From: a bacterium | GTDB taxonomy: Bacteria; Acidobacteriota; Thermoanaerobaculia; Multivoradales; JAHEKO01 | DNA: 44,282 bases | Direction: 5' to 3' | Assembly (NCBI GenBank): GCA_024224155.1 | Contig: JAAENP010000312.1 | Location: 1-44,282 of the forward strand | Shown here: in pieces, positions 1 through 44,282 of the stretch | How the letters are laid out: every line of letters begins with the position of its first letter | How positions within the stretch are numbered: position 1 is the first letter of the stretch | Program-made: the position numbers and the translations under genes | The notes under the pieces: generated by a model | Seen by the model: the letters and a program-made list of their open reading frames with translations, nothing else | Told to the model about the DNA's origin: nothing | The model's database searches: none

Positions 1-602
1 ACGACGGAAGGTATTTCATGGTGGCGGCGAACATGCGTGACCAGATCGTGGTGGTCGATCTCAAGACGAAGGAGATGGTCACCAAGTTCAAGACCGGCAT
101 CAAGCCCCACCCCGGCCGCGGTGCCAACTGGCAGGATCCCGAGTATGGCTGGGTGAACGCCACCACCCATCTCGGGGAAGGCAAGATGGCGGTCTATGGA
201 GCCGATCCCGAGGGAAGCCCCGAGCACGCCTGGAAGGTCGTCCGGGAGATCGAGCTACCGGCCAGTGGCGGCCTCTTCCTCAAGACCCATCCCGAGTCGG
301 ATTGGGTCTGGTTCGACTCACCGCTCGCGGCCGACGAGGAGATGACCCGGCAAATCTGCGCCTACTCCAAGTCCAAGGGCGAAATCGAGAAGTGCTGGCA
401 GCCGACCGACCGGGGTCGCACGGTCCACTTCGAGTACAACCGCCAGGGCACCGAGGTCTGGGTCTCCGGCTGGGATCGCCGCGGTCAGATCATCATTTAC
501 GACGACGACACTCTCGAAGAGATTGCGCGCCTGGATGAGGACTGGATGGTGACGCCTACAGGCAAGTTCAATGTCCACAATACGGCGCACGACATCTACT
601 GA
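1..602 (+). CDS. nirS: Cytochrome cd1 nitrite reductase, C-terminal part (5' truncated by window)
   Basis: The reading frame is already open at base 3, so only the last ~200 residues are in the window. They match the end of the eight-bladed d1-heme propeller of NirS, the periplasmic enzyme reducing nitrite to NO in denitrification. Visible family landmarks are PHPGRGAN, the ATTHLG histidine of the active-site pocket, DPEGSPEHAWKVV, KTHPES, and the C-terminal TPTGKFNVHNTAHDIY, which is almost the canonical NirS tail. The c-heme domain would lie upstream of the window. The gene ends at a strong terminator and is separated from the nos operon by about 3.7 kb. d1-heme biosynthesis relatives (NirF, NirN) share the propeller, but the PHPGRGAN block and this C-terminus favour NirS itself. 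The ATG at 18 is internal, not the start. Confidence 0.9.
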   Translation, partial: DGRYFMVAANMRDQIVVVDLKTKEMVTKFKTGIKPHPGRGANWQDPEYGWVNATTHLGEGKMAVYGADPEGSPEHAWKVVREIELPASGGLFLKTHPESDWVWFDSPLAADEEMTRQICAYSKSKGEIEKCWQPTDRGRTVHFEYNRQGTEVWVSGWDRRGQIIIYDDDTLEEIARLDEDWMVTPTGKFNVHNTAHDIY

Positions 603-610
603 GTGATGGG

Positions 611-643
611 GCCCGGTCCGAAAGGACCGGGCTCCTCTTCTTC
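611..643 (+). terminator. Rho-independent-type terminator after nirS
   Basis: A perfect 9-bp GC-rich stem (GCCCGGTCC / GGACCGGGC) closes a GAAA tetraloop, starting 9 bases after the nirS stop codon and followed by a pyrimidine tract TCCTCTTCTTC. It should end nirS transcription before the accessory stretch. Confidence 0.8.
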
Positions 644-1119
644 GACCGCGGATGAGGTCGTCTCGGCCGTGGGTCTTCGGTCGACGGCGCCTTTCGACAG
701 CGAACCGCACCGGGCTTTGGCGCCTCTTTGCTCGGCGCTGCGAACCACTAACACTCGAGAATCAGCTTCTCAGCGCGCCTCGCGATGCGCCCTCCGACCC
801 GCGGCCATCGACGACCTTGATGATCGGTCCAACTGCGAGAACCACAGACTGCGAGTTTGCGCCGAGCGAAGCGTCGGCGTCGAGGCGAGGATCCATGAAC
901 CGAGCGAAGGCGATCCGAGGTCTTCGCGCTGGATCCCTGGCGGCGGTGCTGTCTGAGCGAGCCATGCGTTTATGGCGGGCGAGTTCACCGCCGCCCGCGC
1001 ACCCTCGAAGAAAAGCTGAATCCCAAGCTGGGCGACCAATATCTGTTTTTCGCGATCGACCACGAAACCAAAGTAGGGAGCGGCTCTGGAACGTGGCCGA
1101 TCTGGTCGGGGACTGCTAG
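644..1119. other. Gene-poor stretch with mobile-element debris
   Basis: About 475 bases after the nirS terminator hold no convincing complete gene. Several open frames exist on both strands, but none has a recognisable protein pattern plus a start with a ribosome binding site. A direct repeat CCGAGCGAAG occurs at 862-871 and 900-909. A short stretch from about 1001 reads like a transposase fragment (listed separately). Confidence 0.5.
1001..1081 (+). pseudogene. Possible transposase DDE-domain fragment
   Basis: In the frame starting at 1001 the translation contains LNPKLGDQYLFFAIDHETKV. This resembles the first-aspartate block of IS1-like transposases (GD.Y.F.AID..TKL). The homology stops right after this block: the expected VGKR-type continuation is missing and no start or flanking inverted repeats are seen. 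If real, it is a decayed remnant, consistent with the accessory character of the nirS-nos gap. The similarity is short, so the call is tentative. Confidence 0.3.
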
Positions 1120-1197
1120 TCAGACTAGCAAGGTGATGAGCAGCAAGGCCATCACGCCAAGAATCACCCACCAGGCGACGTCGGCCTTACTAGGCAT
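1120..1197 (-). CDS. Possible 25-residue single-membrane-span peptide
   Basis: A minus-strand ORF of 26 codons starts at the ATG at 1195-1197 and ends with TGA at 1120-1122. It encodes MPSKADVAWWVILGVMALLL and five more hydrophobic residues, i.e. a short polar N-terminus and one clean transmembrane helix. An AGGA element lies about 8 bases upstream of the ATG. A 7-bp inverted repeat TGCTAGT-cag-ACTAGCA (1114-1130) overlaps the stop codon and could help end or protect the message. Tiny one-helix proteins of this kind are common subunits of respiratory oxidases, but no such function can be assigned here. Chance cannot be ruled out at this size. Confidence 0.35.
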   Translation of the reverse strand: MPSKADVAWWVILGVMALLLITLLV

Positions 1198-1391
1198 GGA
1201 TGAGATCCTAGCACCTGGTCATCTTTCTCAAAAAGTACCACCACCCCTTTCCGTGGTGCACTGGTGGTGCAGTAGAAGGCAACTTCTGACCGCTCTCGGC
1301 AACACCGCTCAACTGTCTAGCGCCGCGCAGGTCACTTCCTTTGCAGTGGTTACCAGTTGACGACAGTTGTGGTCCGTTGGATCCCGCCAAC

Positions 1392-1426
1392 CTTCAAAAC
1401 CGTTGTTCGGCCGAGGATGCTGATCT
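1392..1426 (+). repeat. Degenerate tRNA-Sec-like anticodon/variable-arm sequence
   Basis: CTTCAAAACCGTTG at 1392-1405 has the form of a tRNA-Sec anticodon loop (UCA anticodon) plus the 3' side of its stem. About 30 bases from here align with the better copy at 2702-2768, including GGATGC, with scattered mismatches and one indel. The 5' half of a tRNA does not precede it. It may be a decayed second copy of the selC-like 3' half, in the same orientation, on the other side of the acyltransferase gene. Confidence 0.25.
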
Positions 1427-1474
1427 TCACATCGGCATGGGCCTGATAGTCAGCCCAGGAGAATCGGGCGCCCG

Positions 1475-2605
1475 CTAGTAGGACATGCGGATGACGTACT
1501 GTCCGGCGTGCCTGAAGATGCCTGCGCCGTTTTTGTCCGCGATCAAGGGATAGGCGAAGTTCGGCGCTGTCCCTGCGAAGCGGAGCTTATCCAGCGGCAG
1601 CCTGGAGACATTGGTCACCAACACGCTGGTCTGTGGATCGTAGATCCTCGCCTGATGCAACAGATCCTCTGCATGCTGGCGGTTCAACTGACGCAGAAAA
1701 TCGTTGAAATAAGCAGCTGGGGAATCGGGAAGTGATTGGCGAATCAGCAGCGCCAACGCCTCCCTCGACATAGCAGACATAGCCACATCTGCTTCCACGC
1801 GGTGGAAGATCATCCCATTGCCGAAGAAACGCTTCCCGAGTGACTTGAGGTGCCTTCTCATATCAATCGGCATGATCAGCGCTGACGACTGGTTTCCGGT
1901 GTCTGGCTGATGGGCGAGTATCTCCCTCACCGCAATGGCGCTGAGCAGGTCGTTGGTCGAGACCGGCAGATGATGTTTTGCCCGCAGCGCCGCGACGAAA
2001 TCGCTTACCTCTTTTGCCGAATACTTCCTGAAGACGAAATCGAGCTGCTGTTCGGGCTCTTCTTCGAAAGCCGGATTGTCCGTGAATGGCCGCTCAAAGC
2101 ATGGGCGGGAATGATGCGGCGAGAAGAACCAGCGAAACAGAGGCCCGAGCAGCGGGTAAGCCAGGCGAGGCCCGCAGAACAACGAAAGGCTCGTCAGAAG
2201 ATGGAAGTAGGAGTATCCGTCTCCCACCAGGTGGTTCATCTTCGGGAGCAGAACACTTCCATTGCGGAGATGGATCACGCGCAGATGAAACAGCCGTCGC
2301 GTCTCTGGCGATCGGTAGGCCCGGGAGAGCGCTGTGAACCCTTCACTGGTTTGGGGCACTACGAAAGTTTCATCTACTGTCCGCTCTGAGTAGAACTTGC
2401 TTTCGTCGTAGCGCTCGAAATGGAGCTTGCCGTCGGCGTAGCGACCGAAGGCGGGCCAGAAATGGCGAGCCGCCCGCTTGAGCGCAGCTCTGAGCTGGGC
2501 CCCATCCAACCTGGATTCATAGAAGAAGAGAAATTCGATGGCATAAGCGTTGTGCACGAACAGGGCGTCTATCGGCGAGATCTCGATTGCGTCCACGGGG
2601 TTCAT
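1475..2605 (-). CDS. BAHD/condensation-superfamily acyltransferase-like protein
   Basis: A 376-residue protein with the HxxxDG active-site signature of CoA-dependent acyltransferases with the chloramphenicol-acetyltransferase fold: H125-L-V-G-D129-G130 in the context KMNHLVGDGYS. The overall arrangement (N-terminal half ending with HxxxDG, second half with a PIDMRR-type block and a C-terminal IADKNGAGIFRH segment) recalls BAHD or wax-ester-synthase/condensation proteins. The plant-type DFGWG motif is not seen. It would transfer an acyl group from acyl-CoA or a carrier protein to an unknown alcohol or amine. It is monocistronic, antisense to its neighbours and bordered by tRNA-Sec-like sequences, suggesting acquisition. 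The ATG at 2605 is used; a GAGGA lies somewhat far upstream. Substrate unknown. Confidence 0.65.
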   Translation of the reverse strand: MNPVDAIEISPIDALFVHNAYAIEFLFFYESRLDGAQLRAALKRAARHFWPAFGRYADGKLHFERYDESKFYSERTVDETFVVPQTSEGFTALSRAYRSPETRRLFHLRVIHLRNGSVLLPKMNHLVGDGYSYFHLLTSLSLFCGPRLAYPLLGPLFRWFFSPHHSRPCFERPFTDNPAFEEEPEQQLDFVFRKYSAKEVSDFVAALRAKHHLPVSTNDLLSAIAVREILAHQPDTGNQSSALIMPIDMRRHLKSLGKRFFGNGMIFHRVEADVAMSAMSREALALLIRQSLPDSPAAYFNDFLRQLNRQHAEDLLHQARIYDPQTSVLVTNVSRLPLDKLRFAGTAPNFAYPLIADKNGAGIFRHAGQYVIRMSY

Positions 2606-2701
2606 GGCACGGTTCCATCCTCACTGTACGAGCAATGCCGGCCCCGTTCCAGTCGTCGGGCCGAGCACGAGTGAGACGAGTCGGGGCAGAGTCTGACCAG
2701 A

Positions 2702-2768
2702 CCTCAAAACCGTAGGTCGCGTGGGATGCCACGGGATCGGTGGGGTCGATTCCCGTACGCTTCCGCCA
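2702..2768 (+). pseudogene. 3' half of a tRNA-Sec-like (selC) gene
   Basis: Read on the plus strand, 2702-2768 reproduces the second half of a bacterial tRNA-Sec: a CCTCAAA loop holding TCA (2704-2706), a long variable arm GGTCGCGTGG-GATG-CCACGGGATC (2715-2738, nine pairs around one G-G mismatch), a T arm with loop GTCGATT (2745-2751), and an 8-nt acceptor strand ACGCTTCC followed by discriminator G and CCA. The 13-bp acceptor/T helix layout, G73 and long variable arm are selC-specific. The complementary 5' half (expected GGAAGCGT..., D arm, 5' anticodon stem) is absent: homology stops at the anticodon loop. A break there is typical of attachment sites left by elements integrating into tRNA genes. 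Confidence 0.45.
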
Positions 2769-2853
2769 TTGACTCTCACGGAGTAGGATCGCCGTGGTGT
2801 CCGGCCCTTGCCACGAAGATAGCCCGCCGCGACAGTGGGGCACCGAGACCCCG

Positions 2854-4113
2854 ATGAGTGTTCCCGACTATGACGCCAAGCTCAGGCGAATCGCGGGTCA
2901 GACTCTGCTTCCCAAGCTTGCCACGGCGACTGGTGAATACTTGCGGGATCTGGCCGGCACCTACCGTTTCACCTTCCAGGAGTTGCGAGCCGCAGCCCAG
3001 GCCGCTCGCGATCTCGAGATGTGGAACGAAGAGCCCTTGGAGCGCTGGTGGCCCCGCGCGGAGAACAGAGCTCGGGGAGAGGGGCGCGAGCGCAAGAAGG
3101 CTCTTCTGCGGGACCTGGAGGCGCATCTGGGGGAGTTGGCCAGATGCGAAAAGAGCTATCCTCGGGAGGTTCTCTCCGGCCACCCGCGCCGCCATGTTCA
3201 TCTGGGAGAGAAGGACTCATCGGGCGCCGTTTTCGGTCGCTGCCCCGCCTACTCCGAGCACACGGTCTGCTGCGGCCTGCGCAACATCGATGCCGTGCGC
3301 GGCTGTCCTTTCGGATGCAGCTACTGCACCATCCAGACCTTCTACGGCGACACCGCCGAGCTGGAAACCGATCTCGCGCACAAGCTGGGCGACATCGAGC
3401 TGGATCCCGAGCGCTTTTACCACATCGGCACCGGCCAGGCCTCCGATTCCCTCGTCTGGGGGAACCGGGGCGGCATCCTCGACACCCTGCTGGCCTTTGC
3501 TGCCCGAAACCCGAACGTTGTCCTGGAGCTCAAGACCAAGTCCGACAATGTCGAGGATCTGCTCGCGCGTGAGATCTCACCGAACGTTGTATGCAGTTGG
3601 TCGCTTGCCACCGAGACGATCATCCGCAACGAGGAGCACGGAACAGCGTCTCACGAGAAGCGTCTGCGAGCGGCACGCCGCGTAGCCGAGCACGGCTGCA
3701 CGATCGGCTTCCACTTCCATCCGATGGTGTACTACGAAGGTTGGCGAGGTGAGTATCGCGACATCGCCGATCGGCTGCTGTCGCTGTTTTCGCCGCGGGA
3801 GGTCGCCTTCGTGTCGATGGGATCGATGACTTTCATCCGGCCCGTGGTCACGAAGATCCGAAGGCGGGGCGGCTCGACCAAGGTCCTGCAGATGGAGATG
3901 GTTCAGGACGCCCATGGCAAGCTCACCTACCCGGACGAGGTAAAGACTCGGCTCTTCGGACATCTCTTCGGCGCACTCGAGGACTGGCACGGGCGGGTCC
4001 TGTTCTACCTGTGCATGGAGAACGCCACCATGTGGGAAACCGTCTTCGGAGCGCCGCCTCCGACCAGCGAGAGCTTCGAGCAGCTCTTCGCCCGTCGCTG
4101 TCTCGCTGTCTGA
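2854..4113 (+). CDS. Radical SAM protein of the spore photoproduct lyase-like family
   Basis: From the ATG at 2854 the protein has 419 residues. The radical SAM cluster motif is CPFGCSYC (Cys near residues 151, 155 and 158). Downstream blocks typical of SPL-like proteins are ELKTKSDNVEDLL, SWSLATE, EHGTASHEKRLRAA, GFHFHPMVYYEGW, MGSMTF and FYLCMENATMWETVFG. The ~140 residues before the cluster are longer than in Bacillus SplB and mostly helical. Known SPL reverses the thymine spore photoproduct; homologues in non-sporulating bacteria have no proven substrate, so a DNA-lesion repair role is inference. A GTG at 2794 would add 20 unconserved residues. It stands alone between two tRNA-Sec 3'-end-like sequences. 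Confidence 0.75.
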   Translation: MSVPDYDAKLRRIAGQTLLPKLATATGEYLRDLAGTYRFTFQELRAAAQAARDLEMWNEEPLERWWPRAENRARGEGRERKKALLRDLEAHLGELARCEKSYPREVLSGHPRRHVHLGEKDSSGAVFGRCPAYSEHTVCCGLRNIDAVRGCPFGCSYCTIQTFYGDTAELETDLAHKLGDIELDPERFYHIGTGQASDSLVWGNRGGILDTLLAFAARNPNVVLELKTKSDNVEDLLAREISPNVVCSWSLATETIIRNEEHGTASHEKRLRAARRVAEHGCTIGFHFHPMVYYEGWRGEYRDIADRLLSLFSPREVAFVSMGSMTFIRPVVTKIRRRGGSTKVLQMEMVQDAHGKLTYPDEVKTRLFGHLFGALEDWHGRVLFYLCMENATMWETVFGAPPPTSESFEQLFARRCLAV

Positions 4114-4144
4114 CGGTCGAGTCGGTTGAATGGACCGAGCTGGC

Positions 4145-4181
4145 GGTTGGCGATTCCCTTCCCAGATGCGCTTCCGCCATT
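4145..4181 (+). repeat. Third tRNA-Sec 3'-end-like sequence
   Basis: GGTTGGCGATTCCC (4145-4158) followed 10 bases later by CGCTTCCGCCATT (4169-4181). The latter 13 bases are identical to 2758-2770, covering the acceptor end, G73, CCA and two flanking bases. The match could mark the far boundary of a module carrying the radical SAM gene. The T-arm part is degenerate and has an insertion. Confidence 0.3.
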
Positions 4182-4260
4182 TTGCCTCTAACCGCTTCGT
4201 GGGTGCAGGGGCCTTGGCCCTTCGTCCAGACCACCTATTTGGGTGGCGCATCGAGCGGTG

Positions 4261-4277
4261 AAGCCTGCGAGGCTTTT
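4261..4277 (+). terminator. Weak hairpin terminator before the nos operon
   Basis: AAGCCT-GCG-AGGCTT followed by TT, 150 bases downstream of the radical SAM stop codon. The six-pair stem and short T run make it a weak candidate. Confidence 0.3.
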
Positions 4278-4366
4278 CGATATTAGCTTAGCTTCGCGGC
4301 AGGCGATGGACGGCCAAGGGTCGCTTATTTCCGCCCGAACACTAGCTGGCGGCGAAGAAGTCCAGA

Positions 4367-6298
4367 ATGACCGAGGATCGGACAGAGAGCCACTTTCAGG
4401 CCGAGTTTCGGGATCTGACCTGGTACCGGGAAAACGTGCCCTGTATGCAGGCCTGCCCGGTTCATACCGACTCGGGTCGCTACGTGCAGCATATTGCCAA
4501 CGGCGACGATCTTTCGGCGTTTCTTGTCGCCCGTTCCTCGAATCCGCTGGCTTCGATCTGCGGCCGCATCTGCGCCGCCCCGTGCGAGGACGCCTGCCGC
4601 CGCAATTGGATCGACGGCGCGGTGATGATCCGACCGCTCAAGCGGTTCGTCACCGAGCAGTTCGGCGTCGAATCCTCGTCACCCAACTCTTACCAGGCCT
4701 TGCTCGACGGCGCCGAGGATCCCGGCTGCAGCCGTCTGGGGCATCTTTCCCGGCTGGCGCTGCATCGAGACGTCGGGCAGGGCAGGAAAGTTGCGGTGGT
4801 CGGCTCGGGTCCGGCCGGCCTGGGTTGTGCCCACGATCTGGCGCTTCTCGGATACCGGGTGACGGTGTTCGAGGCACTGGACCAGCCGGGGGGCATGCTT
4901 CGCTACGGCATTCCCGAATACCGGCTGCCACGAGGGGTGATCGAGCGCGAGGTCGCCGCCATCGAGAAGCTCGGGGCTTCGTTTCGCTACGGAACGCCTC
5001 TGACCGAGGAGTTCGGTCTCGAGGCCCTGCGGCGCGACGGCTACGAGGCGGTTTTCCTGTCCGTTGGAGCCTCGCGCGGTCGCGACTTGGACATCCCAGG
5101 TCACGATCTCGACGGTGTGGTCAAGGCGGTCGACTACCTCCTCAACATGAACCGGGGCTACCGCACCGACCTGGGCGAACGGGTCATCGTCATCGGCGGC
5201 GGCTCAGTGGCTCTGGACGCGGCGCGCACGGCGGTGCGCGAAGTCTACGAGCCGATGGAGGAGATCGAGCTCACCGCCGACGCGGCCGCGGGCCAGCCCG
5301 CTCTGGACGTGGCCCGAGGGGCGCTGCGGGCAGGAGCGAAGGAGGTCCACGTCATCTCGCTCGAGTCGATGGAGGAGTTGCCGGCGGCCAAGACGGTTCA
5401 GGGTCGAGACGAGCTCAAAGAGGCGATCGAAGAGGGGATCGAGCTCCATCCCGCCTGGGGACCGAAGCGTTTTCTCGGCGAGGGGCACCTCACCGGCGCC
5501 GAGTTCGTCGCCTGCACTCGTGTCTTCGATGAGGAAGGCCGCTTCAGGCCCGAGTTCGACGAGGCGCAGACGATGCGCCTGGAGGCCGACTCGGTGGTGC
5601 TCGCCATCGGGCAGCAGGCGGATCTCTCCTTTCTCGAAGAGAGCGACGGGGTCGAGCTCACCCGTGGCGGGACGATCAAGATCGACGCGGAAACCCTGGG
5701 GACCACGGCGCCGGGAGTCTTCTCGGGCGGCGACGTCGCCTTCGGTCCACGCATCGCCATTGAGGCCGTGGCCAACGGCAAGCGCGCCGCGCGGTCGATC
5801 CATGAGTACCTCGGCGGAAAGCCGACAAAGACTCTCCTCGACGTCAAGGTGGAGAGGATTCCGCCCGACCGGTACTGGACCTTCGCCGGCTACGAGCACC
5901 GGGATCGCTCTCTGCCACGAACGGTCGAGCTGGGCCGGCGCACGGGAATCACCGAAGTCGAAGAGGTTTTCGACGAGGCGCAGGCCCGAGCGCAGGCCGA
6001 GCGCTGCCTCATCTGCCACGTAGACACGATCTACGACCCACTCAAGTGTGTGCTTTGTGGACGCTGTGCCGATGTCTGTCCCAGCCAGTGTCTGGTGTTC
6101 GCTCCGATCGAGCGGGTGGAGATGCTGGAAGAGCAGAAGACGGCGGCCGTGGAGAACTGCGGCCACGATCCGGAGCAACCACTCACCGTCCTATTGAAGG
6201 ACGACACCGACTGCATCCGCTGCGGCCTGTGCGCGGAGCGCTGTCCCACCGAGGCGATGAACATGGAGAGATTCGAGTTCGCGGAGAGAAGCGCATGA
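4367..6298 (+). CDS. GltD-like FAD/NAD(P) oxidoreductase with N- and C-terminal Fe-S domains
   Basis: A 643-residue protein built like the small subunit of glutamate synthase and other GltD-type diaphorases. Residues 1-100 hold the Fe-S Cys pattern (C26, C30, then CGRIC..PCEDAC at 65-77). An FAD Rossmann motif VVGSGPAGLG lies near 143 and an NAD(P) motif VIGGGSVALDAA near 271. The C-terminus (about 545-640) carries two ferredoxin clusters, CVLCGRCADVC and CIRCGLCAERCP. It is the first gene of the nos operon and overlaps the Rieske gene by four bases. By family, the flavin unit exchanges electrons between NAD(P)H and Fe-S proteins. Inferred role: feeding or regulating electron flow into the Rieske/cytochrome b module. 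It may replace the NosG/NosH ferredoxins of other clade II clusters. Confidence 0.8.
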   Translation: MTEDRTESHFQAEFRDLTWYRENVPCMQACPVHTDSGRYVQHIANGDDLSAFLVARSSNPLASICGRICAAPCEDACRRNWIDGAVMIRPLKRFVTEQFGVESSSPNSYQALLDGAEDPGCSRLGHLSRLALHRDVGQGRKVAVVGSGPAGLGCAHDLALLGYRVTVFEALDQPGGMLRYGIPEYRLPRGVIEREVAAIEKLGASFRYGTPLTEEFGLEALRRDGYEAVFLSVGASRGRDLDIPGHDLDGVVKAVDYLLNMNRGYRTDLGERVIVIGGGSVALDAARTAVREVYEPMEEIELTADAAAGQPALDVARGALRAGAKEVHVISLESMEELPAAKTVQGRDELKEAIEEGIELHPAWGPKRFLGEGHLTGAEFVACTRVFDEEGRFRPEFDEAQTMRLEADSVVLAIGQQADLSFLEESDGVELTRGGTIKIDAETLGTTAPGVFSGGDVAFGPRIAIEAVANGKRAARSIHEYLGGKPTKTLLDVKVERIPPDRYWTFAGYEHRDRSLPRTVELGRRTGITEVEEVFDEAQARAQAERCLICHVDTIYDPLKCVLCGRCADVCPSQCLVFAPIERVEMLEEQKTAAVENCGHDPEQPLTVLLKDDTDCIRCGLCAERCPTEAMNMERFEFAERSA

Positions 6299-6813
6299 GT
6301 GAGGACAAGCTGGAAAGCCCAGAAAGCCGGAGAGGATTCCTGACCAAGTTGACCGGAGGGCTCTTCGGAGCCGGGCTCCTCGGAGGGTCCTGGACTTTTA
6401 TCCGCTCTCTGGTTCCCAACGTCCTCTACGAGCCGCCGCAAAGGTTCAAGATCGGTGACCCTGAGGCGTACACGGCGGGCGTCCATTTCCTCGACAAGCA
6501 TCGTCTGTTCCTGTTCAGGGAAGAGAATTCCTTTCACGCGATCTCGGCCGTCTGCAGTCATCTCGGCTGCACCGTCAAGTTCTCTCCCTTCAAGCAGCTG
6601 CGCGAGATGACGGTGCGCAAGTTGAGCTACCGATCCCGAGGCGAGTTCCGTTGTGCCTGCCATGGGTCCCACTTCCGGGACGAAGGCACCAACTACGCCG
6701 GTCCCGCCCCCCGCCCCCTGAAGTGGCACGAGCTGACGCGGTCACCCGAGGACGGGCAGCTGGTGGTCGATCTGGCAAGAGAAGTCGACCGCGACTTTCG
6801 ACTGGTGGTCTGA
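6295..6813 (+). CDS. Rieske [2Fe-2S] protein of the nos electron-transfer module
   Basis: A 172-residue protein beginning with a Tat-type signal anchor (SRRGFLTK followed by a hydrophobic Gly-rich stretch). The Rieske cluster ligands are visible as CSHLGC and CACHGSHF. The ATG at 6295 overlaps the preceding stop (ATGA). The cytochrome b gene follows with no gap, so the two form a bc-type quinol oxidase core on the periplasmic face. The spacer between the two ligand blocks is unusually long (about 26 residues with basic residues RKLSYRSR), where many Rieske proteins have a dozen or so. Expected job: take electrons from menaquinol via the b subunit and pass them to the cytochrome c encoded two genes on. 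Confidence 0.9.
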   Translation: MSEDKLESPESRRGFLTKLTGGLFGAGLLGGSWTFIRSLVPNVLYEPPQRFKIGDPEAYTAGVHFLDKHRLFLFREENSFHAISAVCSHLGCTVKFSPFKQLREMTVRKLSYRSRGEFRCACHGSHFRDEGTNYAGPAPRPLKWHELTRSPEDGQLVVDLAREVDRDFRLVV

Positions 6814-8310
6814 ATGAGTCTGTTGCCGAAGACAACCCTGCTCGACAAGCTGCTCTGGCCGTGGCGGCCGCTGACCGACCGCGAGGCAGGCGATGCGGTG
6901 GTCTCCAACTTCCTGCTGCACTGGTTTCCGACGCGTGTGACCCTGAAGAGCCTGTCGCTCAAGTACTCGCTCTACCTCGGCACCATCTCCATGGTGTTGT
7001 TCGCCATTCTGACGGTGACCGGGGTGTTCCTGATGTTTCTCTACGTGCCCTCGGTGGAGCGCGCGTATTGGGGAATCAAAGACCTCGACTATGCGGTCAG
7101 CTTCGGTTGGCTGCTGCGCCGGGTGCACCGGATCAGTGCTCATCTGATGGTGGTGGCGGTGTTTCTCCACATGTTCCGCGTTTTCCTGACCGGTTCCTAC
7201 AAGAAGGGCAGCGCCGTCGGATCGCAGCGGCCGTTCAACTGGGTTCTGGGCGTGCTGCTGCTGGCTCTCACGCTCTTTCTCAGTTTCACCGGTTACCTGC
7301 TGCCGTGGGATCAACTGGCCTTTTGGGCGATCACGGTAGGCACCAACATCGCCGCCAGCGTGCCGGTTGTCGGAGAGCAGATTCGTCAGTTCCTGCTCGG
7401 CGGCACCCTGATCGGGCAGAACACCCTGATCCGCTTCTACGTCCTGCACGTTTTCTTTCTGCCGCTGGCCTTGGGTGGGGTGGCGGTCTGGCACATGTGG
7501 CGCATCCGCAAGGACGGCGGCTTGGCAGTGACCGAGCAGCTGCGCGAGAAGAACCGGGAAGCGGAGCCGGAAGAACCGCTCAAGACAAAGACCTGGAGTG
7601 TTCTGGGGATCGCCAGTGGGACATCGGTGACCGTGATGGATCCGGCAACCGTCCATGAATCCGACTCGGTGCCGTCCTCGCCGTTTCTGACCGCGCGTCT
7701 GCTGGGCGTGACAGTCGCGACCTTAATCGTGACGCTGCTCCTGGGCCTCGTGGTGGCGGCACCGCTCGAGCAGGCGGCCAATCCGGAAGTAACTCCCAAC
7801 CCGGCCAAGGCGCCATGGTATTTCCTGGGGCTGCAGGAGCTGGTGAGCTACTCGGCCCTGATGGGGGGGGTGCTCATTCCGGGCATTGTGCTTCTGGGGT
7901 TGGCCTTGATCCCCTTCCTGGATCGGGAACAAAGACTGATCGGATACTGGTTCACCGATGCGGCCGGCAAGAAGTGGGCCCTGATCGGTCTGGCCTGGGG
8001 GCTGGTCTGGACGATCGGCTGCGTCGCTCTCGGCGTCAAGGTGCCGGTGCGGGAGCTCTTTCCGACGATCGAGAGCCAGATCTTCTTCGATCTCGTCAAT
8101 CCGGCGACATTGCTGTTGCTGAGCTTCGTGGCGCTCTATTACATCGCGCTGAAGGCGACCGCATCGACCCGAACCGCGGCGGTCGCCACCTTCTGCGCCT
8201 TCATCGTGGCCTTCCTTCTACTGACCTGGGCCGGAACCGCAATGCGGGGGCCGAACTGGGAGTTTTTCTGGCCGTGGCAGGAGTGGCCCCAACAACCCAT
8301 TCAGTTTTAG
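6814..8310 (+). CDS. Cytochrome b (fused b6/subunit IV type) of a bc-type complex
   Basis: A 498-residue integral membrane protein. The N-terminal half has the heme-binding core: [21 protein letters not shown] and, two helices later, [22 protein letters not shown] supply paired histidines. The C-terminal half resembles subunit IV, with the quinol-site block [12 protein letters not shown] in place of PEWY and further transmembrane helices. A hydrophilic loop (about residues 230-285) joins the halves. The start directly abuts the Rieske stop codon, and the pentaheme cytochrome gene begins two bases after its own stop. It should oxidise menaquinol and pass electrons to the Rieske protein, contributing to proton translocation during N2O respiration. 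High confidence in family; physiological partner inferred from the operon. Confidence 0.9.
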
Positions 8311-8312
8311 TC

Positions 8313-9515
8313 ATGAGCAGAATCCAACGCATCCCCAAACGCGAGCTGATCGTTCTACTCATCATCGGCTTGGCCGGCGTTGCCGCCGTCGCGGCGGTGT
8401 TCGTGCGCGAGGTCACTCCCGAGTGGAAGTACTACCAAGGTGAGTTTGCGAGCATCGTCGAGGAGAACCTGGGCTCGGTCGATCCCTCCCAGGTCCCCCG
8501 CGGGATCCAGCAGATTTGGGTGGAAGATCTCGACCGCGTCGACCGCTGCACGACCTGTCATCAGGGCATGTTCTGGACCGGGCTCGAGGACGTCGAGCAA
8601 CCGTGGGGAACCCACCCGCGACTGGAGCTCTTCCGCTCTCACCCGGTGGAGGAGTACGGCTGTACCGTCTGTCACGGTGGCGAGGGCTATGCGCTGAGCG
8701 CGTACGAGGGGCACGGCTACTCTCGCCACTGGGAGGAGCCGCTCCTGGCACAGCCGATCGCCTCGGAGTACGACCCCGTCAACCCACCGCCTCTGGTGGA
8801 GACCAACTGCAACTACTGTCATCGCTACGAGCGCTCGACGCCGGGGATGGACTACGTCAATCGGGGCAAAGAGGTCGTCCGGACCAAGGGCTGCAAGATC
8901 TGCCACGTGATCAATGGGAGTGGCGGCCGCATGGGTCCCGATCTGACTCACGTCGGCGACAAGCACGCCGAGGAGTTCGATTTCTCGAACCTGGCTACCG
9001 ACCAGTTGACCGTCTTCAACTGGCACTTCAAGCACTTCAAGTCACCGATCACCGTGGTGCCCGAGAGCATCATGCCGGACCTCAATCTCCAGAGCAGAGA
9101 CGCCCTGGCCCTCAGCATGCTGGTGATGAGCTGGCGCGATAACGAGCACCTTCCGCGCAAATACTTCCCCGGCGTCGAGCTCAAGGACGAGCAAACCGCC
9201 GCAGAGATGGAGCGCGAGCGCCGGATGTTGGAAGGCGATGGCGCCTTCTTCGTCGAGCACAGCTGTTTCGTCTGTCACTCGATCGAAGCCTTCGAGATCG
9301 AGTCACCGACCAACAAGGGGCCGGACCTCTCTTGGGCGCCGGACGACGTGCGGACCCGCTTCAGCAAAACGGTCGAGGAGTTCATCTTCGAGCCCACCGG
9401 GACTATGGAGATCATCCTGGGAAGCCAGATCGTTCTGACCGACGAGCAGAAATGGGAGGCGGTCAACAAAATCTCGAAGGCCTACGACATCGTCAAAAAC
9501 CGGGAGCAGGAGTAG
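8313..9515 (+). CDS. Membrane-anchored pentaheme cytochrome c
   Basis: From the ATG at 8313 the protein has 400 residues: an N-terminal uncleaved-looking membrane anchor (ELIVLLIIGLAGVAAVAAVF) and five CxxCH heme-attachment motifs at residues 79-83 (CTTCH), 117-121 (CTVCH), 166-170 (CNYCH), 194-198 (CKICH) and 318-322 (CFVCH). The last heme lies in a separate C-terminal cytochrome-c-like domain with a possible Met ligand region (TGTMEIILG). It takes the place of cytochrome c1 in the Rieske/cytochrome b module and sits immediately before nosZ, so it is the likely electron wire to the CuA centre of NosZ. Longer in-frame reading upstream overlaps cytochrome b and is not coding. Confidence 0.9.
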   Translation: MSRIQRIPKRELIVLLIIGLAGVAAVAAVFVREVTPEWKYYQGEFASIVEENLGSVDPSQVPRGIQQIWVEDLDRVDRCTTCHQGMFWTGLEDVEQPWGTHPRLELFRSHPVEEYGCTVCHGGEGYALSAYEGHGYSRHWEEPLLAQPIASEYDPVNPPPLVETNCNYCHRYERSTPGMDYVNRGKEVVRTKGCKICHVINGSGGRMGPDLTHVGDKHAEEFDFSNLATDQLTVFNWHFKHFKSPITVVPESIMPDLNLQSRDALALSMLVMSWRDNEHLPRKYFPGVELKDEQTAAEMERERRMLEGDGAFFVEHSCFVCHSIEAFEIESPTNKGPDLSWAPDDVRTRFSKTVEEFIFEPTGTMEIILGSQIVLTDEQKWEAVNKISKAYDIVKNREQE

Positions 9516-9565
9516 CTGCTCCATTCGAGGAAAGCAACAGATCATCAATCCATCAAGGAGGGAAG

Positions 9566-11458
9566 ATGAGGAATTCGACAAGAGCAACACTAGTCGTGCT
9601 TGCGGTTGTGGCCCTGCTCGTGGGCGGATGTGGCAAGCAGCCGCCAGGGCGGGGTGCGGCGCGCGGCAACGGAGGCTCGGATGTGACCGCAGCGGCGCTG
9701 GCCACCTATGTGCCGCCCGGCGATCTGGACGAGTACTATCTCTTCTACTCGGGTGGCCACGGTGGGCAGGTTTTCGTGGCGGGAGTCCCCTCGATGCGGC
9801 ATATCGCCACTATTCCCGTGTTCACGCCCTATCCAGGCACCGGGTTCGGCTTCGACGACGAGACCAAGGAGATGCTGGCCGGCTATACCTGGGGTGATTC
9901 GCACCATCCGGGCTTTTCGGAGACCGGTGGCGAATACGACGGTCGCTGGCTGTTCATCAACGACAACGCCAACGGCAGGATGGCCCGTATCAATCTGAAG
10001 GATTTCAAAACCAAGCAGATTCTCAAGATCCCGAATGTTTCCGCCAACCATGGCAGCTCGTTTGTCTCGCCGAACACCGAGTACATCACCATGGCGACCC
10101 GCATGTCGGTTCCGTTTCCGGAGGGAACGTATGCAGACGTGACGGACTACGCTGAAAAGTACAAGGGCGTCGTGGCCGGCATTGAGGTCGACCCCGATTC
10201 GGGGCACCTTACGCTCGGCTGGGAGATCGTGGTGCCGCCGTTCGACTACGACCTGGGTGACGCCGGGAAAGGCCCCAGCGAGGGGTACTTTTTCTGGACC
10301 TGCTACAACTCGGAGCGAGAGTTCATCGAGGGCGGCAAGCTCGAGGTGACCGCATCGCAGCGCGACAAAGACTACATCCTGATGGTCGACTGGCGTGCCG
10401 CCGCCCAGGCCGTGGCCGACGGGCAAGCAGAGACGATCAAGGGCGCTCCGGTGCTCTTCCCGGATAAGACTTCCGACATCGCCTGGTTCCTGCCGCTGGC
10501 GAAGTCTCCGCACGGGGTAGACGTCGCACCGTCGGGGCAGTGGATTGTCGGCGCGGGCAAGCTCTCTCCGACGACAACGGTCTTCAACATCGACAAGATC
10601 AAGAAGGCCATCGAGGACAAGAACTTCGAGGACACCATCGATGGCATTCCGGTTCTGACCTACGACTCGGTCCGTGAGGCAGAGATTCCGGTCGGGCTCG
10701 GTCCGCTACACACGCAATTCGACGGCAGGGGCTATGCCTACACGTCGCTCTTCGTGGAAAGCGCGGTCGCCAAATGGAAGCTGCCGCCCTATGACGACAC
10801 GTCGGATATGAGCCAGTACGTGGTCGACAAGATTCCGGTCTCCTACAACATCGGTCATCTCGTGACTGCCGAAGGGGACTCGATCGAGCCTGACGGCAAC
10901 TATCTGGTGGCTCTCAACAAGCTGTCGAAGGGTCGCCACATCAGCGTCGGTCCATCGATTCCGGAATCGGCGCAGCTAATCGACATCTCCGGCGACAAGA
11001 TGAGGCTCCTCTACGACGCCTTCACCGAGCCGGAGCCGCATTATGCGGTGATGATCAAAGCTGACAAGCTCGACCCGATCGAGGTCTACAAGAAGGATGA
11101 TCCGGCCTGGCCCAAGAACCCGAACGCCATCTGGACGGCCGAGGAAGCGAAGATCGAGCGTCGAGGCAACACCGTCGAAGTATGGATGATGGCGGTGCGC
11201 TCGTTCTTCGCACCCGATGTGATCCGGGTGAAGAAGGGCGACAAGGTCATCATTCACGTGACCAACATCGAGCAGACCCGCGACGAGCTGCATGGTTTCG
11301 CCATCAATGACTACGACATCAATCTGGTCGCCGATCCGGGAGAGACCAAGACCGTGACGTTCACCGCGGACAAGACAGGTGTATTCGCCTTCTACTGCAC
11401 CAACTTCTGTAGCGCTCTGCATCAGGAGATGCAGGGCTACTTCTTGGTTGAGGGATGA
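9566..11458 (+). CDS. nosZ: Clade II nitrous oxide reductase
   Basis: 630 residues from the ATG at 9566, which is preceded by an excellent AAGGAGGGA ribosome binding site. It reduces N2O to N2 in the periplasm. The N-terminus is a Sec/lipoprotein signal (VVALLVGGC) without a twin-arginine motif, as expected for clade II enzymes. Seven candidate CuZ histidines are visible: two in DSHHPGFSE, then SANHGSS, SPHGVDV, GPLHTQFDGRGYAYTS, YNIGHLV and EPHYAV. The C-terminal cupredoxin domain carries the CuA ligands ELHGF, C611, C615, H619 and M622 (CTNFCSALHQEM). No frameshift or missing ligand is seen. A lipid anchor at C21 would tether the enzyme to a membrane, near the membrane-bound cytochromes encoded upstream. 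Confidence 0.97.
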   Translation: MRNSTRATLVVLAVVALLVGGCGKQPPGRGAARGNGGSDVTAAALATYVPPGDLDEYYLFYSGGHGGQVFVAGVPSMRHIATIPVFTPYPGTGFGFDDETKEMLAGYTWGDSHHPGFSETGGEYDGRWLFINDNANGRMARINLKDFKTKQILKIPNVSANHGSSFVSPNTEYITMATRMSVPFPEGTYADVTDYAEKYKGVVAGIEVDPDSGHLTLGWEIVVPPFDYDLGDAGKGPSEGYFFWTCYNSEREFIEGGKLEVTASQRDKDYILMVDWRAAAQAVADGQAETIKGAPVLFPDKTSDIAWFLPLAKSPHGVDVAPSGQWIVGAGKLSPTTTVFNIDKIKKAIEDKNFEDTIDGIPVLTYDSVREAEIPVGLGPLHTQFDGRGYAYTSLFVESAVAKWKLPPYDDTSDMSQYVVDKIPVSYNIGHLVTAEGDSIEPDGNYLVALNKLSKGRHISVGPSIPESAQLIDISGDKMRLLYDAFTEPEPHYAVMIKADKLDPIEVYKKDDPAWPKNPNAIWTAEEAKIERRGNTVEVWMMAVRSFFAPDVIRVKKGDKVIIHVTNIEQTRDELHGFAINDYDINLVADPGETKTVTFTADKTGVFAFYCTNFCSALHQEMQGYFLVEG

Positions 11459-11468
11459 TAGAAGTGGC

Positions 11469-11493
11469 GGCCGGTCGATTGCCTCGACCGGCC
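11469..11493 (+). promoter_or_regulatory. Intercistronic hairpin after nosZ
   Basis: A perfect 10-bp stem GGCCGGTCGA / TCGACCGGCC with the loop TTGCC, starting 10 bases after the nosZ stop. There is no T tract, so it is more likely an mRNA 3'-end stabiliser or partial attenuator, giving more nosZ than downstream accessory message, than a full terminator. Confidence 0.5.
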
Positions 11494-11521
11494 GTCATGC
11501 TTGCCCGAAAAGAGTAAGAAA

Positions 11522-12154
11522 ATGCAGGATGTCTTCCGCGGATTGACTACCAAGCTCTCGCAGCCGTTGGCTCTGCCCAGTCGCGTTTTCGTGCTGATCG
11601 CGGCGTTGGTGCTGCCGCTCTCCTTCCTGGTGCCGTTGTGGCACATGAGCTTCGTGGCCCAGCAGTATCCCGAGGGCCTGGACCTGTTCATCTACGGGCA
11701 TGCCCTGGTGGGAGGAGACGACGGCAACGATCTGACCGAGATCAACGTGCTCAATCACTACATCGGGATGAAGGAGCTGCTGCCGGAGGATTTCACCGAG
11801 TTGAAGTGGATTCCTCTGGTGATCGGCGTGATGATGGTGCTGACGCTACGGTCCGTCGTCGTCGGCACCACGAGGTCGCTGTTGGACATCATCGTGATGT
11901 CGGCCTACTTCGGCCTCTTCTCGTTGTGGAGTTTCTGGTACAAGCTCAGCTCCTACGGTCATCAGCTCGATCCCAAGGCGGCCGTCCAGGTGGACCCGTT
12001 CACGCCGCCGGTCTTCGGTCAAAAGATGGTCGGCCAGTTCGGTGTCACGTCGTACCCGGCTCTCGGGACCGCGTTGATGATGCTTTTTGGCCTGCTGCTG
12101 GTAGCGGCGCTGGTGGTGTCCTGGAGAAGGACTTCCCGGGGAGAAGCGGCTTGA
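11522..12154 (+). CDS. nosB: NosB-like integral membrane protein
   Basis: A 210-residue protein directly downstream of nosZ, the position of the clade II gene nosB. Four transmembrane segments are predicted near 22-41, 97-115, 120-142 and 180-200. A conserved-looking extracytoplasmic loop between the first two contains QYPEGL, GGDDGNDLTEINVLNHYIGM and a KWIP motif before helix 2. NosB proteins are known to be linked to clade II nosZ but have no established biochemical function; maturation or membrane organisation of NosZ is likely. I chose the ATG at 11522; a TTG at 11501 would add seven residues and lies just after the intercistronic hairpin. The nosB name rests on position and topology. Confidence 0.7.
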   Translation: MQDVFRGLTTKLSQPLALPSRVFVLIAALVLPLSFLVPLWHMSFVAQQYPEGLDLFIYGHALVGGDDGNDLTEINVLNHYIGMKELLPEDFTELKWIPLVIGVMMVLTLRSVVVGTTRSLLDIIVMSAYFGLFSLWSFWYKLSSYGHQLDPKAAVQVDPFTPPVFGQKMVGQFGVTSYPALGTALMMLFGLLLVAALVVSWRRTSRGEAA

Positions 12155-12182
12155 CCCCTTGTTGGAGAGATAAGGAGAGACG

Positions 12183-12689
12183 ATGAAGAGATACGCAGTG
12201 CTTTTTGCGCTAATAGTGCTCGCCACCGGCTGCGGCGCTGGCGAGGATGTTGCCCAGGCGCCGGCCGGCGCTGAAGCCGGTCCGGCGATCGAGTTGCAGG
12301 TGGAGGCACCCGAGCCGCTAGCGGAGCCGGAGTACAAGAGTCCGGCCTCCGATACCGATTGGGAGGCCAAGGTCAACAACAAGAACATCGAGATCGTCCA
12401 GGTCTTGAACATCATCAACCCGGTTGCGGCCTATATCGGCACCGGGTTCGAGCAGTACGGCGACAGATTCGATGCGACGCTGCACGAGGAGTGGACTGAC
12501 ACCCAGGTGCAGCTCGGCAGCGCCACCACGCTCTACGACGATTGCAAGACTCGAATGGAGGCCGGCAACTTCGACAAGCAGCTCTTTCTCGACATGGAAG
12601 AGGTGTGGCAGCTGTTGGTCAAGACCGGCGTCGCCGGCGTGCGCACGAAGAGCATGATCGACGAGGCACTCGAGGACATCGCCGGCTAG
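12183..12689 (+). CDS. Unknown lipoprotein in the nos operon
   Basis: 168 residues from an ATG preceded by AAGGAGAG, a strong ribosome binding site. The N-terminus is a lipoprotein signal (LFALIVLATGC) followed by an Ala/Pro/Glu-rich linker to about residue 60. The rest (from SDTDWEAKVNNKN) is a mainly helical domain with GTGFEQYGD and a single further Cys in DDCKTRMEAGNFD. No heme (CxxCH), cupredoxin or Sco-type motif is present. I do not recognise the family. Its place between nosB and nosD, with normal operon spacing, suggests a periplasmic accessory role for NosZ assembly or anchoring. Confidence 0.8.
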   Translation: MKRYAVLFALIVLATGCGAGEDVAQAPAGAEAGPAIELQVEAPEPLAEPEYKSPASDTDWEAKVNNKNIEIVQVLNIINPVAAYIGTGFEQYGDRFDATLHEEWTDTQVQLGSATTLYDDCKTRMEAGNFDKQLFLDMEEVWQLLVKTGVAGVRTKSMIDEALEDIAG

Positions 12690-12711
12690 AAAAGCAGGGG
12701 ACCTAACTAGA

Positions 12712-14115
12712 GTGTTGCGCCTACGGTGCACCAGCCGGGGCGAGTGTCTCGGGCTCGTCGCGTTCTTATTGACGCTGCTGAACCTGTTTTCCCTGGTTCG
12801 GCTGGAAGCGGCCGTCCACCGGGTTCGCGCCGGGGAGAGGATCGCGCCGGTTCTCCGTCAAGCCGAGGCCGGTGACACCGTCTGGTTGGAGCCCGGAGAG
12901 TACGTGGAGAACCTCGTTATCGAGGTTCCGGTGACGCTGACCGGTGACGGCTATCCGCATATTCGAGGCGGCTACAAAGGGACGGTCATTCACGTCAAGG
13001 CCGCCGGTACGGTGATCGAGGGTCTGCGCGTAAGCCAGGCCGGAACCCAACTTACCGAGGATATGGCCAGCATCCTGGTGGAGGCCGATTCGGTGACCGT
13101 GCGCGACAATCGAATCGACGAGCCCTTGCACGGGATCTACGTCAAAGGCGCCAGCCGAATCCACATTGACGGTAATCGAATCGAAGGCAGGCTCGATCTG
13201 ATCGAGGAGGACCGCGGCAACGGCATTCACCTCTGGAACAGCCGCGACAATCTGATCGAGCGCAACGAAATTCTCAACGTACGCGACGGCATCTATTTCT
13301 CCTTCGCCGACGATACGCGGGTGTCGAAAAACCACATCCACGAAGTGCGCTACGGCCTGCACTACATGTATTCCAACCGCAACGTTTTCGAAGACAACCT
13401 GTTCGAGCGCAATGTCGCCGGAGCGGCGTTGATGTACTCGAACGACATCCGCTTCGTGCGCAATGTCTTCGCTCGCTGTCGGGGATTTCGCGCCTACGGC
13501 ATCCTCTACCAGTCGATGGACGACACCCGTGCCGAGCAGAATCTCATCCTGGACAACAGCCGGGGATTCTTCCTCAACAACAGTGGCCAGAACTTCTTGC
13601 TGAACAACGATGTGGTGGACAACGATCTGGCGATTCAGCTCAACGGTGACGGCGGCGGCAACGTCATCGCCGGCAACAACTTCGTCAACAACCTGAGCGA
13701 CCTGCTACTCGATATCGGGGAAGTGGCGATCGAATGGACCGACGAGCGGGGGGGCAACTACTGGAGCGGTTACAGAGGATACGACCTCGACGGAGACGGC
13801 ATCGGCGATCGGCCGCACACGATCCAGAACGTCTTCCAGGTGCTGGAGAGCGACTATCCCGAGGTCCGCTTTTATCTCCTGAGCCTGGCGGCCGAGGTCT
13901 TGGAGATCGCTGAGAGGACTCTTCCGATCCTGGATCTGGAGCGGGCCGGGGACAGCGCGCCACGGCTCCGGCCCTGGGCCAATGAAGAGGTTCCCTGGTC
14001 GCAGGTTCAGCAGCGTTACCGGAAGCGCAGCCTGCCGGCGGCCGCGGCCTTTCTCCTAGTCTCCGTGGCTCCCTTCCTGGCTCTTCTCACTGCCAGCCGC
14101 AGGCGCTCCGGATAG
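12712..14115 (+). CDS. nosD: NosD, periplasmic beta-helix protein for CuZ maturation
   Basis: 467 residues from the GTG at 12712 (AGGGG about 12 bases upstream). An N-terminal hydrophobic signal (LVAFLLTLLNLFSLV) is followed by the tandem short beta-helix turns of the NosD/CASH family, with repeated N-x-I/F..N patterns such as GIHLWNSRDNLIERNEI and GLHYMYSNRNVFEDN. The block GNYWSGYRGYDLDGDGIGD is a strong NosD signature. A C-terminal hydrophobic helix near 440-462 is followed by basic residues. NosD works with the NosF/NosY ABC transporter in building the copper-sulfide CuZ centre. The nosF gene follows immediately. Confidence 0.92.
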   Translation: MLRLRCTSRGECLGLVAFLLTLLNLFSLVRLEAAVHRVRAGERIAPVLRQAEAGDTVWLEPGEYVENLVIEVPVTLTGDGYPHIRGGYKGTVIHVKAAGTVIEGLRVSQAGTQLTEDMASILVEADSVTVRDNRIDEPLHGIYVKGASRIHIDGNRIEGRLDLIEEDRGNGIHLWNSRDNLIERNEILNVRDGIYFSFADDTRVSKNHIHEVRYGLHYMYSNRNVFEDNLFERNVAGAALMYSNDIRFVRNVFARCRGFRAYGILYQSMDDTRAEQNLILDNSRGFFLNNSGQNFLLNNDVVDNDLAIQLNGDGGGNVIAGNNFVNNLSDLLLDIGEVAIEWTDERGGNYWSGYRGYDLDGDGIGDRPHTIQNVFQVLESDYPEVRFYLLSLAAEVLEIAERTLPILDLERAGDSAPRLRPWANEEVPWSQVQQRYRKRSLPAAAAFLLVSVAPFLALLTASRRRSG

Positions 14116-14149
14116 AGTGACTGCTCCGGACCGGAGGGCCGGAATCGCG

Positions 14150-15055
14150 ATGATTCGCCTCGAGCGATTCGACAAGTGGTACCAGAAACTGCACGCTGTC
14201 AAGGAGATGGACCTCGAGGTCCGAGCGGGCGAGGCGTTTGTTCTCCTGGGAGCCAATGGTTGCGGAAAGACGACGGTCTTGAGGGCGATCGCCGGGCTCC
14301 ACTCTCCGTCATCGGGCCGGGTATTGGTCGACGGTTTCGACATCGCAACTGATCCTCTACGCGCCAAGAGGAGGATCGCCTACCTGCCGCAGCGAGTCAC
14401 CCCGCCGGAGCTTCTGACCGGCCGCGAGGTGTTGCAGTTTTACGCCGGACTCGATCGGGTTCCTCTCGACCGTGTGGGCGAAGCGCTCGACTTTGTCGGC
14501 CTTGTCGACGATGCCGATCGGTTCACACGGGAGTATTCAGGTGGCATGGTGCAACGGTTGGGTCTTGCCGTGACCTACCTGAGAGATGTTCCTCTTCTGC
14601 TGCTGGACGAGCCGACCTTGAACCTGGACCCCACCGGTCTCGGACGCTTCCGGGAGTGGGTGGGAGAGTTGCGGGGAAAGGGAAAGACGATCTTCTTCAC
14701 CTCGCACATTCTGCAGGAGGCACTGCGTCTAGCCGATCGGGTGGGGGTGATGTCGGAGGGTCGATTGGTACGGGTGCAGGAGGTTGCGGGCTTTCGGGAG
14801 AGGGTGGTCCAGGCGACGACCATGCGAGTCGTCCTGGACCGGGTCACGCAGGCCTTCATCGATGCCGCGCGAAGAGCGGGCGCCGTCAAGGACAGTTGGT
14901 CCGAAGTCAGCTACTCCTTCGAGGCGCCGCCCAGGGCGCGCCAGAAGGTGATTCGAGCCATAGAGAAGGAGGGCGGCCGTATCGAGGAGCTGCACACCGA
15001 GCCGCCGGACTGGGAATCGCTGGTCGAGAATCATCTGGACGAGGGATTGGGATGA
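14150..15055 (+). CDS. nosF: NosF, ABC transporter ATPase for CuZ assembly
   Basis: 301 residues from ATG 14150, with GGAGGG about 11 bases upstream; a GTG at 14117 would add 11 unconserved residues. All ABC-ATPase motifs are present: Walker A GANGCGKTT, Q-loop YLPQ, signature YSGGMVQR, Walker B LLLLDEPT and the switch histidine in FTSHIL. It pairs with NosY, encoded at the end of the operon, and cooperates with NosD. The C-terminal ~90 residues form an extra domain seen in many single-domain export ATPases. The stop codon overlaps the nosL start (ATGA). Confidence 0.92.
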   Translation: MIRLERFDKWYQKLHAVKEMDLEVRAGEAFVLLGANGCGKTTVLRAIAGLHSPSSGRVLVDGFDIATDPLRAKRRIAYLPQRVTPPELLTGREVLQFYAGLDRVPLDRVGEALDFVGLVDDADRFTREYSGGMVQRLGLAVTYLRDVPLLLLDEPTLNLDPTGLGRFREWVGELRGKGKTIFFTSHILQEALRLADRVGVMSEGRLVRVQEVAGFRERVVQATTMRVVLDRVTQAFIDAARRAGAVKDSWSEVSYSFEAPPRARQKVIRAIEKEGGRIEELHTEPPDWESLVENHLDEGLG

Positions 15056-15813
15056 TGCGTCGGTCGGGTTCTGCGGTCCCAGCCGTGCTGGCTCTCCTGG
15101 TGTCGACCAGTCTCGGATGCCGCCGGGAGGCGAAACCGAAGATCGTGTTCGGAGTGGAAGGTTGCACCGCCTGCGCCATGGTGATCGACAACGACAAGCA
15201 GGCGAGCGGCTACTACTTGGAGCGGGAGTTTCATCCCTTCTGCTCGGCCGGTTGTCTGCTGGGCAGCTTCGAGAAGAGAAGACAGGCCGGCCAACCTCTG
15301 CCGCGGAGGATCTACTTTGCCGACTATGCCGAAGGCGGCCTGCGGCCGGTGGCTGGGATGACATTTCTGCTCACCGACCATCTTCCGACGGTTATGGAGA
15401 GCGGCATCCTGGCCTTTGCGGGAATCGAGACAGCTCGAGCCCATAGGCAGCATGTGGACGAGGTGCTGACGGACTGGCTCGGCGTACGCAGGCTCCGCGG
15501 CGAGCCGGATCGTACTGTCGCAGTCGAGTTCAACGACCAAGCGATGATCCCCGAGGTGATCGAGTTGTTCAAGGGTGAGTTGGTCGAATGGAAGGTCAGC
15601 GGATCCGAGCTCGAAAGCTCCCTCCAGATCATGGTGCGCGGCTACGAGGAGCTGGGCGACGTGGCTGTGCCCGCGGCCGGCGAGGCACGGTCGGTGCGTT
15701 TCCTGGCGACCAGGCCGGGCGACGGGTTTCCCGTTCAGCGGGTGAGCGACGGCGTGGTTCTCGGCCGCATTCGCGTTGCAGGGCCGCACACGGCGGACGA
15801 GGAGGAGAGTTGA
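15052..15813 (+). CDS. nosL: NosL copper chaperone with a C-terminal cupredoxin-like extension
   Basis: 253 residues starting at ATG 15052. A hydrophobic signal with a lipobox-like SLGC (C23) leads to the NosL copper-site block GCTACAMVI (C38, C41, M43) and HPFCSAGC (C64, C68), followed by the YFADY and AGMTFLL regions typical of NosL. NosL delivers Cu(I) to apo-NosZ from the outer face of a membrane. Typical NosL ends near residue 150-190. Here about 100 extra residues from position 153 look like a cupredoxin beta-sandwich (IPEVIELFKGELVEWKVSG, then VAVPAAGEARSVRFLATRPG), paralleling the NosZ CuA domain but without the Cys/His copper ligands. Its function is unknown. The stop overlaps the nosY start. 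Confidence 0.85.
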   Translation: MMRRSGSAVPAVLALLVSTSLGCRREAKPKIVFGVEGCTACAMVIDNDKQASGYYLEREFHPFCSAGCLLGSFEKRRQAGQPLPRRIYFADYAEGGLRPVAGMTFLLTDHLPTVMESGILAFAGIETARAHRQHVDEVLTDWLGVRRLRGEPDRTVAVEFNDQAMIPEVIELFKGELVEWKVSGSELESSLQIMVRGYEELGDVAVPAAGEARSVRFLATRPGDGFPVQRVSDGVVLGRIRVAGPHTADEEES

Positions 15814-16655
15814 CTCGGTCGACCCACTCAGCTCATCCGATCTGGTTGATCGCCAGGCAGGAGTTCACCCTCAACCGACGCAATCGCTGGGTTGTCTCCT
15901 TTGCACTGCTGTTTGCCGTCCTCACCCTCCTGATCTCGAGCTTGGGGATGGTGACCTCCGGCTACTCCGGCTTTCAGGACTTTGTCCGTACGTCGGCCAG
16001 CATCATCAATCTGGGTGGCTTTGTAGTGCCGCTATTTGCTCTGCTGCTCGGTGTGTTCAGCTTTCTCTCGCAGCGCGACCACCTCGAGTTGATGGTCGCG
16101 CAACCGGTGCCGCGCTCCTGGGTGGTGCTGGGAAAGTACCTGGGCCTGCTGCTCACCGTCGCAGGGACTGCGCTGCTGGGTTTTGGCCTGCCCGGAGTCG
16201 TGATCTCGGTGGTCATTGGCACCCAGGGCGCCCTTCAGTATGCGGCCGTGGTGCTTCTCGAGATGGTTCTCGTCGCCGTATTCACCGGTCTCGCGGTCCT
16301 AATCTCGGTGGCGACGAACCGCCGGCAGATCGCGCTGGGAGTGTCGATGGGATTGTGGCTCTTCTTCGAGCTTCTCTACGGGATGCTCATGTTGGGAGCC
16401 ACTTTCTATTTCTCGCGGGGCACGCTGCAGGCGCTGCTTCTAGCCGGTCTAGCCGGCAACCCGATCGATCTGACCCGGGTTCTGTCACTGCTGGTCGTCG
16501 GAGGGCCTCATCTCTTCGGCCCCGCGGGCGTGACCCTGGTGAAGTTCACCGGCTCGGCGCTCGGCGCCGGGCTGATCGGGCTGGCCACACTTTTCATCTG
16601 GGCCGTAGTTCCGGTCGCGGTTTCGATCCATCGTTTCGCCAAGCAGGATCTGTAG
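15810..16655 (+). CDS. nosY: NosY, ABC transporter permease for CuZ assembly
   Basis: 281 residues from the TTG at 15810, preceded by GAGGAGGAG and overlapping the nosL stop (TTGA). The start keeps the typical N-terminal HPIWLIARQEFTLNRRNRW amphipathic stretch and six transmembrane helices, with the cytoplasmic SQRDHLELMVAQPVPR segment that characterises ABC-2 permeases of the NosY type. NosFY with NosD exports or delivers the sulfur species needed for CuZ. It ends the operon, abutting the convergent rsmB stop with no intervening base and no visible terminator. Confidence 0.9.
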   Translation: MTRSTHSAHPIWLIARQEFTLNRRNRWVVSFALLFAVLTLLISSLGMVTSGYSGFQDFVRTSASIINLGGFVVPLFALLLGVFSFLSQRDHLELMVAQPVPRSWVVLGKYLGLLLTVAGTALLGFGLPGVVISVVIGTQGALQYAAVVLLEMVLVAVFTGLAVLISVATNRRQIALGVSMGLWLFFELLYGMLMLGATFYFSRGTLQALLLAGLAGNPIDLTRVLSLLVVGGPHLFGPAGVTLVKFTGSALGAGLIGLATLFIWAVVPVAVSIHRFAKQDL

Positions 16656-17993
16656 TCAGCGCCGCCTCAGCACATGCACCGTGAAGCCATCGTGGCTCTC
16701 GGACGGCCACACCCGCCACAGACCCCGGCCGGACACAAACGGCGCCAACTCGGGCCACGACTCGAGGTTTTCGAGCTCGAACTCGGACTTCCGGTCTAGG
16801 AACTCCATGACGATGTCCTCGTTCTCCTCGCGCTCGAGCGAGCAGGTGATCGCGCACAGGCGCCCCCCGGCGCCTACGAGATTCGCCGAGGCGACAAGCA
16901 TCTCGAGACTCTGGCCAGCAAGCCGCTCCAACTCTCCTTCCGAGATGCGCCACTTGAGCTCGGGATGACGAGCGAAAGTGCCGGTCCCGGTGCAGGGTAG
17001 ATCGACGACAACGCGGTCGAAGTTGGACCGAAAACTTGGAGACTGACCGGCAGCAGTCACTAGGTGAAATCGGCGCTGTACCCGCTCTTGATTGGATCGC
17101 ACGCGCAGCAACCGCGGCAGCGAGGCGTCAGCCGCAACCAGGCGGACGTCCGGCTCGGCGGCCAGAAGCGCGAAGCTCTTGCCGCCTGGCGCCGCGGCAA
17201 CGTCCAGGATCCGTTCTCCTGGCGTAGGCGCCGGGACGAGTGCCGCGGCCTGACTGGCCTGGTCCTGAATGTAGATCTTGCCCGCCCGGAAGGCCTCGGT
17301 TTCTCGTGGGTCGCCCGCGTCAACATCAAGGCCGACCGGCGAAAGCTCGGTCGGCCGGGTCTCGACGCCGTCTGTCGCAAGCTCTGAGGCAAGCTCGTAG
17401 CGATCGGACAGGCAGGTCAACTGAAACCTCGCGCGTCGGTTGCCGGCCGCGAGCATCATAGTTGCCTGCTCACACCCGAACCGAGCGACCCATCGGCGCG
17501 CGAGAAACGTCGGGTAGCTCGTCTCGATGGCCAGGCTCTCGATCGCATCTACCGAATCGACCGGCCAGGAGGCCCGATCGCGACGTCCGGCGACTTTGCG
17601 CAGAATCGCGTTCGCGAAACCGGTCGCGCCGCGATGGCTCCTGCGCTTGACCTCCTCCACCGCCGCGTGGACCGCAGCGTGGGACGGAACCCGATCCAAG
17701 AATAGAAGCTGATAGACGGCCAGCCGGAGCGTCGGCAGAAGGTCACCGTCGATCTTCGACAGGGGTCTAGCCGCGGCGGTCTCCAGGACGAAATCGAGGA
17801 ATCGGAGCCATCGTAGCGTTCCCAAAACCAGCTCGTGCAGCAGTCCCTGGTCGCGCAATGAGAGACCGACGCGCGCTTTGTCGAGAAGCGCACCAACAGG
17901 CGACTTGGCGTCGAATGCGGTCGTCAGGACCTGGGCCGCGACCGCGCGGACATCGCGCTTGTCTTCTTTGCGCACTATGCTTCCGGCGCTCAC
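16656..17993 (-). CDS. rsmB: 16S rRNA (cytosine-967-C5) methyltransferase
   Basis: 445 residues from the GTG at 17993, which overlaps the fmt stop codon (GTGA). The N-terminal NusB-like RNA-binding domain (RAVAAQVLTTAF ... HAAVEEVKRR) is followed by the SAM-binding methyltransferase core. Motifs are DVAAAPGGKSF for SAM, DLPCTGTGTFARHPELKWR around one catalytic Cys, and CAITCSLEREENE containing the second catalytic Cys. It methylates C967 of 16S rRNA. The fmt-rsmB (fmt-sun) pair is a classic conserved arrangement. The longer open frame upstream, antisense to nothing but overlapping fmt, is not coding. Confidence 0.93.
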   Translation of the reverse strand: MSAGSIVRKEDKRDVRAVAAQVLTTAFDAKSPVGALLDKARVGLSLRDQGLLHELVLGTLRWLRFLDFVLETAAARPLSKIDGDLLPTLRLAVYQLLFLDRVPSHAAVHAAVEEVKRRSHRGATGFANAILRKVAGRRDRASWPVDSVDAIESLAIETSYPTFLARRWVARFGCEQATMMLAAGNRRARFQLTCLSDRYELASELATDGVETRPTELSPVGLDVDAGDPRETEAFRAGKIYIQDQASQAAALVPAPTPGERILDVAAAPGGKSFALLAAEPDVRLVAADASLPRLLRVRSNQERVQRRFHLVTAAGQSPSFRSNFDRVVVDLPCTGTGTFARHPELKWRISEGELERLAGQSLEMLVASANLVGAGGRLCAITCSLEREENEDIVMEFLDRKSEFELENLESWPELAPFVSGRGLWRVWPSESHDGFTVHVLRRR

Positions 17994-18940
17994 GGCGCCT
18001 CGAAACGATCGCCGACCTCGACGCGCTCGCCGTTGGCGAACTCTAGAGCCGACAACGCCCGCCGACCCGGTCGCTGCAGCGACACCAACTCGAGAGCCCG
18101 GCCGTCTCCGCAAACGACCTGCAGACTCGATGCTCTTTCGGCGACCGTCCCGGGCTCCGCGCCGGAAGCAACCATCTCGCCCAGGGCGCACTCGACGATC
18201 TTGACCGGCTCTTCCCGAAACGACGCCGTCATTCCAGGCCACGGGGTGAACGCACGATACCGGTTGTAGAGAACGCTGGCGGGAAGCGTCCAGTCCACGT
18301 AACCATCGCTCTTCTCGAGCCGCGGAGCCCAGGTCACTTCTCCCTCGTCCTGGGGAGACGCCACCAGGGTCGCCGAAGCCAGGCCGCGCAAAGTCTCCAG
18401 CAGCAGCTCGGCGCCGGCCGTCGAAAGGACGGCGGCCAAGTCCGGCGACATGTCGCGGTCGCCGATCTCGACTTCCCGCTCGAGCAGAATCGGGCCTGAG
18501 TCGAGCCCCTTTTCCATACGCATGGTCGTCACTCCGGTCACGGTTTCTCCCGCCGCGATGGCTGCCTGGATCGGCGCCGCGCCTCGATATCGAGGCAGCA
18601 GCGAGGCGTGCACGTTGACGCAACCCTCTTCTGGGATTTCGAGCAGACGCCGAGGGAAGATCTGTCCGAAGGCCACCACCACTGCGATCCAGGGCCGCAG
18701 AGCCTCGAGCCGTTCTAGAAACGCTTCCGAGCGGACCTTGGCGACCTGCTCACAATAGAGATCCAACTCCGCGGCTTGCGTTGCGACCGGAGGCATCCGC
18801 AGAGCTCGACCTCGCCCCGCCGGCCGCGACGGCTGGGACACCACCAGGTCGGGGCGGAACTCCGAGTCGGCCAGTACCTCGAGACAGGGCACCGCAAATC
18901 GAGGCGTACCGAAGAAGACGACCGGGCCCGGGGCAGTCAC
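17990..18940 (-). CDS. fmt: Methionyl-tRNA formyltransferase
   Basis: 316 residues from a GTG start. The N-terminal formyltransferase domain carries VVFFGTPRFAVP, the folate-site block VNVHASLLPRYRGAAPIQAAI (with the N/H catalytic pair) and GVTTMRMEKGLDSGPIL. The C-terminal domain (from about 205) binds initiator tRNA. It formylates Met-tRNAfMet for translation initiation. It is placed 21 bases after ftsK and overlaps rsmB. Deformylase (def), often the partner gene, is not in the window. Confidence 0.94.
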   Translation of the reverse strand: MTAPGPVVFFGTPRFAVPCLEVLADSEFRPDLVVSQPSRPAGRGRALRMPPVATQAAELDLYCEQVAKVRSEAFLERLEALRPWIAVVVAFGQIFPRRLLEIPEEGCVNVHASLLPRYRGAAPIQAAIAAGETVTGVTTMRMEKGLDSGPILLEREVEIGDRDMSPDLAAVLSTAGAELLLETLRGLASATLVASPQDEGEVTWAPRLEKSDGYVDWTLPASVLYNRYRAFTPWPGMTASFREEPVKIVECALGEMVASGAEPGTVAERASSLQVVCGDGRALELVSLQRPGRRALSALEFANGERVEVGDRFEAP

Positions 18941-18961
18941 ACCGGAATCGTATCCGAAGGG

Positions 18962-21370
18962 TCAGGCCTCCCACTCGCGCTTGGCGCCATCGATCTCTTC
19001 GAAGTAGTCGACCGGCACCAGAACGTCCCGCGGCTTGGAGCCCTGCGGAGGCCCGAGCAGGCCCTCCTGCTCCATGATGTCGATCAGCCGGGCGGCCCGC
19101 GAGAAGCCGACCCGCATCCGACGCTGGAGGAAGCTCGCCGACGCCTGACGCTCGGCAACCACCAGCCGGGCGGCCTCGTCGAAGAGCTCATCCTCGCCCG
19201 AGGCGCCGCCGCTCCGCTTCGCCTCTTCCTCGGGCGCTTCGAGCACCTTGAGATCGAGCTGCGGCGGCCCCTGCTTCTTGAGCCATCGCACCAGCCCCGC
19301 CGTCTCTTGCTCGGATACGTACGTACCGTGGAGCCGCATGACTCGCGAGGTCCCGGGCGGCATCAGCAACATGTCGCCCTTGCCCAGCAGCTTCTCGGCT
19401 CCGATCTGATCGAGAATGGTGCGCGAGTCGTGGCGAGTCGCGGTGGCAAACGCGATCCGGCAGGGGAAGTTGGCTTTGATCGTTCCGGTGAGAACATCCA
19501 CCGACGGTCGTTGCGTCGAGACGATCAGGTGGATGCCCACCGCCCGAGCCATCTGCGCGAGTCGAGCGATAGAGGCTTCGACCTCTGACGACGCCACCAT
19601 CATCAGATCCGCCAACTCGTCGATCACTACCACGTAGTACGGCAATGGCTGAAGCTCGTCGGTGTCGTGCTCGGACTCGCCCTCCGAGAGCGCGAGGCGC
19701 TCGCGCACCTTGGGATCGGCGATCGCCTGGTTGTAGAACGCGATCGAGCGGACATGGACCTCCGCCAGCATGCGATAGCGTCGCTCCATCTCGGCCACCG
19801 CCCACCGCAGGGCGTTCGCGGCCTTCTTGGGCTCGACGACAACCTCGGTCTTCAGGTGCGGGATGTCCTTGTAGACACCGAGCTCGATGCGCTTGGGATC
19901 GATGAAGATGAACTGCACCTGATCGCGATGGGCCTTGTAGACGATCGAGGTGATCATGCTCTGCAGTCCCACGCTCTTGCCCGCGCCGGTCGCGCCGGCG
20001 ACCAGGAGATGCGGCATGGTCGCCAGATCGGCGTAGAAGGGCTCGCCGTGAATCGTCGTGCCGAGAGCCATGGTCAGGACCGAAGGCGCATGGCGAAAGG
20101 CGTCCTGGTCCAGCAGGTGGCCGAGCCGGATGATGGCCCGCTCCTTGTTCGGCACCTCGATACCCAGCGTCGAACGGCCGGCAAGCCGATCGATTCGCAC
20201 CGCCTCGGCCTTCAGCGCCAGCGCGAGGTCGTCCTGGAGGTTGACAATCTGGCTCACCTTGACGCCGGGCGCCGGCTGGAACTCGTAGGTCGTGATGACC
20301 GGTCCCGGGGTGATCGCCTCGACGCTGCCCTCGACACCGAACTCGGCGCAGCGCGAGCGGATGAGCTCGCCGAGCCGCACCAGCTCGTCGGGCTCGACCG
20401 TCGGCTTGACCTCCTCCACCTTCAGCAGGTCGAGCGGTGGCAAAGGGTCCGGCCTCTTGACCGGCTCCGGGAACGGGATCTTCGACTGTGGACCCGTCGC
20501 CGCTTTTCGGGGCTCGGCTCTCGGCTCGGGCATCGGCGAGACCGCGGCGGGACTGACCTTCCGGATCGAGAATCCCTGGCTACCCTTCTTCTCGGTGACG
20601 CGCAAGGGTAGATCCACCCGCGCGGCGGGTTCGACGGTCGGGGCTTTCTCGGCCATCGCCCTCATCTCGGCCAGGCGCTTGGCTTCGGCGCGCTTCAGGT
20701 GCTTGGACACGACTCGCTCGCGCGATCTGTCCTTCTCGCGCCGCTGGCGGCGCCGAGACCATCCGAAACGCAGATTGTCGAGCGCCGCCCTGAACTTGCG
20801 CCCCCAGGTCGAGAGCATCTCGCCCAGCGTCGACTGAATCACCAACGCCGATCCGGCCATGACCAGCGCCAACAGCACCAGCGTCGTTCCGACGAAACCC
20901 AGAGCGCGCTCGAGATTGCCGACGATGACGTCGCCCAGCGCGCCGCCAGCGGCGATCTCGATACCGCGCCACGACACCGTCTCGAGGGCAAGCTGCAACA
21001 GTCCGGGTACCGCGCCCACCAGCAGCAATCCGCCCAGGCCGCGACCGAACACCAGCGGGCTGCTCTGGCGTTTGAGGCGCCGCCAGGCCGCAACCGCGAG
21101 GAGAAGCGGTATCAGGAATGCGGCCAGACCCAGAAACCCGAAGCCCAACGCTGACAGCTCTGCGCCGACCGGCCCGATCCAGTTCCGGACGGGACGTTCG
21201 ACCGAGGCCTGGTGCAGAAGGCTCGGGTCATCCGGCCGGTAGCTGAGAAAGCTGATCAGCAGCAACAGGGCGACCAGCAGAGCCGCGATCCCAAGAAGCT
21301 CCGAGCCCTTGCCGGGCGGTAGCTTTCGTACGGGCGCGTCGGCCGTCTTCCTCGGTTTCGTCTGGGCCAG
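18962..21370 (-). CDS. ftsK: DNA translocase FtsK
   Basis: 802 residues if read from the CTG at 21370, which has GGAGG six bases upstream (GGAGGAAGCCCTG). No ATG, GTG or TTG lies between the in-frame stop and residue 36; the first conventional codon is a TTG at 21265, inside the first membrane helix. The protein has the FtsK N-terminal four-helix membrane domain, a charged linker (about 190-300), the motor with Walker A GATGAGKS (~457-465) and Walker B region VVIDELADLMM, and a C-terminal gamma winged helix (MRVGFSRAARLIDIMEQEG) that reads KOPS-like sites. It pumps DNA through the closing septum and triggers dimer resolution. Confidence 0.93.
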   Translation of the reverse strand: MAQTKPRKTADAPVRKLPPGKGSELLGIAALLVALLLLISFLSYRPDDPSLLHQASVERPVRNWIGPVGAELSALGFGFLGLAAFLIPLLLAVAAWRRLKRQSSPLVFGRGLGGLLLVGAVPGLLQLALETVSWRGIEIAAGGALGDVIVGNLERALGFVGTTLVLLALVMAGSALVIQSTLGEMLSTWGRKFRAALDNLRFGWSRRRQRREKDRSRERVVSKHLKRAEAKRLAEMRAMAEKAPTVEPAARVDLPLRVTEKKGSQGFSIRKVSPAAVSPMPEPRAEPRKAATGPQSKIPFPEPVKRPDPLPPLDLLKVEEVKPTVEPDELVRLGELIRSRCAEFGVEGSVEAITPGPVITTYEFQPAPGVKVSQIVNLQDDLALALKAEAVRIDRLAGRSTLGIEVPNKERAIIRLGHLLDQDAFRHAPSVLTMALGTTIHGEPFYADLATMPHLLVAGATGAGKSVGLQSMITSIVYKAHRDQVQFIFIDPKRIELGVYKDIPHLKTEVVVEPKKAANALRWAVAEMERRYRMLAEVHVRSIAFYNQAIADPKVRERLALSEGESEHDTDELQPLPYYVVVIDELADLMMVASSEVEASIARLAQMARAVGIHLIVSTQRPSVDVLTGTIKANFPCRIAFATATRHDSRTILDQIGAEKLLGKGDMLLMPPGTSRVMRLHGTYVSEQETAGLVRWLKKQGPPQLDLKVLEAPEEEAKRSGGASGEDELFDEAARLVVAERQASASFLQRRMRVGFSRAARLIDIMEQEGLLGPPQGSKPRDVLVPVDYFEEIDGAKREWEA

Positions 21371-21468
21371 GGCTTCCTCCGGAAACGTCTCGTTTCGGGC
21401 TCACTTTAGCAGGCTCGGCACCGAATTCCTCAAATCTGGAGCCTGTTTACGCTAGACGCCGTCGATCT

Positions 21469-23319
21469 CTAGTTGCCCAGGTAGCCCAGCGCCCGCAGCC
21501 GTTCCTCGAGGTCCGGATCGAGCTCTCGAGCCGGCTCTTCGATCTCACTCGGGTCGGTAAGCAGCTCGAGGAGAGTGCGAACCCGGGCGTCCAGCTCCGC
21601 GGTCTTGTCGGGATAGCGATCGGCCAGGTTGTCTATCTCGCCGGGATCCCTGGCGAGATCGTAGAGCTCCCAGGTCTCGGTCAGCCCCTGTTTGATCCCG
21701 ATCGGCTTGGGGAACGAGTAGATGAACTTGAAACGCTCGGTGCGTAAGGCCTTGCTCTCGCGGTGCTCGAGATTGAGCCTCTCGGCGAATGCGTCCACCG
21801 GCGCGAGCTCCTCTCCCTGGAAGAGCGGCTTCAGCGACCTGCCGTTGACGCGATGATCGAACGGGATCCCGAGCAGGTCGAGAATGGTCGGGAAAAGGTC
21901 GATCAACCTAACCTGCTGCTCGAAGACCGTTCCGCTCAGACCACCGGAGCTCTCCAACGATTCCTCGAGGCTCTTCGGCAGGTGGACGATCAACGGCACC
22001 ATGATCTGGTGATCGTAAAGGTTCATGCCATGGCGCCAGGTGCCGTGCTCCCAGAACTGCTCCCCATGGTCGCTGGTCACGATCACGATCGAGCGCTCGA
22101 GCGCCCCGGATTCCTCGAGAAGATCGAAGAGGGCTCCGAGCTGTCGATCGGTATAGGCAATACCGCTGTCGTACAGACTGCCGATGTAGTCCTTCTCCTG
22201 CGAGGTCAGCTTGCCGCGCAGGCCCCACCACTTCCTCTTGTCGAAGTAGCCCAGCGCTCTTCCACCCCGCTCGTCATCGGCAAGCTCGGTATGAATGTAG
22301 GGATCGTGGATTTCATAGGTATGCAAGAAGAGGAAACGCCTGCGCTGACTTGACCGCTCGAGCCATTCATCCAGGCCGGCCATGTTCCGAATCCAGTCGA
22401 ACACGCGGTAGGTTTCAAAGCCCCTGGCAAACCCCATCCGGAAATCCATCTGACCGCCGCCGGTGAGAGCTTCGGTCCGGTACCCCGCGTCGAGCAGGAC
22501 CTCCGCCAGCCTGGGTGATTCCTTGAGCTCACGAGCGGTCACATAGAGACCGGTGAATAGAGAGCGATGGGAGGGATAGGTCCAGGGGGCCTGGCTCACC
22601 GCGCGCTCGAACCGTATGCCGCGCGACGCCAGCCGATCCAGATTGGGACTCGTGTTCAAGTCATAGCCGTAGCAACCCAGGCGGTCGGCCCGGAGCGTGT
22701 CGAGGCTGATCAGGATCACGTCGGGACTGCTCTCGGAGGCCGTTGCGCTCATGATCTCGGGCGCCGACCACGCGGCCCAGATCTGCGGGTCCGACCCGTT
22801 GCGGACCGTCATCAGGCTGAGTTCAACCTCTTGCCCGGACCAGGGTGACAGGTCGACGTCCAGATCCAGCCAATCGCCTTCTTTGCGCACGGTAACCAAG
22901 CGATCCACCACCTTCTGCTTCACCTCCCGTCCCGACGGAGCAACCCGAACGACAAAACGCACGCTTGCGCCTTCCACCTGGGGCGAGGGCATGTAGCCGA
23001 GGCCGACGCGCATCATCGCGTCCGAAGGAAGATGTATGACGAACCGATGCCGCGTTCCCGAGGGTGCCACCAGGGAGCGCCGGCTGTCGCCTCCACCTTC
23101 GGGAAACATCGCGACCCGCCCTACCTTTCCCTCCCGAAGCTGGCCGAAGTTCCGAAGACCCTCGATCTCTTTAGGCAGGCGCCGCTGCCGCTCGCGCGGC
23201 CATCTCGACTCCGCTGCCGGCGCCAGGTCGAGCAATCGGATCGCGCAAGCCTCCTCCGGCCGGGATCCGCAGCTCAGAGCGAGCGACGACAGAACCAATA
23301 TCGCGAAACGACCCTTCAT
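21469..23319 (-). CDS. Sulfatase/alkaline-phosphatase-superfamily lipoprotein with Thr at the nucleophile position
   Basis: 616 residues from ATG 23319, overlapping the rsmA stop (ATGA). A lipoprotein-like signal ends at C17. Residues ~60-190 form an all-beta domain with no recognised function. The sulfatase-fold catalytic domain starts at SPDVILISLDTLRADRLG, with metal ligand D207, and includes APWTYPSHRSLFTG (T247), TSDHGEQFWEHG and YDLARDPGEIDNLA. Cys/Ser-type arylsulfatases have C/S-x-P-S-R at the nucleophile site; here it is T-Y-P-S-H, so formylglycine modification is impossible. A phosphatase, phosphodiesterase or phosphotransferase activity (compare LtaS/EptA, which use Thr) is more likely. 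It probably acts in the periplasm; substrate unknown. Confidence 0.75.
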   Translation of the reverse strand: MKGRFAILVLSSLALSCGSRPEEACAIRLLDLAPAAESRWPRERQRRLPKEIEGLRNFGQLREGKVGRVAMFPEGGGDSRRSLVAPSGTRHRFVIHLPSDAMMRVGLGYMPSPQVEGASVRFVVRVAPSGREVKQKVVDRLVTVRKEGDWLDLDVDLSPWSGQEVELSLMTVRNGSDPQIWAAWSAPEIMSATASESSPDVILISLDTLRADRLGCYGYDLNTSPNLDRLASRGIRFERAVSQAPWTYPSHRSLFTGLYVTARELKESPRLAEVLLDAGYRTEALTGGGQMDFRMGFARGFETYRVFDWIRNMAGLDEWLERSSQRRRFLFLHTYEIHDPYIHTELADDERGGRALGYFDKRKWWGLRGKLTSQEKDYIGSLYDSGIAYTDRQLGALFDLLEESGALERSIVIVTSDHGEQFWEHGTWRHGMNLYDHQIMVPLIVHLPKSLEESLESSGGLSGTVFEQQVRLIDLFPTILDLLGIPFDHRVNGRSLKPLFQGEELAPVDAFAERLNLEHRESKALRTERFKFIYSFPKPIGIKQGLTETWELYDLARDPGEIDNLADRYPDKTAELDARVRTLLELLTDPSEIEEPARELDPDLEERLRALGYLGN

Positions 23320-24104
23320 CCGCGCAACACCACCTCCCTGGCGCGTTCGATCCGAAGAAACGTCTGGAGTGTGATCTGTTCGGCACGGGTGCGTCGGTCG
23401 ACGCCCGCGGACTCGAGCGCGGCCTCCGCCCGTTCCCTTCCCCACCCCGAGGCCAAAGCGTTGCGCAGGGTCTTGCGACGTTGCGAGAACGCCAGCTCGA
23501 CCGTCTCGACAAAACCCGCCATCTCGGCATCTGGAAACGGTGCCGGCTTCAGCTTGAAGCCGACGAACGCGCCCTCGACCTTGGGCGGCGGCCGGAAGCT
23601 ACCGCGGGCTACCGTGCCGAGGAGTTGGACCTCGCTCCACGCTCCGGCGAGTACCGCAAGCAGACCATACGCCTTGGTGCCCGGCTTCGCGACAAACCGC
23701 TCGGCGACCTCGCGTTGCACCAGAAAGCCGAGTCGCGCGACTCGCGGGTGCATCGGCAGTAGCCGGCGAATGAGAGCGCTGGCTATCTCGTAGGGCAGGT
23801 TGCCGGTGACCAGAGTCCCTGGACTGACTCGCCCCCAGCGCACGCCCATCGCGTCCGCAACCGCCAGCGCGGGACCGCTCTCGCCCGAGCGGCTGCGCAG
23901 TGAGAAGGCCCACTCCGGGTCGAGCTCCAGTGCCAGGACCCTGGCGCCTGCTTCGACCAACTGGTTCGTCAGGACACCGCCGCCGGGCCCGACCTCGACC
24001 ACCGGCTGTCCTTCGGGTCGCAGGAACTCCATCAGCGGCCGGCAGAGCTCGGCGCGGGTCAGGTGGTGCTGACCGAGGTGTTTCTTGAGCCGAGGATCGC
24101 TCAT
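23316..24104 (-). CDS. rsmA: 16S rRNA dimethyladenosine transferase
   Basis: 262 residues from ATG 24104 (a GTG at 24107 is directly adjacent). KsgA features are KKHLGQHHL at the N-terminus, the SAM site VEVGPGGGVLT, the acidic end of strand 2 in ALELDPEW, the catalytic NLPYE motif, and FRPPPKVEGAFVGFK in the C-terminal part. It dimethylates two adjacent adenosines at the 3' end of 16S rRNA. It is the first gene of the minus-strand run and diverges from the sigma-54-driven moxR operon. No strong ribosome binding site precedes it. Confidence 0.93.
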   Translation of the reverse strand: MSDPRLKKHLGQHHLTRAELCRPLMEFLRPEGQPVVEVGPGGGVLTNQLVEAGARVLALELDPEWAFSLRSRSGESGPALAVADAMGVRWGRVSPGTLVTGNLPYEIASALIRRLLPMHPRVARLGFLVQREVAERFVAKPGTKAYGLLAVLAGAWSEVQLLGTVARGSFRPPPKVEGAFVGFKLKPAPFPDAEMAGFVETVELAFSQRRKTLRNALASGWGRERAEAALESAGVDRRTRAEQITLQTFLRIERAREVVLRG

Positions 24105-24256
24105 CACGCCCGAACCATAGCAACCCGTGATTGGCCGGACAGCCCGAAACCAAGGAGAAAGATGTCAGAATGGCGCCACTTCGGCGCCCCGCCTCCCGAC
24201 AACCGCTCCAGCACCCCGACCTTCGGCCGCTCCAAAACGAAAAACGACGCTGTTTT

Positions 24257-24273
24257 CTGGCACTTCGCTTGCA
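24257..24273 (+). promoter_or_regulatory. Sigma-54 (RpoN) -24/-12 promoter for the moxR-bat operon
   Basis: CTGGCAC-TTCGC-TTGCA matches the RpoN consensus TGGCAC-N5-TTGCW with exactly ten bases between the invariant GG and GC. It lies in the rsmA-moxR intergenic region, 35 bases before the moxR ATG, placing the transcription start near 24284. An upstream inverted repeat GGCGCC-acttc-GGCGCC (24172-24188) could be an activator site. Confidence 0.7.
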
Positions 24274-24307
24274 CTTTCAGCGAGCCTCTTCGAGGAGAAA
24301 CAAGCCA

Positions 24308-25297
24308 ATGCAACCGGATATGTCAACTCTGAGTGAACAGGTCGAGAGGGAGACGCTCACTCTCAAGGAAGTCGAAAACGAGATCCGGAAGGTCATTGTC
24401 GGTCAGGACTACCTGCTCGACCGCCTTCTGGTGGGTCTGCTCGCCAGGGGGCATCTCCTGATCGAAGGCGTCCCGGGTCTCGCCAAGACCCTCGCGGTCA
24501 AGACCCTGGCCCAGACGCTGGACATCGATTTCAGGCGGATCCAGTTCACGCCCGACCTGTTGCCCGCCGACCTTCTCGGCACTCTCATCTACGATCAGCG
24601 CCACGGCGAGTTCCTGCCGCGCAAGGGACCGCTGTTCACCAACCTGCTGCTCGCAGACGAGATAAATCGCGCGCCCGCCAAGGTTCAGTCCGCGCTTCTC
24701 GAGAGCATGGAGGAGCGACAGGTAACCTTGGGCGAGACCACCTATCCCCTCGAAGAACCGTTCATGGTTCTCGCGACCCAGAACCCAATCGAGCAGGAGG
24801 GCACCTATCCCCTGGCCGAAGCGCAGATCGATCGATTCATGTTGAAGCTGCGTCTCGATTATCCCCTCCGCAATGACGAGCTCGAAATCCTGGAGCGGAT
24901 GATGGTGGAAGTGCCCAAAGACGTCCGTGCCATCTTGGACGGCGAACGGCTGATTGCTCTCAGAACGACCTGCGACTCGGTCTATCTCGATCACAAGATC
25001 AAGAACTACATCCTGGATCTGGTGCTCGCGACCCGTGATCCCGAAGGCGCCGGCCTGCCCGACCTGAAAAGCCTCATTTCTTTCGGCGCCTCGCCGCGGG
25101 CGACGCTCTTCCTGGCGCGCGCCGCCAAGGCCTTGGCCCTGGTCAGAGGTCGCGGCTTCGTCATTCCGGAAGACGTCAAGGAGATCGCCGCCGACGTGCT
25201 GCGCCATCGCATCGTGGCGACGTACGAGGCCGAAGCCGAGGAGATCACTACCGACACCCTCGTGACTCGTTTGCTGGAACGCATCGAAGTCCCGTAG
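24308..25297 (+). CDS. moxR: MoxR-family AAA+ ATPase
   Basis: 329 residues from ATG 24308, with GAGGAG ten bases upstream. AAA+ motifs: Walker A EGVPGLAKT, Walker B LLLADEINRAP, sensor 1 ATQNPIEQEGTYPLAEAQIDRF and a C-terminal helical lid with sensor 2 in FGASPRATL. MoxR proteins act as chaperone-like ATPases that work with von Willebrand A domain partners, which are encoded directly downstream. The frame is open further upstream but that part overlaps the sigma-54 promoter and is not translated. Confidence 0.93.
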   Translation: MQPDMSTLSEQVERETLTLKEVENEIRKVIVGQDYLLDRLLVGLLARGHLLIEGVPGLAKTLAVKTLAQTLDIDFRRIQFTPDLLPADLLGTLIYDQRHGEFLPRKGPLFTNLLLADEINRAPAKVQSALLESMEERQVTLGETTYPLEEPFMVLATQNPIEQEGTYPLAEAQIDRFMLKLRLDYPLRNDELEILERMMVEVPKDVRAILDGERLIALRTTCDSVYLDHKIKNYILDLVLATRDPEGAGLPDLKSLISFGASPRATLFLARAAKALALVRGRGFVIPEDVKEIAADVLRHRIVATYEAEAEEITTDTLVTRLLERIEVP

Positions 25298-25322
25298 AAG
25301 ACCGAGGCCGCACTCAAGGACC

Positions 25323-26252
25323 GTGCTCGGATTCGCGCGCAAGAAGAAGTCGACCGCTCCTTTCGCGGAGTCGCGGCCGGCGTTGCCCGCCGACCTGATG
25401 CGCAAGGTGCGCCGGATCGAGATCTCGACCAAGAAGCTGGTAGACGAGGGCATAGCCGGCGGCTACCACTCGGTGTTCAAGGGCCGCGGGGTCGAGTTCT
25501 CCGAAGTCAGACCGTACCAACCCGGCGACGATATCCGCGCCATCGACTGGAACGTCACCGCGCGGATGGGCGCCCCGTTCGTCAAACAGTTCGTCGAGGA
25601 ACGGGACCTCACGGTCTTCATCATCGTCGACGTCTCGGGTAGCCTTAATTTCGGTTCGCGCTCGACGCTCAAGCGCGAGCTGGCCGCAGAGATCAGCGCC
25701 CTGCTGAGTTTCGCCGCGCTACGCAACCAGGATCGCGTCGGCGCCGCGCTGGTCTCTGAGCGGCTCGAGCTGTTCCTCGAGCCGCGGCGCCGCCGGAGCC
25801 ACGTGCTGCGCATGGTCCGCGAGGTCCTGGTCCGTACCGGCGGCGGCCTGACCGATCTCGACCGAGCCGTGGCACAGGTCATGCGCAATCTCAAACAGCG
25901 GTCGGTTCTGTTCCTGATCTCCGACTTTCAGGAGACTCCGTTCGCCAACGCCATCAAGCGGGCCAGTGGCCGTCACGATCTGATCGTGATCGAGATCACC
26001 GATCCTCGGGATCTGACGCTGCCACCGGTGGCGGCGGTTCCCCTGCGCGACGCCGAGACAGGCCGGATCGGGTTGATCAACGGCAGCAAGCTCGAGGGCG
26101 AGTTTCTGCGACACCGCGGAGGTGAGCGCGAAAGACTGCATCGGCTGACCCGCCAGGTCGGCGCGGACCTGATACACATTTCCACCGACCGGCCCTATCT
26201 GCCTGAGCTGGTCTCCTTCTTCGAAGAACGACGGCGGCGGCTTTCGAGATGA
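25323..26252 (+). CDS. DUF58/vWA protein, MoxR partner
   Basis: 309 residues from the GTG at 25323. The DUF58 signature block GVEFSEVRPYQPGDDIRAIDWNVTAR (around residue 60-85) is followed by a vWA-like domain with the metal-site motif DVSGSLNFGS. It is always found next to moxR in Bat-type operons and is thought to be the adaptor or client recognised by the ATPase in the cytoplasm. It ends in an ATGA overlap with the next gene. Confidence 0.88.
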   Translation: MLGFARKKKSTAPFAESRPALPADLMRKVRRIEISTKKLVDEGIAGGYHSVFKGRGVEFSEVRPYQPGDDIRAIDWNVTARMGAPFVKQFVEERDLTVFIIVDVSGSLNFGSRSTLKRELAAEISALLSFAALRNQDRVGAALVSERLELFLEPRRRRSHVLRMVREVLVRTGGGLTDLDRAVAQVMRNLKQRSVLFLISDFQETPFANAIKRASGRHDLIVIEITDPRDLTLPPVAAVPLRDAETGRIGLINGSKLEGEFLRHRGGERERLHRLTRQVGADLIHISTDRPYLPELVSFFEERRRRLSR

Positions 26253-27235
26253 ATCACAAAGGCACCGTTCTGATCCTGTTCGCGGCCGCCGCGCTGAGCT
26301 GCCTCGGCTCGCCCACGAGCGCGCAGACGACGGCCCTCGGCGTCGAGCTATCTCCCAGTGAAGTCCTTGTCGGCGACCTCGTCACGGCTACCCTCGCGAT
26401 CGAGCTCGACGTCGCCGCCCCCGAACCCTCCTTCCCGAATTGGCCGCGCCACTGGGGCAGCGCCGAGATCCGCAACATCGGCGAGGTCACCCGCAGCGAA
26501 GTCGGCGCAAGCTCCCCTGGCTCCGATGGCTCCGGTAGCCCCGACAGCCGCACGCGTTACTCACAGACTCTGCTCCTGACCGCCTTCCGACCCGGGAGCG
26601 TCACGCTGCCGCCGGCAGTCGTCACTCTGAATAGCGACGAAACGGTGCTCGAAGTCGCAAGCGAGCCCACGACCTTCGAAGTGGGTTCCGTACTGCCACC
26701 GGGCGAGGAACAGCTCGAGCCCAAGCCGCCAGCGCCGCCCCGACCACTGCCGATTGGCGACCGCTTCTGGTGGACCGCAGGCCTCCTGGCCCTCTTCGCG
26801 GCCGGTCTGCTGGCGCTGATTCTGACTCGCCGTAGCGCCGAGCCCACCTACGCCGGACAGACCATCGACCCATGGCAAGCGTTCGAGCTGGCGCTGGCCA
26901 GACTCGCCACCGCGGCGGATCCTGAGACGGTGTTCACCGGCCTGAGCCTGGAGCTGAGGCGATACCTCGGCAGCTGCCTCGCCTTTCCGGCAGCGGAGAG
27001 CACGACGACCGAGCTGAGACGCCGGCTGCTCCGGTTTGGGTTGCCGGCGAGCGTCAGCGGCGATGTCGTTCGGCTGCTGGTCGAGGCCGACACCGTCAAG
27101 TTCGCCAAGAGAACTCCCGCTCCGGGCAGGGACTCGGAGTGCCTCGAGCAGGCCCGTATCGCCGCGACCGAGGTCCGCGGCTTCCTTCAACGCCAGGCAA
27201 TGGCCGAGGCCGAGGAAGGCGAGGTGGCGGCTTGA
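26249..27235 (+). CDS. Short BatD-like/DUF4381-like membrane protein
   Basis: 328 residues. A cleavable signal peptide (LILFAAAALSCLGSPTSAQ) is followed by a periplasmic beta-rich domain to about residue 165 (GVELSPSEVLVGDLVTATLAIEL pattern as in BatD), a Pro-rich stretch, one transmembrane helix (~172-192) and a helical cytoplasmic domain starting DPWQAFELALARLAT. The arrangement is that of a shortened BatD with a DUF4381-like tail. It likely anchors the MoxR/vWA complex in the inner membrane. Stop overlaps the batA TTG start. Confidence 0.7.
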   Translation: MNHKGTVLILFAAAALSCLGSPTSAQTTALGVELSPSEVLVGDLVTATLAIELDVAAPEPSFPNWPRHWGSAEIRNIGEVTRSEVGASSPGSDGSGSPDSRTRYSQTLLLTAFRPGSVTLPPAVVTLNSDETVLEVASEPTTFEVGSVLPPGEEQLEPKPPAPPRPLPIGDRFWWTAGLLALFAAGLLALILTRRSAEPTYAGQTIDPWQAFELALARLATAADPETVFTGLSLELRRYLGSCLAFPAAESTTTELRRRLLRFGLPASVSGDVVRLLVEADTVKFAKRTPAPGRDSECLEQARIAATEVRGFLQRQAMAEAEEGEVAA

Positions 27236-28227
27236 CCACTTTCGGCCACCTCGCCCAACCCGCCTGGCTTCTGGGTCTCCTGCTGCTGCCGGCGCTGGCG
27301 GTTTGGCGACATCGGGGCGCCGGCGTCGGCGCGCTCTCCTTCAGCCGGTTGCCCGGCGAGCCCTCGGGTGCCTGGAGGCTGCACATCCCCTTCTACCTTC
27401 GGCTGCTGGCCCTGGGACTCGTTTTCATCGCGCTGGCCCGACCGCAGCTCGGCTACGCCTGGGAAGAGAGCCTGACCGAGGGCATCGACATCGAGATCGT
27501 GCTCGACATCTCCGGCAGCATGGGAGCCGAGGACTTCCAGCCCAAGAATCGACTGACGGTCGCCAAATCCGTGGTCAACGATTTCATTCAAGGTCGACCG
27601 GCCGACCGCCTGGGTCTCGTGGTCTTCTCCGGTACCGCCCTGACCCGTGCGCCACTGACCGGAGACCGCGAAATGCTCCGCTTCCTCATTGAGTCGGTCG
27701 AGCTCAACACCCTGCCGGACGGCACCGCCATCGGCGTGGCGCTCGCTAACGCGGCCTCGCGCCTCAAGGACAGTCAGGCCGAGTCGCGGGTCGTGGTTCT
27801 GGTCACCGACGGCGTCAACAACGCCGGGGCGATCGACCCGATGTCGGCGGCCAGCATCTGCAAGGGACTCGGGATCCGCGTTTACACGATCGGTGTCGGA
27901 ACCGACGGCCGGGTACCGGTACCCATGCAGTATCAAAACCCCCTCACCGGCCGCCAAGAGATCCGCCGGGCGCTCATGGACGTCGAAGTCGACGAGGAGC
28001 TGCTGCAGAAAATCGCCGAAACAACGTCAGGGCAGTTCTTCAAAGCCACCGACCCAGAGGGCCTTCGAGAGATCTTCGAGGAGATCGACCGCCTCGAAAC
28101 AACTCCGCTTCAGATCAAGCAGTACACCCGCTTCGAGGAAGCCTTCGTACCCTGGGCGCAGTCCGCCCTGGCGCTGCTCTGCCTGCCACTCGTGATTCGC
28201 CTTACCAAGGTGTCGCTCGAACCATGA
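27232..28227 (+). CDS. batA: BatA, vWA-domain membrane protein
   Basis: 331 residues from the TTG at 27232, overlapping the preceding stop. Two N-terminal transmembrane segments (WLLGLLLLPALAVW and FYLRLLALGLVFIALARP) flank the short basic loop typical of BatA. The vWA domain follows with the complete MIDAS motif LDISGSMGAEDF, T in FSGTALTRAPLT and D in VTDGVNNAG. A third helix closes the protein near 305-325. BatA/BatB were described as Bacteroides aerotolerance proteins; they act at the periplasmic or membrane face with MoxR. Coupled by ATGA to batB. Confidence 0.9.
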   Translation: MTTFGHLAQPAWLLGLLLLPALAVWRHRGAGVGALSFSRLPGEPSGAWRLHIPFYLRLLALGLVFIALARPQLGYAWEESLTEGIDIEIVLDISGSMGAEDFQPKNRLTVAKSVVNDFIQGRPADRLGLVVFSGTALTRAPLTGDREMLRFLIESVELNTLPDGTAIGVALANAASRLKDSQAESRVVVLVTDGVNNAGAIDPMSAASICKGLGIRVYTIGVGTDGRVPVPMQYQNPLTGRQEIRRALMDVEVDEELLQKIAETTSGQFFKATDPEGLREIFEEIDRLETTPLQIKQYTRFEEAFVPWAQSALALLCLPLVIRLTKVSLEP

Positions 28228-29240
28228 CGTTCGCCCAGCCCAACGCTCTTTGGCTGACGCTACTGGCGCCGATCGCGCTTCTGCTGGCGGCTCTCTTCTG
28301 GCAGGGGTACCTGCGGAATCTGAACGCCTGGGCCAAGATCGGTGTCTGGGAGCGCTTGGGGATCGATTTTCGTAAACGACACCTGCGCACTTCCGTCATC
28401 TGCCTGACGCTCGCAATTCTCGGCGTTGCTCTGACCCTCGCGCGCCCACGCTGGGGAACAAGCGAACAGACCGTGGAGCGCCAGGGTGTCGACGTGGTCT
28501 TCGTCCTGGATTCGTCCATGTCCATGGCCGCTCAGGACGTAGCGCCGTCGCGGCTCGACATCTCCAAGACCCTGGTGCGGCGTCTCGCCGGCGCGCTCCC
28601 GGGTCACCGCGTCGCCCTGGTTCAGGCGGAGGGCGAAGGACTCGTGCTGGCGCCGCTGACGGTAGACAGCGCGGTGCTCGACCTTCTACTCGACACGATC
28701 GGTCCCGGCAGCCTGCCCCGGCCGGGCACCCAGCTGGGTCCCGCGCTCCAGGAATCGCTGAAACTCTACCCGCCCGACGGCGAGAAACACCGCACTCTGG
28801 TCTTGATCTCCGATGGTGAGGACCACGGCAGCGGCTGGGAGCAGTCGCTCCAGGCGCTCAAGGACGCCGGCGTCGTCGTGCACGCACTCGGCGTTGGAAC
28901 CACGCGCGGCAGCCCGATTCCCCTGTTGGACGAGGACAACCGTTTCAAACAAGACGCGGAGGGGCGGGTCGTAGTTACGAAGGTCAATGAAGCCGTCCTC
29001 GAACGGCTGGCCGCCGAGACCGGCGGCATCTACATCGCCGTATCGAAACCGGGAACCGACCCGGCACGGATTACCCAGGCGATCTCGGCAATGGAACAAC
29101 GCTCCTTCGAGAGCGAGTCCCTCGAGGTCCTGGCCGAGCGCTTCCAGTGGCCCTTGACTCTGGCCGCCCTCGCGCTCGTGCTCCATCTCTTCGTCTCCCC
29201 CTTGCAGCCGAGACGTTCCGGCAGGGAGGAGCTCGGGTGA
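28224..29240 (+). CDS. batB: BatB, vWA-domain membrane protein
   Basis: 338 residues, same architecture as its upstream neighbour: two N-terminal helices, a vWA domain and a C-terminal helix (PLTLAALALVLHLFV). The MIDAS motif is LDSSMSMAAQD, with ISDGEDHGSGWEQ as the later aspartate loop. Together with BatA it probably forms the membrane receptor part of the Bat complex. Start overlaps the batA stop, and its own stop overlaps the batC GTG. Confidence 0.9.
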   Translation: MTFAQPNALWLTLLAPIALLLAALFWQGYLRNLNAWAKIGVWERLGIDFRKRHLRTSVICLTLAILGVALTLARPRWGTSEQTVERQGVDVVFVLDSSMSMAAQDVAPSRLDISKTLVRRLAGALPGHRVALVQAEGEGLVLAPLTVDSAVLDLLLDTIGPGSLPRPGTQLGPALQESLKLYPPDGEKHRTLVLISDGEDHGSGWEQSLQALKDAGVVVHALGVGTTRGSPIPLLDEDNRFKQDAEGRVVVTKVNEAVLERLAAETGGIYIAVSKPGTDPARITQAISAMEQRSFESESLEVLAERFQWPLTLAALALVLHLFVSPLQPRRSGREELG

Positions 29241-29992
29241 TCCGCTCGCTCGCAGCGGTGCTGACTCTGGCCGCCGGCTGGTCGTTCACCGACCTCAGCC
29301 TCGACCGCCTGCGCTGGAACGCCCGGGAGCGGACCCAGGCGGGCATCGAGGTCCTCGAGACCGAGAACAAGCAGGCTGCCCTCGAAGCTTTTGAGACGGC
29401 AGCGCGCCTCGATCCCGCCAATCCGCTCCTGCGCTACAACGCAGGCTCCGCGCACCTGGTCGCGGGAACCGAGGCCGCGACCCAGCACCTCGAGCTCGCC
29501 GCGGAAACCGCTCCCGAGGAGCTTCGCCCGGCGGCGAGCTACAACCTCGGCAACGCTCGTCTCAACTCCGGCGACCCCGCCGGAGCAATCGAGGCCTACG
29601 AGCAGACACTACGGCTGACGCCGAATCACCTGGAGGCAAAGTTCAACCTCGAGCTCGCGCTTCAGCAGCAACAGCAGCAACAGGAACAGCAGCAAGAGAA
29701 TCAGGACGACAAGGACGCCGACCAGGACGACCAGGGCCAGGAGAACCAGCCATCGTCTGACGAACAGCAGGAGCAGCCGCAGGGCTCGAACCAAGACGAG
29801 CAGGAAAAGCAGGAGCAGAACGGCGAGGGCGAGCAAGAAAAGCAATTGCCGCAGTTCGAAGAGCAGCCCGACATGAGTGCCGAGCAAGCCGCCGCGATCC
29901 TCGAAGCCGTCGAGAATCTCGAGCGTGAGCAACGCCGCAAGCAGGCCGAGCAAGAGATGAAGAAGCGCCCGCATAAGGGGAAGGACTGGTGA
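29237..29992 (+). CDS. batC: BatC-type TPR protein with Gln/Glu-rich tail
   Basis: 251 residues from the GTG at 29237. A hydrophobic N-terminus (SLAAVLTLAAGW) is followed by about three TPR units between residues 35 and 145 (e.g. AASYNLGNARLNSGDPAGAIEAYE). From about residue 136 to 215 the chain is nearly all Gln, Glu, Asp, Asn and Lys, encoded by CAG/GAG-rich DNA at 29659-29870, then a short amphipathic helix (SAEQAAAILEAVENLEREQR) and a basic end. This is the layout of BatC proteins, which probably scaffold BatA, BatB and BatD. The low-complexity tract may vary in length between strains. Confidence 0.85.
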   Translation: MIRSLAAVLTLAAGWSFTDLSLDRLRWNARERTQAGIEVLETENKQAALEAFETAARLDPANPLLRYNAGSAHLVAGTEAATQHLELAAETAPEELRPAASYNLGNARLNSGDPAGAIEAYEQTLRLTPNHLEAKFNLELALQQQQQQQEQQQENQDDKDADQDDQGQENQPSSDEQQEQPQGSNQDEQEKQEQNGEGEQEKQLPQFEEQPDMSAEQAAAILEAVENLEREQRRKQAEQEMKKRPHKGKDW

Positions 29993-31785
29993 CCCCTCTC
30001 GCTCGCGCTCGCGCCGCCGCCCTTGTGGCGTTTGCGGCCTTCACGGTCGGGCTGCAAACGCCCAGAGGAGCGCAGGCGCAGGAGGCGGCTTCGGCCACCG
30101 CCCGGCTCGAGCCGGAGCTCATAGGCGTCGGCCAGGTCGTCACGTTAACGCTCGAGGCGCTCAGCTCGGGCCTGGCGGATCTCGACCTCGATCCTCAGTT
30201 CTCACTCGAGAACCTGGAGATCGTGTCGGGCCCGACGCAGGCGCAAAGCTGGCAGTTCGTCAACGGGCGGGCTTCGAGGTCCGAGAGCCTGATCTGGCGC
30301 CTGCGCGCCAAGAAGGTCGGCGGCGCCAGGGTCAGCCAGATCGTGCTGAAGATCAACGACTCGGTGTTCGAACTGCCCGACCAAACCATTCAGGTCCAGG
30401 AAGAGCCGATCGAGATTCCGGACGCATTCGGGCGACGTCGCTTCGCGGACCCCTTCGAAGATTTCCCTTTTCCTCCTCGACGTCGAGCCCCGAGGCGCGA
30501 AGCCGAGCCCAAGCTCTTTCTGCGAGCCGAGGCGACTCCTCAAGAGCCTTTCGTCGGTCAGCAGGTTCTCTACACGCTCTATCTCTTCACCCAGGCCGAT
30601 GTCGGTGCGATCAACCCCGAAAGCGTGCCCGACTTCGCGGGCTTCTGGGTAGAGGACGTGCCGCAGCCCGACAAGCTTCAGCCCGAGATGGTCGACATCC
30701 AGGGAGAACGCTACGGCCGGGTCGTGCTTCTGCGCAAGGCGGTGTTCCCGATGCATCCCGGCCGCGTCGAGCTCGAGGCAGTGCGGGCGAGATTGGTAGC
30801 CAGCATGCCGAAATACAGCTGGCTCGGGTCGGTCATCGATCGACGGCGTGAGATCTACCGCACCAGCAACGCGGTCACTCTCGACGTCAAAGCCCTACCT
30901 GAGGCTCCGGCTGGTTTTCGAGGCGCGGTCGGCCAGCTTCAGCTCTCGACCGAGGTCGAGCCGCGTGAGGTCAGGGTGGGCGAGGCCGCGACGCTGACCG
31001 TCAAGCTGGAAGGCCGGGGCAACATTCAGGGCGTTCTCGAGCCCGAGCTGCCGGTACTGGAGGGCATGCGCGTATTCCCCCCTGAGCAATCGAGTCGCAA
31101 CCGAGTCGCGGGGACGCAGGTTCGCGGCGAGAAGAGCTGGCGCTACGTGCTGGTTCCAGACCGAGCCGGCCGCTGGGAAATACCTCCCCTCTCGGTGGAC
31201 TATTTCGATCCCTACGACGAGGCGTTCCGAGCCGCCCAAGCTGCACCGGCGGTTTTCACCGCGCTCGCGCCTCTCGACGCGGTCCCGAGCGTTGGCCACT
31301 CGGAGGCGCCCACCCTGGGCCCGAGCACCACCACCGCGGGCGAGCGCGATAGTGAATCCGGCGGTGCGCTGCACCGGTGGTACCGAAAACCGCGCTTCCT
31401 GCTCGGATCGGCGGCACTGGTTACGGCCATGTTGCTCGTCCCCATTGCTCGGCGCCTTCGCAACCGGGGTCAAAGCTCCAAACGCCTGTGCGGGCGCCTG
31501 CGGGATGCCAGCACCATTCAGCATGGTCGCAGAGCGGCGGACGCGCTCGAGAACGCCTGGCGCGACTACCTCGAAGAGCGATTCGATCTGCCACCAGGTA
31601 CCGCCGCGATGCAGTGGACCCAACGGCTGCGGGACGGTGGCCTGAAAGCCGCGGGCCTCACCGAGCTGGGCCGGCTCGTTGAAGACCTCGAATACCTGCG
31701 CTACGCGCCCGAGCTATCGGCCTCTGAGTCCCTTATTGCCGAGCTGGTCGCACGCTCACTTAAGCTGGCCCGCGGCCTGCGTTAA
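29989..31785 (+). CDS. batD: BatD oxygen-tolerance protein
   Basis: 598 residues from a GTG overlapping the batC stop. Signal peptide (AALVAFAAFTVGLQ), then the tandem immunoglobulin-like domains of BatD: ATARLEPELIGVGQVVTLTLEA, KLFLRAEATPQEPFVGQQVLYTLYLF and VEPREVRVGEAATLTVKLEGRGNIQG. A Pro/Arg-rich stretch (FPFPPRRRAPRRE) separates the first two. One transmembrane helix near 470-490 precedes a cytoplasmic helical domain. It is the last gene of the operon and probably receives or stabilises periplasmic clients of the Bat system. Confidence 0.88.
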   Translation: MTPLARARAAALVAFAAFTVGLQTPRGAQAQEAASATARLEPELIGVGQVVTLTLEALSSGLADLDLDPQFSLENLEIVSGPTQAQSWQFVNGRASRSESLIWRLRAKKVGGARVSQIVLKINDSVFELPDQTIQVQEEPIEIPDAFGRRRFADPFEDFPFPPRRRAPRREAEPKLFLRAEATPQEPFVGQQVLYTLYLFTQADVGAINPESVPDFAGFWVEDVPQPDKLQPEMVDIQGERYGRVVLLRKAVFPMHPGRVELEAVRARLVASMPKYSWLGSVIDRRREIYRTSNAVTLDVKALPEAPAGFRGAVGQLQLSTEVEPREVRVGEAATLTVKLEGRGNIQGVLEPELPVLEGMRVFPPEQSSRNRVAGTQVRGEKSWRYVLVPDRAGRWEIPPLSVDYFDPYDEAFRAAQAAPAVFTALAPLDAVPSVGHSEAPTLGPSTTTAGERDSESGGALHRWYRKPRFLLGSAALVTAMLLVPIARRLRNRGQSSKRLCGRLRDASTIQHGRRAADALENAWRDYLEERFDLPPGTAAMQWTQRLRDGGLKAAGLTELGRLVEDLEYLRYAPELSASESLIAELVARSLKLARGLR

Positions 31786-31897
31786 GCGGCAACGGACCGG
31801 GGTGGGCGCCGGTCTTTGACCTGTGGCCTAATCAACTGTTACGAAGCCGGACCTTCTGCTACATTCGCAAGGGCACTCCCCAAGATCGGCTTGGATC

Positions 31898-33031
31898 ATG
31901 ACTGAGTACCACTGCCTAGAACCCCAGGATCTCGAGGTCTTTCTCGAACGCAGGCGCGCGATGCCCTCGTTTGCGCTCGACATGAGCCTGGCCGAGAACC
32001 TTGCCGAGGTGCTCCGCAAGGCCAACGAGTTCGTGCCCTCACACGCCGGCTCACTTCTCCTCGACAACCCCATGGAGAAGAAAAGGAACCGGGAGAACAA
32101 CTCACTGACCTTCATCGCCGCATTCGGCGACAGGGCTCCCGAGCTGCTCAAGCGACGGATACCGGCGCAGACCGGAATCGCCGGTCACGTCTACATGACC
32201 GGGGAGTCGTACGTCGCCCAGGATGTGGGCCGAGACAAGCTCCACCACTCGATGTTCGACCAGACCGACGACTACTCCGCGGAGTCGCTGGTAGCGATTC
32301 CGGTTCGGATCGAGAAAGAAGTCTGCGGCGTGCTCGAGCTGGTCAATCGATCGAGAACCGGTCAGTACAGTCAGCGCGACGTTCATCTCCTCGAGATTTT
32401 CGCCGAGTACATCTCGATCTCTATCCAGAATGTTCTCGACGGGCGCCAGGCCCAGGAGATCGCCAAGCGAGACAACCTGACCGGTCTCTTTAACGACCGC
32501 TACCTCCATATCGCGCTGTCAAAGTCGATCGCCAAGTGCCGACGCGAGGACTCGGATCTGGCCCTCTTGTTCATGGACCTGGACTTCTTCAAGCGAGTCA
32601 ACGACTCCCACGGCCACTTGGCCGGCAGCCAGGTCCTGAGGGAAGTGGGCATCCTGATCAAGAGGACAACGGCGCTCGACGACTCGATCGCAGCTCGCTA
32701 CGGCGGCGACGAATTCGTGGTCGCGCTTCCGGGGCTCGATCTTCTGGAGGCGATCAAGGTGGCCGAGCAACTTCGCCATGAGATCGTGACCACAACCTTC
32801 TGCGACAAACCCGGAGAGATTCAGCCCGATCCGATCCATTTGACCGGGCTCACCTGCTCGGTCGGAGTGGCCACCCTTCATCGCCACCTGCAGGACACCG
32901 AGTCGGTCGAGCGCAGCAAATCGACTCTCCTTCGCCTGGCGGACTCCGCCATGTACGTGGCCAAGGAAACCGGCCGCAATCGCACCGCGACCGCGGGCGA
33001 GCCGGTGCGCCGCTTCAACGTCGCGGATTGA
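31898..33031 (+). CDS. GAF-GGDEF diguanylate cyclase
   Basis: 377 residues, soluble. A GAF sensor domain occupies about 25-180 (IPAQTGIAGHVYMTGESYVAQDV, SLVAIPVRIEKEVCGVLELVN) and a GGDEF domain 190-360 with the intact catalytic motif RYGGDEFVV, the upstream MDLDFFKRVNDSHGH metal/substrate block and TCSVGVAT. It should make cyclic di-GMP from two GTP in response to a ligand or redox signal at the GAF domain. The RxxD inhibitory site expected just before GGDEF is not present, so product inhibition may be weak. It stands alone, 113 bases after batD, followed by palindromes. Confidence 0.88.
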   Translation: MTEYHCLEPQDLEVFLERRRAMPSFALDMSLAENLAEVLRKANEFVPSHAGSLLLDNPMEKKRNRENNSLTFIAAFGDRAPELLKRRIPAQTGIAGHVYMTGESYVAQDVGRDKLHHSMFDQTDDYSAESLVAIPVRIEKEVCGVLELVNRSRTGQYSQRDVHLLEIFAEYISISIQNVLDGRQAQEIAKRDNLTGLFNDRYLHIALSKSIAKCRREDSDLALLFMDLDFFKRVNDSHGHLAGSQVLREVGILIKRTTALDDSIAARYGGDEFVVALPGLDLLEAIKVAEQLRHEIVTTTFCDKPGEIQPDPIHLTGLTCSVGVATLHRHLQDTESVERSKSTLLRLADSAMYVAKETGRNRTATAGEPVRRFNVAD

Positions 33032-33032
33032 C

Positions 33033-33058
33033 CGGCCTCCGAGGCCGATGCTAGCATC
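33033..33058. repeat. Paired palindromes after the GGDEF gene
   Basis: CGGCCTCCGAGGCCG (33033-33047) is immediately followed by the perfect 12-bp palindrome GATGCTAGCATC (33047-33058). No T tract follows, so a factor-binding site or mRNA end structure is as likely as a terminator. Confidence 0.35.
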
Positions 33059-33082
33059 CGGCGGGGTCGATCAGCTCCGACA

Positions 33083-33105
33083 TGCCAAGTTTGGCGTGCT
33101 TGGCA
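33083..33105. promoter_or_regulatory. Inverted repeat, candidate operator of the lysine catabolic pair
   Basis: TGCCAAG-TTTGGCGTG-CTTGGCA is a perfect 7-bp inverted repeat with a 9-base spacer (dyad arms about one and a half helical turns apart), 58 bases upstream of the lysine aminotransferase start. The geometry fits a dimeric repressor or Lrp-type regulator. No good sigma-70 or sigma-54 element was identified with certainty nearby. Confidence 0.45.
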
Positions 33106-33163
33106 ACCCCCTGACAGCAAAGAGGATAGAGGTCACTGGAAGCCTTTTGGCGATGGAGAATGC

Positions 33164-34516
33164 ATGACGCTCGTCGACACCCAGACTCGCCCCGAAACCG
33201 AACTTCCCAAACCGGCCACCGAAGTCCACGAGCGCCTGGCCAAGCACATCCTGGCCGATGGCTTGCCCTTCCTGGTGGATCTCGAGCGCAGCCATGGGCC
33301 CTACCTCGTAGACCAGAGCACCGGCCGGGAGATTCTCGACCTGTTCATGTCCTATGCGACCAGCCCGCTGGGCTACAACCACCCGGCGATGATGACGCCC
33401 GAGTTCCGCGCTCGGATCTTGCCTTCCGCAATCAACAAGCCGTCCAGCTCGGATCTCTACACCGAGCACATGGCCGACTTCGTCGATGCCCTTGCCCGAA
33501 CGGTGCCCGAGTCCCTGGCGGAGCGCATGTTCTTCATTTCGGGTGGAGCCCTTGCGGTCGAGAATGCGTTAAAGACCGCGTTCGACTGGAAGGTCCGCAA
33601 GAACATGGCCGCGGGCCGGGGCGCGAAGGGACACAAAATCATCCATCTGCGCGAGGCCTTCCACGGCCGCAGCGGTTACACCATGTCGATGACCAACACC
33701 GACCCGCGCAAGACCGAGTACTTCCCCCAGTTCGATTGGCCCCGCATCACCAATCCGAAGTTGCGCTTCCCGGTGACCGAGATCGTCACCGAAGAAGTCG
33801 CCGCCGCCGAGCGTGAATCCATCGAGCAGATCAAGAAAGCGCTAATCGACTATCCAGACGACATTGCGGGTCTGATCCTCGAGCCGATTCAGGGCGAAGG
33901 CGGAGACAACCACTTTCGGCGCGAGTATTTCCAGGCGCTCCGCGACCTCGCCGACGAGGCCGAGTTCCTCTTGATCTTCGACGAGGTCCAGACCGGCCTC
34001 GGAACCACCGGCCGTTGGTGGTGCTTCGAGCACTTCGGCGTCGAGCCCGACGTGTTCGCGTTCGGCAAGAAGACTCAGGTCTGCGGTATCTGCGCCAGCG
34101 CCCGTGTCGACGAGGTTCATTCGGTCTTCCAGGTGTCGAGTCGGATCAACTCGACCTGGGGCGGCAATCTGGTCGACATGGTCAGGTGCCAGCGCTACAT
34201 CGAGGTCATCGAGAACGAAAACCTGCTGGCGAGCATCGTGACCGTCGGTGATCATCTTCTCGAAGGTCTGTCCAGGCTGGCCGCCGATCGGCCCGACGTG
34301 GTATCCAACGTGCGCGGTCGTGGCGGCTTCGCGGCATTCGATCTACCGACTCATGAGAAACGCGAAGAGCTCCTCAACGAGATGCTCACCAACGACTTTC
34401 TCGGTTTGCGCTGCGGTTCCAAGGCCATTCGCTTCCGGCCGCCCCTCAATCTCGCGATCGCCGAGGCCGACGACGGCCTGAACCGGCTCGAGCGGTCACT
34501 CGGCCGGATCGTCTGA
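33164..34516 (+). CDS. lat: L-lysine 6-aminotransferase
   Basis: 450-residue class III PLP aminotransferase. Family features: SYATSPLGYNHPAM, FISGGALAVENALKTA, LREAFHGRSGYT, the PLP-ring Asp in FDEVQTGLGTTG, the Schiff-base lysine in FAFGKKTQVCGI, and SRINSTWGGNLVDM. This pattern, especially KKTQVCG and STWGGNLVDMVR, is that of L-lysine 6-transaminase (LAT) rather than ornithine or GABA aminotransferases. It moves the epsilon-amino group of lysine to 2-oxoglutarate, giving aminoadipate semialdehyde. The dehydrogenase that would oxidise this product is encoded 19 bases downstream. Confidence 0.88.
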   Translation: MTLVDTQTRPETELPKPATEVHERLAKHILADGLPFLVDLERSHGPYLVDQSTGREILDLFMSYATSPLGYNHPAMMTPEFRARILPSAINKPSSSDLYTEHMADFVDALARTVPESLAERMFFISGGALAVENALKTAFDWKVRKNMAAGRGAKGHKIIHLREAFHGRSGYTMSMTNTDPRKTEYFPQFDWPRITNPKLRFPVTEIVTEEVAAAERESIEQIKKALIDYPDDIAGLILEPIQGEGGDNHFRREYFQALRDLADEAEFLLIFDEVQTGLGTTGRWWCFEHFGVEPDVFAFGKKTQVCGICASARVDEVHSVFQVSSRINSTWGGNLVDMVRCQRYIEVIENENLLASIVTVGDHLLEGLSRLAADRPDVVSNVRGRGGFAAFDLPTHEKREELLNEMLTNDFLGLRCGSKAIRFRPPLNLAIAEADDGLNRLERSLGRIV

Positions 34517-34535
34517 CCGGCAGAAGGAGAACTCG

Positions 34536-36074
34536 ATGACTGTCGAAACCATGACTTCTCACGCGGCACTGCTGTCGGCGCTGGGCATCGAGCCCTTCAA
34601 CAACGGCGCATTCTGTGGCGAGTGGCTCGGCACCTCAGGGCCCGAGGTGATCTCCGTCGACCCGACCACGGGTGACGAGATCGCGCGGGTCAGAACGGCC
34701 ACCGCCGAGGACTACGAGCGAGTCGTCTCGACCTCCGTCGAGGCTTTTCACGAGTGGCGTGCCTGGCCAGCGCCCAGGCGCGGCGAAATTGTCCGGCTCG
34801 TCGCCGACGAGCTGCGCAAGCACAAGGATGAGCTAGGACGATTGGTGACGCTGGAGATGGGCAAGATCCTCTCCGAGGGCCTGGGCGAAGTTCAGGAGAT
34901 GATCGACATGGCCGATTTCTCGGTCGGGCTGTCGCGACAGCTCTACGGTCTCTCCATGCACTCGGAACGCGCCGAGCATCGAATGTACGAACAGTGGCAT
35001 CCGCTCGGCCCGGTCGGCATCATCACCGCCTTCAACTTCCCGGTCGCGGTGTGGTCCTGGAACGCATTCATCGCGGCCGTGTGCGGCGATTCCAGCATCT
35101 GGAAGCCATCCGCAAAAACCCCTCTGACCGCGGTTGCGGTGACTCACATCGCCGGCCGGGTGCTGGCGGAGAACGGCGCGCCGCCGGTATTCAACCTCTT
35201 GATCGGAGATCGCCATCAAGTCGGCGAGCCGATGACCAAGGACCCACGCATCCCTTTGATCTCGGCAACCGGCTCGACCGGCATGGGCCGGGCAATCGGC
35301 CAAACGGTGGCCCAGCGTCTCGGCCGCAGCCTGCTCGAGCTCGGCGGCAACAACGCCATCGTCGTGATGGACGACGCCGACCTCGACCTGGCCCTGCGCG
35401 CCGTTCTCTTCGGCGCCGTCGGAACCGCCGGGCAGCGCTGTACCTCGACCCGCCGCTTGTTCCTGCAGAAGAACATCGCCGCCGAGATGAAGCAGCAGCT
35501 GACGGCGGCGTATTCATCGGTCTCGATCGGTGACCCGATGGATCCCGCGATCCTCATGGGTCCGCTGGTGGACCAGCGCGCGGTCGACGACATGATGGCC
35601 GCCTTGCAGACGGTCCGCGACCAGGGCGGCCGGATCGTCTGCGGGGGCAACGCGGTCGAGGGCCGCGAAGGTTTCTTCGTCGAACCGACGCTGGTAGAGG
35701 CGAGCACCGACATGCCGATCACCTGCGACGAGACCTTCGCGCCGATTCTCTATCTGTTCGAGTTCGACGAGCTCGACGAGGCCATAGACAGGCACAACGC
35801 GGTGCCGCAGGGACTCTCCTCCGCCATCTTCACGCTCAACATGCGCTCCGCCGAGCGTTTCCTCTCAGCGGCCGGCTCCGATTGCGGCATAGCCAACGTC
35901 AATATCGGCACCTCGGGCGCCGAGATCGGCGGCGCCTTCGGCGGCGAGAAAGACACCGGCGGCGGCCGGGAAGCCGGCTCCGACTCCTGGAAGGCCTACA
36001 TGCGCCGCCAGACCTGTACGCTGAACTATGGCGAAGAGCTGCCGCTGGCGCAGGGCGTCCAGTTCAAGGTCTAG
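34536..36074 (+). CDS. amaB: ALDH7-type aldehyde dehydrogenase, probable aminoadipate-semialdehyde dehydrogenase
   Basis: 512 residues from an ATG with AAGGAGA upstream. ALDH landmarks: FNFPVAVWSWN, KPSAKTPLT, the cofactor-loop TGSTGMGRAIG, the general-base Glu in LELGGNNAIVV and the catalytic Cys in GQRCTSTRRL. The GGNNA and QRCTSTRR forms are those of the ALDH7 (antiquitin/AmaB) family, which oxidises alpha-aminoadipate semialdehyde to aminoadipate. With lat it makes a two-step lysine degradation module. Its last 11 bases overlap the convergent membrane-protein gene. Confidence 0.85.
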   Translation: MTVETMTSHAALLSALGIEPFNNGAFCGEWLGTSGPEVISVDPTTGDEIARVRTATAEDYERVVSTSVEAFHEWRAWPAPRRGEIVRLVADELRKHKDELGRLVTLEMGKILSEGLGEVQEMIDMADFSVGLSRQLYGLSMHSERAEHRMYEQWHPLGPVGIITAFNFPVAVWSWNAFIAAVCGDSSIWKPSAKTPLTAVAVTHIAGRVLAENGAPPVFNLLIGDRHQVGEPMTKDPRIPLISATGSTGMGRAIGQTVAQRLGRSLLELGGNNAIVVMDDADLDLALRAVLFGAVGTAGQRCTSTRRLFLQKNIAAEMKQQLTAAYSSVSIGDPMDPAILMGPLVDQRAVDDMMAALQTVRDQGGRIVCGGNAVEGREGFFVEPTLVEASTDMPITCDETFAPILYLFEFDELDEAIDRHNAVPQGLSSAIFTLNMRSAERFLSAAGSDCGIANVNIGTSGAEIGGAFGGEKDTGGGREAGSDSWKAYMRRQTCTLNYGEELPLAQGVQFKV

Positions 36075-38286
36075 GGATAACGGGCGACGGCCCCCGGCTT
36101 CGCTCAGGGCAGGCGGCGGGTGACCTCCGTCTCGACCGTCTTACCTCGACCTCCGCAGTCGCCAGCGGAGCTCCGGTTCGCGCGGAGAACCAGGCCACGC
36201 CCTCGGCTACGAGGTCGACGGTCAGGAGATAGCGCCCCGGCTCGGCCGGCCACTCGATCTCGAGCTCGGCCGAGAGCGAATCTCCCGGCCGAATCGAGCC
36301 GGTCAGGGGGGCGCGGGGACCGTCAAACGCTATCGGCCTGCCATCGGTCAAACGGCTGAGCCGGTAGCCCAGAACCACCGGTACCACGCCGTCGCTGGTC
36401 CAGGTCGTCGCGCTCGCGTTCCTGGCCTCCAGGCTGACCTTCGAAACCGATCCCGCAGCGGCTTCGCTCGGCAGTGCAACCGAGACGACCTCAGAAGCGA
36501 ACATGTCCTCCGGAATCTCGCCATCGGCCAGGTAGTGGAGCTCCGCGCTCGCCGGCGACCCATCCGGCGTAGCGATCGACAGCCGAAAGCTCTGCACGAC
36601 GAAATCCGATTCGAGCTCCCAGAAAAACCAGAACTGATGCTTGCGCCACGATCGCGACGGCTCGATCTCGATCACCGTGGCTCCGGTCTTCGGCTGTCGA
36701 ATGGGGAAGGCCAGCTCTTTCCCCCAGTCCTCGAAACGCAGTTCCAGGTCGCGAGCCCGCGAGCGAACCAGGAACCTCATCACGCCCCCGGAGCGGCGCC
36801 GCGCGACTTCGAGCTCCGCGGGCTTCGCGCCGGTTTCGAGCACGAAGCTATTCGAGCGCACCCGAGCGAAGGGATCGACGAAACGCACGAAGTCCCACGA
36901 CAGCCGGTAGTCCTCGTCTCCCGGAGCCACGCCCGGGCGCCGCCAGTACCGCTCGAGATGACCCTCGAGATTGTCCGAGGTCGACTCGTAAGGAAACCAG
37001 CGAAAGACGCCGGCATAGGCATGCCCCTGACTCGACTGCACCGCCTCGGGAACCTGCAAGGCCGAGAGCAGGGCGGAACCTGCGACCAGAAGCGAAACCA
37101 GCCATGGCGCCAGCAGCCACCGCCGGCGCGGGAGAGCGGCCAGCGCCGGTAACAGAGCCCCGTAGACAGGAAGAAAGTACCGGTTCCCGATACAGGAACC
37201 GCCACCGAAGTAGTTGTGGGGCAGAAAGACCAGGTAGGCACCCACGACCGCGACGATGCCCAGGCCCAAACAGACCGTGACACGGTCAAAGCGACGCCCG
37301 CACAGAACGAGTAGAACAAGGGCCGTCGGGAAGTACAGCAGCAGTCCTGTGTGCCGCCCCGAAAAAAAATAGAGGGCCGAATAGGCGCTGACCTGGGGCC
37401 GGACGGCTCGCAGCCTCACCGTCGCGAGTGCCGCCCCGAAGCCGCCGCCGGCCAGGGCCTCGCTGTCCTCGTCGGCCTCCACACTGAAGCTCGTCCGCTC
37501 CGAAAGATACGGCGACACCGCGCCGCCGAGGGCCCAGTTCAAGCCGAGACCCAGGGCCAACACCAGGGCCGCGGCGACGAGAATCTGGCCCGCCTGCTTG
37601 TACAGCTTGAATGAAGCCGCGGCCGCAACCGCGGCGACAGCGAGCGGAGCGTTCGTGATCCTCATCGCCACCGCCAGTCCAAGGAGACCGCCACCCAGGA
37701 TGAGCCAGCCGGTATCCGAGCCCTTCGATCGCCCATGCGTGCGGAGTCGAGCCACACACAGCGAAAGCCCCGCCAACACGACCGCGAACTGAAGCAAGTC
37801 GCTAGTCAGCCAAACCGTGTATGGGATGACGGCACCGGCACAGAGAAACGTAGTCAGGGTCAGCAACCAGCGCTCGGGATCAATAGCCCGCAACAGCCCG
37901 CCGGCCGCGAACGCAGCCGCAGCGAACGCCAGCAGGTTCAGGAATACGACCCCGGACTTGCCGGCCACTCGATAGAAGGGCGCAGCCAGCACGGGCTGCA
38001 CGACCGGCTTCGAGTACGTCAGCCGCCCTTGGGTAGTCTGCAGAATCACCGCGGATCCGGCTGAGCCGCGTCCCTCTTCCTCGAGACGAGCTTCATCGGC
38101 ATCGCCAAACTCGAGATCACCGTCGAGAGCCAGACTCTCGGCCATGTGCAGATAGGTCGGCTCATCGCCGGACAGCCTGCTGAACGAGTCTCGGACCGAC
38201 GCTAGGCCCAGCAGGCCCGCGAGCGTGATTAGCGCCAATACCAGAGCGATGGCTCGATCGCGCACCGCGCGCTCAGGTAACCGCAT
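36064..38286 (-). CDS. GT-C-like multispanning membrane protein with large C-terminal domain
   Basis: 740 residues. After a first membrane helix comes SGDEPTYLHMAESL, where the Asp-Glu pair in the first outer loop is the hallmark of GT-C glycosyltransferases that use lipid-phosphate sugars. About ten further helices run to residue ~395, then a soluble, mainly beta C-terminal region (395-710) probably faces the periplasm. Likely role: adding a sugar to a lipid, protein or glycan on the outer face. The final residues, ACPERSRGPSPVIPRP, are encoded by a repeat-like sequence (36098-36116) and run into the convergent ALDH gene, suggesting that the original 3' end was replaced or extended. Start overlaps the stop of the lipid kinase gene. 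Confidence 0.65.
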   Translation of the reverse strand: MRLPERAVRDRAIALVLALITLAGLLGLASVRDSFSRLSGDEPTYLHMAESLALDGDLEFGDADEARLEEEGRGSAGSAVILQTTQGRLTYSKPVVQPVLAAPFYRVAGKSGVVFLNLLAFAAAAFAAGGLLRAIDPERWLLTLTTFLCAGAVIPYTVWLTSDLLQFAVVLAGLSLCVARLRTHGRSKGSDTGWLILGGGLLGLAVAMRITNAPLAVAAVAAAASFKLYKQAGQILVAAALVLALGLGLNWALGGAVSPYLSERTSFSVEADEDSEALAGGGFGAALATVRLRAVRPQVSAYSALYFFSGRHTGLLLYFPTALVLLVLCGRRFDRVTVCLGLGIVAVVGAYLVFLPHNYFGGGSCIGNRYFLPVYGALLPALAALPRRRWLLAPWLVSLLVAGSALLSALQVPEAVQSSQGHAYAGVFRWFPYESTSDNLEGHLERYWRRPGVAPGDEDYRLSWDFVRFVDPFARVRSNSFVLETGAKPAELEVARRRSGGVMRFLVRSRARDLELRFEDWGKELAFPIRQPKTGATVIEIEPSRSWRKHQFWFFWELESDFVVQSFRLSIATPDGSPASAELHYLADGEIPEDMFASEVVSVALPSEAAAGSVSKVSLEARNASATTWTSDGVVPVVLGYRLSRLTDGRPIAFDGPRAPLTGSIRPGDSLSAELEIEWPAEPGRYLLTVDLVAEGVAWFSARTGAPLATAEVEVRRSRRRSPAACPERSRGPSPVIPRP
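36098..36116. repeat. TTCGCTCAGGGC-type repeat, copy 1
   Basis: CTTCGCTCAGGGCAGGCGG, read on the other strand, encodes the ACPERSRG string at the C-terminus of the membrane protein. A near match (CTTCGCTCGAGGGCAAGCGG) lies at 42912-42931. The pair suggests a dispersed intergenic repeat. Confidence 0.35.
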
Positions 38287-39169
38287 CGGGGGATCTTATG
38301 CCGATCACCTTCAAAGCTCCGCGCTCGATGGAAAGCTCGAGCGGCTCTCGATGAACTCGATCGACAAGCTCGCCGTCACAAGCGAGCCACATTTCCCGGT
38401 CAAACGAGATTCGCGCCCACGGCGTGCGGCGAATCTCGACCGCCGGGTGACCGACGTGAGCTCCCTTGAAGACTCGAGGGAACACCTGGAGCAGAAGCCT
38501 GAGCTTGGACATCGAGCGGACAATCACCAGGTCGAACTGGCCGTCGTCCATCTCCGCATCCGGCGCGATATACATCCCGCCGCCGAAACGGGGCGCGTTG
38601 CAGGCAGTCGCGAACATGATCTCGTCGTGGTACTCGCCACCCTGCCACTCGACGCGGGCTCTCGGCGGCCGGTAACCGACCACGGTTCGCAAGACCGCGA
38701 CGACATAGGTGAGCTTGTGCGGCCACCACCGCGGCTGGCCGTCGGCGGTCACCGAGCAGGCGCTGTCGAAACCGGCGCCGCCGTAGAGAACGAACCTGAG
38801 CTCACCGACCCGCCCCAGGTCGATCGGCCGCGGCTCGCCGTGAAGCGCGAGATCGAGGGCCTCGACGAACCGGTACGGCACTCCGAGGGAGCAGGCGAGA
38901 TCGTCGCCCCGGCCGCAGGGGATGACGGCGAGAGCGCAGTTGGTTCCGGCAAGTCCTTGCACCGCCAGGTGCATCGAGCCGTCGCCACCGGCCACGATCA
39001 GCCTCTCGACGCCGTCGGTCGCGGCGCGACGCGCTTGGGCGGTCAAGTCCGGGCCGCTGCAAGTCACGTGTAGATCAGCCCCCAGCTCGGCGGCCTTGCG
39101 CCGCAGCGCGCCCAGATGTCTCTTCGCCCGGCCTCCGCCGGAGGTCGGATTCACCAAGAACCGGAGCAC
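38273..39169 (-). CDS. Diacylglycerol kinase-family lipid kinase
   Basis: 298 residues from a GTG start. The N-terminal catalytic domain has FLVNPTSGGGRA at the phosphate-binding strand, the nucleotide-binding motif VAGGDGSMH, and IPCGRGDDLACSLG at the usual GTgNDfA position (Gly-Arg-Gly-Asp-Asp variant). The C-terminal beta-sandwich domain includes APDAEMDDGQFDLVIV. Members phosphorylate diacylglycerol, sphingoid bases or related lipids with ATP. It precedes, and slightly overlaps, the GT-C-like gene, so a shared role in membrane lipid or glycolipid metabolism is plausible. Confidence 0.85.
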   Translation of the reverse strand: MLRFLVNPTSGGGRAKRHLGALRRKAAELGADLHVTCSGPDLTAQARRAATDGVERLIVAGGDGSMHLAVQGLAGTNCALAVIPCGRGDDLACSLGVPYRFVEALDLALHGEPRPIDLGRVGELRFVLYGGAGFDSACSVTADGQPRWWPHKLTYVVAVLRTVVGYRPPRARVEWQGGEYHDEIMFATACNAPRFGGGMYIAPDAEMDDGQFDLVIVRSMSKLRLLLQVFPRVFKGAHVGHPAVEIRRTPWARISFDREMWLACDGELVDRVHREPLELSIERGALKVIGIRSPDAVT

Positions 39170-39660
39170 GGGGCCAATTGTAGCGGTCGACCTCCGTGCC
39201 GACCGAGCCTGCGCCTCGGCGCCGATTGGCAGGTCAGCCAGCCAGGGGACGCCTCGGGCTTCTCGGCCTGCTGGCGTCAGGCCCTCGGCTGCGCGCCGCT
39301 ACGCGCAAACCAATGGTGCCCTCCGAGTCGATCGCGCGTGCGCTTGCGGCGAGCCCCCTGGCCGGCTGCCTGCCGAATCGGCTTGCCCTCAGCGCGTACC
39401 GATACAAAGAGCCGGTTCCGGCCTGGCCGGCGCGGAGCCGTTTGAGGCGGTGCGAGGATCCGGCGTGGCAAGTGGAGGGGGAGGCGAGGAGCAGCGATTT
39501 GCCCGCACCGCAGCGGCAGACTCGGCAGCACGGCTCCTGCTCGCGGAAGGTAGCGAGGAGACGCGCAAATCGCCCGAGACGACTTCTCCGAGAGCCCGCC
39601 GGATCGCATGAGCCGAAAGGCTCGAGCGACGGCGAGGTCGGAACCGGCGCCCGGTCATCC
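39170..39660. other. Non-coding stretch between mqnC and the lipid kinase
   Basis: About 490 bases with no convincing gene; open frames here have Arg/Ala/Pro-rich translations typical of GC-rich non-coding DNA. The only clear structure is a GNRA hairpin GAGCC-GAAA-GGCTC at 39610-39623, just downstream of the mqnC stop in the minus-strand sense. It might hold an RNA gene, but I recognise none. Confidence 0.5.
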
Positions 39661-40845
39661 CTACCCGATGACCGGCAGCGGCGACGACACCAGATCGCGC
39701 TTGGCCGCCGTCAGCGACGAGCGGTACTTGGCGGCCAGGGGCGCGGTGTCCTCGCGCGTCACCAGGCGCTCGTAGAGATTGGTCCGCTGCTTGGGCTCAT
39801 GGCCCGCGGAGCGGATCAGGTGCTCCATCTCGTCCTGGGTCATCTTGTAGGCGGTGCCCGCCGCCGAGACCACGTTCTCCTCGATCATGATCGAGCCCAT
39901 GTCGTCGGCTCCGAACTTGAGCGCCAGCTGGCCGATCTTCTTGCCCTGAGTCACCCAACTGGTCTGCAGGTGTCGAACGTTGTCGAAGAAGAGCCGCGAC
40001 ACGGCGAGTGTCGTCAGGTACTCGTGAGCGAACGTCTCCGGCACATCCTCCATCTCGGTGTGATCGTGCTGGAAGGTCCAGGAAATGAACGCCGTGAAGC
40101 CACCGGTTTCGTCCTGCAGGTCGCGAACGCGCTGCATGTGCTCGACTCGCGCTTCGAGTTCCTCACCCATGCCGTACATCATCGTCGCCGAAGTCCTGAG
40201 ATCGTTCCTGTGCGCCTGGCGCATGATGTCCAGCCACTCGTCGGCCGAGGTCTTGCCGTAGGCCAGAACCTCTTTGCGCACGCTATCGACGAGGATCTCC
40301 GCCCCACCACCCGGGATCGACTGCAGGCCGGCGGCCTTCAAGCGCGCGATCACGTCGTAGAAGCTCATCCGCTCGAGCTTGGCGATGAACTTCACCTCGG
40401 GAGGCGAGAAGGCGTGCAGGTGAACCTCAGGATAGCGGCTCTTCAGGTACTTGAGGAGGTCCTCGTAGTAGCTGAGCGGCAGGTCCGGATGGACCCCGCC
40501 CTGCATCAGGATGCCGGTGCCGTTGAGAGCCAACGTCTCTTCGACCTTCTTGCCGATCTCCTCGAAATTCAACAGGTAGCCTTCCTCGTCTCCGGGCTCC
40601 CGGTAAAAGGCGCAGAAGCGGCACTTGTAGATGCAAACGTTGGTGTAGTTGATGTTGCGGTCGATGTTGTAAGTCGCCACGCCGGGATCGTTAAAGCGAT
40701 TGCGAACCTCTTCGGCTGCCAGACCGAGCTCGATCAAATCGCCGTCCAAAAGCAGCCGGTGGGCGTCGGCGGCCGAGATTCGGCGGCCGGCGACGGCGTC
40801 GTCGAGAATCGCGTCGGCCCGTCGGCCGGAGGGATCGAAGTCCAT
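39661..40845 (-). CDS. mqnC: Cyclic dehypoxanthine futalosine synthase
   Basis: 394-residue radical SAM protein of the futalosine menaquinone pathway. The cluster motif is CIYKCRFC in the context NYTNVCIYKCRFCAFYR, and other MqnC blocks are ILMQGGVHPDLPLSYYEDLL, HAFSPPEV, SIPGGGAEILVD, ATMMYGMGEE and FISWTFQ. It cyclises dehypoxanthine futalosine. It lacks nothing obvious of the family. The pathway partner mqnA lies 1.1 kb upstream on the same strand; mqnB, mqnD and mqnE are outside the window. The gene starts 12 bases after the nucleotidyltransferase stop. Confidence 0.93.
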   Translation of the reverse strand: MDFDPSGRRADAILDDAVAGRRISAADAHRLLLDGDLIELGLAAEEVRNRFNDPGVATYNIDRNINYTNVCIYKCRFCAFYREPGDEEGYLLNFEEIGKKVEETLALNGTGILMQGGVHPDLPLSYYEDLLKYLKSRYPEVHLHAFSPPEVKFIAKLERMSFYDVIARLKAAGLQSIPGGGAEILVDSVRKEVLAYGKTSADEWLDIMRQAHRNDLRTSATMMYGMGEELEARVEHMQRVRDLQDETGGFTAFISWTFQHDHTEMEDVPETFAHEYLTTLAVSRLFFDNVRHLQTSWVTQGKKIGQLALKFGADDMGSIMIEENVVSAAGTAYKMTQDEMEHLIRSAGHEPKQRTNLYERLVTREDTAPLAAKYRSSLTAAKRDLVSSPLPVIG

Positions 40846-40857
40846 GGTCGTCCTACC

Positions 40858-41313
40858 CTACTCTTTCTCTGTTCTTGCCAAGCGCTCGAGACGCCGGATG
40901 TCCGGCCGGTCCTTCTCGGGCCGGCCGGTCGCGCGTTTCATTGCGAGCAACTGATCGACTCCGGCGAAATGAGTTGGAGTGCCCGCGAGCTCTCCCGCGA
41001 TCTTCCCTTCCCACACCTCGCGCCACTCGACGCCCGGCACGCGCGAGTGAATCTCGACCCGCAGAAGACCGCCGAACGACAAGATATCTCCCGAGATGAA
41101 GTCCTCCACGGAGAACTTCGGTTCGAACCCTCCCCAGCTCGCAACGGCCGCTCGCGCTCGCGCAGCATTCTCCAGCGTTGGGGCGATCAGAACGTCGATG
41201 TCACGGGTGGTTCGATAGGGCACGTGGGACAGGACCGCCATCCCGCCGATGACTACATAGTCCGCGCCTTCTTTGTTGAGCGCAGCCAGGAAATCGGCAA
41301 AGTCCTTTGTCAT
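40858..41313 (-). CDS. Nucleotidyltransferase-fold protein (DUF6036-like)
   Basis: 151 residues. The N-terminal half has the minimal nucleotidyltransferase pattern: VIGGMAVLSHVPYRTTRDIDVLI, where GG starts the active-site strand and D-I-D would bind metal. The C-terminal half ends in a conserved DQLLAMKRATGRPKD-like helix that is common in this family. Proteins of this type act as stand-alone enzymes or toxin/antitoxin partners; the substrate is unknown. A GAGGA element precedes the ATG. It and its small overlapping partner interrupt the mqn genes. Confidence 0.7.
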   Translation of the reverse strand: MTKDFADFLAALNKEGADYVVIGGMAVLSHVPYRTTRDIDVLIAPTLENAARARAAVASWGGFEPKFSVEDFISGDILSFGGLLRVEIHSRVPGVEWREVWEGKIAGELAGTPTHFAGVDQLLAMKRATGRPEKDRPDIRRLERLARTEKE

Positions 41314-41503
41314 CGGCCAGTCCTCGCGTCAGCCACAGGCTGTACGTTACGTCCAGTAGTGCGGTCGCCGCCGCCATCCGCTCCGCCGGAGAGGCGGCCC
41401 TTGCATCAGCCACCTCGTCGGCGATGATCTGCTCATCCGAGCTCGAAAGGGAATAGCGCCTCTGGCGGGTACGACTCATCACATCGAATTTTAGCAGGCT
41501 CAT
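41201..41503 (-). CDS. Small helical protein overlapping the nucleotidyltransferase gene
   Basis: Up to 100 residues from ATG 41503 (GTG 41482 and ATG 41479 are alternatives). The first ~65 residues look protein-like (SSSDEQIIADEVADARAASPAERMAAATALLDVTYSLWL), but the last ~38 codons overlap the start of the nucleotidyltransferase in another frame and read as arginine-rich noise. Overlaps this long are rare; a frameshift near 41310, or a naturally long tail, are both possible. Perhaps the partner (antitoxin-like) of the downstream gene. Confidence 0.5.
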   Translation of the reverse strand: MSLLKFDVMSRTRQRRYSLSSSDEQIIADEVADARAASPAERMAAATALLDVTYSLWLTRGLADDKGLCRFPGCAQQRRRGLCSHRRDGGPVPRALSNHP

Positions 41504-41523
41504 TCGTTACTTGACGGCTGGCA

Positions 41524-41970
41524 TCAAGACTCGGCAAGTCCGCCATAGTCCAGAACACCGACCTGTGAGGTCATCTTCCAGCCCGTATCCGTCTTGACGT
41601 AGATCTTGCACGTCCGGCCGCACCAGTGGAAGTCCTCGCCGGTTCGGCGGTTGCGCCAGAGGGTGTCGATGTCGACGACCGCGAAGGCTCCGTCGCCCTC
41701 CTTGGAGACCTCGATCTTCTCGGTCCGCCGCTCGTTTCGGACCAGATCGTGCGAGTCGAAGAGCTCCTGCCAGCCGGAACCCCAACGATCGACGTCGTAT
41801 CGGCCCCATTCCATGACCCATTCGATCGGGTCGTGCGCCTGAGCCGACGGCGGCCACGGCCAGACCATGTCGTGATGGAAGCAGGTGAGCAGAAGTTGAA
41901 CGTCCCGCGTATCCCAGGCTCGAGTCTCGCGATCGACGATCTCCCGAATCTCATCACTGGGTCGGCTCAT
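41524..41970 (-). CDS. NTF2/SnoaL-like domain protein
   Basis: 148 residues from ATG 41970, overlapping the mqnA stop (ATGA), so translationally coupled. The chain fits the cone-shaped NTF2-like fold: a long N-terminal helix with IVDRETRAWDTRDVQLLLTCFHHDMVW followed by curved beta strands (AVVDIDTLWRN, GRTCKIYVKTDTGWKM). Such domains bind or transform small hydrophobic molecules or serve in assembly; the function here is unknown. Its coupling with mqnA hints at a metabolic link but may be incidental. Confidence 0.75.
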   Translation of the reverse strand: MSRPSDEIREIVDRETRAWDTRDVQLLLTCFHHDMVWPWPPSAQAHDPIEWVMEWGRYDVDRWGSGWQELFDSHDLVRNERRTEKIEVSKEGDGAFAVVDIDTLWRNRRTGEDFHWCGRTCKIYVKTDTGWKMTSQVGVLDYGGLAES

Positions 41971-42794
41971 CCCACCACCCTTTCGACGTCGGAGGTTCGG
42001 CCCTCGAGAAACCTGAGCGGCTTCGGAGGACCTTCTCCGAGGTACGGAGTGGCTCGCCGATAGAACTCCTCGAGGCCGCGAACCTCGGACTCGCCCAGCT
42101 CGAAGCTCAGGTTCCGCTCCAGATAGTCGAGCAGATAGTCCTCCGAGAGCCCAAGCTCCCGCCCGGCCTCGTGAGCGAGAATGCCCAAGTTCTGTCGGCC
42201 GTGGCTGGCGCTGGCCGAAAAATCGGTCTCCAGGCCGGGGTGCCCGACACCGGAGCGGATCGCCCAAAAGGCGAATACAAACGGCAATCCCGTGAGCTCC
42301 TCCCATGCGGTCGCGAGATCCAGCACCCTGCCCTTCTCCATCGAGATGCGCAAGGCTGGATCGCCGATGATCAACGCCGCGTCGTTGGCGCCGAGCATGG
42401 TTTCGAGGTCGGGTCGGGTCGAGGCCGATTCGGGCTCGGCCCCGTACAGCTCCCTGAGCACAATCCGCACCAGGGTCGCCGAAGTGCGGCTATTCTCGTC
42501 GAGCGCCAGCCGCCGGACATCGCCGAAGGGCACGTTCGACACAAGCAACACGCTCCGAACCGCGCTGTCCGAGGCTACGCAGGTGCCGGGGATCACCGCC
42601 AGGTCCGGAATCCGCTGATACTCGATCGACGGAATCAGCCCGATGTCGATCTCGCCCGCCGCCAGCAGGTCGGCCACTCGGGCCGGTGGCTGGTAGACGG
42701 CCCGGTAGCGATCCGAAAGCGCTCCCGACAGAAAGTCCCAGGCCAGTGGGCGAGAGTTCAGGTAGTCGACGATACCGACTCGGAGTCTGGTCAT
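41967..42794 (-). CDS. mqnA: Chorismate dehydratase, menaquinone biosynthesis
   Basis: 275 residues with the periplasmic-binding-protein-like fold of MqnA. Family blocks are RVGIVDYLNSRPLAW at the N-terminus, LLAAGEIDIGLIPSIEY, VLLVSNVPF, IGDPALR and GLPFVFAFWAIR. It dehydrates chorismate to 3-enolpyruvylbenzoate, the first step of the futalosine route to menaquinone. With mqnC it shows that the organism uses menaquinone, the likely quinone for the nos-linked cytochrome b complex. Confidence 0.93.
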   Translation of the reverse strand: MTRLRVGIVDYLNSRPLAWDFLSGALSDRYRAVYQPPARVADLLAAGEIDIGLIPSIEYQRIPDLAVIPGTCVASDSAVRSVLLVSNVPFGDVRRLALDENSRTSATLVRIVLRELYGAEPESASTRPDLETMLGANDAALIIGDPALRISMEKGRVLDLATAWEELTGLPFVFAFWAIRSGVGHPGLETDFSASASHGRQNLGILAHEAGRELGLSEDYLLDYLERNLSFELGESEVRGLEEFYRRATPYLGEGPPKPLRFLEGRTSDVERVVG

Positions 42795-42911
42795 CTCAAA
42801 GTCGATTGTATCCAGTTGCCCGCCCTAACCCTCGCCTCTCTGCGCTCGCGGAGGCACCCACCGTCGCGACTCAATCGGCGCGCCAACCTCAGAGCCGGTC
42901 GACACCCTTCG

Positions 42912-42931
42912 CTTCGCTCGAGGGCAAGCGG
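42912..42931. repeat. TTCGCTCAGGGC-type repeat, copy 2
   Basis: CTTCGCTCGAGGGCAAGCGG matches 36098-36116 with one inserted base and one substitution. Lies in the rho-mqnA spacer. Confidence 0.3.
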
Positions 42932-42975
42932 AGTTCGACCGCTACAGGGAGGCAAGCTTCGAAAACCAGTCGGGA

Positions 42976-43009
42976 GGGGACACCTTGGAAAGGTGTCGCC
43001 AATGTCCCC
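42976..43009. repeat. REP-like palindrome downstream of rho
   Basis: GGGGACACCTT-gga-AAGGTGTC-gccaat-GTCCCC: an inner perfect 8-bp stem (42979-42986 with 42990-42997) is nested in outer GGGGAC/GTCCCC arms (42976-42981 and 43004-43009). It begins about 12 bases past the rho stop in the minus-strand sense. GGGGACA...GTCCCC palindromes are typical of REP sequences, and it may act as the rho transcript 3' end. Confidence 0.5.
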
Positions 43010-43021
43010 GCTATCCCCGGT

Positions 43022-44282
43022 TTACTTCCCCGACATCGCGTCGAGGAAGTCCTTGTTGACTTTGGTCTTGGCGAGCTTGTCGCGGAGCAGCTCCATGGCC
43101 TCGACGGTCGAGAGTGGATTGAGAACCTTGCGCAGAACCCAGACGCGTCGGAGCTCGTCCTCGTCCATGAGTAGCTCTTCTTTGCGGGTACCCGACTTGT
43201 TGATATCGACCGCCGGGAAGACGCGCTTGTCGATGAGTTTCCTGTCGAGGTGAATCTCCGAGTTGCCGGTGCCTTTGAACTCCTCGAAGATGACGTCGTC
43301 CATCCGGCTGCCCGTGTCGACCAGGGCGGTCGCAATGATGGTCAGCGATCCGCCCTCTTCGATGTTCCGCGCCGCGCCGAAGAACCGCTTGGGCCGGTGC
43401 AGAGCGTTAGCGTCGATACCGCCCGAGAGCACCTTGCCCGAAGGCGGCTGCACCGAGTTGTAGGCGCGTGCCAGGCGGGTAATCGAGTCAAGCAGAATCA
43501 CCACGTCCTTCTGGTGCTCGACCAGCCGCTTGGCTTTTTCGATCACCATCTCGGATACCTGCACGTGCCGCGTCGCCGGCTCATCGAAGGTGGACGAGAC
43601 CACCTCGCCCTGAACGGAGCGCTCCATGTCGGTGACCTCTTCCGGTCGCTCGTCGATCAACAGGACGATCAGGATCGACTCCGGGTGGTTCTTGGCAATA
43701 CCGTGAGCGATCGACTGCAGCAGCATCGTTTTGCCGGTCCTGGGGGCCGCGACGATCAGGGCTCGCTGCCCCTTGCCCATCGGCGTTACCAGGTCCAGAA
43801 CTCGGGACGACATGTCGCCGGCCAGCTCGAGACCGATCCTCTCCAGCGGGTAGAGCGGCGTCAGATTGTCGAAGAAGATCTTGTTGCGCGAGATATCCGG
43901 GTGCTCGAAGTTGACCGCCTCGACCTTGATCAGGGCAAAGTAGCGCTCGCCTTCCTTGGGCTGGCGTACCTGACCGGAAACCGTGTCGCCCGTGCGTAGA
44001 TCGAACCTGCGAATCTGGCTCGGGCTCACATAGATATCGTCGGGCCCGGGAAGATAGTTGTACTCGGGCGCGCGCAAGAATCCGAATCCGTCGGGCAGGC
44101 ACTCGAGCACGCCCTCGGCGAAGATCAGGCCGCTCTTCTCGGTGTGAGCCTGCAGAATCTTGGAGATCAGCGCCTGTTTGCGAAGCGAGGTCGCGCCGTC
44201 GACGTTGAGCGCGACAGCGATCTGGGTGAGCTCGGCGCTCTTCATCTCTTTCAGCGTACGGATGGCGAGCGCGTCCTTGGCC
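43022..44282 (-). CDS. rho: Transcription termination factor Rho (5' end beyond window)
   Basis: The frame is open to the last base of the window; the ATG at 44245 is probably internal, because the residues before it (LAIRTLKE) continue the N-terminal Rho helix pattern. Domains: the N-terminal SAP-like helices, the RNA-binding cold-shock domain with [14 protein letters not shown] and [16 protein letters not shown], and the RecA-like motor with Walker [27 protein letters not shown], Walker [15 protein letters not shown] and the Q/R loops [20 protein letters not shown]. It is an RNA-translocating hexameric helicase ending transcription. The many gene junctions here without hairpin terminators are consistent with Rho-dependent termination. 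Confidence 0.95.

Follow-up and report, generated by a model that had tools for sequence, protein, structure and literature searches.

Probable cassette arrays at tRNA-Sec in Thermoanaerobaculia and their likely remnant between nirS and nos genes

How did three truncated pieces of a selenocysteine tRNA gene (selC) come to lie, all in one orientation, around two single genes between nirS and a block of nos genes? This question is raised by the window, by which we mean the whole stretch of 44,282 nucleotides that was analysed (contig C312 of genome G000, a 5.7-Mb assembly of 576 contigs with 3% contamination). A sequence-only reading of this DNA had proposed that the pieces are att remnants of successive insertions at selC. 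Our data support that proposal, which was right in kind: the genome possesses an intact selC whose 3' half matches the window sites, and at least 12 of 38 selC loci (those of relatives plus its own) have another 3' piece of selC, likewise oriented, downstream of the gene. The explanation that we regard as very probable is that non-autonomous integrative cassettes are stacked at tRNA-Sec by a tyrosine integrase acting in trans, and the window in all likelihood contains the worn end of one such cassette array.

Three selC fragments and their neighbours

An intact selC, which the sequence-only reading had suggested seeking in the genome and scanning with a covariance model, lies on the minus strand of a contig other than that of the window (G000:C217:1026-1125), where it scores 70.5 bits with the Rfam tRNA-Sec model and is called tRNA-SeC by ARAGORN. 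Blastn of this gene and its flank against the window confirmed the three fragments (A, B and C) at the positions first given for them, and features of the locus are listed in Table 1.

Table 1. Features of the array remnant and its flanks in the window
Feature	Position	Strand	Evidence
nirS, 3' part (cytochrome cd1 nitrite reductase), cut by contig start	18..602	+	Pfam Cytochrom_D1, E 3e-39
Arm-type doublet GTGGTGCACTG GTGGTGCAGTA, period 11 bp	1253..1276	+	0 mismatches to the 27-fold pattern; 139 bp before core
Remaining attP-like arm: CAAC repeats, then GTTG repeats (1349-1379)	1277..1391	+	Alignment of 22 arms
Site A: crossover core (anticodon loop, CTTCAAAACC) and truncated selC 3' half	1392..1422	+	Blastn 27/31 to own selC, E 3e-5
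Acyltransferase gene, cargo	1475..2605	-	Pfam Transferase PF02458, E 1.2e-7
Site B: selC 3' half, anticodon loop to GCCA, without conserved arm	2702..2768	+	Blastn 50/66 to own selC, E 6e-7
Radical SAM gene, spore photoproduct lyase family (SPL), cargo	2794..4113	+	Pfam SPL, E 2.6e-15
Site C: selC 3' end only (GCGCTTCCGCCATT)	4159..4181	+	Blastn 21/24 to own selC with 2 gaps, E 0.05; exact 13-mer at 4169-4181
FAD/Fe-S oxidoreductase, right flank, first gene of nos-side block	4367..6298	+	Pfam; G014 homologue 79%
Nos-side block, further genes: cyt b; nosZ	6814-8310; 9332-11458		Pfam

The description of B as a selC-like 3' half broken at the anticodon loop holds, and its terminal 13-mer CGCTTCCGCCATT does occur twice in the window (2758 and 4169) and 0 times in 100 shuffles, as the anticodon-arm pattern of A occurs once in the window and 0 times in 100 shuffles, both patterns having been chosen post hoc. 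ARAGORN found 0 tRNA genes in the whole window, and an Rfam scan of positions 1-8000 returned no tRNA family at E<=10; by these two scans a complete tRNA-Sec cloverleaf is absent at A, B and C, and none of the three is a tRNA. The sequence-only reading had allowed that both outer matches might be chance. For A this doubt falls away: A is not a chance match, and it is stronger than was first judged, since a conserved arm, described below, makes up the 139 bp in front of it. For C the caution stands, since it is the weakest of the three sites and could by itself be chance, or could instead belong to the short hairpin units found behind selC; C is the probable right edge of the array. We did not see the conserved arm before B, so that B and C both lack it.

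The Pfam matches bear out that the fragments frame an acyltransferase and a radical SAM gene. The acyltransferase gene had no match in any of 39 relatives at E<=1e-10, whereas the SPL gene has homologues of 60-80% identity in 6 of the 39 and two more distant matches at 27%. To the left, nirS is the neighbour of the array and may be either backbone or cargo. To the right, the FAD/Fe-S gene has homologues in G014 (79%) and G010 (78%), where HEAT and cytochrome c genes (named by eye) stand in front of it, and tblastn over the 6.3-6.5 kb read there found no nirS, acyltransferase or SPL gene at this locus. The similarity between the window and G014 starts at 4394 by blastn and can be traced by eye to about 4230, with C just left of that point. 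Both the absence of the acyltransferase from relatives and the different genes at this locus in G014 and G010 favour insertion. The sequence-only reading had suggested looking for the same locus empty in relatives; G001 and G002 gave no match to the FAD/Fe-S gene at E<=1e-60, and an exact empty site is therefore not demonstrable.

A conserved arm and the arrays behind selC

Alignment revealed that about 150 bases before the anticodon loop are conserved across 22 copies in six genomes, in the order of a GTGGTGCACTG/GTGGTGCAGTA doublet (period 11), CAAC repeats, GTTG repeats and core. The attP-like arm in the window measures about 140 bp and ends at A. Within the order, the pattern of the GTTG part matched 22 times and that of the doublet 27 times, all in the same 6 of 72 genomes, with 0 matches for either in the reversed control, and arms of this one type span four genera. 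The 22 arms are followed by 18 selC 3' halves, three tRNA-Lys(TTT) 3' halves and, at G002:C112, a single CTTTTAATCC without a full tRNA end. The tRNA-Lys(TTT)-like halves preceded by this arm family were found in G001, G009 and G011, and at G009:C47 a selC 3' half comes immediately after one of them. The distance from doublet to core is 138-139 in 16 of the 18 selC-type cassette sites, the other two being one cut by the locus end and one without a doublet. In its exact form the arm was recovered in 7 stretches from three assemblies of the genome contig set (a count that possibly omits the window's own record), in 0 viral contigs, and with no match in plasmids and phages. Three doublets have no tRNA fragment in the next 260 bases (G000:C422:15773 (L218), G008:C49:452 and G009:C61:2359) and are perhaps remnants.

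Allowing up to 2 mismatches, we found the selC 3' end in 66 of the 72 genomes, mostly once (control 0), and in multiple copies in G008 (9), the window's genome (6), G001 (5) and G009 (4). The clearest array is that of G008, which possesses seven arm sites on its selC contig spaced 3872, 1422, 2557, 2589, 5717 and 1096 bp apart (1.1-5.7 kb). Its units hold one to few predicted genes each, and none has a Phage_integrase match. Their cargo comprises two Ser/Thr kinases with TPRs, HigB with an HTH partner, a beta-barrel protein, SnoaL, a zinc dehydrogenase and a transposase that we take to be IS3-like, genes inside arrays having been picked as ORFs by rough codon composition. Genes of the array cargo are found in either orientation. 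Behind selC there is one site in G001, which has three more on another contig, and there are two in G009. The arrays of G008, G001 and G009 keep an intact tRNA gene at the left end; the window contig, which starts inside nirS, ends short of selC, and none of the contigs of the window's genome joins array and selC. On the preferred reading, the window's array would be part of such a selC array.

Two further features of selC loci were observed. In genus g11 a second selC 3' end lies 84-155 bp away in 7 of 21 genomes (G034, G053, G054, G055, G057, G061 and G062; e.g. L043), and the arm patterns matched nowhere in these seven. At 10 of 38 loci, among them L048:618-720, L038, L049, L051, L055, L057 and L063, the selC 3' end recurs as an inverted copy no more than 130 nt after CCA (shuffle p<=0.01, 200 shuffles each); such copies also occur in genomes without arm cassettes. 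At L048 the selC end and its trailer fold at -64.2 kcal/mol (z -5.8).

Core-switching junctions and the origin of the units

Two other contigs of the window's genome were informative. Contig C450 (L107; 9,889 bp) contains a unit of 9.6 kb that is bounded by sites on both sides and whose cargo consists of a molybdopterin oxidoreductase, an Fe-S subunit, a nitrate-reductase-delta-like protein and a cytochrome c/ethylbenzene-dehydrogenase-type (EB_dh) subunit, and its right end leads into the acyltransferase unit of the window. When A is compared with this end, 106 of 106 bases are identical to the right of the core, from base 1391, while the left arms agree at 100 of 140 (~71%). Conversely, the starts of C450 and C451 are identical at 163 of 164 bases left of the core and diverge immediately to its right. 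Both switches fall at the core, that is, at the anticodon loop; like the arrays and the conserved arm before A, this lay beyond the view of the sequence-only reading. The switches fit recombination at the core in different cells or different copies, although the junctions come from a metagenome assembly, in which mixed strains or collapsed repeats are possible.

That the fragments are chance matches, or copies of a degenerate tRNA-Sec pseudogene that homologous recombination has spread, is extremely improbable. The shortness of C and the tandem 3' ends of genus g11 would suit such an origin, and for C alone it may hold; the conservation of the arm, the core-exact junctions and the order-wide counts with their zero controls tell against it for A and B.

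The 3' halves were also compared with the selC genes. Outside the window's genome, 14 of 15 sites (14 of the arm type and one of another arm type) carry a 3' half that most resembles the selC of the same genome; the one that departs from this is a site in G001 with a G008-type half (2 versus 12 differences). In the window's genome this is true of 0 of 3 informative sites, B and the left site of C450 (89% alike over 73 nt) being closest to G008 and that of C451 to G001; too little is left of A and its C450 copy to assign them to a selC type. Since none of the three is closest to the genome's own selC, these contigs may represent an imported array or may have been binned with the wrong genome. 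A kinase cassette is shared by G008 and G009 at 94.1% identity over 825 bp, far above the 79.9% over 2,358 bp of rpoB in these genera.

Candidate recombinases and a proposed mechanism

The integrase gene that the sequence-only reading had suggested seeking near either end did not turn up: Phage_integrase (PF00589) had no match on the window contig, nor on C450 and C451 of the same genome, C26 of G008, or C30 and C129 of G001. Among contigs with the 27 doublets, only G002:C112 has a match, a C-terminal fragment of 157 aa that lies about 2.7 kb away from the arm. G009 has no Phage_integrase match anywhere, not even Xer, from which it follows that this MAG has gaps. An integrase accompanied by the cassette doublet (GTGGTGCA, period 11) was not found, with doublets sought in 72 genomes and integrases in the 6 that bear doublets.

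Autonomous elements do occur at the same targets. G002, of the same genus as the window's genome, encodes a tyrosine integrase 133 bp behind selC, which as a query gave 11 matches (itself included) in 8 of 148 genomes of the class; a tRNA (Sec, Ser, Leu, Arg or Lys) lies within 0.5 kb upstream of 9 of the 11, and an exact 8-mer doublet of period 11 upstream of 4. In G002 the doublet TGGCACA is found before the integrase and at the selC attR, on two unjoined contigs. G011:C180 holds a 4.4-kb element at tRNA-Lys with an integrase and an attR arm, and G003 has another arm type, with a CCACACT doublet, at a selC 3' half. From doublet to core the distance is 138 at the G002 selC attR, 137 at the G011 tRNA-Lys attR and 125 in G003. 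Given the similar layout and distances and the other doublets, the cassettes look like non-autonomous members of this selC/tRNA-Lys element family with a doublet of their own. We considered the G002 selC integrase as the direct helper and set it aside on account of its differing doublet, taking it as a relative. At L245 (G002:C163:518) the sequence after a TGGCACA-type selC attR resembles the left end found behind selC, and the next unit has no integrase homologue, a possible helper/cassette pair.

Could each fragment be the attR of a separate selC island that once bore its own integrase, with deletions leaving only cargo and scars? Such decay, which overlaps our preferred reading, is unlikely but deserves weight: B and C are worn, autonomous elements exist at selC (G002) and tRNA-Lys (G011), the other arm type of G003 sits at a selC 3' half, and G002:C112 retains its integrase fragment near the arm. 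On the other hand, 22 well-kept arms of one type, spread over four genera at short spacing, with no Phage_integrase on the arm contigs of 5 of 6 genomes, would be hard to obtain by independent deletion.

An integron, in which IntI acts on attC hairpins, would likewise build tandem small units, including HigB with an HTH partner, and could account for the strong inverted repeat after selC in some loci; the window's genome does encode an integron integrase (L131; G000:C369:272-1342, minus strand; TIGR02249, 446 bits against a cut-off of 265), a competing candidate recombinase by its sequence. We judge this very improbable, as the sites are a tRNA 3' half with directional arms, the cargo lies in both orientations, and this integrase is not on C312, C450 or C451.

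For the preferred reading, of integrase-free cassettes stacked at tRNA-Sec, we propose that a full unit would comprise cargo (one to few genes, in one case an operon), an attP arm of ~140 bp that contains arm-type integrase sites, and the selC 3' half from the anticodon loop. A tyrosine integrase provided in trans would recombine an incoming circle, at its anticodon-loop core, with the core of selC or of an existing array site. Because the incoming unit brings its own 3' half, selC would stay intact, and because the old 3' half is displaced downstream, units would stack; they may still be mobile. More tentatively, and with rather less confidence than we place in the stacking itself, Thermoanaerobaculia might possess a tRNA-based gene-capture platform, in which a shared integrase acting in trans carries single genes, toxin-antitoxin pairs or a whole respiratory operon (the nitrate-reductase-like unit of the window's genome) as integrase-free cassettes into and between the selC arrays of different genera, with the selC variable arm as a donor barcode. 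This arm may record the origin of a cassette and so make traffic between genera traceable.

Comparison with known systems

Our searches of the open-licence PMC literature brought up no report of selC cassette arrays or of such arrays in Thermoanaerobaculia. Integrons add small modules in tandem at a fixed site, by way of attI and attC sites. The selC arrays work in a like manner, but they use a tRNA core with directional arms in place of attI/attC, and their array contigs lack an integron integrase. Cis-mobilizable elements (CIMEs) are mostly relics beside an ICE, whereas the selC arrays consist of many small units with one common arm type; the C450 unit shares with CIMEs two att sites and no recombinase (no PF00589 match). 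CIMEs and tandem accretion, as named in excerpts of PMC3146451, resemble the arrays in having att sites without an integrase of their own and in stacking by site-specific recombination.

As in tRNA-targeting islands, the displaced 3' tDNA fragment lies downstream of the gene and keeps its orientation in the arrays; the integrase gene that such islands carry was not found. The tDNA islands of Islander, according to the portions of PMC4383910 available, likewise regenerate the tRNA gene and displace its 3' fragment, and anticodon-centred sites are a known class there (2083 islands). An Islander tandem requires an integrase in each member (125 tandems with at least two members, 4 with at least three; same portions of PMC4383910), unlike the units of selC arrays, and surveys with this demand would miss such arrays. 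The additive flexible tRNA islands and tycheposons are also anchored at tRNA genes, one additive island being marked by recurring 20-bp tRNA-Lys-end repeats; tycheposons differ in carrying a tyrosine recombinase, and a long arm per unit is not described in the excerpts of PMC10872708 at hand.

In the parts of PMC3146451 that treat them, the Dehalococcoides ssrA islands, like the selC arrays, consist of units placed in tandem after an RNA gene, with repeats of the 3' end of that gene as boundaries and with respiratory cargo; 15 of 31 units have no integration module, and conserved bases surround each repeat. These islands differ in having a tmRNA target, serine recombinases, a T-loop site and a 20-bp repeat (same parts of PMC3146451), as against tRNA-Sec (and tRNA-Lys), an anticodon-loop site, a ~140-bp arm of tyrosine-integrase type and small units. 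By analogy, the ssrA islands, the additive tRNA islands and CIMEs appear to be the closest precedents, and the selC arrays suggest that ordinary tRNA-targeting integrases could give rise to integron-like modular stacking of genes.
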